Of a stretch of DNA of 64,000 nt, positions 1-64,000 are shown piece after piece (within the stretch, counting starts at the first letter, position 1; each line of letters starts with the position of its first letter). Source of the DNA: Olsenella timonensis (lineage in GTDB: Bacteria; Actinomycetota; Coriobacteriia; Coriobacteriales; Atopobiaceae); the NCBI RefSeq assembly GCF_900119915.1, contig NZ_LT635455.1, positions 496,001 to 560,000 of the forward strand, written 5' to 3'. Both the position numbers and the translations under genes were made by a program. Under the pieces are notes generated by a model. The model was not told the origin of the DNA. It made no database searches and saw only the letters and a program-made list of their open reading frames with translations.

Positions 1-1
1 C

Positions 2-2011
2 ACCACGTATCTGTGGCTGCGCTATCCGGATAAATACTATATCTATAAGCTTGGCGAGGTGAAGAAAGCAGCAGAAGAGCTTGAGGCGAACTACCGCTTC
101 AAGAAAGGTGCATATGCTGACAATGTTCGCGGTCATCTTGCGTTCTATGATGAGGTCAGTGCGGAGCTAAAGAAGGATAATGAGCTTGCTCAACTTCTAC
201 AATCTCAGTTGACACCCGAGTGCTACCCAGATTCCGAGCTACGTACGCTAACCATGGACGTATGCTTCTATATCAGCCGGCATGTCTCTGGCGAGAAAAC
301 GGTTTCTGAGGATGACTGGTTTCCAACAAAGAATGAGTACGATCCCGGGCTGTCCTCAGACGACTGGCTGTTGCTGCTGGGGGACGAGACGGTCTTCACC
401 GAGAGCAGCCTGGAGATCATGAAGCGTCTTAAAGACTACGGCGGAGCCGCGACCTGCACCCAGCTTGCGGTGAAATACGGCAGCACCATGAACTTCTACA
501 ACTCGGGCTCCGCGGCGCTTGCAAAGAGGGTAGTTGAGAAAACCGGTTGCCCGGTTATTGAACGAGATACGGGAAGCCCGATGTGGTGGCCTGTTCTCTA
601 TGTCGGTCACCCGGTAGGCAAGGATGAAGGCGGCGTTTATACATGGAGACTGCGCGACGAGTTGTCGGATGCAATCGACCACTTTGATATGTCTCACGTG
701 GCGCTCTACGCGTCAGATTCTGACGACGAGGACACTTGTGGCTACTGGTGGCTCAACGCCAATCCCAAGATCTGGAGCTTCTCCGACATTGCCGTCGGTG
801 AGATTCAGTCCTACACCCTCTACAACGAGAACGGCAACAAGCGCCGCATCTTCCAAAATTTCCTTGACGCAAAAGTCGGTGACATGGTCATTGGTTACGA
901 GTCAAACCCCGTGAAACAAGTCGTTGCCATTGCCAAGATAACCTCAGAGCAAGATGGCGAACGGCTCTGCTTTGAGAAGGTCGAGGGATTTGCTACGCCC
1001 ATTGACTACCAGACGCTGCACGAATGTCCCGAGCTCGAGAAGATGGAGTACTTTGCCAACCCGCAGGGAAGCCTCTTCAAACTAACCCCTGGCGAGTATG
1101 ACTTCATTCTTGACCTCATCCGGGAGGAGAACCCTCTTTCCGAGAAGAGGGCTGCTGAGCCTTACACCCGAGATGACTTTCTCGGGGGCGTCTATATGAC
1201 TGAGGAGCGATACGATCATCTTGTCTCGGTACTCCGCAACAAGAAGAACGTCATCCTGCAGGGAGCCCCGGGCGTGGGGAAGACCTTTGCCGCCACCCGA
1301 CTCGCGTGGTCGCTCATGGGCGAGAAGGACAATGCCCGCATCGAGTTCGTGCAGTTCCATCAGAACTACTCCTACGAGGATTTCATGATGGGCTACAAGC
1401 CCCAAGGCGACACCTTCGAGTTGAAGTACGGCGTGTTCTACCACTTCTGCCAGAAGGCGGCAAATCAACCCGACAAAGAGTTCTTCTTTATCATCGACGA
1501 GATTAACCGCGGCAACATGTCAAAGATATTCGGTGAGCTCTTGATGCTCATAGAGCGGGACTATCGCGGTCACAAGGTGACGCTCGCATACAGCGGTCTG
1601 CCCTTCAGCGTGCCCTCCAACCTTTATATCATCGGCATGATGAACACAGCCGATCGCTCGCTGGCGATGATCGACTACGCTCTTCGCCGTAGGTTCAGCT
1701 TCTTCGAGATGGGGCCGGGATTTGACTCTGAGGGCTTCGTGGCGTATCAGAAGTCGCTCGAGAGCGATACGCTCGACGAGCTTGTTTTGAAGGTCAAGGA
1801 GTTGAACGCCGAGATTGCTCGCGATAAGTCGCTCGGACGAGGGTTCTGCATCGGGCATAGTTACTTCTGCGGGCGCGATACCGCTTCTGACGAGTGGCTT
1901 CGCGAGGTCGTTGATTATGACATTCTGCCAATGCTGTCCGAGTACTGGTTCGATGATGAAGCTAAGGTTACGCGCTGGGAGAACGTGCTCCACGGGGTAT
2001 TCCAGCAATGA
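2..2011 (+). CDS. mcrB: McrB-type GTP-dependent restriction subunit (5' partial)
   Basis: AAA+ motor and DNA-recognition subunit of a modification-dependent McrBC restriction system. The frame is open from the left edge (TTYLWLRYPDKYYIYK precedes the first GTG at 59) and that stretch looks like genuine McrB N-terminus, so the true start lies outside the window. In visible residues, an EVE-like reader region holding GYWWLNANPKIWSF lies near 245-330. The AAA+ domain follows, with Walker A GAPGVGKT (about 421), the McrB-type Walker B stretch FFIIDEINRG (about 495) and the sensor/arginine-finger stretch MNTADRSLAMIDYALRRRF (about 546-565). Its stop overlaps the mcrC start (ATGA). Family assignment is firm; the modified base recognised cannot be read from sequence. 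Confidence 0.93.
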   Translation, partial: TTYLWLRYPDKYYIYKLGEVKKAAEELEANYRFKKGAYADNVRGHLAFYDEVSAELKKDNELAQLLQSQLTPECYPDSELRTLTMDVCFYISRHVSGEKTVSEDDWFPTKNEYDPGLSSDDWLLLLGDETVFTESSLEIMKRLKDYGGAATCTQLAVKYGSTMNFYNSGSAALAKRVVEKTGCPVIERDTGSPMWWPVLYVGHPVGKDEGGVYTWRLRDELSDAIDHFDMSHVALYASDSDDEDTCGYWWLNANPKIWSFSDIAVGEIQSYTLYNENGNKRRIFQNFLDAKVGDMVIGYESNPVKQVVAIAKITSEQDGERLCFEKVEGFATPIDYQTLHECPELEKMEYFANPQGSLFKLTPGEYDFILDLIREENPLSEKRAAEPYTRDDFLGGVYMTEERYDHLVSVLRNKKNVILQGAPGVGKTFAATRLAWSLMGEKDNARIEFVQFHQNYSYEDFMMGYKPQGDTFELKYGVFYHFCQKAANQPDKEFFFIIDEINRGNMSKIFGELLMLIERDYRGHKVTLAYSGLPFSVPSNLYIIGMMNTADRSLAMIDYALRRRFSFFEMGPGFDSEGFVAYQKSLESDTLDELVLKVKELNAEIARDKSLGRGFCIGHSYFCGRDTASDEWLREVVDYDILPMLSEYWFDDEAKVTRWENVLHGVFQQ

Positions 2012-3087
2012 TCAAAGACAAGAGCATTTTCATCAAGAACATCTACTACATGCTCTCCTATGCGTTCCAGGACCTGCGTCCTGATCGTGAGGACGACGTT
2101 GCGAGTGAGGACTTCGAGCGGATTCATGATCTGTTCTCCTCGATACTTGCGAAGGGTATAGCCCGTCAGCTTAAGCAGGGCCTACATCGCGAGTATCTGA
2201 GCCGGACTGAAGACCTCACGGCGCTGCGCGGAAAGATTGACCTGCCGAGGACGATGAGGAACCGCCTTGCTCGTAGGCGGGTCGTTTCGTGTGAGTATGA
2301 CGAGCTGTCCGAAGATAACCTGATGAACCGAGTCCTCAAGACGACGGCGATGATACTGTTGCGTCACGGGGACGTGAGTACGGTTCATCGTGACGGGCTG
2401 AAGAGACTCATGCCGTTCCTTGCCGGTGTAGAGGAGATTGACCCTGCCGGTATTCGCTGGCCGTCCACTCGCTATACGCGAAATACGCAGAGCTACCGCA
2501 TGTTGATGTCGGTGTGCCAGCTAGTGCTCCAAGGAATGTTGCTCACGAACGAATGCGGAGAGATGCGGCTTATGACCTACATCAGGCCGGAGTATATGGC
2601 TCGGCTCTATGAGAAGTTTATTCTCGAGTATTACGCTGCCGAGTGTCGCATAGCCAAGGCCAGCTCTCCACAGATCAAATGGGCGTTGGACGACGGCTTT
2701 GGAATGATGCTCCCGGTGATGCAAAGCGATATCGTGCTCAGTCAAGGTAACCGTTTGCTCGTTATTGACGCAAAGTACTATGCGCGCTCGATGCAGGAAT
2801 ACTGGGATGTTCATCGTATCAACTCGGGCAACTTGTATCAGATCTTTACCTACGTGAAAAACAAGGAGGCTGAGCTGACTGGTATGGGTGTGCCTCATGA
2901 GGTGTCGGGCATGCTCCTGTATGCTAAGACTGATGAGGATGTCCAGCCCGATGGCACCTACCAGATGAGTGGTAACCGGATAAGCGTGAAGACGCTCGAC
3001 CTCAATCGGCCGTTTGATGTCATCCGCACTCAGCTCGACGCTATTGCTGAAGAGCATTTTACCCAAGGGGGGCTGGACCATGGATAA
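2008..3087 (+). CDS. mcrC: McrC nuclease subunit
   Basis: Endonuclease partner of McrB, 359 residues, a normal length for McrC. The N-terminal half should contact the McrB ring. The C-terminal half carries the PD-(D/E)XK core: an Asp in MQSDIVLSQ (about 241) followed by LLVIDAKYY (D254, K256). It starts on the ATG that overlaps the mcrB stop, which means translational coupling. It would cleave DNA when McrB translocates between modified sites. No frameshift or missing catalytic residue was seen, so the McrBC pair looks functional apart from the 5' part outside the window. Confidence 0.93.
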   Translation: MIKDKSIFIKNIYYMLSYAFQDLRPDREDDVASEDFERIHDLFSSILAKGIARQLKQGLHREYLSRTEDLTALRGKIDLPRTMRNRLARRRVVSCEYDELSEDNLMNRVLKTTAMILLRHGDVSTVHRDGLKRLMPFLAGVEEIDPAGIRWPSTRYTRNTQSYRMLMSVCQLVLQGMLLTNECGEMRLMTYIRPEYMARLYEKFILEYYAAECRIAKASSPQIKWALDDGFGMMLPVMQSDIVLSQGNRLLVIDAKYYARSMQEYWDVHRINSGNLYQIFTYVKNKEAELTGMGVPHEVSGMLLYAKTDEDVQPDGTYQMSGNRISVKTLDLNRPFDVIRTQLDAIAEEHFTQGGLDHG

Positions 3088-3535
3088 GATGCTGGAGCTG
3101 AGCTCCATCATCAACGAGCTATATGCGCTCACGACCAGGCTCGAGAAGATGTATCCTGGCCGCCACTTCACTCCGGATGGTCATCTGGTGGGGAGTATCG
3201 GCGAGGTATTTGCGGCCGAGCGATACGGCATCAGTCTGTTTACCGCCGGATGCGAGACTCATGACGGTAAAGCCCCCGACGGTCGCCTTGTGCAGATTAA
3301 GGCGACTCAGCGACGCTCGGTTGGGATCTACGAGGAGCCCGACTTTCTTCTGGTACTCAGCATTGATGGCGAGGGGCGCCTGACAGAGGTCTACAACGGT
3401 CCAGGAAAGCCGGTCTGGCAGCTCTTTTCGGGCAAGAAGCGTCCGAAGACCGGACAGTATCAGGTTTCTCTTTCTCGTTTGAGAAAGCTCAACGAAGGTG
3501 TGCTGACCGAAGACAGGGTTTTGCCTCTCGCATAG
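3080..3535 (+). CDS. McrBC-associated DUF6998-like protein with nuclease-like core
   Basis: This protein of 151 residues starts at ATG 3080, inside the last codons of mcrC, behind a GGGGGG ribosome site. An upstream in-frame ATG at 3014 lies deep in mcrC and is not favoured. The sequence GSIGEVFAAERYG (E42) followed by DGRLVQIKATQRR (D67, Q72, K74) has the E...D...(Q/E)xK spacing of PD-(D/E)XK nucleases. It resembles the DUF6998 family often found after mcrBC. Tight coupling suggests a third component or regulator of the restriction system. Catalysis is inference; a degenerate, DNA-binding-only fold is possible. Confidence 0.7.
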   Translation: MDKMLELSSIINELYALTTRLEKMYPGRHFTPDGHLVGSIGEVFAAERYGISLFTAGCETHDGKAPDGRLVQIKATQRRSVGIYEEPDFLLVLSIDGEGRLTEVYNGPGKPVWQLFSGKKRPKTGQYQVSLSRLRKLNEGVLTEDRVLPLA

Positions 3536-3540
3536 AGTGG

Positions 3541-3568
3541 GCGTTGCCGTACGGCAGCGTCTTTTTCT
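3541..3568 (+). terminator. Probable intrinsic terminator of the mcrBC operon
   Basis: A hairpin GTTGCCGTACGGCAGC just after the operon stop is followed by CTTTTTCT, the layout of a factor-independent terminator. Confidence 0.65.
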
Positions 3569-3654
3569 GTCGGGCGTCTGAATGGCAATTAGGTTGAGAA
3601 AGCGACGCTATAGCAGAAACGACGGAGTCAACATCTCAAGAAGGGGACCTCGCC

Positions 3655-4429
3655 ATGCCAACACTTCGCGACTGCGTCTACGGTCAGGCTGTGGCCGACG
3701 CGCTGGGCGTTCCGTACGAGTTCCGTCCGCGGGGCTCGTTCCGCTGCACGGACATGGTCGGCCATGGAAGCCACAACAAACCGGCGGGCACGTGGAGCGA
3801 CGACGTCGATGACGCTTGCAATCTGCGACAGCTACCGCGAACTGGGACGCATTGACGTCGATGACATCCGCGGGCGCTTCGTGCGGTGGTACCGCGAGGG
3901 CGCCTACACGGTCGACGGGCTCTTCGACATCGGTAACGCCACGCGCGAGGCGCTCGAGCGCGGGCACGGCCTTGCGGGGGAGCGGGACAACGGCAACGGC
4001 TCGCTCATGCGCACGGTCCCGCTCGCGTTCACCGACGCCACTGACGACGAGGTGCGCGCCATCTCCGCGATCACGCACGCGCACCCGACCTCGACGGAGG
4101 CGTGCGTCGCCATGGTGCATATTGCGCGGGACCTCATCGCCGGCGCGAGTCCGGTGGACGTGGCAGGTGACATTGCCACGCGTCCCGTGGGCGAGATTCG
4201 CTCCGGCGGCTTCGTGCGCCACACCTTCGACGCCGCGCTCTGGTGCCTTTCTAACACGTCGAGCTACGCCGAGTGCGCACTCGCCGCGGTGAACCTCGGG
4301 GACGACACGGATACCACGGCCGCCGTCGCCGGCGCGCTCGCCGGCATCGTCTACGGCATCGAGGGGATCCCGTCCGAGTGGCTCGACAGGCTGCGGGGCA
4401 AGGACGTTATCGAGGCGTGCCTGTTCTGA
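3655..4429 (+). pseudogene. ADP-ribosylglycohydrolase, frameshifted
   Basis: This DraG/ARH-family gene closely resembles the intact copy at 14089. It opens with MPTLRDCVYGQAVADALG and reads to WSDD at 3804. It then continues in another frame as SMTLAICDSYRE to the stop at 4429. The paralog reads WSDDTSMTL here, so two bases are missing at about 3804/3805. The lost Thr belongs to the DDTSM metal-binding motif. RDNGNGSLMR and GDDTDTTAAVAG are preserved in the downstream frame. The family hydrolyses ADP-ribose bonds on proteins or small molecules. A real indel is likely, but sequencing error cannot be excluded because the rest is well conserved. Confidence 0.85.
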
Positions 4430-4475
4430 GGCGTGCTTGCTTTATTTCTCGACATGCTCGAGTTTGCTCGGTTGT

Positions 4476-4526
4476 TTTGCTCAGAAAAGTTGAGTCAAAA
4501 GTTTTGAGTCAACTTTTCTGAGCAAA
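4476..4526. repeat. Near-perfect palindrome upstream of toxin-antitoxin pair
   Basis: Arms of 25 nt centred at 4501, with one mismatch, built around AAAAGTTGAGTCAAAA and its complement. It could be the operator or promoter palindrome of the downstream antitoxin, or a terminator for the ADP-ribosylglycohydrolase. The same core recurs after the toxin at 5584-5618. Confidence 0.7.
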
Positions 4527-4583
4527 GGTCATCGTATGTCAGATTATTCTGCTATACCGCTATACAAAAGCGAGGTGATGAGT

Positions 4584-4961
4584 ATGCCAGGAACAACCGC
4601 GGCGTCGCAGGTTCGGCAGACGCAGATGAATACACGCATAGACATGGCCCTCAAAGAAGCCGGGGGCGCCGTGCTCGCGCGGCTGGGTTACTCGCCGTCC
4701 GCGGCTGTGCGCGGGCTTTGGCAGTTTGTGGTGGATCACCAGGATGACGCGGCGTCCGTGCGCAAGGTCATCGCACCTGACGCGGCGACTGCGCTCTCCG
4801 ACGAGGCAGCCCGAAAGGCATCCGCGATTACCAGCCTGCGTTCCCTGTACGCACAGACGGCTCGCGAGCTCGGCATCCCCGGAAACGACGGTGCTGGCCT
4901 TCCGTCTTGGGACGACCTCCGCGAGGACTGGTATGACGAGCGTCTAGAGAGGGAGGCGTAG
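4584..4961 (+). CDS. RelB/DinJ-like antitoxin
   Basis: Small protein of 125 residues. Start 4584 is preferred because GAGGTG lies six bases upstream; in-frame ATGs at 4578 and 4536 are less well placed. The N-terminal part (TQMNTRIDMALKEAGGAVLARLGYSPSAAVRGLWQFV) has the ribbon-helix-helix layout of RelB/DinJ antitoxins, which bind DNA and neutralise a partner. The C-terminal acidic stretch (SWDDLREDWYDERLEREA) would be the toxin-binding tail. Its stop abuts the PIN toxin start. The partner is broken, so the antitoxin may be a solitary relic. Confidence 0.65.
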   Translation: MPGTTAASQVRQTQMNTRIDMALKEAGGAVLARLGYSPSAAVRGLWQFVVDHQDDAASVRKVIAPDAATALSDEAARKASAITSLRSLYAQTARELGIPGNDGAGLPSWDDLREDWYDERLEREA

Positions 4962-5448
4962 ATGCCGCAGCCTTCGCGCGTTCTTCTCGATACCAACGTC
5001 TGGCTTGACGCGTTTGATGGGGCAAGGCCGCGTTCCCGCGAGGCAAACGAGCTCATCGACGTTTGCGTGCGCAAGGGAGTCGACCTGCTTTACGCGGTCG
5101 GCACGGCGAAAGACGTGCACTACCTTGTGGGGGGCTTCGCTCAAACGTCAGGTGCGGACGGCGGGTGAGGCACTCTCCGAAGACCGGGCTCGCGCCATAG
5201 CCGTCTACGCTGCTGCTTGCGTTGCCAACATGGACGAAATCGCAACTGCCGTGGGGGCCGATTCCTCGGATGTTTAGCTCGCGCGAAAGTACCAGCGCAT
5301 TTACGCGGACTTCGAGGACTGTATGGTGCTGGCTGCGGCCCAGCGTGCAAAGGCTGACTATCTCGTGACCAACGACGAGGCGCTCCTGCGTCACGCCCCC
5401 GTGGCGGCACTTTTGGTAGAGGATTTCCTTGCGTTGGTGGGGGAGTAG
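4962..5448 (+). pseudogene. PIN-domain toxin, decayed
   Basis: The gene starts MPQPSRVLLDTNVWLDAF, the first acidic motif of PIN-domain RNases (VapC-like). Frame 1 ends at 5168 because a run of six G (5129-5134) shifts the frame. The neighbouring frame continues plausibly as SLKRQVRTAGEALSEDRAR and on to ADSSDV, then meets a TAG at 5275. After it, LARKYQRIYADFEDCMVLAA and ADYLVTNDEALL complete the PIN core to the stop at 5446-5448. Two independent lesions, a homopolymer indel and a nonsense codon, argue for true decay. Confidence 0.8.
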
Positions 5449-5561
5449 TATGCCCCGAAGGGCCTCAGAATCTCAAGGAGGAGGCAGGGCTGGAAGAGAG
5501 CCAAGCTTGTCTCGCAAACGGCCGAGTGGCGGCGTGCAGGCTCTGCCGCTGCCGTTGCTCC

Positions 5562-5628
5562 GTTTTACTCACTTCGTTTTACTCAAAAAAGTTGAGTCAA
5601 AAAAGTTGAGTCAAAATAGCTGAGTGAA
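5562..5628. repeat. GTTGAGTCAAAA repeat cluster after the toxin
   Basis: Contains GTTTTACTCA twice and AAGTTGAGTCAAAA twice in tandem, giving an internal dyad. The same core as the palindrome at 4476-4526 means both ends of the toxin-antitoxin locus carry related sequence. The rest of 5449-5720 shows no gene. Confidence 0.65.
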
Positions 5629-5720
5629 TTGGGCTCTGTACGACAAGCACCGTCTTTCTCGCTGCGTATCTGTCCACCCGTCCTGCTACCATCGCCTCAA
5701 GGTCAAGGCGGGAGGTCACC

Positions 5721-6737
5721 ATGCCGTTCTCCATCGTTCGCAACGACATCGCGCGCGTGAACGCCGACGTGCTCGTCAACGCCGCCAACGAGCGGCTTGC
5801 CGCCGGGGGCGGGGTCTGCGGGGCGATCTTCGACGGCGCGGGCGCAAGTAAGATGGCTGCCGCATGCGCGCAGATTGGGCGCTGCCCCACGGGCTCGGCG
5901 GTGGTCACGCCGGGCTTCGACCTGCCGTGCCGCTGGGTGGTCCACGCGGTGGGCCCCATCTGGCGAGGTGGGACGCACGGCGAGAGGGAGCTCCTGCGGA
6001 GCTGCTACCGCAGCGTGTTCGCCGAGGTGGAGCGCCTGGGTGCGACCTCGGTGGCGTTCCCGCTCATATCCGCCGGCATCTTCGGCTACCCCGTGCGCAA
6101 GGCGCTCGACGTGGCCCGTGCGGAGGCGTCGGCGTTTCTCGACGACCACCCTGACGTGGAGGTGACGCTCGTCGTCTTCACGCGCGACGTGCTGGCGCAG
6201 GGCGTGGCGCTCATGGGCGAGCTGCGCGAGTACGTGGACGATGCGTACGTTGAACGCAGCCCGCACCTGTACGACCGCTCCGCCGAGCTCCGCGAACTCT
6301 GCGTTCCCATGGCGTGCCCCGCTACCGCGCCCGATCTCGCTGCCCCCAGTGGCCCGGTGCCGCCCGACGAGCTCGCCGAGCGCCTGGCGCACCTGGACGC
6401 GTCTTTCTCGGATGCGTTGCTCGCGCTGATAGACGAGCGCGGGCTCACTGACGCCCAGGTCTACCGCCGGGCAAACCTCAGTCGCCAGCTCTTCTCCAAG
6501 ATTCGCTCCAAGCCCGACTACCGGCCGAGTAAGCCCACGGCGGTGGCGCTCGCGCTCGCGCTCGGCCTCACGCTGCTGCAGACGCAGGAGCTTCTCGCCC
6601 ACGCCGGGCTCACGCTCTCGCGAAGCAGCAAGTTCGACGTGATCGTCGAGTTCTACCTCGCGCGCGGCGTCCACGACGTCATGACCGTGAACGAGGCGCT
6701 CTTCGCCTTTGACCAGCCGCTTCTGGGTTCGCAGTAG
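5721..6737 (+). CDS. Macro-domain ADP-ribose hydrolase with C-terminal HTH-like domain
   Basis: This protein of 338 residues starts behind a GGGAGGT site. Residues 1-170 are a macro domain: NAANERLAAGGGVCGAI (20-36) and PLISAGIFGYPV (114-125) form the ADP-ribose-binding loops. Macro domains of this type remove or read ADP-ribose or process O-acetyl-ADP-ribose. A proline-rich linker (about 185-220) leads to a helical C-terminal domain (about 225-338) with ALIDERGLTDAQVYRRANLS and an FAFDQPLLGS ending. That domain looks like a helix-turn-helix unit and recurs behind other macro domains. Its target is unknown. It lies between two ADP-ribosylglycohydrolase genes. Confidence 0.85.
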   Translation: MPFSIVRNDIARVNADVLVNAANERLAAGGGVCGAIFDGAGASKMAAACAQIGRCPTGSAVVTPGFDLPCRWVVHAVGPIWRGGTHGERELLRSCYRSVFAEVERLGATSVAFPLISAGIFGYPVRKALDVARAEASAFLDDHPDVEVTLVVFTRDVLAQGVALMGELREYVDDAYVERSPHLYDRSAELRELCVPMACPATAPDLAAPSGPVPPDELAERLAHLDASFSDALLALIDERGLTDAQVYRRANLSRQLFSKIRSKPDYRPSKPTAVALALALGLTLLQTQELLAHAGLTLSRSSKFDVIVEFYLARGVHDVMTVNEALFAFDQPLLGSQ

Positions 6738-6842
6738 GCGCGGGCGCTCCGCGCGCCAGATGTCGCCCGGCGGTTTACCTTTGCGCCGGCCCCTCCGCGT
6801 AGCCTTGATGTCGTCAGGTTGGCTGCGACAAGGGAGGCAGCA

Positions 6843-7487
6843 ATGCGCACGGAGATCGTCTTCATCCTGGACGCGAGCGGTTCGATGGCGGGGCTCGAGG
6901 CAGACACGGTCGGCGGCTTCAACAGCCTCATCGAGAAGAACCGGGAGGAGCCGGGGGAGGCCGTGGTGTCAACGGTGCTCTTCTCGAGCGGCTCGCGCGT
7001 CCTGCACGACCGGCTCGACATTCGCGAGGTGCCCCGGCTCACGGGGCGCGACTACGAGTGCTACGGGTGCACGGCGCTGCTCGACGCCGTGGGTGGCGCC
7101 ATCAGGCACGTCGAGGTGGTCCAGGGCGTGCAGCCCAAGGGCTACGAGGCGGACCGGGTGCTCTTTGTCATCACCACCGACGGCCAGGAGAACGCGAGCC
7201 GACGCTACACGTACCCGCAGGTCAAGCGCATGATCAAGGAGCATCGGAAGAGGGGCTGGGAGTTTCTGTTCATCGGGGCCAACATCGACGCGGCGGCGGA
7301 GGCGGCGAGCCTGGGCATCGCGCGCGAGCGCGCGGCGGACTACGTGGCGGATGGCCGTGGGACCGGGGTGCTCTACGAGGCCATGGCGTGCGCGGTGGCC
7401 CAGGCGCGCGCGTGCCCGCCCAGCGCCGCGATGGGCGACGCGTGGCGCGCGGGGCTCGACGCGGACGTGCGCGAGCGGAGGCAGTAG
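6843..7487 (+). CDS. VWA-domain protein
   Basis: 214 residues; ATG 6843 follows AAGGGAGGCA. It is a single von Willebrand factor A domain with an intact MIDAS site: DASGS (10-14), the Thr of GCTALLDA (77) and TTDGQEN (Asp 113). No signal peptide, so cytoplasmic. It resembles TerY-type VWA proteins, which act as metal-dependent adaptors in stress or defence loci. It follows the macro-domain gene by about 105 nt in the same direction, so they may be co-transcribed. Role inferred only from domain and context. Confidence 0.8.
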   Translation: MRTEIVFILDASGSMAGLEADTVGGFNSLIEKNREEPGEAVVSTVLFSSGSRVLHDRLDIREVPRLTGRDYECYGCTALLDAVGGAIRHVEVVQGVQPKGYEADRVLFVITTDGQENASRRYTYPQVKRMIKEHRKRGWEFLFIGANIDAAAEAASLGIARERAADYVADGRGTGVLYEAMACAVAQARACPPSAAMGDAWRAGLDADVRERRQ

Positions 7488-7605
7488 ACGGCTCGCCCTC
7501 CCGCGTCACCTTCCCGTGCGAAAATGCCGCCCTCCGTTGGTGGTGCCGCCCGGCGTGGGCCGGGATAATCTCCCGTGACGCAAGAGGCCGCGGGAAGGAG
7601 AGACC

Positions 7606-8070
7606 ATGATGCTTGGAAGCAGTCTGTTCCATGCGCGCAAGAGGGCGGGGCTCACCCAGGAGGAGGTCGCGGAGCGTCTGGGCGTTTCTCGCCAGACGAT
7701 CGGAAAGTGGGAGGCGGACGAGACGCTGCCCGACATCCGCCAGTCCAAGCGTCTCGCCACGCTCTACGGCGTGACGCTCGACGACCTCATCGAATTCGAC
7801 CTCGACGTGAGCCAGGTCGAGGAGGCCATCGAGCGCTCCACGGAGGAGCTCGAGGAGAAGATCGACTGGACGAGCGCCTGGGCGAAGAAGTACCCCATCC
7901 TGGCCACCTACCAGGGCGAGGTCAACGTCCCCCTCTACGCCCGCCGCATCGCCCAGATGCTCGACGAGCTCAAGACCGAGTACGGCTACTCGGAGCTCGA
8001 CGCCATGCTCGCCCTCAAGGACATCCTCTACCTGGTCTGGAAGGCGCGCAAGGCCAAGGCCGCCAGGTAG
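7606..8070 (+). CDS. XRE-family transcriptional regulator
   Basis: 154 residues, start behind GGGAAGGAGAG. The N-terminal Cro/C1-type HTH spans residues 5-60 (LTQEEVAERLGVSRQTIGKW, then ETLPDIRQSKRLATLYGVTL). The remaining half is helical and acidic with no recognised sensor domain and may mediate dimerisation or partner binding. It sits alone between the VWA gene and the truncated ATPase. Target genes unknown. Confidence 0.85.
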   Translation: MMLGSSLFHARKRAGLTQEEVAERLGVSRQTIGKWEADETLPDIRQSKRLATLYGVTLDDLIEFDLDVSQVEEAIERSTEELEEKIDWTSAWAKKYPILATYQGEVNVPLYARRIAQMLDELKTEYGYSELDAMLALKDILYLVWKARKAKAAR

Positions 8071-8077
8071 CGCCGGG

Positions 8078-8102
8078 GAGGGGCTGCGGGCGACAGCCCC
8101 TC
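8078..8102 (+). terminator. Stem-loop after the XRE regulator
   Basis: GAGGGGCTG and CAGCCCCTC form a 9-bp stem with a 7-nt loop directly after the stop. There is no U-tract, so it is a weak terminator candidate or 3' stabiliser. Confidence 0.45.
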
Positions 8103-8194
8103 TCACGTTGGTGGGGCGGCATGCAACTGGCCTCTTCGTGGCGTAGGTCTCCGTCCGGCTGTGGCGAAAGGGGCGAGGGTATCGCCTCGTCGCC

Positions 8195-9172
8195 CTACTC
8201 GTACATCTTCTCCAGTCTGATGAGCACCGTTCGCTCATCATCGACCGCCTCAAACCCGGAGCGCGAGAAGAACCCATATCGGTGACACACGAGCCCCGTT
8301 CTCTGAACCTGCTCGATCTCCTCCTCGATCATCCGCTGAGTGACCGGCCCTGATCGGAACTTCGCCTCGTAGAAGGCATAGCCCATCGGGTCTCTCGTGA
8401 CCACGTCGAACTCGCCGTTCGTTCTTGTCGCGGGGTCATCGTAGGAGTAGGTGCCAATCAGGTCGAAGGGCGGCTCGATGTTGCCGGCGCGGTTCTTCCG
8501 CACGAGGTACTGGCGACACACCTCCTCAAAGGCGTGCGGGACAAACTGATGCTCAAAGTCATCGTCTACGTAGCGGTCGTAGAAGACCTCGGGGTCAAGC
8601 ACGCTGCGCTGCGAGAGGTATCGGAAGACGTAGCGGTAGTAGAACCTCGTGAGGCCGTCGCAGATGACATAGGACGTCCTCTTCTTGTTCGTGGGGTCGT
8701 TGATGGGCACGCGCCGCTCGACGAGCTGCATCTCGATCAGCTTGTTGAGTACGTTCACGAGGGTGGCGCCGCTTGAGATGTGGGACTGGCTGAGGATGTC
8801 CCTGTAGTGTGCGTGCCCGTCCGCAAGGGCGAGGAAGACCTCGTGCGCGTTGCCGATCTTTGAGACCTCGGAGAGCAGATAGGCCGGGATCTCGTCCTCC
8901 AGCCGTGCGTCGGGCTGGAGGACGAGGTTGATGAGGTTCTCGCGCACCGACCTTCCTCGCTCGATGAGGCGGTTGTAGTACGGGATTCCCCCGAACGCGC
9001 TGTAAAGCCGCACCTTGTCGGCGCACGGACGCTCGGGGTAGAACTGCGACGACTCGAGGTAGTCCATCGGCTGAAGGTTGATCTTGGGGCTGTTGCAGTA
9101 GTTCTGAAGGAATGCTGCCGAATTCATTTGCGCAGGTGAAGTGCCGTCTTCTCTCGGCGCGCAATAACGCAC
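8195..9172 (-). pseudogene. DUF234-type AAA ATPase, C-terminal part only
   Basis: The family normally has an N-terminal P-loop ATPase of about 200 residues, a winged helix and a C-terminal DUF234 nuclease-like domain. Only the latter parts are here. Homologous-looking sequence begins near LQPMDYLESSQFYPE, there is no Walker A, and the first 25 codons look unrelated. A wHTH-like segment (about residues 110-165) and GEFDVVTRDPMGYAFYEAKF (a PD-(D/E)XK-like core) remain. It is probably a deletion remnant. The 135 bases beyond its 5' end up to 9308 are AT-rich and serve the divergent gene. Confidence 0.7.
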
Positions 9173-9308
9173 GACGGAACGGGCCTGACGGATTCGCTTG
9201 TAAGTCTGACACGATTATTTGAGCTATCCTTACTTCAAAAATGGATATATTAATATGGTGCTCTTCTATAATCAAGATGCATTGGCTAGATGAATCAAGG
9301 TGCAGAAC

Positions 9309-10913
9309 ATGTCGCGGCAAAAGAAGAACAAGCTCACAATTTATTTGATTCGATTGGGCTTCGAGGATGCTGAATCCGTCCTTAATTTGGGCAACAAAGA
9401 CACACGCTCTTTCGATTTCGGGAGTTGCGGGAAGCTTTGCATCTTTAGAAGCCCCGAAAAGCCTCCCAAGTGGATTACTGGATTTTTCGGCGATAGGATA
9501 GACTCACGTGATTGGTTGACGTCAAATGCAAGTGCCGTGCTTGTGATTCCTGTTATCGTTGGGAATGGTTCAAGGCGCCTATTTGCACTTACGTTTGGAT
9601 ATGCTGGAGCCTGGCTGAAGAACGAGGCAATAGAGCGTAGGTTTGGGCTGAAATGCGTTTTGAATTGCGTGAGCTCGGATTCGTTGAGACAGATTCGAAA
9701 AACGCTAATTTCAGGAAACGCTCGCAAGACCAGTGAGCAGATGCCTCGGAAAGCAAAGGTCAGTGAATTCTCGCTGGACTATGAGCAGGATTTGCTCGAA
9801 AGTGTGACGGCTGTCGGTGGGTCAGGAACTCTGCTAGAGGGACCAATTACTGGCTCAGACTCCCTAGCGGTCAGTTCTTCGGTAAAACTAGAAGACATTC
9901 AAGACTATTTAGGTGAGATTTACAGCATCTATCAATCCGATGCATATAAGGAGAACTTTTCTTGGATTGATCACGTCGCTCCGGTTAAAGATAAAGGACT
10001 GATTTCTAGGCTTGAGGGATGCGCTGTTGAGGCCCTTTGCTCAGGCGATGAATCGGTTTGGTTTGCCGTTCCCACTGTGATTGATTGGGAGACGACTGCC
10101 GGCTTCCGTTTCACGCCTCATGGAGAGACGTTCGATGATATCTTGGTAGAAGATGTATTAAGGGCACTCAGAGCACCTCTTTCAGATTTTGCGCAGCTCA
10201 AGAATAAGAAAATCTACGTCGTAGATTCGACGAATGATGAGGTTAGAGATAGATGGCTGGCAAGTCGTTGCTTATACGGAGAAGTCCAGCTTGAGGGGGA
10301 GCAATATTGCGTTACGGATGGCTCTTGGTACAAAGTCGATAAGACCTACTCTGATGAAATAAAGCATGATTATGACGCAACCGCTATTTCGGATGTCGTT
10401 TTCCCTGACTACTTGAATGAGTATGGTGGAGAGGGTGGCTACAATACGGCGCTCGCTGATTCCTCAGGTGGCTTCTTGCTTATGGATAAAAATAATATTT
10501 CGTTTGGTGGTGGGAGAAGTCAAATCGAACTCTGCGATGTTCTTTCCTCCGATGGGAAACTGATCCATGTCAAGCGATACGGCGGTTCTAGTGTTATGAG
10601 TCACCTGTTTAACCAGGGACTTATCTCAATGGATTTGATAAAGTCAGAACCCTCTTTTGTTGAGAAGGCAAATCAGAAGATAGCGTGCATTGATTGCTCT
10701 GGTGCCTTTTCCATTTCTGAAAGCAGCGTGTCTGAGGTTGTCTACGGCATCGTAACATCGGACTGCGCTCGACTTCCAAACATCCCGTTCTTCAGTAAAG
10801 TCGCCTTTCATCACGTGAAAAGAAGGCTTAAGGCAATGGGGGTAAAGGTTAGCATTGGAGGTATTCGCGATATCGATAAACTCAAAAAGAAGAAAAGAAT
10901 TGATTATGATTGA
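9309..10913 (+). CDS. TIGR04141/DUF6119-like sporadically distributed protein
   Basis: 534 residues from ATG 9309 (AAGGTG seven bases upstream; an in-frame GTG at 9300 is weaker). The order KLTIYLIRLGFEDAESVL near the N-terminus, SASAVLVIPV, LFALTFGYAGAWLKNEAIER and GLKCVLNCV matches the TIGR04141 pattern as I recall it. Later ITGSDSLAVS and FSWIDHVAPV fit as well. The family is scattered among bacteria, usually in defence islands, with no established activity. Base and codon use are clearly more AT-rich than the core genes, a sign of recent transfer. No signal peptide or membrane span, so cytoplasmic. Confidence 0.7.
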   Translation: MSRQKKNKLTIYLIRLGFEDAESVLNLGNKDTRSFDFGSCGKLCIFRSPEKPPKWITGFFGDRIDSRDWLTSNASAVLVIPVIVGNGSRRLFALTFGYAGAWLKNEAIERRFGLKCVLNCVSSDSLRQIRKTLISGNARKTSEQMPRKAKVSEFSLDYEQDLLESVTAVGGSGTLLEGPITGSDSLAVSSSVKLEDIQDYLGEIYSIYQSDAYKENFSWIDHVAPVKDKGLISRLEGCAVEALCSGDESVWFAVPTVIDWETTAGFRFTPHGETFDDILVEDVLRALRAPLSDFAQLKNKKIYVVDSTNDEVRDRWLASRCLYGEVQLEGEQYCVTDGSWYKVDKTYSDEIKHDYDATAISDVVFPDYLNEYGGEGGYNTALADSSGGFLLMDKNNISFGGGRSQIELCDVLSSDGKLIHVKRYGGSSVMSHLFNQGLISMDLIKSEPSFVEKANQKIACIDCSGAFSISESSVSEVVYGIVTSDCARLPNIPFFSKVAFHHVKRRLKAMGVKVSIGGIRDIDKLKKKKRIDYD

Positions 10914-11021
10914 TTTAATTGCAGTTAAATTTACGAATGTGAGTTTAGCGTAATCGGCTCTGGGCTTTGGGGCGTCAATGTCCATCTCAGTTGTGCGCGT
11001 AGGGGTTAAGGGTTTAGGTGA

Positions 11022-11258
11022 ACTTTTTTGCTCGCGGACTTCTCGCTGTATGAGCGGCTTCCGGAGCGGAAGGCAGAGATTGACGAACTCCTTGGCTACG
11101 ACGGGGGAGAGGTTGTCTGGAACGACGCAAACGAGAAGTCCCGAGAGCTGCTTGTGAAGTTGCCGGCTGACTTGGCGCCCGACCACTGGGACGAGCTCTA
11201 TCCGTGAATCGCTGACAGGCTGCTGGGTATCCGCAAGATCGCGGGGTGGCTGCGGTAG
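11022..11258 (+). pseudogene. DUF4268-like C-terminal gene remnant
   Basis: Within the 459-nt gap 10914-11372, one frame reads FLLADFSLYERLPERKAEID, then ELLGYDGGEVVWNDANEKS and RELLVKLPADLAPDHWDELY, then a TGA at 11205, then IADRLLGIRKIAGWLR and a stop at 11256. The TGA replaces a likely Trp codon. No start or N-terminal part is present. The pattern resembles the C-terminal domain of DUF4268-type proteins found next to restriction genes. The rest of the gap shows nothing coding. Confidence 0.6.
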
Positions 11259-11372
11259 TACGTGAAAATGGAAGGTGACGTGCAACCATCAATTTAGCCG
11301 AAAGTTTACTATTTAGTTATTACGTCTCACCTGCTAACGTTTGCCTTGTTCAATTCAAACGAGGAGGCATTC

Positions 11373-11732
11373 ATGTCAGCAATAACTGAAGCTCAGATTT
11401 GTGCCTGCTACGAAGCTGCCGGGAGGGTACTGCGCAATGGGGAACCAAAGCCCAAGCTAGCGGATTACGTATCAAGATCAACCGGAATGGACGCGGGCTC
11501 CGCAAGAATCTATATCGATGCCGTTGTTTCTCTAGTACAGAGAGGAACGCTTGGTCGTGACATAAGTACTTTCGCCCGGCGCAGCTTTCTGGACTGGATA
11601 GCTCGAGACTATGGAGCAGATGCTCTCGCTAGGGCGCTGTGTGCCTATCGAAAGAGAGACGAGTGGCTGAAACTGCACGGCTACTCATACGGCACTTACA
11701 CGAAGATTGCGGACGAGTACTCCCAGTCGTAG
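11373..11732 (+). CDS. Small helical protein, restriction-accessory-like
   Basis: 119 residues; ATG 11373 has GAGGAGG six to seven bases upstream, so the in-frame ATG at 11346 is not used. The sequence MDAGSARIYIDAVVSLVQRG followed by FLDWIARDYGADALARALCA recalls the small helical module at the N-terminus of some HNH or GIY-YIG restriction enzymes (a 'gSA..yi' then 'yG...L..AL' pattern). Here it stands alone. It is followed after 124 nt by a nuclease-like protein in the same direction. Function unknown; the resemblance is only by pattern. Confidence 0.55.
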   Translation: MSAITEAQICACYEAAGRVLRNGEPKPKLADYVSRSTGMDAGSARIYIDAVVSLVQRGTLGRDISTFARRSFLDWIARDYGADALARALCAYRKRDEWLKLHGYSYGTYTKIADEYSQS

Positions 11733-11856
11733 TAGGGGATTGGAAACTGCCCGTAAGATCTGTTAACCGATTTTGTGACTGAAAGGTGAGGTTTCTGCCT
11801 GGGTCTCGCTATGCGGTTGTGATGCATACGGTAAAGCGAATAAAGGGTGTGGGGCA

Positions 11857-12693
11857 ATGAACGAGTGGAAGCTTCGTGACGCGCTCTTGGAGAAGAACGA
11901 TCCTCTCAGCGACAAGGCAATTCGGACGCGTCTGAGCAGAACCCGCAGGGTAGAGCGCATTTTGAGGGAAGACCTTGACGTGGTTGTGGCAAATGATGAC
12001 CGAGTCTACGCCGCGCTGCTTACGCTCAAGTCGTGTCCGGAGGAGCGTAATGGCGGGCTTCAGAATGCGTTGCGCTGGTACTACCGTGCCGTCAACAGGA
12101 GAGACTTTCCAAAGCTGAGCGAGTATTGTCCCAAAGAGCAATTCTCGTATGAGGTTGCCGCAAAAGCAGATGCGGGACTGCATGAACAGTCCCATTCAGA
12201 GGGCGCGGCCGCCTCTGCTTCCACAAATGAGTCCAGTGAGCCCATAGGCTCCCTTTGGCGCGAGTTCTGCTCAGTGAAGAACCGCATCTCATCTGCTCTT
12301 GGTAGGTCAAATAACATTGTTGGGGAGCTTGCTGAGCGGATCGTTGCCGAGTATCACGGTACGGTTCCTCTTGCTGTCTCACATCCCTCTGCCGATGTCG
12401 AGCTTAAGGATGGAACGCTCATTCAGGTGAAGGCTCGCATGCTAACGGACGTAAGGACAACGCCACTCTCCACCTTTCGATCCTGGAACTTTGACGTGCT
12501 CTCTGTCGTGCTCTTTGAGCCCGATGGCGACATTGCCTTTGGTGGAGAAATTCCTTGCTCTGTAGCGCAGCACTATGCAAGGGAGGTTTCGCACGTCAAC
12601 GGTTGGCAGATCTCGACGACGCATGACTTTCTTTCCGATCCTGCCTTTACCGATTCGACCGATGCTTATCGCCGTACACTCGAGAACCTTTGA
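11857..12693 (+). CDS. Putative PD-(D/E)XK nuclease with N-terminal helical domain
   Basis: 278 residues. Residues 1-105 are charged and helical and may bind DNA. A Ser/Ala-rich linker lies at 107-130. The C-terminal half contains NIVGELAERIVAEYHG (E157 or E160), then HPSADVEL (D180) and GTLIQVKARM (Q190, K192), the order of a PD-(D/E)XK active site, then WNFDVLSVVLFEPDG. It resembles standalone restriction-like proteins. No methyltransferase is adjacent, so it could act on modified DNA or with the small protein at 11373. Nuclease activity is inference. Confidence 0.6.
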   Translation: MNEWKLRDALLEKNDPLSDKAIRTRLSRTRRVERILREDLDVVVANDDRVYAALLTLKSCPEERNGGLQNALRWYYRAVNRRDFPKLSEYCPKEQFSYEVAAKADAGLHEQSHSEGAAASASTNESSEPIGSLWREFCSVKNRISSALGRSNNIVGELAERIVAEYHGTVPLAVSHPSADVELKDGTLIQVKARMLTDVRTTPLSTFRSWNFDVLSVVLFEPDGDIAFGGEIPCSVAQHYAREVSHVNGWQISTTHDFLSDPAFTDSTDAYRRTLENL

Positions 12694-12813
12694 TTGGGCC
12701 TTGCCTGGTCTAGGCGTACGGGAGCTTCGCGAAAGGCGGCGTAAGCGGCTCACGTCGAATTATTGTCCGGTCGCCCTTGTACACTCCCCTCAAGTCGAGA
12801 GAGGGGAGCCAAC

Positions 12814-13140
12814 ATGTACGAGCCGTCACGTCAGCTGATGTCGTTCAACATCGCGGGGTTCCAGTTCTGGGACGGTGCGCTGGTGCTCGGGGAGCTCAGG
12901 GCGGGCACGCCGCTCGAGCTTGTCCCGGAGCCGGACAACCCGCACGATCCCGAGGTCGTTGCGCTGCGCTACCATGGGACTAAGCTCGGCTATGTTCCGT
13001 CGGACGAGAACGCCGTGCTCTCGGTGATGTGCTTCTACGGGCACGCCGCGGCGTTCGAGGTGCGCGTCCTTCAGGTGGACCCGGAGGCCGCTCCCTGGAA
13101 GCAGGTGCGCGTGGGCGTCTTCGTGAAGGACGCTCGCTGA
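12814..13140 (+). CDS. HIRAN-domain protein
   Basis: 108 residues, essentially one HIRAN domain: FNIAGFQFWDG, then LELVPEPDNPHDPEVVALRY and KLGYVPSDEN are the diagnostic blocks. HIRAN domains bind DNA ends or fork structures and are usually fused to helicases or nucleases; bacterial single-domain forms exist. ATG 12814 follows GAGAGGGGAGCC. It stands alone after the nuclease-like gene with 120 nt between them. Role in DNA repair or defence inferred. Confidence 0.85.
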   Translation: MYEPSRQLMSFNIAGFQFWDGALVLGELRAGTPLELVPEPDNPHDPEVVALRYHGTKLGYVPSDENAVLSVMCFYGHAAAFEVRVLQVDPEAAPWKQVRVGVFVKDAR

Positions 13141-13349
13141 CGCCTTCCAGGCGCGCCCAAAGAAGGTGAGAAGAGCGGCAGGACGCCCCATAGACGTTGT
13201 CCTTCTCGGCGTGGCTGCTTCCGAAGGACTGTGCAGTTTGGAGCAACTCTCGGCAACATGTGGACTAATCTAGATAAAGGAGACTTCGGCCAGCTTCTTT
13301 AGGGCCGCCCCGGGGTTTGCCACTTCGGACAAGTACGCAAGGAGGCGCC

Positions 13350-14105
13350 ATGCCGCTCGCTCGCCTGTCGGAGCGCATATCCTATCTCCCGCACGTCGAG
13401 GAGCTTGACCGTCCCGTGCTGGCGCTCGTGCGTGGGGATCGCCTCGCGCTTGCCGTCGACGCGGGCTACTCGTCGCGCCACGTCGCGGACTTCTACTGCG
13501 AGCTCGTCTCGGCGGGCCTCCCGCTGCCCGATCTCACCGCGCTCACGCACTGGCACTGGGACCACAGCTTTGGCATGAGCGCCGTCGCCGGCCTCACGGT
13601 CGCCCGGAAAGAGACGAACGAGCACCTGCTCGAGGTGCGTGGAATCCTCTCGGACCCGACCGACCCTCGCTGCGCGGACATCCGCTCGGCCCAAGGATTT
13701 GCCGAGGAGTTTCCGTCCGGGGAGGACCCCGTCGTCGTGACCGCCGACATAGAGTTTGAGGGCGAGCTCACGATCGACCTCGGCGGCGTGACCGCCCGGC
13801 TGATCGCCACGGACGCGCCCCACACCAACGACTCTGCGCTCGTCTACGTCCCCGAGGAGCGTACCCTCTTCGTGGGCGACTGCTTCTGCGAGGACTACGA
13901 CTCCGGCGACGACCCGTCCGTCTGCCACCTCGACCTAGTGCGGCTGCGCGCGCTTCTCTCCACGATAGAGGGCCTGGACCCGGCACCGGAGACCTTCGTC
14001 ATCGGCCACTGCCCGCCGGAGGGTCCGGACGAGTTCGTCGAATACCTTCACGAGCTGCTGCAGACGGCCTCGGGGGAGGGAGGAGCGCATGCCAACGCTA
14101 CGTGA
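13350..14105 (+). CDS. Metallo-beta-lactamase-fold hydrolase
   Basis: 251 residues; ATG 13350 follows AAGGAGGCGCC. The metal-binding motif THWHWDH (H67, H69, D71, H72) is intact, with later ligands likely in TDAPHTND, VGDCF and VIGHCPP. No signal peptide. Its last 17 bases overlap the start of the ADP-ribosylglycohydrolase, so the two are translated together. Substrate unknown; the partner suggests a phosphoester or nucleotide-derived substrate, but this is a guess. Confidence 0.85.
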   Translation: MPLARLSERISYLPHVEELDRPVLALVRGDRLALAVDAGYSSRHVADFYCELVSAGLPLPDLTALTHWHWDHSFGMSAVAGLTVARKETNEHLLEVRGILSDPTDPRCADIRSAQGFAEEFPSGEDPVVVTADIEFEGELTIDLGGVTARLIATDAPHTNDSALVYVPEERTLFVGDCFCEDYDSGDDPSVCHLDLVRLRALLSTIEGLDPAPETFVIGHCPPEGPDEFVEYLHELLQTASGEGGAHANAT

Positions 14106-14880
14106 CGCGATTTATGGCCTGGCCGTGGGCGACGCGCTCGGCGTGCCGTACGAGTTCCGCCCGCGGGGGAGCTTCGCTTGCACGGGGATGGTCGGCTACG
14201 GCACGCACGACCAGCCGGCGGGCACCTGGTCGGACGACACGAGCATGACGCTCGCCACCTGCGACAGCATCCGCGCGTGCGGGCGCGTGGACACGGCGGA
14301 TATGCTCTCCCGGTTTCGCGCCTGGATCGACGACGGCGCCTACGCCATCGACGGCGTGGTCTTTGACTACGGCAACACCACGGCCCGCGCGCTCGCCGCC
14401 GGCATGGGCTGCGCGGGCGAGCGCGACAACGGCAACGGCTCGCTCATGCGCATCGTACCGCTCGCCTTCACGGACGCCACGGACGACGGGGTCCGCGCGG
14501 TCTCGGCCATCACGCACGCGCACCCTGTCTCCACCGAGACCTGCGTGGACATGGTGCGCGTGATGCGCACGCTCGCGGCCGGCGCCTCGCCAGCGGAGGC
14601 GGTCCCGGACCACGAGGTCCTTCTCGCCGCCAGCGAGAAGGACATCCGCTCCGGGGGCTTCGTGCGGGACACGTACTGCGCCGCGCTCTGGTGCCTTGCG
14701 GTCTCGGAATCCTACGAGGAATGCGTGCTGCGAGCCGTCAACCTCGGGGACGATACGGACACCACCGCAGCTGTGGCCGGGGCGCTCGCGGGCATCGTGT
14801 ACGGCGCGGACGCCATTCCGCCTGCCTGGATGGAGGCGCTGCGGGGCAAGGACATCATCGAAAGCTGCCTCTTCAGATAG
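14089..14880 (+). CDS. ADP-ribosylglycohydrolase (DraG/ARH family)
   Basis: Intact 263-residue enzyme expected to remove ADP-ribose from proteins or small acceptors using two Mg ions. Metal motifs: SDDTSMTL (D49, D50, T51), RDNGNGSLMR (about 112-121) and GDDTDTTAAVAGALAG (about 221-236). It begins inside the 3' end of the metallo-hydrolase gene, behind GGGAGGAGC. It is the functional paralog of the broken copy at 3655 and strongly similar along the whole length. No ADP-ribosyltransferase gene was recognised in the window. Confidence 0.9.
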   Translation: MPTLRDAIYGLAVGDALGVPYEFRPRGSFACTGMVGYGTHDQPAGTWSDDTSMTLATCDSIRACGRVDTADMLSRFRAWIDDGAYAIDGVVFDYGNTTARALAAGMGCAGERDNGNGSLMRIVPLAFTDATDDGVRAVSAITHAHPVSTETCVDMVRVMRTLAAGASPAEAVPDHEVLLAASEKDIRSGGFVRDTYCAALWCLAVSESYEECVLRAVNLGDDTDTTAAVAGALAGIVYGADAIPPAWMEALRGKDIIESCLFR

Positions 14881-14931
14881 AAAAACGAGAAAAAATAGAA
14901 AAACGAAAACGGATAAAACAACGAAAACGGA
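14877..14931 (+). other. A-rich strand-biased stretch
   Basis: About 55 bases made almost only of A with scattered G and AACG repeats, right after the ADP-ribosylglycohydrolase stop. Very unlike the surrounding GC-rich DNA. No hairpin seen. Confidence 0.5.
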
Positions 14932-14953
14932 GACCTCGACGCGAGGGGGCACC

Positions 14954-15090
14954 ATGAGGAAGGTTAACCCGTTCAAGCCGACCGCGGGTGCGGAGGCCCA
15001 GTCCCGGCAAATCGTGACGCGGCTCCCGATGACTTTGGGATTGGGCTTGAGGAGTACGTTGGCGCCCGGAAGACTCTTGCGCAATAGAAG
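14954..15090 (+). pseudogene. N-terminal remnant of an AAA ATPase
   Basis: The first codons read MRKVNPFKPTAGAEA, like the start of coriobacterial AAA ATPases of the DUF234-linked type. A frame change then gives DDFGIGLEEYVGAR, which continues the same family pattern. The P-loop is gone. The adjoining sequence to 15112 holds no gene. It is complementary in content to the headless ATPase at 8195, though nothing proves they were one gene. Confidence 0.5.
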
Positions 15091-15112
15091 CCGCTGTGGA
15101 CGGGGCCGCCCG

Positions 15113-15337
15113 GTGAAACTGTGGTACAGAGCGGGAGATGTTGCACCCCTGCGCGAGCTTGTGCTGGACAGAATCGCGTGTCTTGACGTCGAGACTACTG
15201 AGCTTGACCCGCATGTCGACGAAGCGCTGCAGATTGCTCTCGTTCGTGGTGACGACGAAGTATTGTTATCTCGATATGTGCGGCCCGAACATAAGGGAAA
15301 GCCGATCTGGAGGTGCGACAATGCCGCGACATGGTGA
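15113..15337 (+). pseudogene. DnaQ-like exonuclease, N-terminal fragment
   Basis: The frame reads RIACLDVETTELDPHVDEAL, then QIALVRGDDEVLLSRYVRPE, then ends quickly. DVETT is the ExoI motif of DEDD 3'-5' exonucleases. The second and third motifs are missing, so this is a truncated relic of an epsilon-like exonuclease. Confidence 0.6.
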
Positions 15338-15479
15338 CATGGACCCGATCCCGGTCACGCCCGTCTCGAGGGCAAACCGGGAGTGGACACTGCGGACGAT
15401 ACGCCGCGCGGTGGCGGGCGCCCTCGTCCTCCTCGTCCTGAACGCCGTTGCCGCCGCGGCGGGCTACGGGTCCTTCTAG
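15321..15479 (+). CDS. Small single-span membrane protein
   Basis: 52 residues with an excellent ribosome site (GGAGGTGCGACA before ATG 15321; an in-frame ATG at 15339 is the alternative). The N-terminal half is polar; residues about 31-47 (VAGALVLLVLNAVAAAA) form one membrane span. It overlaps the tail of the exonuclease fragment in another frame, so it may be a new or fortuitous frame. Function unknown. Confidence 0.45.
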   Translation: MPRHGDMDPIPVTPVSRANREWTLRTIRRAVAGALVLLVLNAVAAAAGYGSF

Positions 15480-15607
15480 CCGAGCAGCCTCACGGCGTCA
15501 GTCAGCGTCGCGGCACGCGCGGTGTGCCGGCAGAGCCCCTCCGGCGTCCCCTGCTAGACTAGCCTGCGACTACGCGTTCTTCTCGCCCGCAGGGAGGTCT
15601 TCTTGCC

Positions 15608-16414
15608 ATGACGCCGGACATCAGGCTCGTTGCCGTCGACATCGACGGCACGTTCATGCGCACCGACTACACCTACGACGTCCCGCGCTTCGAGCGCCTA
15701 CTGGCACGCATGCGCGAGGCGGGGTGCGCCTTCGTGGTGGCGAGCGGCAACCAGTACTATCAGCTGCGCGACCACTTCCCCGGACACCAGGACGAGCTGT
15801 GCTTCGTCGCCGAGAACGGCGCCTACGTCATGGACCGGGGCGAGCTCGTCTACATGCGCACGATGCCGGACGGGACGGTCTCCGCGGTCATCGACGTGTG
15901 TCGCGCCCACGCCGACGAGGTCTGGAACGTGCTCTGCGACGTCGAGGGCGACTACTGCGAGCGCGGCGCGGTCTCCGACGACTTCTTTAACGAGATGAGG
16001 CGCTACTGCCATCGCCTGAGCTGGGTGGACGACCTCAAGGCCACGGGCGACCAGATTCTCAAGTTTGCCGTCAACGTCCCAGACGAGCGTACGGACTTCT
16101 TCTACGGTTTCTTCCGCCGAGAGCTCGGGGGCCTGGTGGAGCCCACGACGAGCGGCCACGGCTCCATCGACCTCATCACTCCCGGCTGCCACAAGGCGTC
16201 GGGGCTCGCGCGCCTCGCCGAGCGCCGGGGGATCTCCCCGAAGCAGTGCGTGGCGTTCGGTGACGGCGGCAACGACGTGGAGATGCTTCGCTTCTGCGGC
16301 GTCGGCTACGCGATGGCCAACGCGCCCGACGAGGTGAAGGCCGCCGCCGACCGCGTGTGCCCCTCCAACGACGAGGACGGCGTGCTCGTGACGCTGGAGG
16401 AGCTGTTCGCGTAG
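15608..16414 (+). CDS. Cof-type HAD-IIB hydrolase
   Basis: 268 residues. Motif I is VAVDIDGTF (D11 nucleophile, D13), motif II lies in FVVASGNQYYQ, and motif III/IV is CVAFGDGGNDVEML near residue 220. Cof-type enzymes dephosphorylate sugar phosphates, pyridoxal phosphate or related metabolites in the cytoplasm. Start behind GGGAGGTC. Substrate not predictable. Stop is followed after 7 nt by the next gene. Confidence 0.9.
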   Translation: MTPDIRLVAVDIDGTFMRTDYTYDVPRFERLLARMREAGCAFVVASGNQYYQLRDHFPGHQDELCFVAENGAYVMDRGELVYMRTMPDGTVSAVIDVCRAHADEVWNVLCDVEGDYCERGAVSDDFFNEMRRYCHRLSWVDDLKATGDQILKFAVNVPDERTDFFYGFFRRELGGLVEPTTSGHGSIDLITPGCHKASGLARLAERRGISPKQCVAFGDGGNDVEMLRFCGVGYAMANAPDEVKAAADRVCPSNDEDGVLVTLEELFA

Positions 16415-16421
16415 GAGAGGT

Positions 16422-17183
16422 ATGCTAGCCGGAGAGGTGTCGCCCGCGCTTGAGAGGCGGAAGGCAATGGGTGAGGGGCAGCTGCGCCCGAACGGGTGCG
16501 CAACACGGGTCGTCGAGCCGACCGACGACGAGAGGGCTGCGGCCGAGGAGGCCCGGACGTTCGGACGCTCTTATGCGCATGACAGCACGGCGCTCGGGGT
16601 GGCCGCCTTTGCCCTGGTCTTCCTCATCGTCTTTGTCGTTGTCGTCGTGACGCTCGCCAGCGGCGTCGCGCGCGGCGAGTTCGGGGAGCAGGACGTCACC
16701 TGGCTCGCCGTGATCGGCGGCTCCGTGTTCGTTGTGTTTGCCGTGCTTGTGGTCGTGTCGGTTCTTGTCGCGCGGCGCCATTACCTCCATCCGGTCAAGA
16801 GCGACGTGTTCGCGGCCGGTGGTCACCTGTTCCACGCCTCGTTCATGCGGGACAAGGAGAAGCACGAGGACGACCGCGGAATCGTCCGCATCAACGTCGT
16901 TGACATCGCGGAGTGCACTGGGTTCCACAACAGGAAGGACAGGACGGTCTGGATCCTTCCGAGCCCCGATGCGCGCATCCATGACGTGTGGCGGCGCGGC
17001 AAGCGGTGGGAGGACGAACGCAAGCTGTGCCTCGCCCTCCTGGAGAAGGGGATCCCGAGCAGCGCGGACACGGACCCGTTCTTTGGCGTGGACGAGCAGT
17101 ACCGGGGATTCCTCGAGCGAATCGGCGTGCGGATAGAGGAGACGACCGAGCCCGTCGAATTCCTGGCTGGGACGTGGTCGTAG
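16422..17183 (+). CDS. Membrane protein of unknown function
   Basis: 253 residues from ATG 16422, with GGAGAGG almost touching the start; ATG 16467 is an alternative. Two adjacent spans at about residues 61-83 (AAFALVFLIVFVVVVVTLAS) and 93-118 (WLAVIGGSVFVVFAVLVVVS), then a soluble C-terminal domain of about 130 residues. Family not recognised. It lies 7 nt after the HAD gene, so co-transcription is likely. Confidence 0.6.
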   Translation: MLAGEVSPALERRKAMGEGQLRPNGCATRVVEPTDDERAAAEEARTFGRSYAHDSTALGVAAFALVFLIVFVVVVVTLASGVARGEFGEQDVTWLAVIGGSVFVVFAVLVVVSVLVARRHYLHPVKSDVFAAGGHLFHASFMRDKEKHEDDRGIVRINVVDIAECTGFHNRKDRTVWILPSPDARIHDVWRRGKRWEDERKLCLALLEKGIPSSADTDPFFGVDEQYRGFLERIGVRIEETTEPVEFLAGTWS

Positions 17184-17236
17184 ACACGTGATGTCTTTCA
17201 TGGTGTCGGCTACTGACTACCTTTTATGTATTGCCG

Positions 17237-17770
17237 TTATCGTCCCGCCGCCGCTCCCAGCGCGCGGTTGACCCGCTCCGCCACGCCCACGCTCAGCGCG
17301 ACCTTCGCCACGTCCGGCACCACGAACGGCACCACCGCCACGGCCAGCGCCGCGGGCGCGTCGAGTGCGTAGACGCTCATGAGCTGGATCGTCCCCAGCG
17401 CGTAGCTCACCGCCAGCAGCGCGACTCCGCCTGCCACGCCGCGTGCCCTTCTCGGCAGCGCGTTCGCGTGCGCGATGGCGCCCGCCACGGGCATCCCCGC
17501 CGCAAAGCCCAGGAGATAGCCCCCCGTGGGTCCCAGCAGCACGCCGATTCCGCCCTGGAAGCCGGAGAACACCGGCACGCCCACTGCGCCCAGCAGCAGG
17601 TAGACAATAACGGTGAACAGCGCGTCGCGCGTGCGCATGACCTGGGGTAGCAGCGCCAGCGCAAAGGTCTGCATGGTGAACGGCACCGGGCCCAGCGGCA
17701 CGGTGACCCAGGCGCTCACGGCAAGCAGCGCTATGCAGACGCCGCAGCGGGCGATCGAGCGGGTGGACAT
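17237..17770 (-). CDS. bioY: BioY biotin transporter substrate-binding component
   Basis: 177-residue membrane protein, S component of an ECF-type biotin importer or a solitary BioY. Signature blocks: VPLGPVPFTMQTFALAL near residue 25, YLLLGAVGVPVFSGFQGGIG and LLGPTGGYLLGF, followed by more spans. Start chosen at MSTRSIARCG behind GGGAGCCGCC; the frame upstream is not BioY-like. No biotin ligase or ECF ATPase nearby, so it would rely on a shared ECF module or act alone. Confidence 0.9.
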   Translation of the reverse strand: MSTRSIARCGVCIALLAVSAWVTVPLGPVPFTMQTFALALLPQVMRTRDALFTVIVYLLLGAVGVPVFSGFQGGIGVLLGPTGGYLLGFAAGMPVAGAIAHANALPRRARGVAGGVALLAVSYALGTIQLMSVYALDAPAALAVAVVPFVVPDVAKVALSVGVAERVNRALGAAAGR

Positions 17771-17901
17771 GGCGGCTCCCTCGCGGACGGGCGCTCCTCT
17801 CGTGCGCCTACGGAACGAAAGCTTACCGCATGGCCGAGCCCTCGCCTTTCTCGTAAGATGGACGGGCGGGGGCGATGCGCCAACGAGGCGGGGGAGGGCA
17901 C

Positions 17902-18837
17902 ATGGAGAGCGACTTTGCGGCCTGGGTCGAGCGGGAGTTCCGTCACCCCGTGCCCGGCGAGTACCGGGACTTCCTCTTTCGGGACGCGGCATCCGCGCAT
18001 GTCGAGCCCGTCGCGCCCTCGCGGGCGTATCTCGTCACGGCCGACGGCGACGAGTACGAGGTCTCCGAGTGGTTTTCCGCCGAGCGCATACCCGACATCT
18101 ACTCATGCTGCCGCGCGGAGGGGCTGATAGCGGAGCAGCTGCTTCCGATCTTCGACAGCTGCGGCTGCGTCGCGGCGCTCGACTGCGATGAGCGCTCGAG
18201 CACCTACGGCAGCGTTCTTCTGCAGACTCCCGAGGGCCACTATGACGAGGCTCGTCAGGAGAACGTCTACGAGGAGCCGGTCCTTCTCGCTCGGAGCTTC
18301 TCAGACGTGCTGGCCGCCCTGGGAGAGACCCAGCAGGGCGAGGCCCCCGACCTCCTGCTCCTGGGTTCCGACCGGACGCTCGGCCCCTCGGACCTGGCGT
18401 CCTTTGAGCGCGAGCTGGACGTCGAGCTGCCGGCGGACTATCGCGAGTTTCTGCTGGCCCACAACGGCGGGACGCCGGCGCGGTTTCTCTGCACTCCCAC
18501 GTTCATGGAGGTCGACCCCGCTACAAGGGAGGGGCACCGCCAGTCGGTGCCCATCGACCACTTTCTCTCGCTGGGGGAGATCTCCGAGCTGCTCGTAGAC
18601 AACGAGGACGAGCCGACGTTCGGGCCGGGCCGCGTGCCTGTCGCGTGCGACCAGTGCGGCAACCTGATCCTGCTGGACGTTGCTTGCGGCTCGGGCGCAT
18701 CCATCGAGGGCGTTCAGGGCGTTCAATTTGCCAACCACGAGGTGCGCGGCGCGGACGGTCTCTTTGCCCTCTCGCCGCTCGCCTCGTCCTTCGTCGAGTT
18801 CGTTCGTTCCCTCGCCCCATATGGCGAGGACTCGTAA
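17902..18837 (+). CDS. Double SUKH (SMI1/KNR4) domain protein
   Basis: 311 residues; ATG 17902 follows GGGGGAGGGC. Two SUKH units appear in tandem: residues 1-140 (GEYRDFLFRDAASAHVEPV, then IFDSCGCVAALDCDE) and about 155-305 (SFERELDVELPADYREFLLA, HNGGTPA, VACDQCGNLILLDVACG). SUKH proteins are often immunity proteins against polymorphic or contact-dependent toxins. No toxin gene is adjacent. Cytoplasmic. Confidence 0.8.
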   Translation: MESDFAAWVEREFRHPVPGEYRDFLFRDAASAHVEPVAPSRAYLVTADGDEYEVSEWFSAERIPDIYSCCRAEGLIAEQLLPIFDSCGCVAALDCDERSSTYGSVLLQTPEGHYDEARQENVYEEPVLLARSFSDVLAALGETQQGEAPDLLLLGSDRTLGPSDLASFERELDVELPADYREFLLAHNGGTPARFLCTPTFMEVDPATREGHRQSVPIDHFLSLGEISELLVDNEDEPTFGPGRVPVACDQCGNLILLDVACGSGASIEGVQGVQFANHEVRGADGLFALSPLASSFVEFVRSLAPYGEDS

Positions 18838-18848
18838 GGGAGGGGTAC

Positions 18849-19331
18849 ATGTCATGTTCTGGCAGAGAGAACTTCACCGTGACACTGCCGGGGGGCTTCT
18901 CACGGCTCATGCTGGGCGGCTCTCTGCTGCTTGCGCTGGTCCCAGCGGGGTTTGCCCTGGCAGGTGACCTTCCGCCGCTGGGCGCCTTCATGTTCGCCCT
19001 GATCATCGCCCCGTTACTGCTTGCCGCCGTCGCCGGGCGCCGCTTCAGGGTCAGGGTGCGCGATGGTGTGGTGACCGTGCGCCCCGCCCTGTTCGGGAGC
19101 GAGTGGGACTTCGTCGCAGCCGACGTCACGCGGGTGGTTCGCCGCATCAACTACAACACCGGCATGGGCACGCTCGCCAAGATGACCGTTCACGCGCGCG
19201 GCCGTCGCGTGTCGGTGGAGACCCTCATGCTGTGCAGCGAGGACTTTTGGGCGTTCATCGAGGACAACGTCAATCCGTCCATGATCGTCACCAAGGTCAA
19301 CCGGCGGGGTGGCGCGCATGAGGGTCGCTGA
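18849..19331 (+). CDS. Small membrane protein of unknown function
   Basis: 160 residues; ATG 18849 follows GGGAGGGG. Two spans at about 21-40 (LGGSLLLALVPAGFALAG) and 43-63 (PLGAFMFALIIAPLLLAAVA), then a PH-like basic tail (RFRVRVRDGVVTVRPALFG). Overlaps the next gene by 14 nt. The pair may form a membrane unit with the SUKH protein upstream. Not recognised. Confidence 0.6.
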   Translation: MSCSGRENFTVTLPGGFSRLMLGGSLLLALVPAGFALAGDLPPLGAFMFALIIAPLLLAAVAGRRFRVRVRDGVVTVRPALFGSEWDFVAADVTRVVRRINYNTGMGTLAKMTVHARGRRVSVETLMLCSEDFWAFIEDNVNPSMIVTKVNRRGGAHEGR

Positions 19332-20076
19332 GCTCACCGACACCCGTCTCGTCGTCGAGCTGTCCGAGTGGGACCTCTGGGAGCTGGAGCGCTCGTTTGG
19401 CGTGTGCCTGCCGGGCGGCACGTGGCTCATCCCCGGGCGCATGGCCGCATCCGACGGGTTCTGCGCGCGGGCGGACGAGATGCGGGTTAGGGGCGCGGAC
19501 GGGGCCTTCACCGGCGACGGGCTCGATGACACCGAGCGGCTCGTCGTCGCCGAGGCGGTCTGCTCCCTGTGGCCGTGGGTCTGCGACAGCTGCGACGTCC
19601 GCTTCGTCGGCGAGGACGGGGAGCTGTGGTGCCGGGGCGACCACCACCTCAAGGTCGAGGTCCGCGCGCTGCGGTCGAGCGCGGTGCTCTGGACGCTCCT
19701 GGCGGCGCTGGTCGGAGCCGCCGAGCTGGCCCTCTCCCTCCTGATGAGCGCTCTCGAGGGGGCCTACGGCGTGGTGCTCATCAACGTCCTTCTCGCTCCC
19801 TTCTCCCTGTCCTGCGCGGCGGTCGCCCTGCGCTCGTGGCGCTTTGGGGTGACGGCGGACCTGGGCGGGATGACAGTGCGGCCGACGCTCGGCCCCGAGC
19901 GCTTGATTGCCTTCTCCGAGGTCACGAGCATCGAGCGCGTGGTCTCCTCGGACGGCTCGGGGGCGCTGCGCAGACTCGTGGTCCGCACGGCGGACGCGCG
20001 CGTCTCCCTGTCTGCGTCGCTGGAGGGGATCGAGGCGCTGGACGCCCTCCTCGCCGAGCGCGTCCGCCCGTCGTAG
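19318..20076 (+). CDS. Membrane protein of unknown function
   Basis: 252 residues; ATG 19318 lies within the end of the preceding gene behind GGCGGGG. A soluble N-terminal part (1-120), two spans at about 124-146 and 152-175 (SAVLWTLLAALVGAAELALS, then VVLINVLLAPFSLSCAAVAL) and a C-terminal PH-like part similar in layout to the tail of the preceding protein. Family not recognised. Following bases 20077-20214 show no gene. Confidence 0.6.
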   Translation: MRVAELTDTRLVVELSEWDLWELERSFGVCLPGGTWLIPGRMAASDGFCARADEMRVRGADGAFTGDGLDDTERLVVAEAVCSLWPWVCDSCDVRFVGEDGELWCRGDHHLKVEVRALRSSAVLWTLLAALVGAAELALSLLMSALEGAYGVVLINVLLAPFSLSCAAVALRSWRFGVTADLGGMTVRPTLGPERLIAFSEVTSIERVVSSDGSGALRRLVVRTADARVSLSASLEGIEALDALLAERVRPS

Positions 20077-20214
20077 CTGCCGAGAAGAACGAACGTCGCG
20101 TGTGGTGGTCGTGAAGTGGTTCTTCCCGGCCGACCGTTCGCGGGCCTAAAATCACCGCCTGCGGCATCCCCAAAATTCCCCTTGAAACCCTCTTGAAATG
20201 TGCCACCATATGCA

Positions 20215-20256
20215 GTAACAAACTTTCTGTTTGGTAAGCAAACAAAAAGTTGGTAC
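20215..20256. promoter_or_regulatory. Imperfect dyad upstream of ygeX
   Basis: GTAACAAACTTTCTGTTTG and CAAACAAAAAGTTGGTAC face each other across five bases, with one mismatch and one bulge. It lies 36 nt before the ygeX start and could be an operator for the operon's regulator. Binding protein unknown. Confidence 0.5.
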
Positions 20257-20292
20257 GCACGAGCACGGCCGCCCAGGAGCAAGGAGGAAGCG

Positions 20293-21507
20293 TTGAGCGA
20301 GAAGATCAAGTGGGTCGCCAACAGGATGCCTAAGAGCGACGACAAGCACCTTGGCATCATGTCCCTCGAGAACGTGGAGGCGGCGCGCAGCTTCCACCGG
20401 AGCTTCCCGCAGTACGACGTCACCCCGCTCGCCAAGCTGGACCAGCTGGCGGGCGAGCTCGGCCTCGCCAACCTGGCCGTGAAGGACGAGTCCTACCGCT
20501 TCGGCCTCAACGCCTTCAAGGTGCTCGGCGGTTCCTTCGCCATGGCCAACTACATCGCGGGCAAGATCGGCCGCCCGGTCTCCGAGATGACCTACGACTA
20601 CCTCACGAGCGACGAGCTGGCGCGCGACTTCGGCCAGGCCACGTTCTTCACCGCCACGGACGGCAACCACGGCCGCGGCGTTGCCTGGGCCGCCAACAAG
20701 CTGGGCCAGAAGGCCGTCGTCCACATGCCCAAGGGCAGCGTGAAGAGCCGCTTCGACAACATCGCAGCCGAGGGCGCCCAGGTCACGATCGAGGACGTCA
20801 ACTACGACGAGTGCGTCCGCATGGCCGCCGCCGAGGCCGAGGCCTGCGAGAACGGCGTCATCGTGCAGGACACCGCCTGGGACGGCTACGAGGAGATCCC
20901 GTCCTGGATCATGGAGGGCTACGGCACCATGGCCTCCGAGGCGGCCGAGCAGTACGCCGCGGCCGGCGTGGAGCGCCCGACGCACGTCTTCGTGCAGGCC
21001 GGCGTCGGCAGCCTGGCCGGCGGCGTGGTGGGCTACTTCACCAACCTCTTCCCCGACAACCCGCCCACCTTCGTGGTGATGGAGGCCGACACCGCGGCAT
21101 GCCTCTACAAGGGTGCCGTCGCCGGCGACGGCGACCCGCGCATCGTGGACGGCGACATGCCCACGATCATGGCGGGCCTCGCCTGCGGCGAGCCCAACAC
21201 GCTGGGCTGGGACATCCTGCGCAACCACGTGTCCGTGTTCGTGAGCTGCCCCAACTGGGTGGCCGCCAAGGGCATGCGCGTGCTCGGCGCCCCCAGGAAG
21301 GGCGACCCGCGCGTCATCTCCGGCGAGTCCGGCGCCGTGGGCGCGGGCCTGATCACGACCCTCATGGAGTCCGACGAGTACGCCGAGCTCCGCGAGGCCA
21401 TCGGCCTGGACGAGACGAGCTCCGTGCTGCTCTTCTCGACCGAGGGCGACACGGACCCGGTGAACTACCGCAGGGTCGTGTGGGACGGCGCGTACCCCGC
21501 CGAGTAG
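20293..21507 (+). CDS. ygeX: Diaminopropionate ammonia-lyase
   Basis: 404 residues. The TTG start at 20293 is chosen because AAGGAGGAAGCG sits at ideal distance and the protein then begins SEKIKWVANRMPKSDDKHLG as in this family. PLP enzyme: the Schiff-base lysine lies in LNAFKVLGG (K76), with a TDGNHGRGVAW phosphate-binding stretch. It cleaves 2,3-diaminopropionate to pyruvate and ammonia. First gene of a run with ygeY, ygeW and carbamate kinase, the set linked in other genomes to selenium-dependent molybdenum hydroxylases and purine catabolism. Confidence 0.93.
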   Translation: MSEKIKWVANRMPKSDDKHLGIMSLENVEAARSFHRSFPQYDVTPLAKLDQLAGELGLANLAVKDESYRFGLNAFKVLGGSFAMANYIAGKIGRPVSEMTYDYLTSDELARDFGQATFFTATDGNHGRGVAWAANKLGQKAVVHMPKGSVKSRFDNIAAEGAQVTIEDVNYDECVRMAAAEAEACENGVIVQDTAWDGYEEIPSWIMEGYGTMASEAAEQYAAAGVERPTHVFVQAGVGSLAGGVVGYFTNLFPDNPPTFVVMEADTAACLYKGAVAGDGDPRIVDGDMPTIMAGLACGEPNTLGWDILRNHVSVFVSCPNWVAAKGMRVLGAPRKGDPRVISGESGAVGAGLITTLMESDEYAELREAIGLDETSSVLLFSTEGDTDPVNYRRVVWDGAYPAE

Positions 21508-21579
21508 GGAAGGGCGAGAAGAACAGGTTCTTCTCGGCAGAGGACTGGTAACGAGGGCGTCAGAAAGGACGTAAGCAAA

Positions 21580-22986
21580 ATGGCCAAGGAACTGGATTTC
21601 GAGCAGATCAAGCGCGCCGCGGAGGACTACGGCAAGGACATGACCGCCTTCCTGCGCGCCATGATCTCCCACCCCTCCGAGTCCTGCGAGGAGGGCGAGG
21701 TCGTGGCCTGCATCAAGGCCGAGATGGAGAAGCTCGGCTTTGACAAGGTCGAGGTCGACGGCCTGGGCAACGTGATCGGCTGGATGGGCGAGGGCGACAA
21801 GATCATCGCCATCGACTCCCACATCGACACCGTGGGCATCGGCAACCGCGACAACTGGGAGGCCGACCCCTACGAGGGCTACGAGACCGACGAGCTCATC
21901 TACGGCCGCGGCGGCTCCGACCAGGAGGGCGGCATGGCCTCCGCGACCTACGCCGCGAAGATGATGAAGGACCTCGGCCTCATCCCCGAGGGCTACAAGA
22001 TCATGGTCGTCGGCTCGGTCCAGGAGGAGGACTGCGACGGCATGTGCTGGCAGTACATCGTCAACAAGTACTTCGACGGCCCGGAGGACGCGCGCGAGAA
22101 GATCGAGTTCGTCATCTCCACCGAGCCCACCGACGGCGGCATCTACCGCGGTCACCGCGGCCGCATGGAGATCCGCGTGGACGTCCACGGCGTCTCCTGC
22201 CACGGCTCCGCGCCCGACCGCGGCGACAACGCCATCTACAAGATGGCCGACATCATCGCCGACGTCCGCGCCCTCAACAACAACGGCTGCGACGAGTCCA
22301 CCGACATCAAGGGCCTCGTCAAGATGCTCGACCCCAAGTACAATCCCGAGCACTTCGAGGACGCGCGCTTCCTGGGCCGCGGCACCTGCACCGTCTCCCA
22401 GATCTTCTACACCTCGCCGTCCCGCTGCGCCGTGGCCGACTCCTGCGCGATCTCCATCGACCGCCGCATGACCGCCGGCGAGACCTGGGACTCCTGCCTC
22501 CAGGAGATCCGCGACCTGCCCGCCGTCAAGAAGTACGGCGACGACGTCAAGGTCTCCATGTACATGTACGACCGCCCGAGCTGGAAGGGCACCGTCTACG
22601 AGACCGAGGCCTACTTCCCCACGTGGATCAACGCCGAGAGCGCCGCTCACGTCCAGGCCCTCGTTGACGCCCACCACGCCCTCTTCGGCGAGGAGCGCAT
22701 CGGCTGCGAGCCGTCCATGGACAAGCGCGCCGGCCGCCCGCTGACCGACAAGTGGACCTTCTCCACCAACTGCGTCTCCATCCAGGGCCGCTACGGCATC
22801 CCGTGCGTGGGCTTCGGCCCCGGCGCCGAGAGCCAGGCGCACGCGCCCAACGAGGTCACCTACAAGCAGGACCTCGTGACCTGCGCCGCGCTCTACACTG
22901 CCGCGCTCAACCTCTACGACCCGTCCAAGAAGACCGGCGACGTCACCGTCTTCCGCGCCGGCGCCACCGACAACGACATCCAGTAA
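21580..22986 (+). CDS. ygeY: YgeY-type M20 family hydrolase
   Basis: 468-residue cytoplasmic metallohydrolase of the M20 family, the 'YgeY selenium metabolism-linked hydrolase' group. Metal ligands are visible in [21 protein letters not shown] and SVQEEDCDG; a lid domain region ([20 protein letters not shown]) follows. Substrate probably an amidated or N-acyl amino acid; not proven. Start behind AAAGGACG. 73 nt after ygeX, so same operon. Confidence 0.92.
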
Positions 22987-22993
22987 CGGCGGT

Positions 22994-23068
22994 GGTCAAA
23001 AGGGGACAGGCCCCTTTTGACCCATTTGGAACAGGAATAGGTCAAAAGGGGCCTGTCCCCTTTTGACC
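22994..23068. repeat. Inverted pair of GGTCAAAAGGGGAC palindromic units
   Basis: A 29-nt unit (22994-23022) and its exact reverse complement (23040-23068) are separated by 17 nt. Each unit is itself nearly palindromic. Related single units occur at 26316-26346 and 32482-32508. They can fold into large hairpins between ygeY and ygeW. Confidence 0.9.
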
Positions 23069-23088
23069 CTCACCGAAAGGAAACCACA

Positions 23089-24291
23089 ATGGCCAAGGAC
23101 TTCTCCGCGCTTCTCGACGAGCTCAAGGGCTACGACTTCTCCGGCATGTACGACGCCGACTTCCTGCACACCTGGGACAAGACAACCGACGAGCTCCGCG
23201 CCCTCTACGCCGTGGCAGCCGCCCTGCGCAACCTCCGCGAGCGCAACATCTCCCCGCGCATCTTCGACTCCGGCCTCGCCGTCTCGCTCTTCCGCGACAA
23301 CTCCACCCGCACGCGCTTCTCGTTCTCCAAGGCCACGAACCTCCTGGGCCTCCAGCTCCAGGACCTCGACGAGGGCAAGAGCCAGATCGCGCACGGCGAG
23401 ACCGTCCGCGAGACCGCCACGATGATCTCCTTCATGGCCGACGTCATCGGCATCCGCGACGACATGTACATCGGCAAGGGCGACGCCTACATGGCCGAGG
23501 TCGCCGAGTCCGTCGACGAGGCCTACAAGGACGGCGTGCTCGACCACCGTCCCACCCTCATCTCCCTGCAGTCCGACTCCGACCACCCGACGCAGTCCTC
23601 CGCCGACATGCTCTACCTCATCGAGGAGTTTGGCGGCCTGGAGAACCTGCGCGGCAAGAAGGTCGCCGTGACCTGGGCCTACTCCCCGAGCTACGGCAAG
23701 CCGCTCTCCTGCCCGCAGTCGCTCATCTCGCTGCTGCCGCGCTTTGGCATGGACGTCACGCTGGCCCACCCCGAGGGCTACGACCTCATGGGCGACCGAG
23801 TGGAGGCCGCGAAGGCCTATGCCGCCGAGTCCGGCTGCACCTTCAAGCAGGTGAACACCATGGCCGAGGCCTTCGAGGGCGCTGACATCGTCATCCCCAA
23901 GAGCTGGGCCCCCTACGCCGCCATGGAGAAGCGCACCAACCTCTACGCCGAGGGCGACGACGCCGGCATCAAGGCGCTGGAGAAGGAGCTCCTCGCCCAG
24001 AACGCCACGCACCAGGACTGGTGCTCCACGACCGACCTCATGGCCAAGACGGCCAACGGCCAGGACACGATCTACATGCACCCGCTGCCCGCCGACATCT
24101 CCGGCGTCTCCTGCGAGCACGGCGAGGTCATGGCCGACGTCTTTGACATGCACCGCGTGGGCATGTACAAGGAGGCCAGCTACAAGCCCTACGCCATCGC
24201 GGCCATGATCTTCCTGCAGAAGGTCAAGGACCCGGTTGCCACCCTCGCGGCGCTCGAGGAGCGCGGCCGCGACCGCTGGTACCAGGCGTAA
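23089..24291 (+). CDS. ygeW: YgeW-type knotted carbamoyltransferase
   Basis: 400 residues, related to ornithine and aspartate carbamoyltransferases. Carbamoyl-phosphate loop FRDNSTRTRF, HPTQSSADML and HPLPADISG are present. The family has a C-terminal insertion and lacks normal ornithine specificity. With ygeX, ygeY and carbamate kinase it likely forms a route from a ureido or carbamoyl compound to ATP via carbamoyl phosphate. Start behind AAAGGAAACC. Preceded by the paired palindromes. Confidence 0.92.
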   Translation: MAKDFSALLDELKGYDFSGMYDADFLHTWDKTTDELRALYAVAAALRNLRERNISPRIFDSGLAVSLFRDNSTRTRFSFSKATNLLGLQLQDLDEGKSQIAHGETVRETATMISFMADVIGIRDDMYIGKGDAYMAEVAESVDEAYKDGVLDHRPTLISLQSDSDHPTQSSADMLYLIEEFGGLENLRGKKVAVTWAYSPSYGKPLSCPQSLISLLPRFGMDVTLAHPEGYDLMGDRVEAAKAYAAESGCTFKQVNTMAEAFEGADIVIPKSWAPYAAMEKRTNLYAEGDDAGIKALEKELLAQNATHQDWCSTTDLMAKTANGQDTIYMHPLPADISGVSCEHGEVMADVFDMHRVGMYKEASYKPYAIAAMIFLQKVKDPVATLAALEERGRDRWYQA

Positions 24292-24418
24292 CGGCAGCAG
24301 TCGCTCATCCGATCCGGGGCCGCCCAAAAGTCGCGCACTCACTGCGCTGCGCGCAGAGGTCGCGCGCCGACTTCCGGGCGGCCCCTCGTTTTCCCGTTGC
24401 AGGAGAGGGAGAAGAACA

Positions 24419-25360
24419 ATGGGAAAGAGAATCGTCATCGCCCTCGGCGGCAACGCGCTGGGCAAGAACCTGCCCGAGCAGATGGAGGCGGTCAAGCACA
24501 CGGCCCGCGCGATCGTGGACCTCATCGAGCAGGGCAACGAGGTCGTGGTGGCCCACGGCAACGGCCCGCAGGTGGGCATGATCCAGGAGGCCATGACCCA
24601 GCTCACGCGCTCGAACCCCGAGAAGTACATCCCGTGCCCGCTCTCGGTCTGCGTGGCCATGAGCCAGGGCTACATCGGCTACGACCTGCAGAACGCGCTG
24701 CGCGAGGAGATGCTGGACCGCGGAATCGAGATGGGCGCCGCCACGGTGCTCACGCAGGTGGAGGTGGACCCGGAGGACCCAGCGTTCGCCAACCCCACCA
24801 AGCCGATCGGCGCCTTCATGACGCGCGAGGAGGCCGACCGCATGATCGCCGAGCGTGGCTACGACGTGATCGAGGACGCCGGGCGCGGGTACCGCCGCGT
24901 GGTGGCCTCGCCCAAGCCCGTGGGCATCGTGGAGCTGGACACCATCCGCTCGCTCGTCGAGACCAACCACGTGGTCATCGCCTGCGGTGGCGGCGGCATC
25001 CCGGTCTTCCACACCGAGGGCCACCACCTCAAGGGCGCCGCGGCGGTCATCGACAAGGACTTCGCGGCGGCGCGCCTCGCCGAGCAGTTGGACGCCGACT
25101 TCCTGGTGATCCTCACGGCCGTGGAGAAGGTCGCCGTGAACTTTGGCAAGCCCGACCAGCAGTGGCTTGACGAGCTCACGCCCGAGACCGCGGCACGCTA
25201 CATCGAGGAGGGCCAGTTCGCGCCCGGCTCGATGCTGCCCAAGGTGGAGGCCGCGCTCGCCTTCGCGCAGTCCGGCGAGGGCCGCTCGTCGCTCATCACG
25301 CTTCTCGACCGGGCGGCCGACGGCATCGCAGGCAAGACGGGTACCATCGTACGCGGGTAG
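24419..25360 (+). CDS. arcC: Carbamate kinase
   Basis: 313 residues from ATG 24419, behind GGAGAGGGAG. N-terminal KRIVIALGGNALGKN, VVAHGNGPQVGMI and ACGGGGIPVF are typical amino-acid-kinase blocks. It transfers phosphate from carbamoyl phosphate to ADP, yielding ATP, CO2 and ammonia, the energy-gaining last step after YgeW. Genes of this context are sometimes named yqeA. Confidence 0.93.
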   Translation: MGKRIVIALGGNALGKNLPEQMEAVKHTARAIVDLIEQGNEVVVAHGNGPQVGMIQEAMTQLTRSNPEKYIPCPLSVCVAMSQGYIGYDLQNALREEMLDRGIEMGAATVLTQVEVDPEDPAFANPTKPIGAFMTREEADRMIAERGYDVIEDAGRGYRRVVASPKPVGIVELDTIRSLVETNHVVIACGGGGIPVFHTEGHHLKGAAAVIDKDFAAARLAEQLDADFLVILTAVEKVAVNFGKPDQQWLDELTPETAARYIEEGQFAPGSMLPKVEAALAFAQSGEGRSSLITLLDRAADGIAGKTGTIVRG

Positions 25361-25390
25361 GACGGCGAGAAGGACGGTGAGGCTCGCGGG

Positions 25391-26353
25391 ATGAGACCCG
25401 ACCTCAGGGCATATCTTCTGGGTGACGACGGGCGCCGGGTCTTTGGGCCCGGTCCCGTCGACCTGCTGGAGCGCGTGGGCGAGCTGGGGAGTCTCCGCGC
25501 CGCCGCGATCGAGATGGGCATGGCCTACACCAAGGCGACGCGCCTCGTGCACGACGCCGAGCGCGCCTTCGGCTTTGCGCTCACCGAGCGGACCGTGGGC
25601 GGCTCCGGGGGAGGGGGCTCGCGGCTCACCGCGGAGGCGCGCGAGCTGATCGGGCGCTACCGGGCGTTCGAGCGCACGAGCCGCGCCGCGCTCTCCGCCG
25701 CCTACGAGACGTGCTTCTCGGGCTTTGGCGGCGTGGCGCGCCTGGGCTGCGTGGTCATGGCGTCCGGAGAGGGCGCGCGCTTTGGCGGCGCGCCGGGCGA
25801 GAAGCTCGTGGCGCCGCTGGCCGGCACGGCGGTGCTCGAGCGCACGCTCGCGGCGCTGCCGGGGGACCTGCTGGACGCCGTGGTGGTGACGCGCTGGGAC
25901 GCGGTGGAGGCCCTCTGCGAGCGGCTCGGCGTGCGCTGCGTGCGCGCGGAGGGGCCTCTCAAGAGCGATACCGTGCGCGCGGGCCTCGCGGCGCTGGGGC
26001 ACCGCGCGGGCTGCCTCTTCGTGACCGGCGACCAGCCGCTGCTCACCGAGGGGAGCGTGCGCGCCATGGTCGCCGCGCTCACGCGCGAGCCCACTGCCAT
26101 CGTGCGCCTGGCGTGGCACGGTCAGCCGGCAAATCCGGTGCTCTGGCCGGCGGACATGCTCGACGCGCTCGCGCGGATGGACAATGACACCGGAGGGCGC
26201 GCACTTCTCGCCGGCCATGCCGAGCTCGCGGACCGGGTGCGCCTGGTGGAGGCGGCCAGCGAGTGGGAACTCGCCGACGTGGACACGCGAGAAGACCTGG
26301 CGCGCCTGGAGGAGTGGGTCAAAAGGGGACAGTCCCCTTTTGACCCATCGTGA
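25391..26353 (+). CDS. ModE-like HTH fused to MobA/MocA-like nucleotidyltransferase
   Basis: 320 residues. Residues 1-95 match the N-terminal winged helix of ModE (FGPGPVDLLERVGELGSLRA, then AAIEMGMAYTKATRLV and LTERTVGG). Residues 115-300 are a MobA/MocA-like domain (ARLGCVVMASGEGARFGG, then LFVTGDQPLLT and GQPANPVLWP), expected to attach CMP or GMP to molybdopterin. The last residues VKRGQSPFDPS are encoded by a GTCAAAAGGGGAC palindrome overlapping the stop region. The fusion joins molybdate-type gene control with cofactor nucleotidylation. Likely regulator of the dyads at 31501 and 34109. Confidence 0.8.
   Translation: MRPDLRAYLLGDDGRRVFGPGPVDLLERVGELGSLRAAAIEMGMAYTKATRLVHDAERAFGFALTERTVGGSGGGGSRLTAEARELIGRYRAFERTSRAALSAAYETCFSGFGGVARLGCVVMASGEGARFGGAPGEKLVAPLAGTAVLERTLAALPGDLLDAVVVTRWDAVEALCERLGVRCVRAEGPLKSDTVRAGLAALGHRAGCLFVTGDQPLLTEGSVRAMVAALTREPTAIVRLAWHGQPANPVLWPADMLDALARMDNDTGGRALLAGHAELADRVRLVEAASEWELADVDTREDLARLEEWVKRGQSPFDPS
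26316..26346. repeat. GTCAAAAGGGGAC palindrome inside a gene end
   Basis: Single 31-nt palindromic unit of the family seen at 22994 and 32482. It lies within the last codons of the ModE/MocA fusion gene and before the hydantoinase. Confidence 0.85.
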
Positions 26354-26367
26354 GGAGGGGAGAGCCG

Positions 26368-27741
26368 ATGAGGAGGATCCTGGCCGGGGGCACGCTGGTC
26401 ACACCAGAGGGCCTGCGCCGCGCCGACGTGGCGCTGGAGGGCGAGAAGATCGCGGAGATAGCCGCGCGCATCGAGCCCGGCCTCACCGACGTCGTCGAGG
26501 ACGTCACGGGCTGCTGGGTGTTCCCCGGCTTCATCGACGCGCACACCCACCTGCAGTGCTGGACCGGCATGGACTGGACGGCGGACAGCTTCGAGACCGG
26601 GACGCGCGCTGCGGCCTGCGGGGGCACCACCTGCGTCGTTGACTACGCCACGGCCGACCGCGGCGTCACGATGGGCGAGGCGCTGGCAGAGTGGCAGGCG
26701 CGTGCGGCGTCGGGCGCGGGCTGCACGGCAAACTACGGCTTCCACATGGCCATCTCCGAGTGGGGCGAGGACTCGCCCGCCCAGATGCGCCGCATGCGCG
26801 AGGCGGGCGTCTCAAGCTTCAAGACCTACCTCGCCTACGACCACCTGCGCCTCTCGGACGCCGAGACGCTGCGCTGCCTGGAGGTCTGCCGCGACCTGGA
26901 CGCCGTGCTCTGCGTGCACTGCGAGAACGGCGACGTGGTGAACGAGCTGCAGCGGCGCGTGCTGGGCGCCGGCATCACGGGGCCGGAGGGCCACCCGCTC
27001 TCCCGGCCCGCCGAGGCCGAGGCGGACGCCGTCTCCCGCCTACTCTACCTGGCCCAGATCGCGGGTGCCCGCGTGAACGTGGTGCACCTGTCCACGGAGC
27101 TCGGGCTTCTCGCCGTGCGCGCCGCCCGCGAGCGCGGCCAGAGGGGCATCTACGTGGAGACCTGCCCGCAGTACCTCACGCTCGACGACACGCGCTACCT
27201 GGAGTGCGGCGACGACGGCTTCGCGGGCGCCAAGTACGTGATGAGCCCGCCCTTGCGCAAGCCGTCGGACGTGCGGGCGCTGCGCGGGGCGGTGCTGGCC
27301 GGCGAGGTGGACTCCATCGCGACGGACCACTGTTCGTTCAACCTGCGCGGCCAGAAGGACCGCGGCCGCGGCGACTTCACCAAGATTCCCAACGGCGGCC
27401 CGGGCATCGAGCACCGCCCGGCCGTGACGGCCACGACCTTTGAGGGGCAGCTCGGGCCGACGGAGCTCTGCCGACTGCTGTCGGAGGGCCCGGCGCGCGT
27501 CTTCGGCCTGTGGCCGGAGCGCGGTCGGCTCGCCGTGGGCGCCGCGGCCGACGTCTGCGTGTGGGACCCGTCCGCGCGCTGGACGATCAGCGCGGCGACC
27601 CAGCACCAGGCCGTGGACTACACGCCGTGGGAGGGCTTCGAGGCGCGTGGGCGGGCGCACCTCGTCTACGTGGGCGGGGAGCTCGTGGCCCGCGACGGCG
27701 AGCCCTGCGGTCCTACCCCCGGCCGCTACGTGGCACGATAG
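26368..27741 (+). CDS. hyuA: Dihydropyrimidinase/hydantoinase-family amidohydrolase
   Basis: 457 residues from ATG 26368 behind AGGAGGGGAGAG. The cyclic amidohydrolase metal site is intact: FIDAHTHLQ (H59, H61), carboxylated lysine in SSFKTYLAYD (K152), CVHCENGD, VVHLSTELG and ATDHCSFN. It opens hydantoin- or pyrimidine-type rings to carbamoyl amino acids. That would feed the carbamoyltransferase and carbamate kinase next door. Same operon, coupled to the ModE/MocA gene. Exact substrate open. Confidence 0.88.
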   Translation: MRRILAGGTLVTPEGLRRADVALEGEKIAEIAARIEPGLTDVVEDVTGCWVFPGFIDAHTHLQCWTGMDWTADSFETGTRAAACGGTTCVVDYATADRGVTMGEALAEWQARAASGAGCTANYGFHMAISEWGEDSPAQMRRMREAGVSSFKTYLAYDHLRLSDAETLRCLEVCRDLDAVLCVHCENGDVVNELQRRVLGAGITGPEGHPLSRPAEAEADAVSRLLYLAQIAGARVNVVHLSTELGLLAVRAARERGQRGIYVETCPQYLTLDDTRYLECGDDGFAGAKYVMSPPLRKPSDVRALRGAVLAGEVDSIATDHCSFNLRGQKDRGRGDFTKIPNGGPGIEHRPAVTATTFEGQLGPTELCRLLSEGPARVFGLWPERGRLAVGAAADVCVWDPSARWTISAATQHQAVDYTPWEGFEARGRAHLVYVGGELVARDGEPCGPTPGRYVAR

Positions 27742-27795
27742 TCAACAGTCAGTCGTAAAGTGGGGGACGTCCCCCTCAAGCAGAAGGAGAAGAAC

Positions 27796-28182
27796 ATGGC
27801 AATCGAGGCAATCGTCACCGACAAGGCTCCCGCTGCGCTCGGTCCCTACTCCGCCGCCGTGGCCGCCCCGGCCACTAAGGCCATCCACGTTTCCGGCCAG
27901 CTGCCGATCGACCCGGCCACCGGCGAGTTCGCCGGCGAGGACATCGCCGCCCAGACCCGTCAGAGCCTGACCAACATCAAGAACATCCTCGAGGCCGCCG
28001 GCGCGAGCATGGCCGACGTCGCCGAGGTCACCGTCCTTCTCGACGACATCGCGGACTTCGCGGCGATGAACGAGGTCTACGGCGAGTTCTTCACGGCGCC
28101 GTATCCCAGCCGCGCCGCCTTTGAGGTGGCCGCGCTGCCCAAGGCCGCCAAGGTTGAGATCAAGGCCGTGGCCTACCTGTAG
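27796..28182 (+). CDS. ridA: RidA-family enamine/imine deaminase
   Basis: 128 residues; start behind AAGGAGAAG. Typical blocks: APAALGPYSAAV, IHVSGQLPIDPATG, SLTNIKNILEAAG and YPSRAAFEVAALPK, including the substrate-binding Arg. It hydrolyses reactive 2-aminoacrylate-type imines. This fits with the diaminopropionate lyase upstream, whose chemistry passes through such an intermediate. Last gene of the operon. Confidence 0.92.
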   Translation: MAIEAIVTDKAPAALGPYSAAVAAPATKAIHVSGQLPIDPATGEFAGEDIAAQTRQSLTNIKNILEAAGASMADVAEVTVLLDDIADFAAMNEVYGEFFTAPYPSRAAFEVAALPKAAKVEIKAVAYL

Positions 28183-28202
28183 TCAGGGTCTCACGCGTTG
28201 GG

Positions 28203-28270
28203 GCGACCCTCCGCATCTCACGCAGGACTGCGCTTCGCGGAAGATCCTGCATAGAGATGCGGAGGGTCGC
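28203..28270. repeat. Long stem-loop after ridA
   Basis: GCGACCCTCCGCATCTC pairs with GAGATGCGGAGGGTCGC, and an inner CAGGA/TCCTG extends the stem. Likely transcription end or intergenic repeat of the operon 20293-28182. Bases 28271-28335 show no gene. Confidence 0.7.
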
Positions 28271-28335
28271 TCGCTCTCGATCCACAGGTGCCGAGAGGGG
28301 CGGAGTGGGGCTGCGCCCCCGTCGGCTCTTCTCGC

Positions 28336-28455
28336 CTAGCCCTCCACCTCGCGCAGGAGCTCGGCGGGGTCGACGCCGTAGAGGCGCGCGACCTTCACGA
28401 GGTTGGTGGTGCTGGGCTCGGACGCCCCGCGCTCTATGTTGCCTACGCCACGGCC
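28336..28455 (-). pseudogene. XRE regulator, C-terminal fragment
   Basis: On the minus strand a frame reads GNIERGASEPSTTNLVKVAR then LYGVDPAELLREVEG and a stop at 28338-28336. This is the second half of a Cro/C1 HTH domain. The first half is missing; the sequence meets the transporter remnant head-on. Confidence 0.65.
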
Positions 28456-28462
28456 GCGCGGT

Positions 28463-28851
28463 TCTTCTCGGTTGACAGCTTTCAGATCCTGCTCCCCCAG
28501 GCGCTCTTCATGCTCGCCGCGACGATCGTCATCTCCCTCTTTGTGAGCGCTCGCGAGTCCACCGACGGCGTCTTCGGCCGCGTGGAGGGTGTCTTTGGCA
28601 TCAAGAGCTGGCAGAACATGCTCACGGGCGTGCTATGGTCGGTCGCCAACATCGCCGTGCTCTTCTCCAACCAGGTAAACGGCGTTGCCGTGGGCTGGAC
28701 GCTCGCCAACATGAACCTCATCTTCGCCACGCTCGGGGGGCTCTTCATCCTGCACGAGAAGAAGACGCCCAAGGAGCTGCGCTTCGTCATCGCGGGCATG
28801 GTGCTCATCGCCCTTGGCGGCATTGCCATCGGCGTCACCAAGCTCGGCTAG
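28463..28851 (+). pseudogene. GRP-family sugar transporter, C-terminal remnant
   Basis: About 128 codons with four hydrophobic spans (LLPQALFMLAATIVISLFVS, SWQNMLTGVLWSVANIAVLF, VGWTLANMNLIFATLGGLFI, LRFVIAGMVLIALGGIAIG), matching the second half of GlcU/RhaT-like transporters of the drug/metabolite superfamily. The N-terminal half is absent. The open frame upstream is not transporter-like. It precedes the SDR gene by 36 nt, so an intact form probably supplied a sugar or polyol to that dehydrogenase. Confidence 0.7.
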
Positions 28852-28887
28852 TCGGTCCCCTACAGGTCAGGTGGAAAGGAACGCATC

Positions 28888-29679
28888 ATGTCCATCACGC
28901 ACAACAAGTACGCCTTTGAGGGCAAGGTCGTCATTGTCACCGGCAGCGCCCGCGGCATCGGGCGCGCCATCGCACGTGCCTTCTGCGAGAACGGAGCCCA
29001 GGTCGTTGCCGTCGACCTCAACCTCGAGGGTGCCCAGGAGACCGTCTCGGGCTTTGCGGGCTCCTGTGCCATGGCGTGCAACATTGCGGACGAGGAGGCG
29101 TGCAAGGGGCTCATCGACGCGGTCGTCGAGAGGTACGGACGCCTCGACGTGCTCATGAACAATGCCGGCATCTTCACCCAGGCCCCCGTCACCGACATGC
29201 CCGCGGCCGACTGGCACAAGCTCTTCTCGGTGAACGTTGACAGTATGTTCTACCTCACCAAGTACGCCATGCCGCACCTGATTGAGACCAAGGGCAACAT
29301 CGTCCAGACCGCGAGCGTCAACGGGCTCGGCGGCGACTACATGTCCTGGGCATACAACGCGACCAAGCACGCGGTCGTGGGTATGGTGCGGAGCCTCTGC
29401 ATCGACTACGGCGACAAGGGAGTGCGCATCAACGCCGTCGCGCCTGCGATGACCGCCACGGACATGAACCGTAGCGTCTGGAGCGTTCCCGAGAAGGTCG
29501 CCCCCTTCATCGAGCGCATCCCGATGAACCGCATCGGTCAGGTCGAGGACATCGCCCGCGCGGTCATGTTCCTTGCCTCCGATGACGCCGGCTACATCAC
29601 CGGGCAGGTCCTGTGCGTCGACGGCGGCGTCACCGCCTCCGACGGGCAGGCGCCGGGAGAGTACGACGAGAAGCTCTAG
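28888..29679 (+). CDS. Short-chain dehydrogenase/reductase
   Basis: 263-residue cytoplasmic NAD(P)-dependent oxidoreductase. Cofactor motif TGSARGIGR (18-26), NNAGIF, and active-site Y156-x3-K160 (WAYNATKHA) are intact. It ends with YITGQVLCVDGGVTASDG as in glucose-1-dehydrogenase-like members. Asp in VAVDLNLEG at the end of beta-2 suggests NAD preference. Start behind GGAAAGGAACG. Neighbour is a sugar transporter remnant, so a sugar or polyol substrate is plausible. Confidence 0.88.
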   Translation: MSITHNKYAFEGKVVIVTGSARGIGRAIARAFCENGAQVVAVDLNLEGAQETVSGFAGSCAMACNIADEEACKGLIDAVVERYGRLDVLMNNAGIFTQAPVTDMPAADWHKLFSVNVDSMFYLTKYAMPHLIETKGNIVQTASVNGLGGDYMSWAYNATKHAVVGMVRSLCIDYGDKGVRINAVAPAMTATDMNRSVWSVPEKVAPFIERIPMNRIGQVEDIARAVMFLASDDAGYITGQVLCVDGGVTASDGQAPGEYDEKL

Positions 29680-29752
29680 GCCCGGCCCTGACGGGAGGGC
29701 CCCGCTCCCGTCGCGCGAACCTCGCGACACGGCATCGCCGGCGCTTCTTCGC

Positions 29753-30763
29753 CTATCGTGACGAGAAGCGCTGGCGATGTCTGCTCGGGGACTCTCCGTA
29801 TCTGCTGCGAAAGAGACGGTAGAGGACGTCGGCGCTCCCGAGTCCCACGCGCGCGGCGACGAGGGGGAGGGGGAGGTCGGTCTGCTCGAGCAGGGCCGCA
29901 GCCAGCTCTGCGCGTTGCGTCCCGAGCCACGACTTGGGGGTTTCGCCCGTGGCCTGGAGGAAGCGGCGCTGGAGGGTTCTCTCGCTCATTCCGGCGCGCC
30001 CGGCCATCTCCCGCACGCTCCACGGGTGCGAGAGATCGCGGCGAACGGCTTGGCAGAGCGTGTCAACGTCATTCATCGCGAGCTCTCCGAGCTCGGTCTC
30101 GGGCATGCCGAAGGCCTCTTGGCGCGTCTCGAGAGAGCGTGGGCGCCAGAGGCTCATCGCCTCGGACACCTCGGCCGCCGTCCGGGGTCCGGTGAGCGCG
30201 GCAAGCAGCGAGAGACACAGGTCGAGACCGGAGGCGCCCCCCGCCGACGTCCATATGCTCCGCGAGGAGTCGTGCGTGAGGATGCGGTCGGGCTCGAGCG
30301 CGGCGGAGGGGAAGAGGCGGGAGAACAGCGCTGCGTAGGCGTGGTGCGTCGTGCAGGTCACGCCGTCGAGCAGTCCCGCGCGCCCGAGCACGAAGGAGCC
30401 CGTTCCCAGGGAGGCGACTTGGGCGCCCCTCCCATAGGCATCCCGCAGCCACCCGCAGCAGGCATCGAGCTCGTCCCGTTGCTCGGTGCTGGAGCCAAAT
30501 GTGACTTCGGGGTGGGTGAAGCCGGGGACGCACACGAGGTCGGCGCGGGCGTCGACCTGCTCGAGGGGCGTTGCCTCGGCGGAGAGGCCATGGTCGAGTC
30601 GTGCACGGCGGCCGTTTGCGACGAACACGAGGCTGCAGGGCGCCTTTGCGCCGAGGATGGGACTGTCGGCAAAGACCTGGATGACGTTGGCGAGGTCGTG
30701 CGACCACATGCCGTCAGCAAGCAGCGCGACGACTCGCGGCCGTCCATGCCCCTCAGCGCTCAT
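29753..30763 (-). CDS. GlxA-like AraC-family regulator
   Basis: 336 residues, start at MSAEGHGRPR behind GAGAGGACGG. The N-terminal DJ-1/PfpI-like domain (VVALLADGMWSHDLANVIQV to about residue 190, including VASLGTGSFVLGRAGLLDG) is followed by two HTH units: WSVREMAGRAGMSERTLQRR and LPLVAARVGLGSADVLYRLF. Such regulators sense small metabolites. It overlaps the 3' end of yqeC by 11 nt, so the two form one minus-strand unit and it may control selenium/molybdenum genes. Confidence 0.87.
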   Translation of the reverse strand: MSAEGHGRPRVVALLADGMWSHDLANVIQVFADSPILGAKAPCSLVFVANGRRARLDHGLSAEATPLEQVDARADLVCVPGFTHPEVTFGSSTEQRDELDACCGWLRDAYGRGAQVASLGTGSFVLGRAGLLDGVTCTTHHAYAALFSRLFPSAALEPDRILTHDSSRSIWTSAGGASGLDLCLSLLAALTGPRTAAEVSEAMSLWRPRSLETRQEAFGMPETELGELAMNDVDTLCQAVRRDLSHPWSVREMAGRAGMSERTLQRRFLQATGETPKSWLGTQRAELAAALLEQTDLPLPLVAARVGLGSADVLYRLFRSRYGESPSRHRQRFSSR

Positions 30764-31466
30764 GCCCGTCCTCTCTGCTCTGTGGCCCGCGCGCCTGACG
30801 AGTATCGCCCATTGTCCACCGCGCATCGCTTCGCAGGCTCCCGCAGACGGCGAGCACGCCGAGTTGGGCGGCGAGCTCGCGGGCGGCGTCGGGAGCGACG
30901 TCGGCCTGGTTGACGAGGGCGACGTCTGCCAGGGCCTCCGTGTTGGCGGCACGCGCCACGAGCTCGGGCGTGGCGACGTCGTCCGGTGCGCACCCGGTGA
31001 GCTCGCAGAAGCGCTCCGGGCGGTGGACGACCTCGCGCACGGGGCGACCGAGCCCGGAGGCGCCGAGCACGAGGATCGTGCGCGCGGAGCACGCGGGTAT
31101 GACCGGCTCCCAGGGGGCGTGGGCCTTGAGGGGGAGCCGCCGGGAGCCGTCGGCCTCCACGAGGACGTGGTCCGCGAGCGACGCTAGCTGCTCGATGCCC
31201 AGCTCGGGGGCTGCGAGCTTGTCGTTCTTCTCGCCCGGCGATCCAACGCAGACGACGCGGGTCGCCCGCAGGGCCTGGGCAACCTCGTCAGCCGTGGGGG
31301 AGACCAGGAGCGACACGCCCGCGAACGGCAGGATGTGCGTCGTGGTGGTGAGCACGACCGTGCCCGGCAGCTCGCGCGCGAGCGTCGCCAGGAGCGACGT
31401 CTTGCCGCCGCTGCCAATGACCGACGTCACGCCGCGGCCTGCGCCCAGCAGCTCCGCAAGTCCCAT
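30753..31466 (-). CDS. yqeC: Selenium cofactor biosynthesis protein YqeC
   Basis: 237 residues. N-terminal P-loop GVTSVIGSGGKTSLL (18-24) and TTTTHILP, then VLVEADGSRRLPLKAHAPWE are typical of YqeC. The family occurs with genomes carrying selenium-dependent molybdenum hydroxylases and is thought to help load or handle the labile selenium cofactor. Start at ATG 31466-31464, behind CGAGGAGG. Divergent from yedF across a possible ModE-type dyad. Confidence 0.9.
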   Translation of the reverse strand: MGLAELLGAGRGVTSVIGSGGKTSLLATLARELPGTVVLTTTTHILPFAGVSLLVSPTADEVAQALRATRVVCVGSPGEKNDKLAAPELGIEQLASLADHVLVEADGSRRLPLKAHAPWEPVIPACSARTILVLGASGLGRPVREVVHRPERFCELTGCAPDDVATPELVARAANTEALADVALVNQADVAPDAARELAAQLGVLAVCGSLRSDARWTMGDTRQARGPQSREDGHER

Positions 31467-31500
31467 GGCGCACCTCCTCGAAGAGGGCCTACCGTCCGCC

Positions 31501-31526
31501 GCCTTGTAGTTCTCAGAATATAACGT
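31501..31526. promoter_or_regulatory. ModE-like dyad between yqeC and yedF
   Basis: GCCTTGTA-N10-TATAACGT, in the divergent promoter region. It shares arm sequence (TATAACG) and the exact 10-nt spacing with the perfect dyad at 34109. Two mismatches in the left arm. Confidence 0.55.
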
Positions 31527-31584
31527 GCCATTACAATTTGTCTGGTATTCAGACCGTTTTTCGGCAAACGACCGAGGGGAAGAC

Positions 31585-32217
31585 ATGGCGGAGACGATGC
31601 TGACGATCGACGCGCGGGGCGAGGCGTGCCCCATCCCGGTGGTGCGGACGCTCAAGGCGCTCGGCGCGCTGGCGGGCCCGGGCACGGTGGAGACCATCGT
31701 CGATAACGAGATCGCGGTGCAGAACCTCACCCGCATGGGCGAGGGCAAGGGCTGCGCGGTCTCGAGCGAGCGCACCGGGGAGAAGGAGTGGCGCGTCAGC
31801 GTGCGCGCGGACGCGGCTGTTGTGGTCGCGGCGGGCGAGCCCGAGGCCGTGACCTGCGACGTCCCTGCCGCCGCGGTGCCGCGCAACGTGGTCGTGGCGA
31901 TCACGTCCGAGTGCATGGGCACCGGCGACGACGTCCTGGGCAAGAAGCTCATGGGGAGCTTCGTCTACTCGCTCACCCAGCTCGACGAGCTGCCCGCGAC
32001 CGTGCTGCTCTACAACGGCGGGGCGCATCTCAGCTGCGAGGGGTCGCCGGCGCTGGAGGACCTGCGCGGCCTCGCGGCGGCGGGCGTGGAGGTCCTCACC
32101 TGCGGCACCTGCCTCGACCACTACGGCATCGCGGACACGCTTGCCGTGGGCGAGGTCACCAACATGTACGTGATCGCGCAGCGCCTCACGGGCGCGAGCC
32201 TCGTGGTGAGGCCGTAG
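31585..32217 (+). CDS. yedF: YedF-type sulfurtransferase-like selenium metabolism protein
   Basis: 210 residues. Residues 1-75 are a TusA-like domain with the EACPIPV motif (Cys15); residues 90-205 are a DsrE-like domain (VVVAITSECMGTGDD, SLTQLDELPATVLLYNGG, LTCGTCLDHYG). This two-domain form is the selenium-associated YedF. It probably carries persulfide or selenide to the cofactor. Start ATG 31585 behind GAGGGGAAG. It leads a plus-strand run with DUF3343 and the cysteine desulfurase. Confidence 0.9.
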   Translation: MAETMLTIDARGEACPIPVVRTLKALGALAGPGTVETIVDNEIAVQNLTRMGEGKGCAVSSERTGEKEWRVSVRADAAVVVAAGEPEAVTCDVPAAAVPRNVVVAITSECMGTGDDVLGKKLMGSFVYSLTQLDELPATVLLYNGGAHLSCEGSPALEDLRGLAAAGVEVLTCGTCLDHYGIADTLAVGEVTNMYVIAQRLTGASLVVRP

Positions 32218-32220
32218 GGC

Positions 32221-32481
32221 GTGGGCGGCGCCCGGCGCGTGCGGGTCCCGTCGCTCGTGGTGACGTTTCCCACCACGGCGGCGGCGATGTCGTGCGAGGA
32301 GAGCTGCGCGCGCCGCGGCCTGCCCGGGCGGATGATTCCCGTGCCGGGCGAGGTCGCGGCGGGCTGCGGCCTGGCGTGGAAGGCGGCTCCCGAGGATCGC
32401 TCGGCGCTGGAGGGCGCGCTCGCAGCCGACGGCGTGCCCGTCGAGGGCTGGGCCGTGATCGAGCTGCTGGAGTTCCGATGA
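32221..32481 (+). CDS. DUF3343 putative Se/S carrier protein
   Basis: 86 residues with GTG start at 32221, three bases after yedF. Conserved TFPTTAAAMSCEESC (Cys25, Cys29), then PGRMIPVPGEVAAGCGLAWK (Cys49) marks DUF3343. Cysteines and position between YedF and a desulfurase fit a small sulfur or selenium carrier. Translationally coupled. Confidence 0.85.
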   Translation: MGGARRVRVPSLVVTFPTTAAAMSCEESCARRGLPGRMIPVPGEVAAGCGLAWKAAPEDRSALEGALAADGVPVEGWAVIELLEFR

Positions 32482-32508
32482 GTCAAAAGGGGACAGTCCC
32501 CTTTTGAC
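32482..32508. repeat. GTCAAAAGGGGAC palindrome
   Basis: A 27-nt unit directly after the DUF3343 stop and before the desulfurase; same family as 22994-23068 and 26316-26346. Confidence 0.85.
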
Positions 32509-32537
32509 CCATTCTTGTCGAGAGGGACGTGGGGCGG

Positions 32538-33686
32538 ATGATCTACCTGGACAACGCGGCGACCACGATGCGCAAGCCGAGGGAGGTCGTTGACGCCGTG
32601 TGCGAGGCGATGGGGTCGCTCGGCAACGCGGGGCGCGGTGCGTCTGCCGGCGCGCTCGACGCGGGGCGCGTGGTGCTGCGCTGCCGCGAGGCGATGGCGC
32701 GTCTGCTCGGATGCCCCCGGGCGGACCACGTGTGCTTTCTCGCCAACTCCACGGCCGCCCTCAACGCCGCGCTGTCCGGCCTGGTCGAGCCGGGGGACCG
32801 CGTGGTGACAACGGTGCTGGAGCACAACTCCGTGCTGCGGCCGCTCGCTCGCCTGGCGGACGAGCGCGGTGCCGAGGTGGCCTACGCCGGCTGCGACGAG
32901 CACGGGCTTCTCGACCTGGCGGACCTCGAGCGCCTGGTCACGCCGGGCACGAGGCTCGTTGCCGTGACGCACGGCTCCAACGTGACGGGCAACCTCGTGG
33001 ACGTGGCGCGCGTGGCGAGGATCGCGCACGCGGCGGGCGCGCTGTGCGTGGTGGACGCCTCCCAGACGGCGGGGGCCGTGCCGATCGACATGTCCGAGAT
33101 GGGCCTCGACGTGGTGTGCTTCACTGGGCACAAGGCCCTCATGGGACCGCAGGGAACGGGCGGCATGGCAGTTGCCGAGGGCGTCGACGTGCGTCCGTGG
33201 GCCGAGGGCGGCTCCGGCGTCCGCTCCTTCGAGCGTCGCCAGCCGAGCGAGTGGCCCACGCGCCTGGAGGCGGGGACGCTCAATGCCCACGGCCTGGCTG
33301 GACTCTTGGCGGGCGTTACCTACATCGAGAAAAACGGCGGGCCCGCGGCGGTGGGCGCGCGCGAGCACGCTATGGCGCGGCGTCTCTACGAGGGCGTGAG
33401 CGGCGTCCCCGGCGTGACGGTCTACGGTGCGTGGGACGTGGACGCGGAGCTCTGCGGCGGCATCGTTTCCCTCAACGTGGGCGACCTCGACTCCGGCGAG
33501 GTGGCCGACGCGCTCGCGCAGGGCTGGGGTATCGCCTGTCGCGCCGGGGCCCACTGCGCGCCGCTCATGCATCGGGCGCTCGGGACGGAGCGCCAGGGGA
33601 TCGTGCGCCTGAGCTGCGGCTGGTTCACCACGGCAGATGAGGTCGACGTTGCCGCGGCCGCCGTCCGCGAGATTGCGACGACCTGA
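32538..33686 (+). CDS. Cysteine desulfurase (class V aminotransferase)
   Basis: 382 residues from ATG 32538; GTG 32529 is an alternative. PLP-binding blocks DNAATT, GSNVTGN, VVDASQTAG and FTGHKALMGP (Schiff-base K199) are present. The catalytic cysteine lies in RAGAHCAPLM (C340) as in SufS/CsdA-like enzymes. Its neighbours YedF and DUF3343 suggest it supplies persulfide or selenium for the molybdenum hydroxylase cofactor rather than bulk Fe-S assembly. Active as a dimer in the cytoplasm. Confidence 0.88.
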   Translation: MIYLDNAATTMRKPREVVDAVCEAMGSLGNAGRGASAGALDAGRVVLRCREAMARLLGCPRADHVCFLANSTAALNAALSGLVEPGDRVVTTVLEHNSVLRPLARLADERGAEVAYAGCDEHGLLDLADLERLVTPGTRLVAVTHGSNVTGNLVDVARVARIAHAAGALCVVDASQTAGAVPIDMSEMGLDVVCFTGHKALMGPQGTGGMAVAEGVDVRPWAEGGSGVRSFERRQPSEWPTRLEAGTLNAHGLAGLLAGVTYIEKNGGPAAVGAREHAMARRLYEGVSGVPGVTVYGAWDVDAELCGGIVSLNVGDLDSGEVADALAQGWGIACRAGAHCAPLMHRALGTERQGIVRLSCGWFTTADEVDVAAAAVREIATT

Positions 33687-33688
33687 CT

Positions 33689-33763
33689 GGCCAACCAAAG
33701 GGGTCGGGTCCGTTTTCGCATAAATGATTTCTGCGAAAACGGACCCGACCCCTTTGGTTGGCC
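33689..33763. repeat. Perfect 32-nt inverted repeat after the desulfurase
   Basis: Arms 33689-33720 and 33732-33763, beginning GGCCAACCAAAGGGGTCGGG, are separated by 11 nt. It can end transcription of the yedF run. A third arm-like copy lies at 33981-34012. Confidence 0.9.
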
Positions 33764-33915
33764 TAGGGTATGCGCACCTGCTTCCGAGGGTATGTGCATC
33801 GTTCACTTGTTGATGTATTTCTCAGCAACTCGTCTACCTGCGAAAACGCAAGTTACGCCTGCAGATAATGATTGCAACTGTGCACATACCCTCTGTGGAA
33901 GTGCACATACCCTAC
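33764..33915. repeat. Imperfect inverted repeat with GGGTATGTGCAC units
   Basis: Left arm about 33764-33801, right arm about 33879-33915, each containing two TAGGGTATG or GAGGGTATGTGCA units, around a 77-nt centre. With the flanking repeats it fills the 464-nt gap 33687-34150, which holds no gene. Confidence 0.65.
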
Positions 33916-33952
33916 GTGGCGGATATGACGGGGCCCTCCTGCGCGGCAGCCC

Positions 33953-34032
33953 GCGCGAGGAATGGCGCTGAGAGCATTTCTGCTAAAACGGACCCGACCC
34001 CTTTGGTTGGCCGTTTGCGCGAGGAATGGCGC
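33953..34032. repeat. Repeat copy flanked by 16-nt direct repeats
   Basis: GCGCGAGGAATGGCGC occurs at 33953-33968 and 34017-34032. Between them is a 48-nt stretch containing a copy of the CGGACCCGACCCCTTTGGTT arm. Confidence 0.75.
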
Positions 34033-34108
34033 CGCTCAGGTGGGTCTCCTAGGGGGCAAACAGATTGTGAGCTAGACTAACTAGTTGGAATTACTCATGA
34101 GACGCGGA

Positions 34109-34134
34109 GCGTTATACATTCAAAAATATAACGC
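34109..34134. promoter_or_regulatory. ModE-like dyad before the yqeB-mod operon
   Basis: Perfect inverted repeat GCGTTATA-N10-TATAACGC, 17 nt before the start of the YqeB-XdhC gene. The TATAACG half-site matches the half-site of E. coli ModE boxes. Position fits repression by molybdate-bound regulator. Confidence 0.7.
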
Positions 34135-34150
34135 CTACAAGGGAGTTTGC

Positions 34151-36025
34151 ATGCTGGTCGTGATTCGCGGAGCGGGGGACATCGCCTCGGGCATCGCGCT
34201 GCGCCTCTTCCGCGCGGGGATGCGGGTCGTGATGTGCGACCTGCCCGTGCCAACCTCCATCCGGCGGACGGTGTGCTTCTCGGAGGCCATCCACCTGGGC
34301 GAGACGAGCGTCGAGGGGGTGCGCGGCGTGCTCTGTGCCACCCCGGCGGCGGCGCGTGCGGCCGCGGAGGCCGGCGACGTCGCCGTGCTCGCGGATCCCG
34401 AGGCCGCCTGCGCGCGCGAGCTCTCCCCGGACGCCCTCGTCGACGCGATCCTCGCCAAGCGCAACCTGGGCACCACGCGCGACATGGCGCCCGTGGTGGT
34501 CGGCGTGGGGCCCGGCTTCACCGCCCCCGTGGACTGCGACGCGGCGGTGGAGACGATGCGCGGGCACTACCTGGGGCGCGTCTACTACGAGGGGTCGCCC
34601 CTGCCCAACACCGCGGTGCCGGGGCTCATCGGCGGCTACGCAGGGGAGCGCGTGATGCGCGCGCCCGCGGACGGAGTCTTCGAGCCGTGCGTGGAGATAG
34701 GCGCCGAGGTGCGCGCCGGGGACGTCTGCGCCACGGTGGCGGGCGAGCCAATGTGCGCGACCATAGACGGCGTGGTGCGGGGGCTCCTCCAGGCCGGCGT
34801 GCGCGTGACGGCGGGCATGAAGTCCGGCGACGTGGACCCGCGCTGCCGCCCTGAGTACATCCGCACCGTCTCCGACAAGGCGTCGGCCGTGGGCGGCGGC
34901 GTGCTCGAGGCGATTCTCGCGATCTTCTCCCGGCGTGTCGGCGGGCCGCAGATGGACGATTTGAGCGAGAAGAACGTCCATCCGCGGCCCGCCAACGGGT
35001 CTTTGGCTGGTGGGCACCCGGTCAACGGGTCCCTGTCGGACGGGGGCTTCGTCTCCGCGCTCGCAGCAGAGCTCGCCGCTGGGCGCAGCGTGGGGCTGGC
35101 GACCCTGCTCGCCACCCGCGGGTCCATGCCGCGCCACGAGGGGGCCCGGATGGCGGTCCTCGCAAGCAGCGCCCAGGTGGGGACCATCGGCGGCGGCGCG
35201 ATCGAGCGGCTCGCGACCGAGCGGGCGGACGCGGCGCGTCGCGGCGGCGCGGCGGGCATCGAGTGGGTCACGAGCGGTGCGAGTGACATGGCCTGCGGGG
35301 GAGACGCCCTGCTCGCGGTGCGCGCGCTCACGGCACGCGACCTGCCCGTCCTTCTCGCCCTGCAAGACGCGCTCGAGCGGGACGAGCCCGTGACCGTGGA
35401 GGAGCGCTGGGCCGACGCCTCCGCTCCCGAGCTGCTGCTCGCGCCCGCCGAGCGAGCCCCGGGACCGACGTGGGACGCCGTCGGCGCGACCTATCGCGAG
35501 CCCGTCTGCGCCCCGAGCCGCCTGCACGTCTTTGGCGCCGGGCACGTGGGTGCCGCGCTCGTGGGCCTCGCGGCGCAGGTGGGCTTTGGGGTGCGGGTCT
35601 ACGACGACCGTCCGGACCTCGCGAGCGGCGCGAGCCTGTCCGCCGCGGCATCCGTGGCCTGCGGGCCGTTTGACGAGCTGGCAGCGGCAGCACAGATCGG
35701 CCCCCGCGACTCCGTCGTCGTGCTCACGCACGGGCACGCGCACGACGAGGCCGTTCTTCTCGCCGTGCTGATGCGTGACGTGCAGCCCGCGTACGTGGGC
35801 TGCATCGGAAGCCGCCGCAAGGCGGCCCTCACGCGCGAGCGTCTCGCCGCGGCGGGCGTGCCGCGCGAGCGCGCAGACGCCGTCCACCTGCCGATCGGCG
35901 AGGCCATCGGCGCCGTCACACCATCCGAGATCGCCATCTCCATCGTGGCGCAGCTCGTCCGCTGTCGCGCGGAGCGGCGCGAGGGCAAGGACCGGGACGC
36001 GAAACGGGGAAAGGAGACGACATGA
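34151..36025 (+). CDS. YqeB-type selenium-dependent Mo hydroxylase protein fused to XdhC
   Basis: 624 residues from ATG 34151. Residues 1-265 match the EF2563/YqeB family (VVIRGAGDIASGIALRLFRA, NLGTTRDMAPVVVGVGPGFT). After a repetitive linker (about 275-295, NGSLAGG and NGSLSDGG), residues 300-620 are XdhC/CoxI-like with RGSMPRHEGARM, GTIGGGAIE and the Rossmann stretch HVFGAGHVGAALVG (about 459). XdhC proteins bind and insert sulfurated or selenated molybdenum cofactor. These two are normally separate genes. Overlaps modA by ATGA; heads the Mo operon. Confidence 0.88.
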   Translation: MLVVIRGAGDIASGIALRLFRAGMRVVMCDLPVPTSIRRTVCFSEAIHLGETSVEGVRGVLCATPAAARAAAEAGDVAVLADPEAACARELSPDALVDAILAKRNLGTTRDMAPVVVGVGPGFTAPVDCDAAVETMRGHYLGRVYYEGSPLPNTAVPGLIGGYAGERVMRAPADGVFEPCVEIGAEVRAGDVCATVAGEPMCATIDGVVRGLLQAGVRVTAGMKSGDVDPRCRPEYIRTVSDKASAVGGGVLEAILAIFSRRVGGPQMDDLSEKNVHPRPANGSLAGGHPVNGSLSDGGFVSALAAELAAGRSVGLATLLATRGSMPRHEGARMAVLASSAQVGTIGGGAIERLATERADAARRGGAAGIEWVTSGASDMACGGDALLAVRALTARDLPVLLALQDALERDEPVTVEERWADASAPELLLAPAERAPGPTWDAVGATYREPVCAPSRLHVFGAGHVGAALVGLAAQVGFGVRVYDDRPDLASGASLSAAASVACGPFDELAAAAQIGPRDSVVVLTHGHAHDEAVLLAVLMRDVQPAYVGCIGSRRKAALTRERLAAAGVPRERADAVHLPIGEAIGAVTPSEIAISIVAQLVRCRAERREGKDRDAKRGKETT

Positions 36026-36897
36026 GCACGAAGATGACACGCAGGGCGTTCACCGGGGGATCGGCCGCGCTTCTCGCCCTCTCACTCGCCGCATGCGGCG
36101 GCGACGGCTCAGGCGCGCCGGCCGACGACGCCGCGGCCGACCAGGCCGCCGAGACCACCACGATCACGGTCTTTGCCGCCGCCTCTATGGAGGAGAGCCT
36201 GACCAAGGCCGGCGAGCTCTTCACCGAGGCCAACCCGCAGTACGAGCTCAGCTTCAACTTTGACTCCTCGGGCACGCTCAAGACGCAGATCGAGGAGGGC
36301 GCTGACTGCGACGTCTTCATCTCCGCGGGCCAGCTTCAGATGAACCAGCTCGACGCCGCCGACACGACGGGCGACAACGTGGACGGCCTCGACCTCATCG
36401 ACTCCGAGAGCCGCTTCGACATCCTGGAGAACAAGGTCGCGCTCGCCGTGCCGGAGGGCAACCCCAAGGGCATCGAGAGCTTCGACCAGCTGGCGGAGCT
36501 GCTCGCCGCGGGCGACGTCTTCATGGCGATGGGCAACGCCGACGTGCCCGTGGGCCAGTACACCCAGGCCATCCTCGAGCACTACGGCCTCGACGAGGAG
36601 GCGCTGGCCGCGGCCGGCGCCATCACGTACGGCTCCAACGTCAAGGAGGTCACCTCGCAGGTGGCCGAGGCCACGGTGGACTGCGGCGTCATCTACCAGA
36701 CCGACGCCTACTCCGACGGCCTGGAGGTCGTGGACGTCGCCACTCCCGAGATGTGCGGCCAGGTGGTCTACCCGGCGGCGGCGACCAAGAACGCGCCCAA
36801 CCCCGAGGGCGCTGCCGCCCTCCTCGAGTTCCTGCGCGGATCCGAGGCGTCCGCGTGCTTCGAGGAGGTCGGCTTCACCCCGCTCGCCGAGGCGTAG
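36022..36897 (+). CDS. modA: Molybdate ABC transporter substrate-binding lipoprotein
   Basis: 291 residues. A twin-arginine-like TRRAFTGG precedes a hydrophobic stretch and lipobox LAAC with Cys25, so it is probably exported and lipid-anchored. Mature domain has TVFAAASMEESLTKAGELF and FNFDSSGTLKTQIEEGADCD, typical ModA oxyanion-site segments. It delivers molybdate to ModB/ModC. Coupled to the YqeB-XdhC gene by overlap. Confidence 0.93.
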   Translation: MSTKMTRRAFTGGSAALLALSLAACGGDGSGAPADDAAADQAAETTTITVFAAASMEESLTKAGELFTEANPQYELSFNFDSSGTLKTQIEEGADCDVFISAGQLQMNQLDAADTTGDNVDGLDLIDSESRFDILENKVALAVPEGNPKGIESFDQLAELLAAGDVFMAMGNADVPVGQYTQAILEHYGLDEEALAAAGAITYGSNVKEVTSQVAEATVDCGVIYQTDAYSDGLEVVDVATPEMCGQVVYPAAATKNAPNPEGAAALLEFLRGSEASACFEEVGFTPLAEA

Positions 36898-36924
36898 CCG
36901 ATCCACGGGAGGCCGAGAAGGACG

Positions 36925-37616
36925 ATGGACTGGTACCCGCTCCTCAACTCGCTGCGCATCGCAGCCATCGCGACGGTGATCGTGTTGTTCGCGGGCATCT
37001 GGCTCGCGAACCTCGTGGCGCGCGCCCCGCGCCTCGTGAAGGGCGTGCTCGACGTGGTGCTCACGCTGCCGCTCGTGCTGCCGCCCACGGTCGTGGGCTA
37101 CCTGCTCCTGATCCTCCTCGGCCCGCGTCGACCGCTCGGCGCGCTCGCCGCGCAGCTGCTTGACCTGAGGCTCACGATGGTCTGGTACGCGGCGGTCTTC
37201 GCCACGGTGGTGGTGAGCTTCCCGCTCATGTACCGCACCGCGCGCGGCGCCTTCGAGGCCTTCGACCAGACGCTCGCCGACGCCGCCCGCACGCTCGGCC
37301 ACTCGGAGCGCTGGGTCTTCTGGCGCGTGAAGATGCCCTGCTGCCTGCAGGGCATCGTCGCCGGGGCGGTGCTCGCGTTCGCCCGCGCGCTCGGGGAGTA
37401 CGGTGCCACGTCGATGCTGTGCGGCTACACGCCCGGCTCCACGGCCACGGTCGCCACGACGGTCTACCAGCTCTGGCGCACCGGGGACGACGCGGGCGCG
37501 CTCACGTGGGTGCTCGTGAACCTGGCGATCTCCGCCGTGGTGCTGCTCGCGATGAACTGGTTCGAGGCCCGCGGCCGCTCGGGCGCCGGCGGGCGGGCGC
37601 GCGGGGCGGTGGCGCG

Positions 37617-37620
<4 letters not shown>
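36925..37620 (+). CDS. modB: Molybdate ABC transporter permease
   Basis: 231 residues with about five membrane spans (AAIATVIVLFAGIWLANLVA, VVLTLPLVLPPTVVGYLLL and others). The EAA cytoplasmic loop reads DAARTLGHSERWVFWRVKMP, followed by AFARALGEYGATSMLCGYTP, as in ModB. Start 36925 behind GGGAGGCC. Overlaps modC by ATGA. Confidence 0.93.
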
Positions 37621-38709
<1,089 letters not shown>

Positions 38710-38717
<8 letters not shown>

Positions 38718-39678
38718 CGCGCAGGGAAGGCGCATAGGCTACCTGCGGCTCTCCGTGACGGACCGTTGCAACTGCCGCTGCGCGTACTGCATGCCGGCGG
38801 ACGGCGTCCCGATGCTCTCCCACGACGACGTGTGCTCGTTCGAGGAGCTCGCGCGCATCACGGAGGCCTGCTGCGAGCTTGGGGTCTCGAAGGTGCGGCT
38901 CACCGGGGGCGAGCCGCTCGTGCGCCGCGGCCTGCCGGGGCTCGTGCGGATGCTGCGAGAGGTGCCGGGGGTGCGCGAGCTCGCCATGACGACCAACGCG
39001 ACGCTGCTCGCGCCGGTTGCGGAAGAGCTGCGCGCGGCCGGGCTCGACCGCCTCAACGTGAGCCTCGACAGCCTGCGGCCCGAGCGCTACGCCGCCATCA
39101 CGCGCGGCGCCCGGCTGGGCGACGCGCTCGCCGGCCTGCGAGCGGCGGGCGACGCCGGCTTCACGGGCACCAAGGTCAACTGCGTCCTCATGGGCGGCGT
39201 CAACGACGACGAGGTGGCGGACATCGCTGCCCTAGCGCGCGACCAGCCCGTCGACGTGCGCTTCATTGAGCTCATGCCCATCGGGCCGGCAGCGCGCTGG
39301 CCGCGGGCGCGGTTCCTGCCGGCCGAGGCCGTGCTCGAGGCGGTGCCGGAGCTCGAGCCCGTGGGGTGCGATGACGGCGGGCCGGCCCGCGACGGGGTGG
39401 CCGAGCTCTTCTCGGCCCCCGGCTGGGCGGGTCGCGTGGGCCTCATCCGACCGATGAGCCACCGGTTCTGCGCGGGCTGCACCCGCATCCGGGTGACGGC
39501 GGACGGGCGCCTCAAGCCCTGCCTGCACTCCGCAGACGAGGTGAGCCTGCGCGGGCTCGCCGGGAGGGAGCTGCGCGAGGCGCTTCTCGCCGGCATCGCG
39601 CTCAAGCCGGCGCACCATGACATGGACGGGGCCCACGCGAGCGAGTCGGCGCGGGCCATGAATGAGATTGGGGGATAG
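38710..39678 (+). CDS. moaA: GTP 3',8-cyclase
   Basis: 322-residue radical SAM enzyme, first step of molybdopterin synthesis. N-terminal cluster Cys20-x3-Cys24-x2-Cys27 (DRCNCRCAYCMP), RLTGGEPLVRR, and C-terminal cluster RFCAGCTRIRVTADGRLKPC bind two 4Fe-4S centres. The usual C-terminal GG is seen as EIGG. Overlaps modC. Confidence 0.94.
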
Positions 39679-39679
39679 C

Positions 39680-40612
39680 GTGGAGGGCCAGTTCAAGGGG
39701 GCCGACCTCACGCACGTGAACGAGCAGGGAAGGGCGCGGATGGTGGACGTCTCGGACAAGCCGGCCACGGACCGCGTCGCGCGTGCCGCCGGGTTCGTGC
39801 GGATGGCGCCCTCCACGGTGGAGCTCGTGCGCACGGGCGGCGCCAAGAAGGGCGACGTGCTCGCAGTGGCGCAGGTGGCGGGCATCATGGCCGCCAAGCG
39901 CTGCTGGGAGACGGTGCCCATGTGCCATCCCGTGGCGCTCACGGGCGTCGACGTGCGCTTCTCGGTGGAGGCGGGCGGCGTGGGCATCGAGGCCACGTGC
40001 CGCTGCCACGGCGAGACGGGCGTGGAGATGGAGGCGCTCTCCGCCGTGTCCGCGGCGGCGCTCACGGTCTACGACATGCTCAAGGCCCATCAGCGGGACA
40101 TGGTGGTCGAGGAGGTGCGCCTGGTCGAGAAGACCGGCGGCTCGAGCGGGGACTTCGCTGCCCGCGGGGCGCGGGGCGTCGCCACGGTCGAGGCGGTCTG
40201 CGTGAGCGAGGAGAAGGGCACGCGCAAGCGCCCGGTCGACGCCATCGAGCTCGTGGTGGGCGAGGGCGTTTCCGGCGACGCGCACGCCGGCAACTGGCAC
40301 CGCCAGGTGAGCCTGCTTCCGGCCGAGGCCGTCGACGAGCTGCGCGACCGCCTGCCCGAGCTCGCGCCCGGGGACTTTGCCGAGAACGTGCTCACGCGCG
40401 GGCTCGACCTCAAGGCGCTGCCGGTGGGCACGGTCCTTCGGGCCGGCGCGGCGGAGCTCGTGGTGACCCAGATCGGCAAGGAGTGCCACGCCGCCTGCGA
40501 GATCCGCAGGCTCACGGGCAGGTGCGCGATGCCCACCGAGGGCATATTCTGCGTGGTAACGCGCGGGGGGTCCCTGCGCGCCGGGGACAGGCTGGAGGTG
40601 GTCTCTCGATGA
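39680..40612 (+). CDS. moaC: MoaC-MOSC fusion protein
   Basis: 310 residues from GTG 39680, which has GGGGG six bases upstream; ATG 39662 in frame has no ribosome site. Residues 1-160 are MoaC, cyclic pyranopterin monophosphate synthase (QGRARMVDVSDK, MCHPVALTGV, YDMLKA). Residues 165-310 are a MOSC domain (GVSGDAHAG, DFAENVLTRGLDL, IGKECHAACEI) related to the cofactor-sulfurase C-terminus. The fusion joins pterin formation with a sulfur-carrier-like domain. Confidence 0.88.
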   Translation: MEGQFKGADLTHVNEQGRARMVDVSDKPATDRVARAAGFVRMAPSTVELVRTGGAKKGDVLAVAQVAGIMAAKRCWETVPMCHPVALTGVDVRFSVEAGGVGIEATCRCHGETGVEMEALSAVSAAALTVYDMLKAHQRDMVVEEVRLVEKTGGSSGDFAARGARGVATVEAVCVSEEKGTRKRPVDAIELVVGEGVSGDAHAGNWHRQVSLLPAEAVDELRDRLPELAPGDFAENVLTRGLDLKALPVGTVLRAGAAELVVTQIGKECHAACEIRRLTGRCAMPTEGIFCVVTRGGSLRAGDRLEVVSR

Positions 40613-41661
40613 GGCTCGTTCGCACCGAGGACGCGGTGGGGCACGTGCTCTGCCATGACATGACGCAGATCCTGACCGGCGACGACCCGGGCGCCCCGTG
40701 CTTCAAGGGCCCGCGCTTCAGGAAGGGCCACGTGGTCACGGCCGAGGATGTTCCCGTGCTGCTCTCCATGGGAAAGCGCAGCCTCTACGTCTGGGAGCTC
40801 GAGGAGGGCATGGTCCACGAGGACGACGCCGCCCGGCGCATGGCGGCGCTCGTGGCGGGCCCGGGCACCGAGGCGGCCGGCGAGCCCTCGGAGGGCAAGG
40901 TCAACGTCCGCGCTGCCACAGACGGCGTGCTGCTCGTGGACTCCGCGCGCCTCGAGGCCGTGAACTCCGTCGACGAGGTCATGGTCGCCACGCGCCGGGG
41001 CGGCTTCGCCGTACGCGCGGGCGACCTTCTCGCCGGCACGCGCGTTATCCCGCTGGTCATCGCCGAGGAGCGGCTCGCCGAGGCCGAGGCGGCCGCCGGG
41101 CCGGAGCCGCTCCTGCGCGTGGAGCCGTTCCACCTCCGCACGGCGGCCGTCGTTGCCACGGGGTCGGAGGTCGCCTCCGGCCTCATCGAGGACCGTTTCA
41201 CGCCGGTCATGGTTGAGAAGCTCGCCGCCTACGGCATCGAGTGCGTGGCGCGCTCCACGCCCGGCGACGAGCGCGACGCTGTGGTGGCCGCTATCAACGA
41301 GGCACTTGCGGCCGGCGTCGACCTCGTGCTCTGCACGGGCGGCATGTCCGTGGACCCCGACGACAACACCCCTGGCGCCATTCGCGCCGCCGGTGCGCGC
41401 GTGGTCACGTACGGTGCGCCGGTCCTGCCGGGCGCGATGCTGCTCGTGGGCTACCTTGAGGGGTCGGGCGGCAGGTCGGTCCCCGTCCTCGGCGTGCCGG
41501 GCTGCGCGATGTACAACAAGGCTACGGTGCTCGACCTGGTGCTCCCGCGCATCGCGGTGGGCGTGCCGCTCGAGAAGGCGGACCTCGTGCGCATGGGGGA
41601 GGGCGGCCTGTGCCTGGGGTGTCCCGAGTGCACGTTCCCGCACTGCCCGTTCGGGAGGTAG
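40609..41661 (+). CDS. Molybdopterin-binding protein (MoeA/CinA-like)
   Basis: 350 residues from ATG 40609, overlapping the preceding stop (ATGA). N-terminal part (1-170) has RTEDAVGHVLCHDMTQI and FRKGHVVTAEDVPVLLSMGK. A MogA/MoeA-type pterin-binding domain follows (AAVVATGSEVASGLIEDRF, LCTGGMSVDPDDNTPGAIR, GVPGCAMYNKATVLDLVLPR). The tail CLGCPECTFPHC has four Cys and may bind a metal or Fe-S centre. Probably the molybdate-insertion step in place of a classical MoeA. Confidence 0.85.
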   Translation: MRLVRTEDAVGHVLCHDMTQILTGDDPGAPCFKGPRFRKGHVVTAEDVPVLLSMGKRSLYVWELEEGMVHEDDAARRMAALVAGPGTEAAGEPSEGKVNVRAATDGVLLVDSARLEAVNSVDEVMVATRRGGFAVRAGDLLAGTRVIPLVIAEERLAEAEAAAGPEPLLRVEPFHLRTAAVVATGSEVASGLIEDRFTPVMVEKLAAYGIECVARSTPGDERDAVVAAINEALAAGVDLVLCTGGMSVDPDDNTPGAIRAAGARVVTYGAPVLPGAMLLVGYLEGSGGRSVPVLGVPGCAMYNKATVLDLVLPRIAVGVPLEKADLVRMGEGGLCLGCPECTFPHCPFGR

Positions 41662-41663
41662 CC

Positions 41664-42161
41664 ATGGGCGAGAGGCACCGCGCGCTGATCGTCACGGTGA
41701 GCGACCGCGCGTCGGCGGGCGTCTACGAGGACCGGACGGGCCCCGCCGTCGCGGAGCTCCTTGTCGCTCGCGGCTACGAGGTCATGGGGCCGCGCGTGGT
41801 CCCCGACGAGCGCCCCGAGATCGAGGGTGCGCTCACCGCGGCCGCCGAGGGGGACGTGGCGCTGGTGCTTACCTGCGGCGGGACGGGCTTCTCGCCCCGC
41901 GACGTGACGCCCGAGGCGACCGCGGCGGTCTGCGAGCGCATGGTGCCCGGCCTGCCCGAGGCCATGAGGGCCGCGAGCGCCGCGGTCACGGACCGGGCCT
42001 GGCTGAGTCGGGCGACGGCGGGCATCGTCGGCCGCACGCTCGTGGTGAACCTGCCGGGCAGCCCGCGCGCCGCGACGGAGAACCTGGAGGCGGTGATAGG
42101 CCCGCTCGCGCACGGCCTCGACATGCTGCGCGACGGTCCCGCCACGTGCGGTCAGGCGTAG
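41664..42161 (+). CDS. mogA: MogA/MoaB-type molybdopterin adenylyltransferase
   Basis: 165 residues, start behind GGGAGGTAGCC. Blocks ALIVTVSDRASAGVYEDRTG, TCGGTGFSPRDVTPEAT and VVNLPGSPRAATENLEAV are diagnostic. It adenylates molybdopterin before molybdate insertion. Ends the operon starting at 34151. moaD, moaE and moeB were not found in the window. Confidence 0.9.
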   Translation: MGERHRALIVTVSDRASAGVYEDRTGPAVAELLVARGYEVMGPRVVPDERPEIEGALTAAAEGDVALVLTCGGTGFSPRDVTPEATAAVCERMVPGLPEAMRAASAAVTDRAWLSRATAGIVGRTLVVNLPGSPRAATENLEAVIGPLAHGLDMLRDGPATCGQA

Positions 42162-42183
42162 GGGCCGCGCGCCGGCCGCGTCG

Positions 42184-43332
42184 TCAGCTCATGCGCCGCT
42201 CGAGGTCACGGACCCGGTCGAGAAGGAGCTCGACGGGGGAGAGGACCCGGTGCAGCCACTCCTTCCAGACGTAGGGCCGCCGCGCGCAGAGCGCCGCCGC
42301 CTGCAGGGCCGCCGGCGACCGGCGGCCGCCCTCGGCCCGCGCGAGAAGGCGCTCGGCCAGGCCTGCGGCGACGTCGGCGCGCCCCATGGCGAGAAGGACG
42401 CCGAGCAGGTAGGCGACCTGCGCGTCCGAGAGGCCGTCGACCAGGGCGCCCTCGTCGCTCGCCGCCTCCGCCCAGCGGACGTTCGCCTGCGCCCGGGAGA
42501 GTGCCCGCGCCCCCTCCGGCGTGAGCTCGGGGCCGAGGTTGACGAAGAACGCCCGGGAGAGGATGACGGCAAGGAGCAGCGCGACCGCGACGGGTGCGAG
42601 CGCGGGGTCCGCGTCGGGGACGGCGCGGGCGGGGCCGAGGATGCACCACGCGCACATGAGGAGGCTGACGAGCGGGTTGAACACGAGGCGAGTGGGCACG
42701 CCCACCCGTCGGGTGAGGCCTGCCGCAAAGAGGTCGCCGTCAAAGCGCTCGAGAAAGCCGCGGAGCTCCTTGTAGCTGTCCGCGCCGCTGACGTGGCGGC
42801 AGAGGTCCTCGACGCTCGCGCTCTCGGAGCCCGGCGGCATGATGAGGCGGAGCGCCTCGCGGTCGCAGCGACCCGGCTCTGGCGCGCTCACGGTGAGCCA
42901 GAGGTTCGCGCCGTACTCGTGGACCAGGCGCTCGGGGTGGAGCGGGTCGCGCGCGCGGCGACGCCTCGCGCCCGTGGCGATCGGCCCCTCGTCCTCGTCG
43001 GGCGCGGGCGCGCGCCCCGCTGGGCCGCCGCGGTCCTCGAACGAGGCGCCCCCGAGTCCCACCAGGCGGGCCACGGCGGCGAGGGCGATTCCGCACGCAT
43101 TCTCCGCGTCGGAGGACGCTCCCTCGTCGTGGCAGCGGAGGGCGCCGAGCAGCACGGGATGAGGGTCGGGCGTGTCGGGCGTGGGGTCCACGTCGTTGGG
43201 GACGCGGGCCTCGCGGGCCGCACGCAGGCGGTTCGTGACCACGCTCAGGGCGATGTAGGCGACCGGCGGCCCCCATGCGAGGAGCCAGGGGACCATTGTG
43301 GCGAGCGGGGCTTCGGTCGGTGAGAGGGGCAT
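42184..43332 (-). CDS. Membrane protein of unknown function
   Basis: 382 residues from ATG 43332 behind GGAGGTG. One N-terminal span (TMVPWLLAWGPPVAYIALSV), a soluble middle part, two spans near 220-265 (FNPLVSLLMCAWCILGPARA, LAPVAVALLLAVILSRAFFV), and a helical tail reminiscent of TPR packing. No family recognised. Convergent with mogA; only 22 nt separate them. Confidence 0.6.
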   Translation of the reverse strand: MPLSPTEAPLATMVPWLLAWGPPVAYIALSVVTNRLRAAREARVPNDVDPTPDTPDPHPVLLGALRCHDEGASSDAENACGIALAAVARLVGLGGASFEDRGGPAGRAPAPDEDEGPIATGARRRRARDPLHPERLVHEYGANLWLTVSAPEPGRCDREALRLIMPPGSESASVEDLCRHVSGADSYKELRGFLERFDGDLFAAGLTRRVGVPTRLVFNPLVSLLMCAWCILGPARAVPDADPALAPVAVALLLAVILSRAFFVNLGPELTPEGARALSRAQANVRWAEAASDEGALVDGLSDAQVAYLLGVLLAMGRADVAAGLAERLLARAEGGRRSPAALQAAALCARRPYVWKEWLHRVLSPVELLLDRVRDLERRMS

Positions 43333-43422
43333 GCTCGGCACCTCCAACTCGAGGGGACGGTCCCAGTGTAGGCCCCGCCCCCTCGGCTCGCGCATCCCCT
43401 GACGCGACGCTTACACGCCCGG

Positions 43423-43506
43423 CTAGCGTCGCCTCCGCCAGCGCGCGTTGCGCAGGGGGATTGCAAGGCAGAGGAGCAGCACCACGAAGAGAACAGTGAG
43501 GTCCAT
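43423..43506 (-). CDS. 27-residue single-span peptide
   Basis: MDLTVLFVVLLLCLAIPLRN then ARWRRRR: one hydrophobic helix with an Arg-rich end, a good ribosome site (AGGAGGCGGTCATC before ATG) and position 12 nt after the ABC permease stop. Looks like a real small membrane protein of the exporter operon. The positive tail would face the cytoplasm with the N-terminus outside. Function unknown. Confidence 0.6.
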   Translation of the reverse strand: MDLTVLFVVLLLCLAIPLRNARWRRRR

Positions 43507-43518
43507 GATGACCGCCTC

Positions 43519-44244
43519 CTAGAGCTCGCGGGTCTCGTAGAGGCGCAGGGAGACTGCGGCGGATATGCCGAGAAGGGCCGTCGAGAGCGCGAGCAGTCCG
43601 ACGAGGCATGCCGCCACGCCTGCGGGCGACCAGATGAGGCTCAGGGCCCCCGCGATGCCCTCGGCCGTGAGCGTGCTCTCGTCGATCATGCCGCTCCCGC
43701 CCAACACGATGATGGGGCAGAGGAGCGCAAAGAGGGGTACCAGCGGCAGGTACTGCGTCGCCCTGGTGCTTCCAAAGCGGAAGTAGAGCGGGACCTCCAC
43801 GGCCGCGCAGAGCGACCCGACGGCAAAGAGCGCCCCTGCGGAGAGGCCCATGCCCAGCAGGACGTTCTCGGAGAGCGCTAGGGCGGGGGAGAGCTCGCCC
43901 GGCAGCGGGACGACGCGGGCGACCACCGCGAGGACGAGCGTCGTCGCTAGTCCGGCGACCAGGCCGCCGAGGCCGAGCGTCACGACGGAGCCATAGCGGG
44001 CAACCACCACGTCGCGGCGGGAGAGCGGCATCGTGAGGCGGAGGCACCCCCATCCGTTGAGGTCGTCGAAGGAGCTCGTTCCCGACACGCCGAGCAGGAG
44101 GTACATCATCGCGAGAAGCCCCGGGGCCATCATGGTGGTTTGCATGCCCAGGCTCACGCACGCGGAGACGATGAGCCCGAGGCCGAGGAGCGACCGTGCA
44201 TAGTCGCGAAGGACGGTCATCTCAACGAGGTAGGCGCGCAGCAT
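43519..44244 (-). CDS. ABC-2 type permease, paralog 2
   Basis: 241 residues with about six spans. Start MLRAYLVEMTVLRDYARSLL behind GGAG. Strongly similar along its length to the upstream permease, including MPLSRRDVVVARYGSVVTLG and the C-terminal YETREL. Works with the ATPase at 45035, probably as a heterodimer with its paralog. Substrate unknown. Confidence 0.82.
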   Translation of the reverse strand: MLRAYLVEMTVLRDYARSLLGLGLIVSACVSLGMQTTMMAPGLLAMMYLLLGVSGTSSFDDLNGWGCLRLTMPLSRRDVVVARYGSVVTLGLGGLVAGLATTLVLAVVARVVPLPGELSPALALSENVLLGMGLSAGALFAVGSLCAAVEVPLYFRFGSTRATQYLPLVPLFALLCPIIVLGGSGMIDESTLTAEGIAGALSLIWSPAGVAACLVGLLALSTALLGISAAVSLRLYETREL

Positions 44245-44268
44245 CTTCGTGCTCCAATCTTCTAGAAG

Positions 44269-44294
44269 GGGTGCCGCAGGGGGGTGCGGCACCC
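44269..44294. repeat. Hairpin between the two permease genes
   Basis: GGGTGCCGCA and TGCGGCACCC with a 6-nt loop lie in the 65-nt gap. May tune expression of the second permease. Confidence 0.6.
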
Positions 44295-44309
44295 TCGCTC
44301 TTCTCGCCC

Positions 44310-45035
44310 CTAGAGCTCGCGGGTCTCGTAGAGCCTGAGGGAGAGCGCGGCGGAGGCAGCGAGGATGACGGCGGCGGCCGCCACCATGCCCGCGCAGCCA
44401 ACGACCAGGCCCTCGGGCGTCTCGATGTAGGCGAGGAAGGCCGCGACCTGCTCGAGGCCCGGGAGCGCCCCGTCGAGAAGACCGCTGTTGCCGAGGAAGA
44501 CAACGGGCAGCACGAAGAGCATGACGATGATCGTGGGCAGGAGCTGGGTGGCCTTGGTCTGGCCGAGCCTGAAGTAGATCGGCGTCACGACAGATGCCAC
44601 GGTGGAGCCGATGAGCAGGCAGAACGTCGTTGCGAAGGCCATCGCGGAGAGGGTGTCCCCGTCGAGGGCGAGCGCCTGGGAGAGCTCGCCGGGGAGCTCC
44701 ACGGCGGACGCCACGGCGCTGATCGCGAGCGCGGCGAGCAGGCCCACCGCCATGCCTCCCAGACCCAGCGTCACGATGGCGCCGTAGCGGCCGAGCACCA
44801 CGTCGCGGCGGGAGAGCGGAAGCGTGAGGCGGAAGCGGCCCCAGTCGTTCTGCTCGTCGTAGGCGGCTGCGCCCATCGCGCCCATCATGAAGAACATGCA
44901 GGTGATGATCGAGGGGGCGGCGAGCACGGTCTGCATCCCGCAGCCCACGAGCACCGCCACGAGGAATCCGAGGGCCAGGAGCTGCTTGCCGTAGTCGCGG
45001 AAAACGGTGAGCTCGATCAGGTAGGCGCGCCTCAT
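44310..45035 (-). CDS. ABC-2 type permease, paralog 1
   Basis: 241 residues, about six spans. MRRAYLIELTVFRDYGKQLL start, LPLSRRDVVLGRYGAIVTLG in the middle and YETREL end mirror the second permease, evidence for tandem duplication. Start codon overlaps the ATPase stop (TAATG). Part of a GntR-linked exporter. Confidence 0.85.
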   Translation of the reverse strand: MRRAYLIELTVFRDYGKQLLALGFLVAVLVGCGMQTVLAAPSIITCMFFMMGAMGAAAYDEQNDWGRFRLTLPLSRRDVVLGRYGAIVTLGLGGMAVGLLAALAISAVASAVELPGELSQALALDGDTLSAMAFATTFCLLIGSTVASVVTPIYFRLGQTKATQLLPTIIVMLFVLPVVFLGNSGLLDGALPGLEQVAAFLAYIETPEGLVVGCAGMVAAAAVILAASAALSLRLYETREL

Positions 45036-45922
45036 TATCGGACACCGCCCTTCAGGTTGAGAGCCATGTAGTCGTCGATGGTCATGCGGTCGCAGGGGAT
45101 GTCGGGGAACATCTCCGCAAACGCGAAGCGGTCGGGCACGAGCACGTCGATGCCGTAGTCGTGGCGCAGGTAGCGCAGCTCGCGCTCGGGCACGACCCCG
45201 CTCGCGGCCACGCGCTCGAAGTCTGCCACGCGGCAGCGCGCGATGCCCGTCTCGTCGGTGATGACGTCCTTGGGCAGGTCAAAGACGATGCGCCCGGCGT
45301 CGATGCAGGCGATGCGGTCGGCGATGCGCTCGAGGTCGCTCGTGATGTGGCTGCTCATGAGGATCGCGCGACCCGGCTCGGCCACGAAGTCGCGCAGCCG
45401 GTCGAGCGCCTCGTCACGTGCCATCGGGTCGAGGCCGGCCGTGGCCTCGTCGAGGATGAGGACCTGCGGGTCGTGCGCGAGGGCGCAGGCGAGGGAGAGC
45501 TTCATGCCCATCCCGCGCGAGAGGTCCTTCACGGCCTTCTTGGGGTCGAGGTCGAGCTCGCGCGCGAGGCGGTCGAAGGCGTGCGCGTCCCAGGAGGCGT
45601 AGGCGCTCCGGTAGATGCGTCCCACGTCGGATACGCGCAGGTGGCCGGGAAGGGAGACGGTGTCGAAGACCACGCCGACCCGCTCCTTTGTCGTCGCGCC
45701 CGAGACGCGGGAGAGCTCGTCGCTCGGGGTGCCGAGCACGCTTGCGTCTCCGCCGTCGACCTTGATGAGGCCGAGCAGGGCCTTGATGGTGGTGGACTTG
45801 CCGGCGCCGTTCTGGCCGATGAAGCCGACGACCTCGCCCTCGCTGACGGTGAGGTCCACGCCCTCGAGAGAGAAACCGTCGTAGTGCTTGGTGAGGCCAC
45901 GGGCCTCGATTAGTGCGCTCAT
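45035..45922 (-). CDS. ABC transporter ATP-binding protein
   Basis: 295 residues. Walker A GQNGAGKST (36-44), signature DLSRGMGMKLSLA, Walker B VLILDEATAGLDPMA and switch MSSHITSDLERI. The variant LSRGM signature is common in GntR-associated YtrB-like exporters. Energises the two paralogous permeases. Start behind AGGAAGGACG. Confidence 0.9.
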   Translation of the reverse strand: MSALIEARGLTKHYDGFSLEGVDLTVSEGEVVGFIGQNGAGKSTTIKALLGLIKVDGGDASVLGTPSDELSRVSGATTKERVGVVFDTVSLPGHLRVSDVGRIYRSAYASWDAHAFDRLARELDLDPKKAVKDLSRGMGMKLSLACALAHDPQVLILDEATAGLDPMARDEALDRLRDFVAEPGRAILMSSHITSDLERIADRIACIDAGRIVFDLPKDVITDETGIARCRVADFERVAASGVVPERELRYLRHDYGIDVLVPDRFAFAEMFPDIPCDRMTIDDYMALNLKGGVR

Positions 45923-45937
45923 GCTGACGTCCTTCCT

Positions 45938-45964
45938 GATCCAAAGGGGCCGCCCCCTTGGATC
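45938..45964. repeat. Palindrome between GntR gene and ABC ATPase
   Basis: GATCCAAAGGGG and CCCCCTTGGATC around CCG. Possible attenuator or processing hairpin in the gntR-ABC message. Confidence 0.6.
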
Positions 45965-45973
45965 ACCTTCGAA

Positions 45974-46342
45974 TCACTCCAGCACCAGGGCGAGCATCTC
46001 CTGGAGCTCCGCGTCGGTGAGCCCGCAGGCCCTCCCGCGCTCGACGGCCTGGGCGAGAAGCCCCTCGACCTCGCGCATCCGCTCCTCGCGGATGAGCTCG
46101 GCGTTGCCGCCCGCGACGAAGCTCCCCTTGCCCGGCACCGTCTCGATGAGCCCGGCCGCCTCCAGGTCCGCGTAGGCGCGCTTGGTGGTGATCGCGCTCA
46201 CGCGCAGGCTGTTGGCGAGCGCCCTGATCGAGGGGAGCTGCTCGCCCTCGGCGAGCTGGCCCGTCACGACCGCGGCCTTGATCTGGTCGCAGATCTGCTC
46301 GTAGATGGGCTTGCCGCTCGAGTTTGAGATGATGATGTCCAA
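45974..46342 (-). CDS. GntR-family (YtrA-like) regulator
   Basis: 122 residues with TTG start at 46342 (GGAAGGAACACC upstream); longer in-frame sequence lacks family similarity. HTH core KPIYEQICDQIKAAVVTGQL, then LPSIRALANSLRVSAITTKR, YADLEAAGLIETVPGKGSFV. The short C-terminal helix is the YtrA-type dimer domain. First gene of the exporter operon and probably its repressor. Confidence 0.9.
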   Translation of the reverse strand: MDIIISNSSGKPIYEQICDQIKAAVVTGQLAEGEQLPSIRALANSLRVSAITTKRAYADLEAAGLIETVPGKGSFVAGGNAELIREERMREVEGLLAQAVERGRACGLTDAELQEMLALVLE

Positions 46343-46439
46343 GGTGTTCCTTCCTGTGCGCCCCTCGGGCGTCCCCTCAGGGGTGTGCCGCTCCGGGGCG
46401 TCCCCCTCGGCGGCCGGGAGGGCGACGGACGTCTTCGCG

Positions 46440-46502
46440 CCCTCCCATCGGATATACCGTATATATCCGATAAGCACAGTATATACTCACATATACACAG
46501 TG
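46440..46502. promoter_or_regulatory. AT-rich promoter/operator region of the GntR operon
   Basis: CGGATATACCGTATATATCC is a near-palindrome, followed by several TATAC steps to 46500, in otherwise GC-rich DNA. Location before the GntR gene fits an autoregulatory operator overlapping the promoter. Confidence 0.6.
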
Positions 46503-46544
46503 CAAGGGGGATTCCGAACTTTTTTGCCGCGTGCGACTGCGCCG

Positions 46545-47570
46545 CTAGCGGCCGCCGGCCTCGCGCCACGCTCGGGGCGACATGCCGAGCGCCTGGGAGA
46601 AGGCGTGGTCGAAGGCGGACGCGCTGGGATAGCCGAGAAGCGCGGCGACCTGGGAGACGGCGAGACGGTCGTTTTGCAGCAGCTCCTGCGCGCGCCCCAG
46701 GCGCGCGCGACGGGCATACGCGCCCACGCCCTCGCCGACCTGCTCCTTGAACACGGCACAGAGGCGCGACCTGCTCACGTAGAGCCGCCTCGCGAGCTCG
46801 CCGGAGCTGGGCGGCCGCTCTCCCTGCTCGACAGCCTCGAGGATGGCCCTCGTCGCCTCGCGCGCGAGATCCGCGTTGGGGTCGTCCTCCCGCTGCGCGC
46901 AGCGGCACGCCGCGAGGCCGGCGGCGAGGGAGTGGACGACGGAGGCGAGCTCGAGCTCCTCCCCGGGTCGGCCGCTCGGCCGGTCGGGGATCGCGCCCAG
47001 GGCGCGCCCGACCACCGGGCGCACCGCCCCTCCTCGCGCGCCGTCAAAGAGGTCGGGGATCCCGTCGAACTCTCCCGGGTACCTCCGCTCGAGCTCGTCG
47101 AAGAAGCCGGGGAGGAGGATGATCGACCTCGAGCGGTAGGAGCGCCCCGCGAGGAGGTCGCTCTCGTGGGCCCGCGCGGCGCGCTCGAAGAAGGTGGCGA
47201 GCTCCTGTGCGCTCGCCCCCGCCGCTCGCCGCCCCGGGGCATCCGGGCCGGGGCGCTGGGCCCCGAGCGACCTGAGCGGGAGGCCGCAGCTCCGCGAGCA
47301 CGCGCGGGCGTCGTCGAAGAGCGAGCACGCGCAGAGGTACGGCCCCGAGGACTCCTCGAGGAGCCGCATGTCGCCCAGCGGGGTCACGTCGTGGACGAGC
47401 ACGAGGCAGTTGGGCAGCGGCGAGCAGAGCCACATCTCGCCGCGCGCGACGCCGCCTCGGGCACGGCCCAGCCAGAGGCCGCCGCTGCGCTCGAGCCGCA
47501 TCCCGAGCTGCTCGACCTGCGGCGCGAAGAGCGTCGCCAACTCGCCCTGTATCCCTCGGAGACCGGTCAT
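46545..47570 (-). CDS. AraC-family transcriptional regulator
   Basis: 341 residues. The C-terminal domain (about 240-341) has two HTHs: PSSGELARRLYVSRSRLCAV and LAVSQVAALLGYPSASAFDH, then FSQALGMSPRAWRE. The N-terminal 230 residues have a Cys-containing sensor region (YLCACSLFDDARACSRSCGL). Divergent from the fused ABC exporters, as YbtA-type regulators are from siderophore transporters. Likely activator of that operon. Confidence 0.87.
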   Translation of the reverse strand: MTGLRGIQGELATLFAPQVEQLGMRLERSGGLWLGRARGGVARGEMWLCSPLPNCLVLVHDVTPLGDMRLLEESSGPYLCACSLFDDARACSRSCGLPLRSLGAQRPGPDAPGRRAAGASAQELATFFERAARAHESDLLAGRSYRSRSIILLPGFFDELERRYPGEFDGIPDLFDGARGGAVRPVVGRALGAIPDRPSGRPGEELELASVVHSLAAGLAACRCAQREDDPNADLAREATRAILEAVEQGERPPSSGELARRLYVSRSRLCAVFKEQVGEGVGAYARRARLGRAQELLQNDRLAVSQVAALLGYPSASAFDHAFSQALGMSPRAWREAGGR

Positions 47571-47611
47571 GTTGAGGGTTCGTCTCCCCGTCTTGCCGAA
47601 CTGACCATATT

Positions 47612-47628
47612 AGTTAGCCATTGTAAAC
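47612..47628. promoter_or_regulatory. AGTTAGCCATTGTAAAC element
   Basis: Reverse complement matches 15 of 17 bases of GTTTACCATGCCTAACT at 51441-51457. Both lie before fused ABC exporter genes. Resembles DtxR/IdeR-type iron boxes in part. Confidence 0.5.
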
Positions 47629-47714
47629 ATTTCTCCCCGCACGATGGTAGCTTCGAGGGGGCGCGCCGGCGGGCCTGCGGCGCGTCGAGCTCTCAACGGA
47701 AGAAGGGGGAGAGA

Positions 47715-49550
47715 ATGGAAGATACTTCCCGAGCGGGCCAGGAGGGCCCCAAGGGCGGCGCGCTGGGCCGTCTGCTCGCGTTTGCGGGCGAGCGGCGCGT
47801 CCTCACCTACCTGGGGTGCGCCCTCTCGGCGCTCTCGATGCTCGTGAGCTTTGGCCCGTACGTGTGCATCTGGTTCGCGGCACGCGACCTCATCGCCGTG
47901 GCCCCCGACTGGGGCGCGGCGAGTGGAATAGCCGCCTACGGCTGGTGGGCGCTCGGCTTTGCCGTGGCGTCGATCGCGCTCTACTTCGTGGGCCTCATGT
48001 GCACGCACCTTGCGGCCTTCAGGTGCGCCTCGAACATGCGCAAGCGCGCGACCGAGCACCTCATGCGCACGAGCCTGGGCTACTTCGACACGCACGCCTC
48101 GGGCGCCCTGCGCCGCGTGGTGGACGGCTGCGCCCTCGAGACCGAGGGGCTTCTCGCCCACAAGCTGCCCGACACGGCGGGCTCGGTGGCCATGATCTTG
48201 GGCATGCTCGTGCTCTTCTTCGTCTTTGACTGGCGGCTGGGCGTCGTCTGTCTCGTGCCGGTGGCCCTGAGCCTCGCCTGCATGTTCTACATGATGGGCG
48301 GGCGCGGCATGGACTTCATGACGCGCTACATGGAGTCGCTCGTGAAGATGAACAAGACCGGCACCGAGTACGTGCGCGGCATACCCGTCGTCAAGGTCTT
48401 CCAGCAGACGGTCTTCTCGTTCCGCGCGTTCCACGACGCCATCGAGGAGTTCACGGTGCTCGCGCAGGACTACGCCGTCAGGTGGTGCCAGACCCCGCAG
48501 GCGCTCTCGCTCACCGTCATCAGTGCCGCCGCGGCCTTCCTCGTGCCGGTGGCGGTGCTTCTCGTCCCCGGCGAGACGGACCTTGTTCGCTTTGCCGCCA
48601 ACTTCGCGTTCTACGCGATCTTCTCGGCCGTGATCCCCACGGCCATGACGCGCGTGATGTTCATGTCGGAGGCGTTCCAGTCCGCGGCGGACGCGGTGGG
48701 TCGCGTGGAGGAGGTGCTCGCCGCCCCCGTCATCGAGGCCCCGGCCTCCCCGTGCGCGCCGCGTGACAACTCCATCCGCTTCGAGGACGTGTCCTTCTCC
48801 TACGAGGGCGCCGAGGCCCCGGCGCTCGACCACGTGAGCTTTGAGGTGCCGGCGGGCGCCACCGTGGCGCTCGTGGGACCCTCGGGCGGCGGCAAGACCA
48901 CCGCGGCGAGCCTCGTGCCGCGCTTCTGGGACGCGGGCTCCGGGCGCGTCCTCGTGGGCGGCATCGACGTGCGCCAGATGGACCCGCGCGATCTCATGGG
49001 CCGCGTGGCCTTTGTCTTCCAGGCCAACCGGCTCTTCTCGCAGTCGGTCCTCGAGAACGTGCGGGCGGCGCGCCCCGAGGCCACGCGCGACGAGGTCATG
49101 GCCGCGCTCCATGCCGCACAGTGCGACGACATCGTCGAGAAGCTGCCGAGCGGCGTGGACACCGTCTACGGCGCCGGCGGGGCGCACCTCTCCGGCGGCG
49201 AGGTCCAGCGCCTCATGCTCGCCCGCGCGATCCTCAAGGACGCGCCCGTCGTGGTGCTCGACGAGGCGACGGCCTTTGCCGACCCGGAGAACGAGGTGAA
49301 GATCCAGGCGGCCTTCAGGCGCCTCGCCCGCGGGCGGGACGGCGCGCCGCGCACCGTGCTCATGGTGGCGCACCGGCTCTCGACCGTGCGCAACGCCGAC
49401 AGGATCGTGGTGCTCGACGGCGGGCGCGTGGCCGAGCAGGGCACGCACGACGAGCTGCTGGCGGCGGGCGGCCTCTACGCGCGCATGTGGGCCGACTACG
49501 AGCGGGCCGTGAGCTGGAGGATCCAGGGAGCCGAGGGGAGCGAGCGATGA
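47715..49550 (+). CDS. Fused ABC exporter-type transporter, subunit 1
   Basis: 611 residues; start behind AAGGGGGAGAG. N-terminal six-span domain (1-330), then an ATPase with Walker A GPSGGGKTT (about 387), signature LSGGEVQR (about 492) and Walker B VVVLDEATAF. The pair with the next gene resembles YbtP/YbtQ or IrtA/IrtB, exporter-fold proteins that import ferric siderophores. The AraC neighbour and candidate iron box support iron uptake, but export of a peptide or lipid is possible. Confidence 0.82.
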   Translation: MEDTSRAGQEGPKGGALGRLLAFAGERRVLTYLGCALSALSMLVSFGPYVCIWFAARDLIAVAPDWGAASGIAAYGWWALGFAVASIALYFVGLMCTHLAAFRCASNMRKRATEHLMRTSLGYFDTHASGALRRVVDGCALETEGLLAHKLPDTAGSVAMILGMLVLFFVFDWRLGVVCLVPVALSLACMFYMMGGRGMDFMTRYMESLVKMNKTGTEYVRGIPVVKVFQQTVFSFRAFHDAIEEFTVLAQDYAVRWCQTPQALSLTVISAAAAFLVPVAVLLVPGETDLVRFAANFAFYAIFSAVIPTAMTRVMFMSEAFQSAADAVGRVEEVLAAPVIEAPASPCAPRDNSIRFEDVSFSYEGAEAPALDHVSFEVPAGATVALVGPSGGGKTTAASLVPRFWDAGSGRVLVGGIDVRQMDPRDLMGRVAFVFQANRLFSQSVLENVRAARPEATRDEVMAALHAAQCDDIVEKLPSGVDTVYGAGGAHLSGGEVQRLMLARAILKDAPVVVLDEATAFADPENEVKIQAAFRRLARGRDGAPRTVLMVAHRLSTVRNADRIVVLDGGRVAEQGTHDELLAAGGLYARMWADYERAVSWRIQGAEGSER

Positions 49551-51325
49551 TGTCGATCAAGGAGAAGTACGCCCTCACGGACGAGGGCGTGAGGAACGTG
49601 CTCCTCGGCGCGGTGTGGACCACGGTGACCAACCTCGTGGTCTTTGCGAGCGTGGGGTTCGTCTACGTCGTTATGAGCGCGCTCGTGGCGAGGCTCACGG
49701 GCGGGGCGGTCGAGCTGGGCCCCTGGGGCGCGCTCGGCTTTGACCCGCTCGCCGTGCCCGCTGCCGGCTGGGCGGCCGCGATCGCGGCCTACCTCATCGT
49801 CCTCTTCGTGTGCGAGCGGCTTGCCTACTACTACCAGTACGGCGTCATCTACAAGGAGAGCGGGCGGCAGCGCATGGCCCTCGCCGAGCGCCTGCGCAGG
49901 CTCCCCCTCTCGTTCTTTGGCAGACGAGACCTCGCGGACCTCACCGAGACGCTCATGGGAGACGTCAAGACCACCGAGCACGCCTACAGCCACGTGCTCC
50001 CCGAGCTCTACGGCGCCTACGCCACCATGGCGATCGCCTTCGTGTGCCTGCTCGCCTTCGACTGGCGGCTGGCGGTTGCGTCCATGTGGTCGGGCCCGGT
50101 GGCGCTGCTTCTGCTCTTTGGCGTGCGCTCCCGAATCCAGCCGCTCATGCGCAGGACGCGCCTGGCGGGGCTCAGGACCTCCGAGCTCATCCAGGAGGCG
50201 CTCGAGTGCGTGCGCGAGGTGCGCGCCACCAACCAGGAGGAGCGCTACCTCGAGCGCGTCTACGAGAGCGTGGACAAGGCGGAGCGCACCGCCATCCGCG
50301 GGGAGCTCGCGACCGGCATCTGCGTGAACGGCGCGCAGATCGTGCTGCGCCTGGGGTTTGCCACCACGCTGCTCACGGGCTCTGCCCTCGTGCTCGAGGG
50401 CACCTGCGACTTTCTCGCCCTCTTCTGCTTCCTGCTGGTGGTGAGCCGCATCTACGCGCCCTTCGACCAGGCGCTCATGCTCATCGCGGAGCTCTTCTCG
50501 GCGCGCACCGCCGCTGGGCGCATGAGGAGCTTCTTCGAGGAGCCGCTCGCCGAGGGCGGGGACGGCTACGCTCCCGACGGCCACGACGTGGTCTTTGAGC
50601 ACGTGGGCTTCTCCTACGAGAGGGGCGGCGAGAAGGTCCTGGAGGACGTGTCCTTCACGGCTCGCGAGGGCGAGGTCACCGCGCTTGTGGGACCCTCCGG
50701 CTCCGGCAAGTCGACCTGCGCGCGCCTGGCGGCGAGGCTCTGGGACGCGAGCTCCGGCCGCGTGAGCGTGGGAGGCGTGGACGTGAGCGCGGTTGACCCC
50801 GAGGTGCTGCTCTCCGACTTCTCGGTGGTGTTCCAGGACGTGACGCTCTTCGACGACACGGTGATGGGCAACATCCGCCTGGGGCGGCGCGGGGCGAGCG
50901 ACGAGGAAGTGCTCGCTGCGGCGCGGGCGGCCAACTGCGACGACTTCGTGAGCCGCATGCCCGAGGGCTACCAGACCATGATCGGCGAGAACGGCGCACG
51001 CCTCTCCGGCGGCGAGCGGCAGCGTATCTCCATCGCCCGGGCGCTGCTCAAGGACGCGCCGATCGTGCTTCTCGACGAGGCGACCGCGAGCCTCGACGTG
51101 GAGAGCGAGACCGAGGTGCAGGGAGCGCTCTCGCGCCTGCTCGCCGGCAAGACCGTCATCGTGATCGCGCACCGCATGCGCACGGTCATGGGCGCCGACA
51201 AGGTCGTGGTGCTCGAGGGCGGGCGCGTCGCGGAGCAGGGGAGCCCCGCCGAGCTCATGGCGGCCGACGGCCTCTTCGCCCGCATGGCGCGCCTCCAGAG
51301 CGAGAGCGCGAGCTGGGCGCTCTAG
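49547..51325 (+). CDS. Fused ABC exporter-type transporter, subunit 2
   Basis: 592 residues, start overlapping the previous stop (ATGA). Six-span domain then ATPase: Walker A GPSGSGKST (about 382), LSGGERQR, Walker B IVLLDEATASLD. Forms a heterodimer with the preceding protein. The C-terminal 200 residues are closely similar to the gene scar at 58300-58663. Confidence 0.85.
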   Translation: MMSIKEKYALTDEGVRNVLLGAVWTTVTNLVVFASVGFVYVVMSALVARLTGGAVELGPWGALGFDPLAVPAAGWAAAIAAYLIVLFVCERLAYYYQYGVIYKESGRQRMALAERLRRLPLSFFGRRDLADLTETLMGDVKTTEHAYSHVLPELYGAYATMAIAFVCLLAFDWRLAVASMWSGPVALLLLFGVRSRIQPLMRRTRLAGLRTSELIQEALECVREVRATNQEERYLERVYESVDKAERTAIRGELATGICVNGAQIVLRLGFATTLLTGSALVLEGTCDFLALFCFLLVVSRIYAPFDQALMLIAELFSARTAAGRMRSFFEEPLAEGGDGYAPDGHDVVFEHVGFSYERGGEKVLEDVSFTAREGEVTALVGPSGSGKSTCARLAARLWDASSGRVSVGGVDVSAVDPEVLLSDFSVVFQDVTLFDDTVMGNIRLGRRGASDEEVLAAARAANCDDFVSRMPEGYQTMIGENGARLSGGERQRISIARALLKDAPIVLLDEATASLDVESETEVQGALSRLLAGKTVIVIAHRMRTVMGADKVVVLEGGRVAEQGSPAELMAADGLFARMARLQSESASWAL

Positions 51326-51412
51326 GGCGGCGCGGACCGGCCGGGCGGCGCCTCCGTCCGGCCGGTCCTGCCTCGTGGCAGCCTGTTCGCCCGCGCGGGA
51401 GGGCGGAGGAAG

Positions 51413-51457
51413 TTAGAAACTTCTAATTTCAGGGCGAATAGTTTACCATGCCTAACT
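51413..51457. promoter_or_regulatory. Promoter-region motifs before the second ABC pair
   Basis: TTAGAAACTTCTAA (51413-51426) is a palindrome and GTTTACCATGCCTAACT (51441-51457) repeats the motif found before the first ABC pair. A related palindrome lies at 55729. Confidence 0.55.
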
Positions 51458-51511
51458 GCAAGGACCGCGCAGCCGGGGGTGCCCGGCATGCAGACGGGAG
51501 GACGGGCAGGC

Positions 51512-53269
51512 ATGATGATCAACGGACGGCTCGTGGGGCTGGTTCCCGAGAGCAGGCGTTACGTCGCGCTGGGCGTCGGCCTCCAGTGGGTCGCCCTCGT
51601 CGCGAACGTCTGCCTGGTCACGGCGGTCTGCCGGCTGCTCGGCCACGTCTACGATCGCGCGCCGGCGCCGCGCGACCTCGCCGTGACCGCCGCCGTCGCC
51701 CTTCTCGCCGTGGCCGTGCGCGCGCTCTGCGCGAGCGGGGCGTCCTGGGCGAGCTCGCGCGCCTCCCGCTCGGTGAAGCGCCGGCTGCGCCCCCTCATCT
51801 ATGAGAAGCTCCTGCGCCTTGGGCCCTCGTACCGGGAGCACGCGCTCACCTCCGAGGTCGTGCAGGTCTCGGTCGAGGGGGTCGACCAGCTCGAGACCTA
51901 CTTTGGCTCCTACCTCCCCCAGCTCTTCTATGCCCTGCTCGCCCCCCTCACGCTCTTTGCCGTTCTCGCGCCGGTGAGTCTGGTGGCGGCCGTGGTGCTG
52001 CTCGTCTGCGTGCCGCTCATCCCCGTCGCCATCGCTGCCGTCCAGACGTGGGCGAAGCGGCTCCTCTCTAAGTACTGGGGGAGCTACACCGCGCTCGGCG
52101 ACACTTTCCTCGAGAACCTGCAGGGACTCACGACCCTCAAGGTCTACGGGGCCGACGAGATGAAGCAGCAAGAGATGAACGAGCGTGCCGAGGAGTTCCG
52201 CCGCATCACCATGCGCGTGCTCGTCATGCAGCTCAACTCCATCGCCATCATGGACGTCGTCGCCTACGGGGGTGCTGCGGCGGGCATTGCCGTTGGCCTG
52301 CTCCAGCTCCGGTCGGGGGCCGTCGACCTTGTCGGCTGCCTCATGATCACGCTGCTCGCTGCCGACTACTTCCTTCCCATGCGCCAGCTCGGCTCGTTCT
52401 TTCACATCGCCATGAACGGCATGGCGGCGAGCGACAAGATCTTTCGCCTGCTCGACGCCGAGGAGCCCGTGGCAGGCACGAAGCCCTTCCCGGCGCGCTT
52501 GGACATCCGGGCCGCGGGGCTTGGGTTCGCCTACCAGGGGGAGGACGGCCCGCGACCCGCCCTCTGCGACGTTGACCTCGTGGTCCCCGAGGGATCGCTC
52601 ACGGCGGTCGTGGGCGCGAGCGGGTGCGGAAAGTCGACGCTCGCCGCGGTGCTCATGGGCAGGAACCGCGGCTACACGGGCTCGCTCTCCGTGGGCGGCG
52701 TCGAGCTCTCCGAGATTGACGCCGCCGACCTCATGCGTCACATGACCTACGTTGGCCACCAGAGCTACCTCTTCAGGGGGACGGTGCGCGAGAACCTGCT
52801 CGCCGCCAAGCCGGGTGCCACCGATGACGAGCTCTGGGAGGCGCTCGAGAGGACGCGGCTCGCTGGCTTCCTGCGCGCCGGCCAGGGGCTCGAGACGCGC
52901 CTCGCCGAGCAGGCGTCGAACCTCTCCGGCGGCCAGCGCCAGCGCCTCGCGCTCGCCCGCGCGCTGCTGCACGACGCGCGCGTCTACATCTTCGACGAGG
53001 CTGCCTCGAACGTGGACGTGGAGAGCGAGGACGCCATCATGGCGGCCATCACAGAGCTCGCGCGCGCACGAGCCGACAGGACCGTGCTCCTCATCTCGCA
53101 CCGCCTGGCGAGCGTGGCGGGCGCGGACCAGATCGTGGTGCTCGCGGACGGCGCGGTCGCAGAATCGGGCACCCACGACGAGCTCGTCGCCTGCGGCGGG
53201 GCGTACGCCGCGCTGTGGGGCGCGCAGCAGGAGCTCGAGAGCCTCGGCGTGGAGGGGGCGGTCGCATGA
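51512..53269 (+). CDS. CydD-like fused ABC transporter subunit
   Basis: 585 residues from ATG 51512. Membrane domain (1-320) resembles CydD (SASRSVKRRLRPLIYEKLLR-like coupling helix region and QLETYFGSYLPQLFYALLAP). ATPase: Walker A GASGCGKST (about 368), LSGGQRQR, Walker B VYIFDEAASNVD; the Ala for Thr after Glu is a small change. CydDC exports cysteine or glutathione for cytochrome bd, but no cydAB is here, and such pairs also occur in iron and heme loci. Confidence 0.8.
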   Translation: MMINGRLVGLVPESRRYVALGVGLQWVALVANVCLVTAVCRLLGHVYDRAPAPRDLAVTAAVALLAVAVRALCASGASWASSRASRSVKRRLRPLIYEKLLRLGPSYREHALTSEVVQVSVEGVDQLETYFGSYLPQLFYALLAPLTLFAVLAPVSLVAAVVLLVCVPLIPVAIAAVQTWAKRLLSKYWGSYTALGDTFLENLQGLTTLKVYGADEMKQQEMNERAEEFRRITMRVLVMQLNSIAIMDVVAYGGAAAGIAVGLLQLRSGAVDLVGCLMITLLAADYFLPMRQLGSFFHIAMNGMAASDKIFRLLDAEEPVAGTKPFPARLDIRAAGLGFAYQGEDGPRPALCDVDLVVPEGSLTAVVGASGCGKSTLAAVLMGRNRGYTGSLSVGGVELSEIDAADLMRHMTYVGHQSYLFRGTVRENLLAAKPGATDDELWEALERTRLAGFLRAGQGLETRLAEQASNLSGGQRQRLALARALLHDARVYIFDEAASNVDVESEDAIMAAITELARARADRTVLLISHRLASVAGADQIVVLADGAVAESGTHDELVACGGAYAALWGAQQELESLGVEGAVA

Positions 53270-54915
53270 GAAGGAGCGGGCTTGTCGTGATGGCGCGGCT
53301 CGTTGGGCTGGTGCGCCCGCTCGCGGGCTACATGGCGCTCGCCGTGGCGATGGGGCTCGTCGGGCACCTGTGCGCCACGGCCCTCACCGTGCTCGGGGCG
53401 TACGGAGCGCTCGCCGTGGTGGGGGAGGTTGCGGCGCCGCTCGCGGGCTTCGTGGGCGCGATGGCGCTCTGCGCGGTCGCCCGTGGCGCGCTGCGCTACG
53501 GCGAGCAGGCGTGCAACCACTTCATTGCCTTCAAGCTCCTCGCGCTCATCCGTGACCGCGTCTTCCGGGCCCTGCGCCGGCTCGCCCCCGCCAAGCTCGA
53601 GGGGCGCGGCAAGGGGGAGCTCATCTCCCTCATCACCTCCGACATTGAGCTGCTCGAGGTGTTCTACGCACACACCATCTCGCCGACGCTCATCGCGCTC
53701 GCGTTCTGCGCCGTCCTCGTTGTCTTCATCGGGTCGTTCGACGCCCTGCTCGGCGCGTACGCGGCGCTCGCGTACGTGGTGGTCGGGGTCGCGATGCCGT
53801 GGCTGGCGTCGCGAGCAAGCGGCGACGACGGCCTGCTCCTGCGCACGCGCTCGGGCGAGCTCGCGGGATTCGTCCTCGACAGCCTGCGCGGCCTCGACGA
53901 GATCCAGCAGTACGGGCGAGGAGCCGAGCGCCTGGGGGAGCTCCGCGCGCGAACGGACGCGCTCGCCGCGGACGAGGGCCGCCTGAAGCGCGTCGCGGGC
54001 GTGAGCTCGGCCGCCTCGGGCGCGGTCGTCCTCGTCCTCGACGTTGGCATGCTCCTTCTCGCCGCGTGGGTCGCCCCGGGGGACGGGACGCTCGCGGGGG
54101 TGCTCGTGCCCACAGTGGCGCTCATGGGGTCGTTCGGCCCCACGCTCGCCCTCGCGAGCCTGGGCAGCACGCTGCAGGCTACCTTCGCGGCAGGCAACCG
54201 CGTCATCGACATCCTGGACGAGGAGCCACGCGTGGAGGACGTCTGCGGCCGCGAGCCGACGGCCTTCTCCGGGGCGGCGGCGCGGGACGTGACCTTCTCA
54301 TACGACGACGAGCCGGTGCTGCGCGGCGTGACCCTCGAGGCTTCCGAAGGCGAGGTCATCGGCATCACGGGCAGGAGCGGGAGCGGCAAGTCCACGCTGC
54401 TCAAGCTCTTCATGCGCTTCTGGGTGCCGGACGCGGGCAGGGTGGAGGTCTCGGGCAGGGACGTGTCCGACGTCAACAGCTCCGACCTGCGCGACATGGA
54501 GTCCTACGTCACCCAGGACACCCACCTCTTCCGGGACAGCATCAGGCAGAACCTGAGGATTGCAAGGCTCGACGCTACGGACGAGCAGATTGAGGAGGCC
54601 TGCCGCAAGGCGTCCGTGCACGACTTCATCTGCTCGCTGCCGCAGGGCTACGACACCCCGGTGGGGGAGCTCGGCGACACGCTCTCCGGAGGGGAGCGCC
54701 AGCGAATCGGGCTCGCCCGCGCGTTCCTGCACGACGCCCCGTTCCTCCTGCTCGACGAGCCGACGAGCAACCTCGACAGCCTCAACGAGGCGGTGGTCCT
54801 GCGCTCCGTCGCGGCGGAGCGCGACGGCAGGACCGTGCTGCTCGTCTCGCACCGGGCCTCGACGATGCGGATCGCCGACAGGGTGATCTCCGTCGAGCGC
54901 GGGAGGGTGTGCTGA
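53266..54915 (+). CDS. CydC-like fused ABC transporter subunit
   Basis: 549 residues, ATGA overlap with the previous gene. Six-span domain including RYGEQACNHFIAFKLLALIR and ISLITSDIELLEVFYAHTIS, typical of CydC. ATPase: Walker A GRSGSGKST (about 369), LSGGERQR, Walker B FLLLDEPTSNLD. Partner of the CydD-like protein. Operon continues with two small genes. Confidence 0.82.
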   Translation: MRRSGLVVMARLVGLVRPLAGYMALAVAMGLVGHLCATALTVLGAYGALAVVGEVAAPLAGFVGAMALCAVARGALRYGEQACNHFIAFKLLALIRDRVFRALRRLAPAKLEGRGKGELISLITSDIELLEVFYAHTISPTLIALAFCAVLVVFIGSFDALLGAYAALAYVVVGVAMPWLASRASGDDGLLLRTRSGELAGFVLDSLRGLDEIQQYGRGAERLGELRARTDALAADEGRLKRVAGVSSAASGAVVLVLDVGMLLLAAWVAPGDGTLAGVLVPTVALMGSFGPTLALASLGSTLQATFAAGNRVIDILDEEPRVEDVCGREPTAFSGAAARDVTFSYDDEPVLRGVTLEASEGEVIGITGRSGSGKSTLLKLFMRFWVPDAGRVEVSGRDVSDVNSSDLRDMESYVTQDTHLFRDSIRQNLRIARLDATDEQIEEACRKASVHDFICSLPQGYDTPVGELGDTLSGGERQRIGLARAFLHDAPFLLLDEPTSNLDSLNEAVVLRSVAAERDGRTVLLVSHRASTMRIADRVISVERGRVC

Positions 54916-55280
54916 TGGCCCGCGAGGACTCCGCGCGCGTGGCGGCCAAGCGCGAGCGCGAGAAGCGCATGGTCTCCGAGATGATCGCGCTGTGGTGCCG
55001 GGCCAAGCACGGGACGAGGCGCGGCGAGCTCTGCCCGGAGTGCGCCGAGCTCGCCGCCTACGCGCGCCTTCGCAGCGACCGATGCCCGTTCATGGAGGAG
55101 AAGACCTTCTGCTCCAACTGCCGGGTGCACTGCTACGCGCCCGCGATGCGCGAGAGAATCCGCGCGGTCATGCGCTTCGCCGGCCCGAGGATGGTCTTCC
55201 ACCACCCCGTGGCGGCGCTGCGACACGTTTACGAGACCCGGGCCGAGAGGCGCCGGCTGAGCAGCGAGGAGGCACGATGA
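54915..55280 (+). CDS. Nitrous oxide-stimulated promoter family protein
   Basis: 121 residues from ATG 54915, overlapping the ABC stop by one base. Cys pattern CPECAELAAYARLRSDRCPF then CSNCRVHCY and VMRFAGPRMVFHHP identify PF11756-type proteins. Five to six Cys suggest metal or Fe-S binding. Function unknown; regular neighbour of YbaN-type proteins and these ABC pairs. Overlaps the next gene by 4 nt. Confidence 0.82.
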   Translation: MAREDSARVAAKREREKRMVSEMIALWCRAKHGTRRGELCPECAELAAYARLRSDRCPFMEEKTFCSNCRVHCYAPAMRERIRAVMRFAGPRMVFHHPVAALRHVYETRAERRRLSSEEAR

Positions 55281-55657
55281 ACGTCAAGAAGGCCCTGCTG
55301 GTAGCGTTGGGATGCGTCGGGCTTGCTCTGGGGGCCGTGGGAGCGGTGGTGCCTCTCCTGCCCGCGTTCCCGTTCCTGATGCTCGCGGCGTTCTGCTTTG
55401 CCAAGAGCTCCGAGCGCTTGCACGCCTGGTTCACGGGCACCTCCCTCTACAAGAAGAACCTCGAGAGCTACGTGGCGGGACAGGGCATGGACTGGGCGAC
55501 CAAGATTCGCGTGATGGTGACGGTCACCGTCCTCATGTCCATTGGCTTCGTCATGATGCATGCGGTGCGCGTGGGGCAGGTCGTCCTGTTCTGCGTGTGG
55601 GTCTTCCACATCCTCTACTTCTGTTTTGTGGTGAAGACCCGCAGGGCCGCGGCATGA
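55277..55657 (+). CDS. ybaN: YbaN/DUF454 inner-membrane protein
   Basis: 126 residues with three spans (LLVALGCVGLALGAVGAVVP, the short span LPAFPFLMLAAFCFA and the C-terminal VVLFCVWVFHILYFCFVV). FAKSSERLHAWFTGTSLYKK is the DUF454 signature. Coupled to the preceding gene. Role unknown, probably accessory to the ABC transporters. Confidence 0.88.
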   Translation: MNVKKALLVALGCVGLALGAVGAVVPLLPAFPFLMLAAFCFAKSSERLHAWFTGTSLYKKNLESYVAGQGMDWATKIRVMVTVTVLMSIGFVMMHAVRVGQVVLFCVWVFHILYFCFVVKTRRAAA

Positions 55658-55682
55658 AGCGCGCGCTTGTGAGGCGCCCTCG

Positions 55683-55710
55683 CGTCACACCTTGAGCGAC
55701 TGGAGGTAGG
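55683..55710. repeat. 28-nt direct repeat, left copy
   Basis: Matches 58752-58779 with one mismatch. In reverse it encodes YLQSLKV and a stop, the exact C-terminus of the AlkD-type gene. Left boundary of a 3.07-kb segment. Confidence 0.85.
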
Positions 55711-55728
55711 TCCTTTCGTGTCGAAAAT

Positions 55729-55744
55729 GTTAGAATTATCTAAC
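55729..55744. promoter_or_regulatory. GTTAGA-N4-TCTAAC palindrome
   Basis: GTTAGAATTATCTAAC, 29 nt before the membrane protein start at 55773; similar to TTAGAAACTTCTAA at 51413. Likely operator. Confidence 0.5.
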
Positions 55745-55772
55745 TTATTGGAGCCAGAGAAAGGGGATAGAC

Positions 55773-56405
55773 ATGGCGCCCGCAGTCCCACTCCTTGCAA
55801 CCGGTCTCGTTGGCTCGCTCATCATGTTTGCGGGCGACATGCTGCTGTACTTCACGCCCGGCGCCTACGACATGGACGGCACCCTTCGTCCCTACGCTCG
55901 GATCATGCGCGACCTGCCCGAGGGACGCGTGCGGCTGGGCGGCCTGCTCGGGCCCGTTGCCGCGTTCCTCTACGTTGTTGGGTTTGCGGGGCTGCCGATG
56001 CTTGGGATGGGGGAGCTCCCCTGGCTGATGTGGGCGGTGGCCGCGCTCCTCTCCTTTGCCCTCGTCTGCGGAGGTGCCTACCACGCGCAGTACCCGTACC
56101 TCGCGCTCGCGGCGCGCGCGGGCGACGAGGGGCTGGTCGGGCGGGTCGCCGACAGCATCATGGCGCTCCAGCGCCTGGGCACCGTCCCGATGTACGTAGC
56201 GTTCGTGCTGCTCGGCGTGCTCGTCGCGCTCGGATGGACGACGCTCCCGCAATGGGCGGTCGTGCTCACTCCTCTTGTGACGTCGTTTCTCGGCTTTGCG
56301 TGGTTGCGCGTGCCCCAGCCGTTCCGCTGCGTGCTCTTCGGAGGCTGGAGCAACCTCGTGCTCACCATCATGTTCGCCGCGATGCTGGCCTTTGTGCTGG
56401 TATAG
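55773..56405 (+). CDS. DUF6796-like membrane protein
   Basis: 210 residues, about six spans. N-terminal GLVGSLIMFAGDMLLYFTPG and YARIMRDLPEGRVRLGGLLG are distinctive for a family of uncharacterised membrane proteins. Start behind GAGAAAGGGG. Lies just inside the left direct repeat, so it may have arrived with the AbiE segment. Confidence 0.65.
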   Translation: MAPAVPLLATGLVGSLIMFAGDMLLYFTPGAYDMDGTLRPYARIMRDLPEGRVRLGGLLGPVAAFLYVVGFAGLPMLGMGELPWLMWAVAALLSFALVCGGAYHAQYPYLALAARAGDEGLVGRVADSIMALQRLGTVPMYVAFVLLGVLVALGWTTLPQWAVVLTPLVTSFLGFAWLRVPQPFRCVLFGGWSNLVLTIMFAAMLAFVLV

Positions 56406-56517
56406 GCGAAAAAGGACGGCGTATGGAGCGGGGGGTGCGGACGAAAAGCTGGACGCCCCTCCCGTGATTACAAATCGCCGAAATCAAGGCGGGAGGTCCG
56501 ATTTCCGCGACTATTCC

Positions 56518-56559
56518 CCTGCGCCTACTCTCGGCGTTACGAATGAGAGTAGGCGCAGG
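56518..56559. terminator. 15-bp stem-loop between convergent genes
   Basis: CCTGCGCCTACTCTC and GAGAGTAGGCGCAGG around 12 nt, between the ends of the membrane protein and the AbiEii gene. Likely bidirectional transcription end. A second weaker CGGGAGG dyad lies just before it. Confidence 0.65.
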
Positions 56560-56585
56560 TGGCTTGCGATTCCAGCATGCTGGGT

Positions 56586-57476
56586 TCATTCCCACGCCAG
56601 GGTATCGGGATTCCATTTCTTATTGTCTATCTGCCCCTTCAATATGGGGTCGAACAGCTCCGAGGCCAAGCTGCATGATTGGTCGAACGATTGATACTCT
56701 TCTGGCGTCTTTGTCTTTAGGGAGAAAGACCAGTAGCCGGCGTTCCATTCACCAGGGGCTTCGAATTCTTGCGGCACGCCCATGGAGCGTCGGGCGCACT
56801 CATTTGCGATTGCCGCGCTCAAACCATCGGACGACGGCGACTGGGTAAGCGCGTACGCGATGACGTCCGTGAGATCTTTCATCCTGGATGATTTCCATCC
56901 TCTGTGGTGCGTTTCTGCGATCGCGCATAGCTTGTCGGCAAGCTGATCCTCGATCGAGTAGACGAGATAGTCCTGCACCTCGAGTCCTGGCACGTCCAAC
57001 CTGTTTGCGGGAGTGAGCTTTTCGGGCGGAAGCGTTACCTCGCAGTCGAGCGACAGGTCGACCAGCACGGGGTCCTTCTCTTCGTCGCCGATATAGGTGG
57101 CGTAGCGTAGTTTCAGCAGCCTTGAGTACCCGTTGTCGTCCTTCGACTCTTCACGCCTCGTTAGCACGAAGCGACAGTAATCGCCCATGTCGACAGCGAG
57201 CAGCTCGTTGAGCGCGTTCACGATCTCGCCGGGAGATTCGTTCTTTCGCGTCGCGAAGTCCGCATCGCGTGTCGCGCGGGCGTTCGGCACGCGGGCGAGC
57301 ATGCCGCTTCCACCTTTGAGGATGAAGCGGTTTTCGGAATCGGAGAACACGCGGCAGAGGAAGCGGTCGCGCAGGGCCTGCCGATAGCGCTCCCCGGTAT
57401 CGCCCTCCGCCTTGCTCGCTGCCTTCTTGACGGCCCGATCGAATTCGGCGGGAGTCTTGTAGATGCTGTTTGTCAC
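56586..57476 (-). CDS. abiEii: AbiEii/AbiGii nucleotidyltransferase toxin
   Basis: 296 residues. Nucleotidyltransferase core FILKGGSGM (about 51-59) and ATRDADFA, then VDLSLDCEV. QLADKLCAIAETHHRGWKSS followed by RMKDLTDV matches the AbiEii family. In characterised systems it stalls growth, by modifying tRNA ends or similar, during phage infection. Starts on the ATGA overlap with its antitoxin. Lower GC than neighbours. Confidence 0.88.
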   Translation of the reverse strand: MTNSIYKTPAEFDRAVKKAASKAEGDTGERYRQALRDRFLCRVFSDSENRFILKGGSGMLARVPNARATRDADFATRKNESPGEIVNALNELLAVDMGDYCRFVLTRREESKDDNGYSRLLKLRYATYIGDEEKDPVLVDLSLDCEVTLPPEKLTPANRLDVPGLEVQDYLVYSIEDQLADKLCAIAETHHRGWKSSRMKDLTDVIAYALTQSPSSDGLSAAIANECARRSMGVPQEFEAPGEWNAGYWSFSLKTKTPEEYQSFDQSCSLASELFDPILKGQIDNKKWNPDTLAWE

Positions 57477-58108
57477 TTCAATCCCCCTAGCCTCTCGTAC
57501 AAAGAGCGGCCTTTCTCCAGTCCGTAACGTCCGCCGAGCTCGTCTACCTTGTCGGCGAAGGCGCGTTCTTCGACCTCGCGACAGGTTTTCCTGGCGTCAT
57601 ATAGAACGTTGGCGATGAGGCTGAGGTCTTCTCCGTCACGAAGCAGGTCGAGGATGGTTCTTGTCGGGATTGTTGTGGGGATGCCTTTGACCGTCGTCAC
57701 CTCTTTAGGGTGAAGGGGTGCCTTCACCAGGCGCACGCTGTCTCGTCGCGTTTGCTTTCTGATAGGAAGGATGAACGTAATGGGTGCGGGGTTCAGCTCG
57801 CCGAGTTGCAGGAGCCATGCGGCGGTACCATGGGATGCCGCGCCTTGAGAGCCGTCGCGTCGACGCTCCCAGGCTCGAGCTCTTGGATAGAGCGCGAGCC
57901 ACGCCGCCCAAACATCCCCTTCTCTGAACGAGGGCGCAGCGCACGAGCGGTATACGCCATGTGCGATGCGCTCTATCTGGCCATGAGTCTCGAGGCGGGA
58001 GAGTACGAGCCTCTCGATGCCGAGGCTGCGCGCTTGCGCAGAGGTGAACACACCTTGCTGTGAGGCCGAGAGATCGTTGAGTATGTTGAGGGCATCCAGT
58101 GATTTCAT
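57473..58108 (-). CDS. abiEi: AbiEi antitoxin/transcriptional repressor
   Basis: 211 residues. N-terminal winged helix (SQQGVFTSAQARSLGIERLV, HGQIERIAHGVYRS) and C-terminal domain (VTTVKGIPTTIPTRTILDLL) fit the AbiEi family. It represses its own promoter by binding inverted repeats and prevents toxicity of AbiEii. Start ATG lies within the left arm of a 19-bp inverted repeat. Confidence 0.87.
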   Translation of the reverse strand: MKSLDALNILNDLSASQQGVFTSAQARSLGIERLVLSRLETHGQIERIAHGVYRSCAAPSFREGDVWAAWLALYPRARAWERRRDGSQGAASHGTAAWLLQLGELNPAPITFILPIRKQTRRDSVRLVKAPLHPKEVTTVKGIPTTIPTRTILDLLRDGEDLSLIANVLYDARKTCREVEERAFADKVDELGGRYGLEKGRSLYERLGGLK

Positions 58109-58155
58109 GCTGCAATAGTATCATTATATTGAAACGATTGCAGCATGAAATCACT
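58098..58155. promoter_or_regulatory. AbiE operator: perfect 19-bp inverted repeat
   Basis: AGTGATTTCATGCTGCAAT and ATTGCAGCATGAAATCACT separated by 20 AT-rich bases. The spacing and position match the paired-site autoregulation of AbiE loci. The AbiEi start codon lies in the left arm. Confidence 0.75.
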
Positions 58156-58299
58156 AGGGGAAAGTAGCCGAGGGATAACCCCCGGCTTCCGGAAGCCCTT
58201 CCTTCCGGAAGGACCATCTGCATCTTCCAATAAAGGGAAGACGCAGACAAGGTTGACCTACTCCGCTCGACAATACAAGTTTGGACTATCGCTTTGGAA

Positions 58300-58663
58300 G
58301 CAGGTCTTCCAGGACGTGACGCTCTTTGACGACACGGTCACGGAGAACATCCGCATGGGCCGTTTGGGCGCTACGGATGAGGAGGTGCGAGCAGCGGCCC
58401 GTGCTGCTCACTGTGAGAAGTTCTTCATAAGGCGCTTGCCACAGGGTTGAGAGACGCGGCTCGGCGAGAATGGGGCGCGGCTCTCGGGCGGCGAGCGGCA
58501 AAGGGTCTCCATTGCACGCGCACTGTTCAAGGATGCGCCGATCGTGGTGCTCGACGGTGGTCGCGTGGCAGAGCAGGGTACCCACTCCGAGCTCATGGCC
58601 GCCGGCGGCCTCTACTCGCGGCTCGTGCGCATTCAGCAGCAGAGCCTCGACTGGACCCTTTGA
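58300..58663 (+). pseudogene. ABC transporter ATPase scar
   Basis: Reads QVFQDVTLFDDTVTENIRMG, RAAHCEKFFIRRLPQG, a TGA at 58448, then [40 protein letters not shown] and a C-terminus ending DWTL. Compared with the gene at 49547 the stretch from the Walker B Glu to the switch His is deleted, joining VVLD directly to GGRVAEQG. No membrane domain. Bases 58156-58299 and 58664-58753 hold no gene. Confidence 0.85.
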
Positions 58664-58751
58664 TATGGACAGGCCCCCGCGGGGCGGTCTCGCGGGGAGC
58701 CTGACCCTGTCTGCCCGCCGCCGCGTCGGGTGCCTCGAGCGGCGAAGCCCC

Positions 58752-58779
58752 CGTCACACCTTGAGCGACTGGAGATAGG
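58752..58779. repeat. 28-nt direct repeat, right copy
   Basis: Lies over the stop codon and last codons of the AlkD-type gene; pairs with 55683-55710. Confidence 0.85.
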
Positions 58780-59458
58780 CCTTCTGCTCCGCCGTCACGC
58801 GCCTGCTCTCGCGCGCCTTCTGGAGCGCCTTGTTGTGCGTCCAGGCGTCGAGGGCGGGAGGCCGGCGCTCGAAGAGGGGAAGCGTCGCCTCGGGTTGCTT
58901 GATGAGCGCGAACGAGAAGTACCAGGCGCGCGCCATGTTGATGTAGTACTCGGGGCGGTCGATTACGGTGACGAGCTCGAGCTGGGAGGGCTCGAAGGCG
59001 TCGCCCAGGAAGAGCGCCGTGAGCTGGACCACGCCAAAGCGGACCGCGTACTCAGGCTCGGAGGCCACCCACGCCCGGATGCGCTCGAGCACCGCTGGCA
59101 GGTCACGCCGGAAGGCGGGCACGCGTATGAGGTCGCAGGTCGCCCAGTTGTCAACGTGCGGGAGAAACGCGTCGAGCAGGTCGAACGCCTCCTCGGGCGT
59201 TCCGGCCACCCGGCCGATGAGCTCGCCGTGGAGGTTCATCTCGTCGTAGGTGGCGTGGGGCAGCTCGCTGAGAAACGCGCGAGCGTCGTCCGGGCGCTCG
59301 CGAACGAGCTTCTTGGCGAGGGCGCGCAGGTCCGGCGTGCGCACGCCGAGGATGCGCCCCGTATCGACGGTGGGCACGAGCCGTCCCTGGAAGTCGCGGT
59401 ATGCGGGGTCCGCAAGCGCCTCGAGCTCGCGGCGAATCCGCTCTGATGCCTCGTTCAT
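58754..59458 (-). CDS. AlkD-type DNA alkylation repair protein
   Basis: 234 residues, HEAT-like repeat DNA glycosylase family. GVRTPDLRALAKKLVRE, DEMNLHGELIG, NWATCDLIRVPAFRRD, YAVRFGVVQLTALFL and INMARAWYFSFALIKQPEAT are typical conserved blocks; Asp in DNWATCD is the likely active site. It would excise bulky or cationic alkylated bases. Start behind AAGGAGGCG. Its 3' end is the boundary of the AbiE-carrying segment. Confidence 0.88.
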   Translation of the reverse strand: MNEASERIRRELEALADPAYRDFQGRLVPTVDTGRILGVRTPDLRALAKKLVRERPDDARAFLSELPHATYDEMNLHGELIGRVAGTPEEAFDLLDAFLPHVDNWATCDLIRVPAFRRDLPAVLERIRAWVASEPEYAVRFGVVQLTALFLGDAFEPSQLELVTVIDRPEYYINMARAWYFSFALIKQPEATLPLFERRPPALDAWTHNKALQKARESRRVTAEQKAYLQSLKV

Positions 59459-59598
59459 TGACGCCTCCTTGCGCGTCTGCCCTTCTGCCCATGGTAGTGC
59501 CCGCCGCCTCGCGCCGGGACGTGCTCTGAGATTTTTCCGGGGCGACCGCTCGTTCTCGTGCAGGGGAGCGTTAATAGGGATAGAGGGGGGTGACGCGC

Positions 59599-60102
59599 AT
59601 GGACTGGTCCCGAGGGGGCGCCGACGAGGCGGAGCGCCTGGTGGGGGAGCACTACGCCGACGTGCTGCGCTACTGCCGCAGGCACGCCCCGGCGGGGCTC
59701 GCCGAGGACGCCGCCCAGGAGACGTTCCTGCGCTTCGTACGCGCCCGGGCGCGCTATCGGGAGCGTGGCAGCGCGCGGGCGTATCTCGTCACCATCGCGC
59801 GCAACGTCTGCGCCGACATGGCGCGCAGCCGAGCCGTGGCGTGGGAGGAGCTGCCCGAGTCGCTCGCTGGCGAGGGAGAGCCGGGAGACGCCGACGATCT
59901 CCGCGACCTCGCGCACGCGCTCGCACTCCTGCCCCGGGCCCAGCGAGAGGCGCTGGAGCTCCGCTACGGCCAGGGCCTCAGGGTGGGCGAGGTCGCCCTG
60001 GCTCTGGGCGTGAGCAGGTTCGCGGCGTCGAGGGCCATCTCCTCGGCGCTCGGGGCGCTGAGGGAGAGCCTGGATCCTTCCTGCGAGAGAGGGGAGAGCT
60101 GA
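59599..60102 (+). CDS. ECF-type RNA polymerase sigma factor
   Basis: 167 residues from ATG 59599 (AGAGGGGGG upstream; GTG 59590 is too close to it). Sigma2 (about 8-75: EHYADVLRYCRRHAP, EDAAQETFLRFVRAR, AYLVTIARNVCADMARSR) and sigma4 (about 103-155: LALLPRAQREALELRYGQGL, VGEVALALGVSRFAASRAIS). Followed at once by a membrane protein and an ABC exporter, so probably controls them. Confidence 0.88.
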   Translation: MDWSRGGADEAERLVGEHYADVLRYCRRHAPAGLAEDAAQETFLRFVRARARYRERGSARAYLVTIARNVCADMARSRAVAWEELPESLAGEGEPGDADDLRDLAHALALLPRAQREALELRYGQGLRVGEVALALGVSRFAASRAISSALGALRESLDPSCERGES

Positions 60103-60103
60103 G

Positions 60104-60862
60104 ATGAGGGCACGGGAGAGGCACGCCCTGGAGGGGGCGCTGCGGGACCACTACCGAGCGGGAGAGGCGGTCGGGGCCGCGCCGCGAGCGCTCGTCGAGG
60201 CGGTCGCGCGCGAGCTGGCGCGTCCCGTGCGGCCGGGGCCGCTCGAGGTCGTCGCCGCCCAGGTGCGTCGCATCGGGGCCGCGGCGTGGGTGCTCCACGG
60301 GGCGCTCGTCCTTGTCGTCGCCGTGCTCGCGCTCTCGGGGGCACCCGTCGACTCCGCGGTGGGCGCGGTCGGGGCGGCCCTCGCGCTCGCCTCGCTCACG
60401 GAGGTGACGCGCTCGCGCTCCAGCGGGATGGTGGAGCTCGAAGCCGCGTGCGCGGTCAACGCCCAGGCCGTCGCGTGCGCCCGCGCGCTCGTGCTGGGCT
60501 GCGCGGACGCCCTCGCCCTGCTCGCGCTCTCCCTCGCCTCCGTGGGCGGGCCGGGTGCCTGGACGGCCCTCGCCCAGGCCCTCGCTCCCTACCTCGCGGC
60601 ATTCGGGGCCGGGCTCCTCGCCGCGCGGAGGGTCGCGTCCGCGGACGCGACCACGGCCGCCGTCGTGGCGGCGGTGGGGGTCTGCGCCGCCTGCGTTGCC
60701 CTGCGGGGGCTCTGCCCGGCGGCCTTTGCCCCGGCATCGGCGCTCGCCTGGTGGCTCGCCGCTGCCCTCGCGCTCGCCTTCGCCGCCCTCGAGGCGCGCT
60801 CCTGGCTCCGTGCCGCCGAGTCCGCCTTCGCCGACGCGCCCCTCGGCGCGGCATCGCTCTGA
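60104..60862 (+). CDS. Membrane protein in anti-sigma position
   Basis: 252 residues; start one base after the sigma factor stop region. A soluble N-terminal segment of about 55 residues precedes about six spans. Position after an ECF factor and a cytoplasmic N-terminus suggest a membrane anti-sigma factor or regulator. No zinc-binding anti-sigma motif (HxxxCxxC) is present, so this is inference. Confidence 0.6.
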   Translation: MRARERHALEGALRDHYRAGEAVGAAPRALVEAVARELARPVRPGPLEVVAAQVRRIGAAAWVLHGALVLVVAVLALSGAPVDSAVGAVGAALALASLTEVTRSRSSGMVELEAACAVNAQAVACARALVLGCADALALLALSLASVGGPGAWTALAQALAPYLAAFGAGLLAARRVASADATTAAVVAAVGVCAACVALRGLCPAAFAPASALAWWLAAALALAFAALEARSWLRAAESAFADAPLGAASL

Positions 60863-60886
60863 CCCAGGACCGAAGGGAGAACGACG

Positions 60887-61819
60887 ATGGAACTGACGCT
60901 CGACCGGCTGACCCGCGAGTTCGGGCCCAAGATCGCCGTGGACCGCGTGAGCGCAACGCTCGCGCCCGGCGTCTACGGCCTGCTCGGGGCCAACGGCGCA
61001 GGCAAGACCACGCTCATGCGGATGGTGTGCGGCGTGCTACGCCCCACCTCCGGCGAGGTGCGCTACGACGGAGCGCCCGTCGAGCGCATGGGCGACGCCT
61101 ACCGCGCGCTTCTCGGCTATCTGCCGCAGGACTTTGGCTACTACCCCGAGTTCACGGCGCTCGACTTCATGGAGTACATGGCGGCCCTCAAGGGGCTGTC
61201 GCGAGGGGACGCGCGAGACCGCTCGCTCGCGCTGCTCGACCGCGTGGGGCTCGCCGGCGAGGAGCGCCGCCGCATCCGGACCTTCTCCGGCGGCATGCGC
61301 CAGCGCCTCGGCATCGCGCAGGCCGTCCTCAACGACCCCGAGGTCCTCGTGCTCGACGAGCCCACGGCGGGCCTCGACCCCAAGGAGCGCGTGCGCTTCC
61401 GCAACCTCATCGCCGGCTTCGCGCGCGACAAGATCGTCCTGCTCTCCACCCACATCGTCTCCGACGTGGAGCACATCGCGGACGAGATCCTCGTGATGCG
61501 CGCGGGCGCCGTGGTGCTCTCGGGGCCGCCGGCTGAGCTCGTGGCCGAGGCCGAGGGCAAGGTCTGGGAGGCCACGGTTCCCGCCGAGCGGGCCGAGGAG
61601 CTCGAGGCCGCGCTCACGGTGGGCAACGTCCGCCACGCGGAGGGCGGTCACGTGCTTTTGCGCTACGTGGCCGACGAGCCGCAGGTGCCGGGCTCGGCGC
61701 CGGTGGAGCCCACGCTCGAGGACCTGTACCTGTATCTGTTCCGCGACGGTGCGGCTGCCGGGGCCGGTGCCCCGCGCGCCTCCCGCGGCGCCCACTTCAA
61801 GGAGGACCGCCATGGCTAG
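60887..61819 (+). CDS. ABC transporter ATP-binding protein
   Basis: 310 residues. Walker A GANGAGKTT (about 34-42), Q-loop LPQDFGYYPEFTALDFMEYM, signature FSGGMRQR, Walker B VLVLDEPTAGLD and switch STHIVSDVEHI. Resembles ATPases of ABC-2 exporters controlled by ECF factors. Overlaps the permease by 8 nt. Confidence 0.9.
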   Translation: MELTLDRLTREFGPKIAVDRVSATLAPGVYGLLGANGAGKTTLMRMVCGVLRPTSGEVRYDGAPVERMGDAYRALLGYLPQDFGYYPEFTALDFMEYMAALKGLSRGDARDRSLALLDRVGLAGEERRRIRTFSGGMRQRLGIAQAVLNDPEVLVLDEPTAGLDPKERVRFRNLIAGFARDKIVLLSTHIVSDVEHIADEILVMRAGAVVLSGPPAELVAEAEGKVWEATVPAERAEELEAALTVGNVRHAEGGHVLLRYVADEPQVPGSAPVEPTLEDLYLYLFRDGAAAGAGAPRASRGAHFKEDRHG

Positions 61820-63077
61820 GCTCATCCTGTTCGAGCTCAAGAAGATGCTCTCCCGCCGTGTGGCGCTCGCGGCCAATATTGGCGTGGCCGTGTTCCTCGT
61901 GGGAATCATGGCGCTCAACGTGGTGCAGAACAAGACGGCGAACGCCCACGGCCAGATCGTCTCCGGCACCGAGGCCATCGCGGTGGCGCGCGCGGAGGCC
62001 GAGAAGTACGCCGGGCCGGTGAGCGCCGAGCGCGCCGCGCAGGACATCGCCGCCTACCAGGAGCGGCTCTTCGCGCGCATCGACCGCGACGAGGTGACCC
62101 AGATGACGGGCTCGGCCGTCTACGACCTCATGTTCCAGAGCTTCTCCGACGAGGAGGTCTACGAGCTCTACAACCCGTACTGGAGCTGGCTGCTGAGGCC
62201 GTGGCGCGTCTCGGGCGAGGAGCCGGCCCAGACGGCGGCGCGCGTGACGCCCGAGATGGCGGCGGACTGGTACGGCGCGGTGGCTAAGCTTACCCAGCAG
62301 GCGCTCGACGACGGCCAGGGTGGCATGTGGGAATACTCCGAGGCGGAGCGCGCCTACTGGACGGACCTGCGCGCTGGGATGCCGACGCCCGTTACCTACG
62401 GCTACTCGGGCGGCTGGGACAACGTCGTCAACTGCGCGGCGTTTCTCGTCTTTGCGATCCTGGCGGTCTGCGTGACGCTGGCGCCCACGTTCTCCTTCGA
62501 GTATGGCTCCGGCGCGGATGCGGTGGTGCTCGCCACCCGGCGCGGGCGCTCGTCGCTCGTGGTGGCCAAGGTCGTGGCGGCGCTTGCCTACGCCACGGCG
62601 TACTTCGCGCTCTGCGCGGCCGTCATCGTGGGCGTATCGCTTGCCTTCTACGGGGCGGACGGCTTCGGGCTCTCCATCCAGAGCATGGCGCTCTCCTCGC
62701 CCTACCCGCTCACGGCGGGCCAGGCCGCGCTCGCATGCGTGGGCCTCATGTACGCCGCGTGCATGGGCTTTGCGTGCCTCACGCTCGCTCTGTCCTCGCG
62801 CACCCGCTCTACGCTCGCGGTCTTCTTGACAGATGTGGTGCTCGTGCTGCTCACGGGGCTCGTGCCCTCCGCCGGTGTGGGCGTCCTCGAGCGCGCGCTC
62901 GCGCTCTTCCCGCTCAACTTTGCCAACTTCAGCGTGCCCTTCTCGGCGCTCGAGTCCTACCCGCTGGGGCCGGTCGTGCTCGACGTCATCAGCATGGTGC
63001 TTCTCGTCTACGCGGCGCTCGTGCTCGTGGCGACCCCGGTGGCCGCGGTCTCCTTCCGCCGGCACCAGGTGGCGTAG
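61812..63077 (+). CDS. ABC transporter permease
   Basis: 421 residues from ATG 61812 behind AAGGAGGACC. One N-terminal span (ALAANIGVAVFLVGIMALNV), a large external loop (about 40-220), then about five spans, the ABC-2 layout. FSFEYGSGADAVVLATRRGR is the usual loop after span 2. Substrate unknown. Confidence 0.85.
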   Translation: MARLILFELKKMLSRRVALAANIGVAVFLVGIMALNVVQNKTANAHGQIVSGTEAIAVARAEAEKYAGPVSAERAAQDIAAYQERLFARIDRDEVTQMTGSAVYDLMFQSFSDEEVYELYNPYWSWLLRPWRVSGEEPAQTAARVTPEMAADWYGAVAKLTQQALDDGQGGMWEYSEAERAYWTDLRAGMPTPVTYGYSGGWDNVVNCAAFLVFAILAVCVTLAPTFSFEYGSGADAVVLATRRGRSSLVVAKVVAALAYATAYFALCAAVIVGVSLAFYGADGFGLSIQSMALSSPYPLTAGQAALACVGLMYAACMGFACLTLALSSRTRSTLAVFLTDVVLVLLTGLVPSAGVGVLERALALFPLNFANFSVPFSALESYPLGPVVLDVISMVLLVYAALVLVATPVAAVSFRRHQVA

Positions 63078-63081
63078 GAAA

Positions 63082-63113
63082 GACCCAAAAAGAGACGGGC
63101 CTCTTTTTGGGTC
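63082..63113 (+). terminator. Intrinsic terminator of the ABC operon
   Basis: GACCCAAAAAGAG and CTCTTTTTGGGTC around ACGGGC, followed by AGTTTTA. It separates two convergent operons. Confidence 0.75.
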
Positions 63114-63158
63114 AGTTTTACCCTATGTGACGCTATGCATTTCTATAATGCGCGCATG

Positions 63159-63999
63159 TCAGCGCGATTGCTCCATGGCGAGGAAGTGCTCGTAGGCGCC
63201 GATGAGGTTGGCATCGTTGAAGAACCGGCACGCCACGATGTCCGTCTCGGGGAAGGCGTTGTCGAACGAGGCGTTGAAGCGCCGGTGTGCGTCCCTCACG
63301 CCCTCCACGAAGAGCGGGTTCTGGCTGATGCCGCCGCCGAGGCAGACGCGCTCGGGGTCGAGCCAGCACTGGATGTTGTGAATCTGAAGGGCAATCTCGT
63401 CGCACACCCGATGGAACACGCTGGCGACGACCTCGTCCCCGCCCTCGAGCCAGCCGAAGAGTTGTCGTCCGTCGCAGCCGTCGATCCCCTTCGCTTGGGC
63501 AACGCGCTCGCATAGGGACTTCGTCGAGCAGGCAGACGACCAGAACCGGTCGTTCGCGATGGGGTCCCCGGGATTCTCGGGCCAAGCGGTGAGGACCTTC
63601 GATGCCTCGCCGGCAAAGAGGTGCGCACCCCGCAGGACCTTGCCGCCGGCGACGACTCCGCCGCCGATGCCCGTCCCGAACGCGAGCACCACGCCGCAGT
63701 CGACGCCCTGTAGATTGCCACGGGTGAGCTCGGCGATCGCCGAGCAGCGCGCGTCGTTCTCGACTTCGATCGTGAGGCCAAAGCGCCTCTCCCACTCCGT
63801 CACGTCGACGCCGTAGTTGTAGAGCAGCGCGCCGCCCGTCCGGACGTACTTCCGGCGCGCGTCGATCTCTCCGGGCATGGAGAGGGCCAGGCCCTCGACG
63901 TCGCCCATGCGGGCGAGGATGCCCTCGATGGCCTCGAGGAACGGCTCGGGGTCGTGACTCTCCCCGTCGGGGGTGGGCACCTCCCCCTTGCCCTCGAGG
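63159..63999 (-). CDS. ROK-family protein (5' partial)
   Basis: 280 visible codons of a ROK sugar kinase or regulator; the frame stays open to the right edge (LEGKGEVPTP precedes). ALSMPGEIDARR, YNYGVDVTEWE, VENDARCSAIAELTRGN, VVLAFGTGIGGGVVAGGKVL and CLGGGISQNPLF match the ROK fold. The N-terminal ATP-binding DxGGT lies outside. The usual zinc CxCGxxGC motif is not seen, as in some glucokinase-like members. Probable sugar kinase. Confidence 0.85.
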   Translation of the reverse strand, partial: LEGKGEVPTPDGESHDPEPFLEAIEGILARMGDVEGLALSMPGEIDARRKYVRTGGALLYNYGVDVTEWERRFGLTIEVENDARCSAIAELTRGNLQGVDCGVVLAFGTGIGGGVVAGGKVLRGAHLFAGEASKVLTAWPENPGDPIANDRFWSSACSTKSLCERVAQAKGIDGCDGRQLFGWLEGGDEVVASVFHRVCDEIALQIHNIQCWLDPERVCLGGGISQNPLFVEGVRDAHRRFNASFDNAFPETDIVACRFFNDANLIGAYEHFLAMEQSR

Positions 64000-64000
64000 C

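Follow-up and report, generated by a model that had tools for sequence, protein, structure and literature searches.

Repeats between a desulfurase-like gene and a mod-like operon

The window analysed here, a stretch of 64 kb, belongs to Olsenella timonensis, whose own genome (2.18 Mb, one contig) was pattern-searched. The gap between a putative cysteine desulfurase-like gene and the first gene of a putative mod-like operon, referred to as the csd/mod gap, holds the features collected in Table 1. The first-pass annotation had described a perfect 32-nt inverted repeat, a GGGTATGTGCAC dyad and a third arm lying between two copies of GCGCGAGGAATGGCGC, and each of these is present where it had been placed. 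They do not form one nested structure but fall into two repeat families that are unrelated, namely, one that comprises the hairpin and the third arm, referred to as TIR, and a second one to which the GGGTATGTGCAC dyad belongs, referred to as element b. The two families abut at 33763/33764, that is, at 529.8 kb of the genome.

Table 1. Genes and repeats in and around the csd/mod gap, in positions of the 64-kb window.
Feature	Position	Strand	Remarks
Upstream gene, putative cysteine desulfurase-like	32529..33686	+	stop codon 33684-33686
TIR dimer (REPIN-like hairpin)	33689..33763	.	arms 33689-33725 and 33727-33763
Element b, hairpin of ~150 bp	33764..33914	+	conserved asymmetric core between arms
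Element b, outer arms	33764-33777/33901-33914		inner arms 33786-33803/33876-33893 or, more narrowly, 33787-33799/33880-33892
16-nt direct repeat GCGCGAGGAATGGCGC, left copy	33953..33968	+	exact
Single TIR copy (third arm)	33976..34012	+	36/37 identical to right arm of dimer
16-nt direct repeat GCGCGAGGAATGGCGC, right copy	34017..34032	+	exact; within stretch alignable to relatives
Downstream gene, first of putative mod-like operon	34151..36025	+	ATG at 34151

All 31 genomes of the genus gave matches to a 1.1-kb query. Of the 30 relatives, 26 have both flanks on one locus, and in these the gap was read (G005, G010, G016 and G023 were left out). The TIR core, GGACCCGACCCCTTTGG, occurs in none of these 26 gaps, which agrees with the earlier suggestion that repeats of a mobile type had been caught at this place. 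By a crude score, inverted repeats scoring at least 12 are present in 17 of the gaps and missing from nine. Within these nine, L074 and L075 look empty by eye; L051 and L054 have no more than a short single end, resembling that of L052 and L063; L049 and L066 have a short GGGACTGTCCC palindrome, and L058 and L062 shorter palindromes; and L073 carries an imperfect element b. Variants of element b were recognized by eye in eight relatives' gaps, five of which also match the model of this element described below (R1). The sequence adjoining the downstream gene is conserved in 14 aligned relatives (the two closest, L049 and L050, were not captured), and therefore insertions seem to be tolerated only upstream of this stretch. 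At five other TIR sites of the genome, each aligned to three or four relatives, the relatives' gaps were empty or differently filled.

The TIR family and its transposase

The arms of the hairpin, 37 nt long and 97% complementary, are separated by 1 nt, and their outer 32 nt, which form its base, pair without mismatch; the predicted RNA fold has -68.7 kcal/mol, with z -14.9. The third arm shares 97% identity with the right arm of the hairpin. A TIR 23-mer was found three times against an expectation of 0.00, far over chance, and the exact core is present in 23 copies in the own genome, where the reversed pattern, used as a control, gave none. The other 30 genomes of the genus hold four copies at no more than one mismatch, two of them exact, and viral contigs hold none. 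By position, the 23 copies form seven inverted pairs, with a start-to-start spacing of 46-59 nt, seven singles, one of which is a third copy adjoining the pair at 1162 kb, and two copies that flank a transposase gene. The hairpin of the window is a TIR dimer, and the third arm is a single TIR copy. By the look of their sequence, the dimers resemble two transposon ends joined, as in the dimer at 1852 kb, which reads as the two 42-nt arms of the transposase gene put together. Rfam microRNA matches at the hairpin, all below gathering scores, were dismissed as chance matches to a perfect hairpin.

The transposase gene, at 1175 kb, is one of two Y1_Tnp matches in the own genome, and sits between 42-nt inverted arms of the window's TIR sequence, with a span of 988 nt. 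Its product of 250 aa contains the HUH motif NHVHLL and the tyrosine motif YIHDNP, and scores 39.4 bits against Pfam Y1_Tnp (cut-off 23) and 44.9 bits against NCBIfam NF047646 REP_Tyr_transpos, under the cut-off of 80. A separate C-terminal HTH gave no Pfam match in the two own Y1_Tnp proteins scanned, and an RQIERLTG-like C-terminal tail was seen by eye in 23 of 31 Y1_Tnp loci, those with a readable tail. Across the genus, 28 of the 31 genomes contain Y1_Tnp matches, 76 in total, and 31 of these loci were fetched; inverted arms scoring at least 23 flank 26 of them, and the other five lack such arms. The arms comprise many different sequences, with several loci having a common arm type, and this variety of ends provides material for studies of co-evolution between TIRYTs and their ends.

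A relative of the transposase, 57% identical, was found in an Atopobiaceae MAG (L215), downstream of what is apparently the same upstream gene, and its TIRs are quite unlike those of the own genome; this relative also points to Atopobiaceae as the source of the window. To the eye, the TIR type of this locus (L215, 1703-2917) is similar to the hairpins occupying the csd/mod gap of L052 and L063. Divergent Y1 genes lie in G011:C18 and G030:C49 at the place matching the own 1175 kb site, the one in G030 with a different TIR. At a further site, at 431 kb (L155 near 18650-18690; L168, L169), G030 and G025 have the inner portion of the TIR, ATCAAAAGTTTCTG, in common but a different outer portion, as though the two halves could be swapped. 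Palindromes like GGGGAC(A/T)GTCCC, found in the window at about 32481-32512, 26323-26339 and 23003-23059, resemble the ends of other Y1_Tnp families of the genus.

The transposase and the TIR copies together have the features of a TIRYT/TIRtron, kin of RAYT/REPIN, and the TIR part of the locus is a further, clear example, with dimers and singles, of a known kind of system. As described by Di Nocera et al. (2013; PMC3733652), TIRYTs likewise combine an HUH-tyrosine protein whose C-terminal part is long, long inverted repeats around the gene, and dispersed single and dimer TIR copies. The own TIR motif, GGGGTCGG, fits the GGGGWSAS of that paper at seven of eight positions, one letter off, a motif said there to be common to some TIRs only; the motif of the other Y1 gene of the own genome (L001), GGGGACAG, fits it completely. 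In PMC6006769, subclass 2.1 is proposed to correspond to TIRYTs, and REP-like sequences were not found in the vicinity of its genes; our system likely belongs to this subclass. With RAYT/REPIN, as presented in PMC3116915, the system shares a hairpin of two inverted repeats, a cognate transposase gene, and singles that are taken as remnants. Unlike REPINs, its arms, as read, lack the GTAG/GTGG foot, it has only 23 copies, and its transposase stays under the NCBIfam REP cut-off given above. Olsenella, Atopobium, Eggerthella, Cryptobacterium and Actinobacteria are absent from the main text of PMC3733652, as are Actinobacteria, Coriobacter and Olsenella from that of PMC6006769, and a literature search, which covered sources outside subscription journals, gave no paper on such repeats in these bacteria.

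We consider it likely, although short of certain, that both the hairpin and the third arm represent non-autonomous TIR copies of the TIRYT encoded elsewhere on the chromosome, an HUH/tyrosine, IS200-like transposase related to RAYTs, and that the dyad is a genus-specific element b. Dimers would be transposon units that have lost their interior and were copied, by way of single-stranded DNA, to intergenic sites permissive for insertion. The third arm may be a partial TIR copy, perhaps from the dimer ~210 nt away, that was captured during repair of a staggered break, an event that would also have produced the 16-nt duplication. Lying between the hairpin and the third arm, the dyad is an element b copy and probably also a miniature mobile repeat. 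Points that weigh against this reading are the one-letter departure of the TIR from GGGGWSAS, the transposase score under the NCBIfam REP cut-off, the absence of a Pfam match to a separate C-terminal HTH, and the five Y1_Tnp loci that lack flanking arms of this score.

An alternative in terms of host structure, in which the hairpin acts as a terminator or mRNA stabilizer and the 16-nt repeat arose by replication slippage or template switching beside it, could appeal to the very stable fold directly 3' of the desulfurase-like stop codon, and to the tandem duplications that edge two other TIR loci, namely, 31 nt, for the most part TIR, at 1162 kb and 22 nt of flanking sequence at 1852 kb. We regard it as improbable, given that the sequence of the hairpin is dispersed in the genome and also flanks a transposase gene, that the hairpin is missing here from all 26 relatives read, and that no T run follows it on the 3' side. 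The hairpin may still have a secondary effect on the mRNA.

The 16-nt direct repeat

Within the 64-kb window, no exact direct repeat other than GCGCGAGGAATGGCGC reaches 16 nt at a start spacing of 16-120. The 23 TIR copies of the own genome fall into 15 places, and with the TIR core masked, flank repeats of at least 16 nt are present at three of them (at four with the core unmasked). For comparison, when 2000 random length-matched segments of the own genome were drawn without matching for intergenic position, 1.3% of them contained repeats of this length with at most one mismatch, which gives a binomial chance of at least three of ~0.0009. First, the repeat at 413.8 kb has 21 nt with one mismatch. 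Second, that of the window has 16 nt if exact, or 18 with one mismatch. Third, the repeat at 1852 kb is a tandem of 22 nt. The first two bracket a single TIR, and the third adjoins a dimer. Masked flank repeats of this length are absent from all 61 TIR-like loci of G012 and G017; among 1500 random segments, their share is 2.0%.

The first-pass annotation had taken the third arm for a short element with a target duplication, and suggested looking for empty sites with a single 16-mer. Two copies of GCGCGAGGAATGGCGC were found in none of 25 relatives' gaps (L049, not captured, was read by eye instead) and the TIR in none of 26, and therefore it is not the case that all carry both; a single GCGCGAGGAATGGCGC was not recognizable in these relatives either, which are too diverged, the best match having at least four mismatches. 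The right copy lies within the stretch alignable to relatives and therefore is probably the older one, and an ancestor with a single copy of the repeat may be supposed from these weakly alignable relatives only.

The supposed short element turns out to be a single copy of the same end-repeat that forms the hairpin. That it is instead a distinct short transposon making a 16-bp target-site duplication appears very improbable to us, despite three observations that would fit: it is bracketed by exact repeats of a sort not found elsewhere in the window, the single TIR at 413.8 kb is likewise bracketed, and the second copy of the 16-mer is missing in relatives. The two bracketing repeats are unequal in length, the sequence between them amounts to a single TIR arm and has no paired ends, and 12 of the 15 own TIR places, as well as all 61 loci of the two other species, are devoid of masked flank repeats of at least 16 nt. 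With flank repeats measuring 16, 21 and 22 nt, the last a tandem, a target duplication of fixed length does not hold, and duplication as a general companion of TIR insertion was rejected on the same counts. Break repair or slippage, with the 16-nt repeat as its occasional by-product, seems likelier than a fixed target duplication. For the third arm, an origin in break repair is suggested by the two bracketed singles, at 413.8 kb and in the window, and finds no support in the 61 loci of the two relatives.

Element b and other motifs of the window

Element b is a repeat family of the whole genus for which we found no name. The copy in the window is a double nested inverted repeat, whose fold has z -6.4 on the + strand and -7.7 on the - strand, and its 13-nt arm was found four times at no more than two mismatches against 0.51 expected, far over chance. 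In the own genome, GTGCACATACCCT is present in 18 copies at no more than one mismatch, which for the most part flank an interior of ~80 nt, one or two per side. The element is located at 450.2, 529.8, 1299.4 and 1571.9 kb, and another copy lies at 310.1 kb. The arms also occur in tandem, as in AGGGTATGTGCAC.

An alignment (A2) of 28 copies from 12 genomes was assembled, with own1299 and own450 added by hand; L053, L060 and L069 were dropped, and own827, L137, L144, L050 and L068 were not captured. Its 20-pair stem covaries, with 14 of the pairs changing on both sides and 55 double-change cells against 26.6 in shuffles, and the unpaired core is conserved, reading like TTGATGTTCTTCTCGCCAA..CGTCTACCTGCG and including CTACCTGCG. 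The model of the core built on A2, R1, matches the window at 33787-33892 with 93.3 bits, this copy being part of the training set. It also matches all 31 genomes of the genus, 19 of which were not used in building it, with 2-78 matches per genome, double hits on both strands included. Under stricter filters, R1 matched 21 genomes in a sample of 149 from the order, namely, ten of the genus and 11 others, where the matches are weak (best E 1e-6). Rfam gave only sub-threshold microRNA and JUMPstart matches for the window stretch and ten element b loci. This distribution, together with the lack of an Rfam match and of any enzyme found, makes element b potentially of more interest than the TIRs.

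The spelling of the arms tends to go by genome, although G004 has two. Orthologous copies in G017 and G012 have the same arms with different interiors, as in L305 and L333, which have little of the interior in common. These comparisons are consistent with a mobile hairpin, specific to the genus and so far unnamed, whose mobilizer would recognize helically spaced arms around a conserved core, keep the arms and exchange the interior, a reading that we offer only tentatively. Bacterial MITEs (RUP, NEMIS, ERIC and others, as named in PMC3733652) share with element b a length of 100-150 bp, inverted ends, a multi-copy state and, where read, an intergenic position. Unlike them, element b has 13-nt arms repeated one to four times per side with a period of ~20-22 nt, a conserved asymmetric core, no transposase found, and no clear target duplication.

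Covariation of the stem and a conserved unpaired core with CTACCTGCG could also be expected of a structured regulatory or trans-acting RNA that is not mobile DNA, but a DNA hairpin would yield equal covariation. Such an RNA seems unlikely to us, in view of the variation from 2 to 78 matches between species of one genus, the presence or absence of the element at one locus among relatives, the repetition of its arms, also in tandem arrays, and the tendency of arm spelling to go by genome.

As for the means by which element b, taken as a mobile hairpin, would move, Y1 transposases were rejected as its mobilizer, Y1 and element b counts being discordant by eye and none of the best Y1 flanking arms being b-like. 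No gene was found between element b arms in 1.2 Mb of G012 and G017, using the exact arm pattern, and no autonomous element among the ORFs near 1299-1302 kb of the own genome. The filled/empty pair L319 and L338 gave no clean junction, nor did any other empty-site pair for this element. Seven exact 18-mers of the core in viral contigs, none with an R1 match, were set aside as probably due to chance. In L319, at about 13060-13370, arms like those of element b follow one another in tandem, with a period of ~21-22 nt.

Two further motifs of the window were recorded. CTTCTCGCC has 25 sites, ~17-fold over-represented with respect to a dinucleotide model; 20 of the 25 lie inside crude gene calls covering 85% of the window and therefore it has no clear preference for gaps, and a role as an intergenic uptake motif was rejected. 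Ahead of the downstream gene, a palindrome, GCGTTATACATTCAAAAATATAACGC (34109-34134), and a promoter-like block (34055-34092) are largely conserved in the 14 aligned relatives. By way of a guess, this may be a ModE-like operator.
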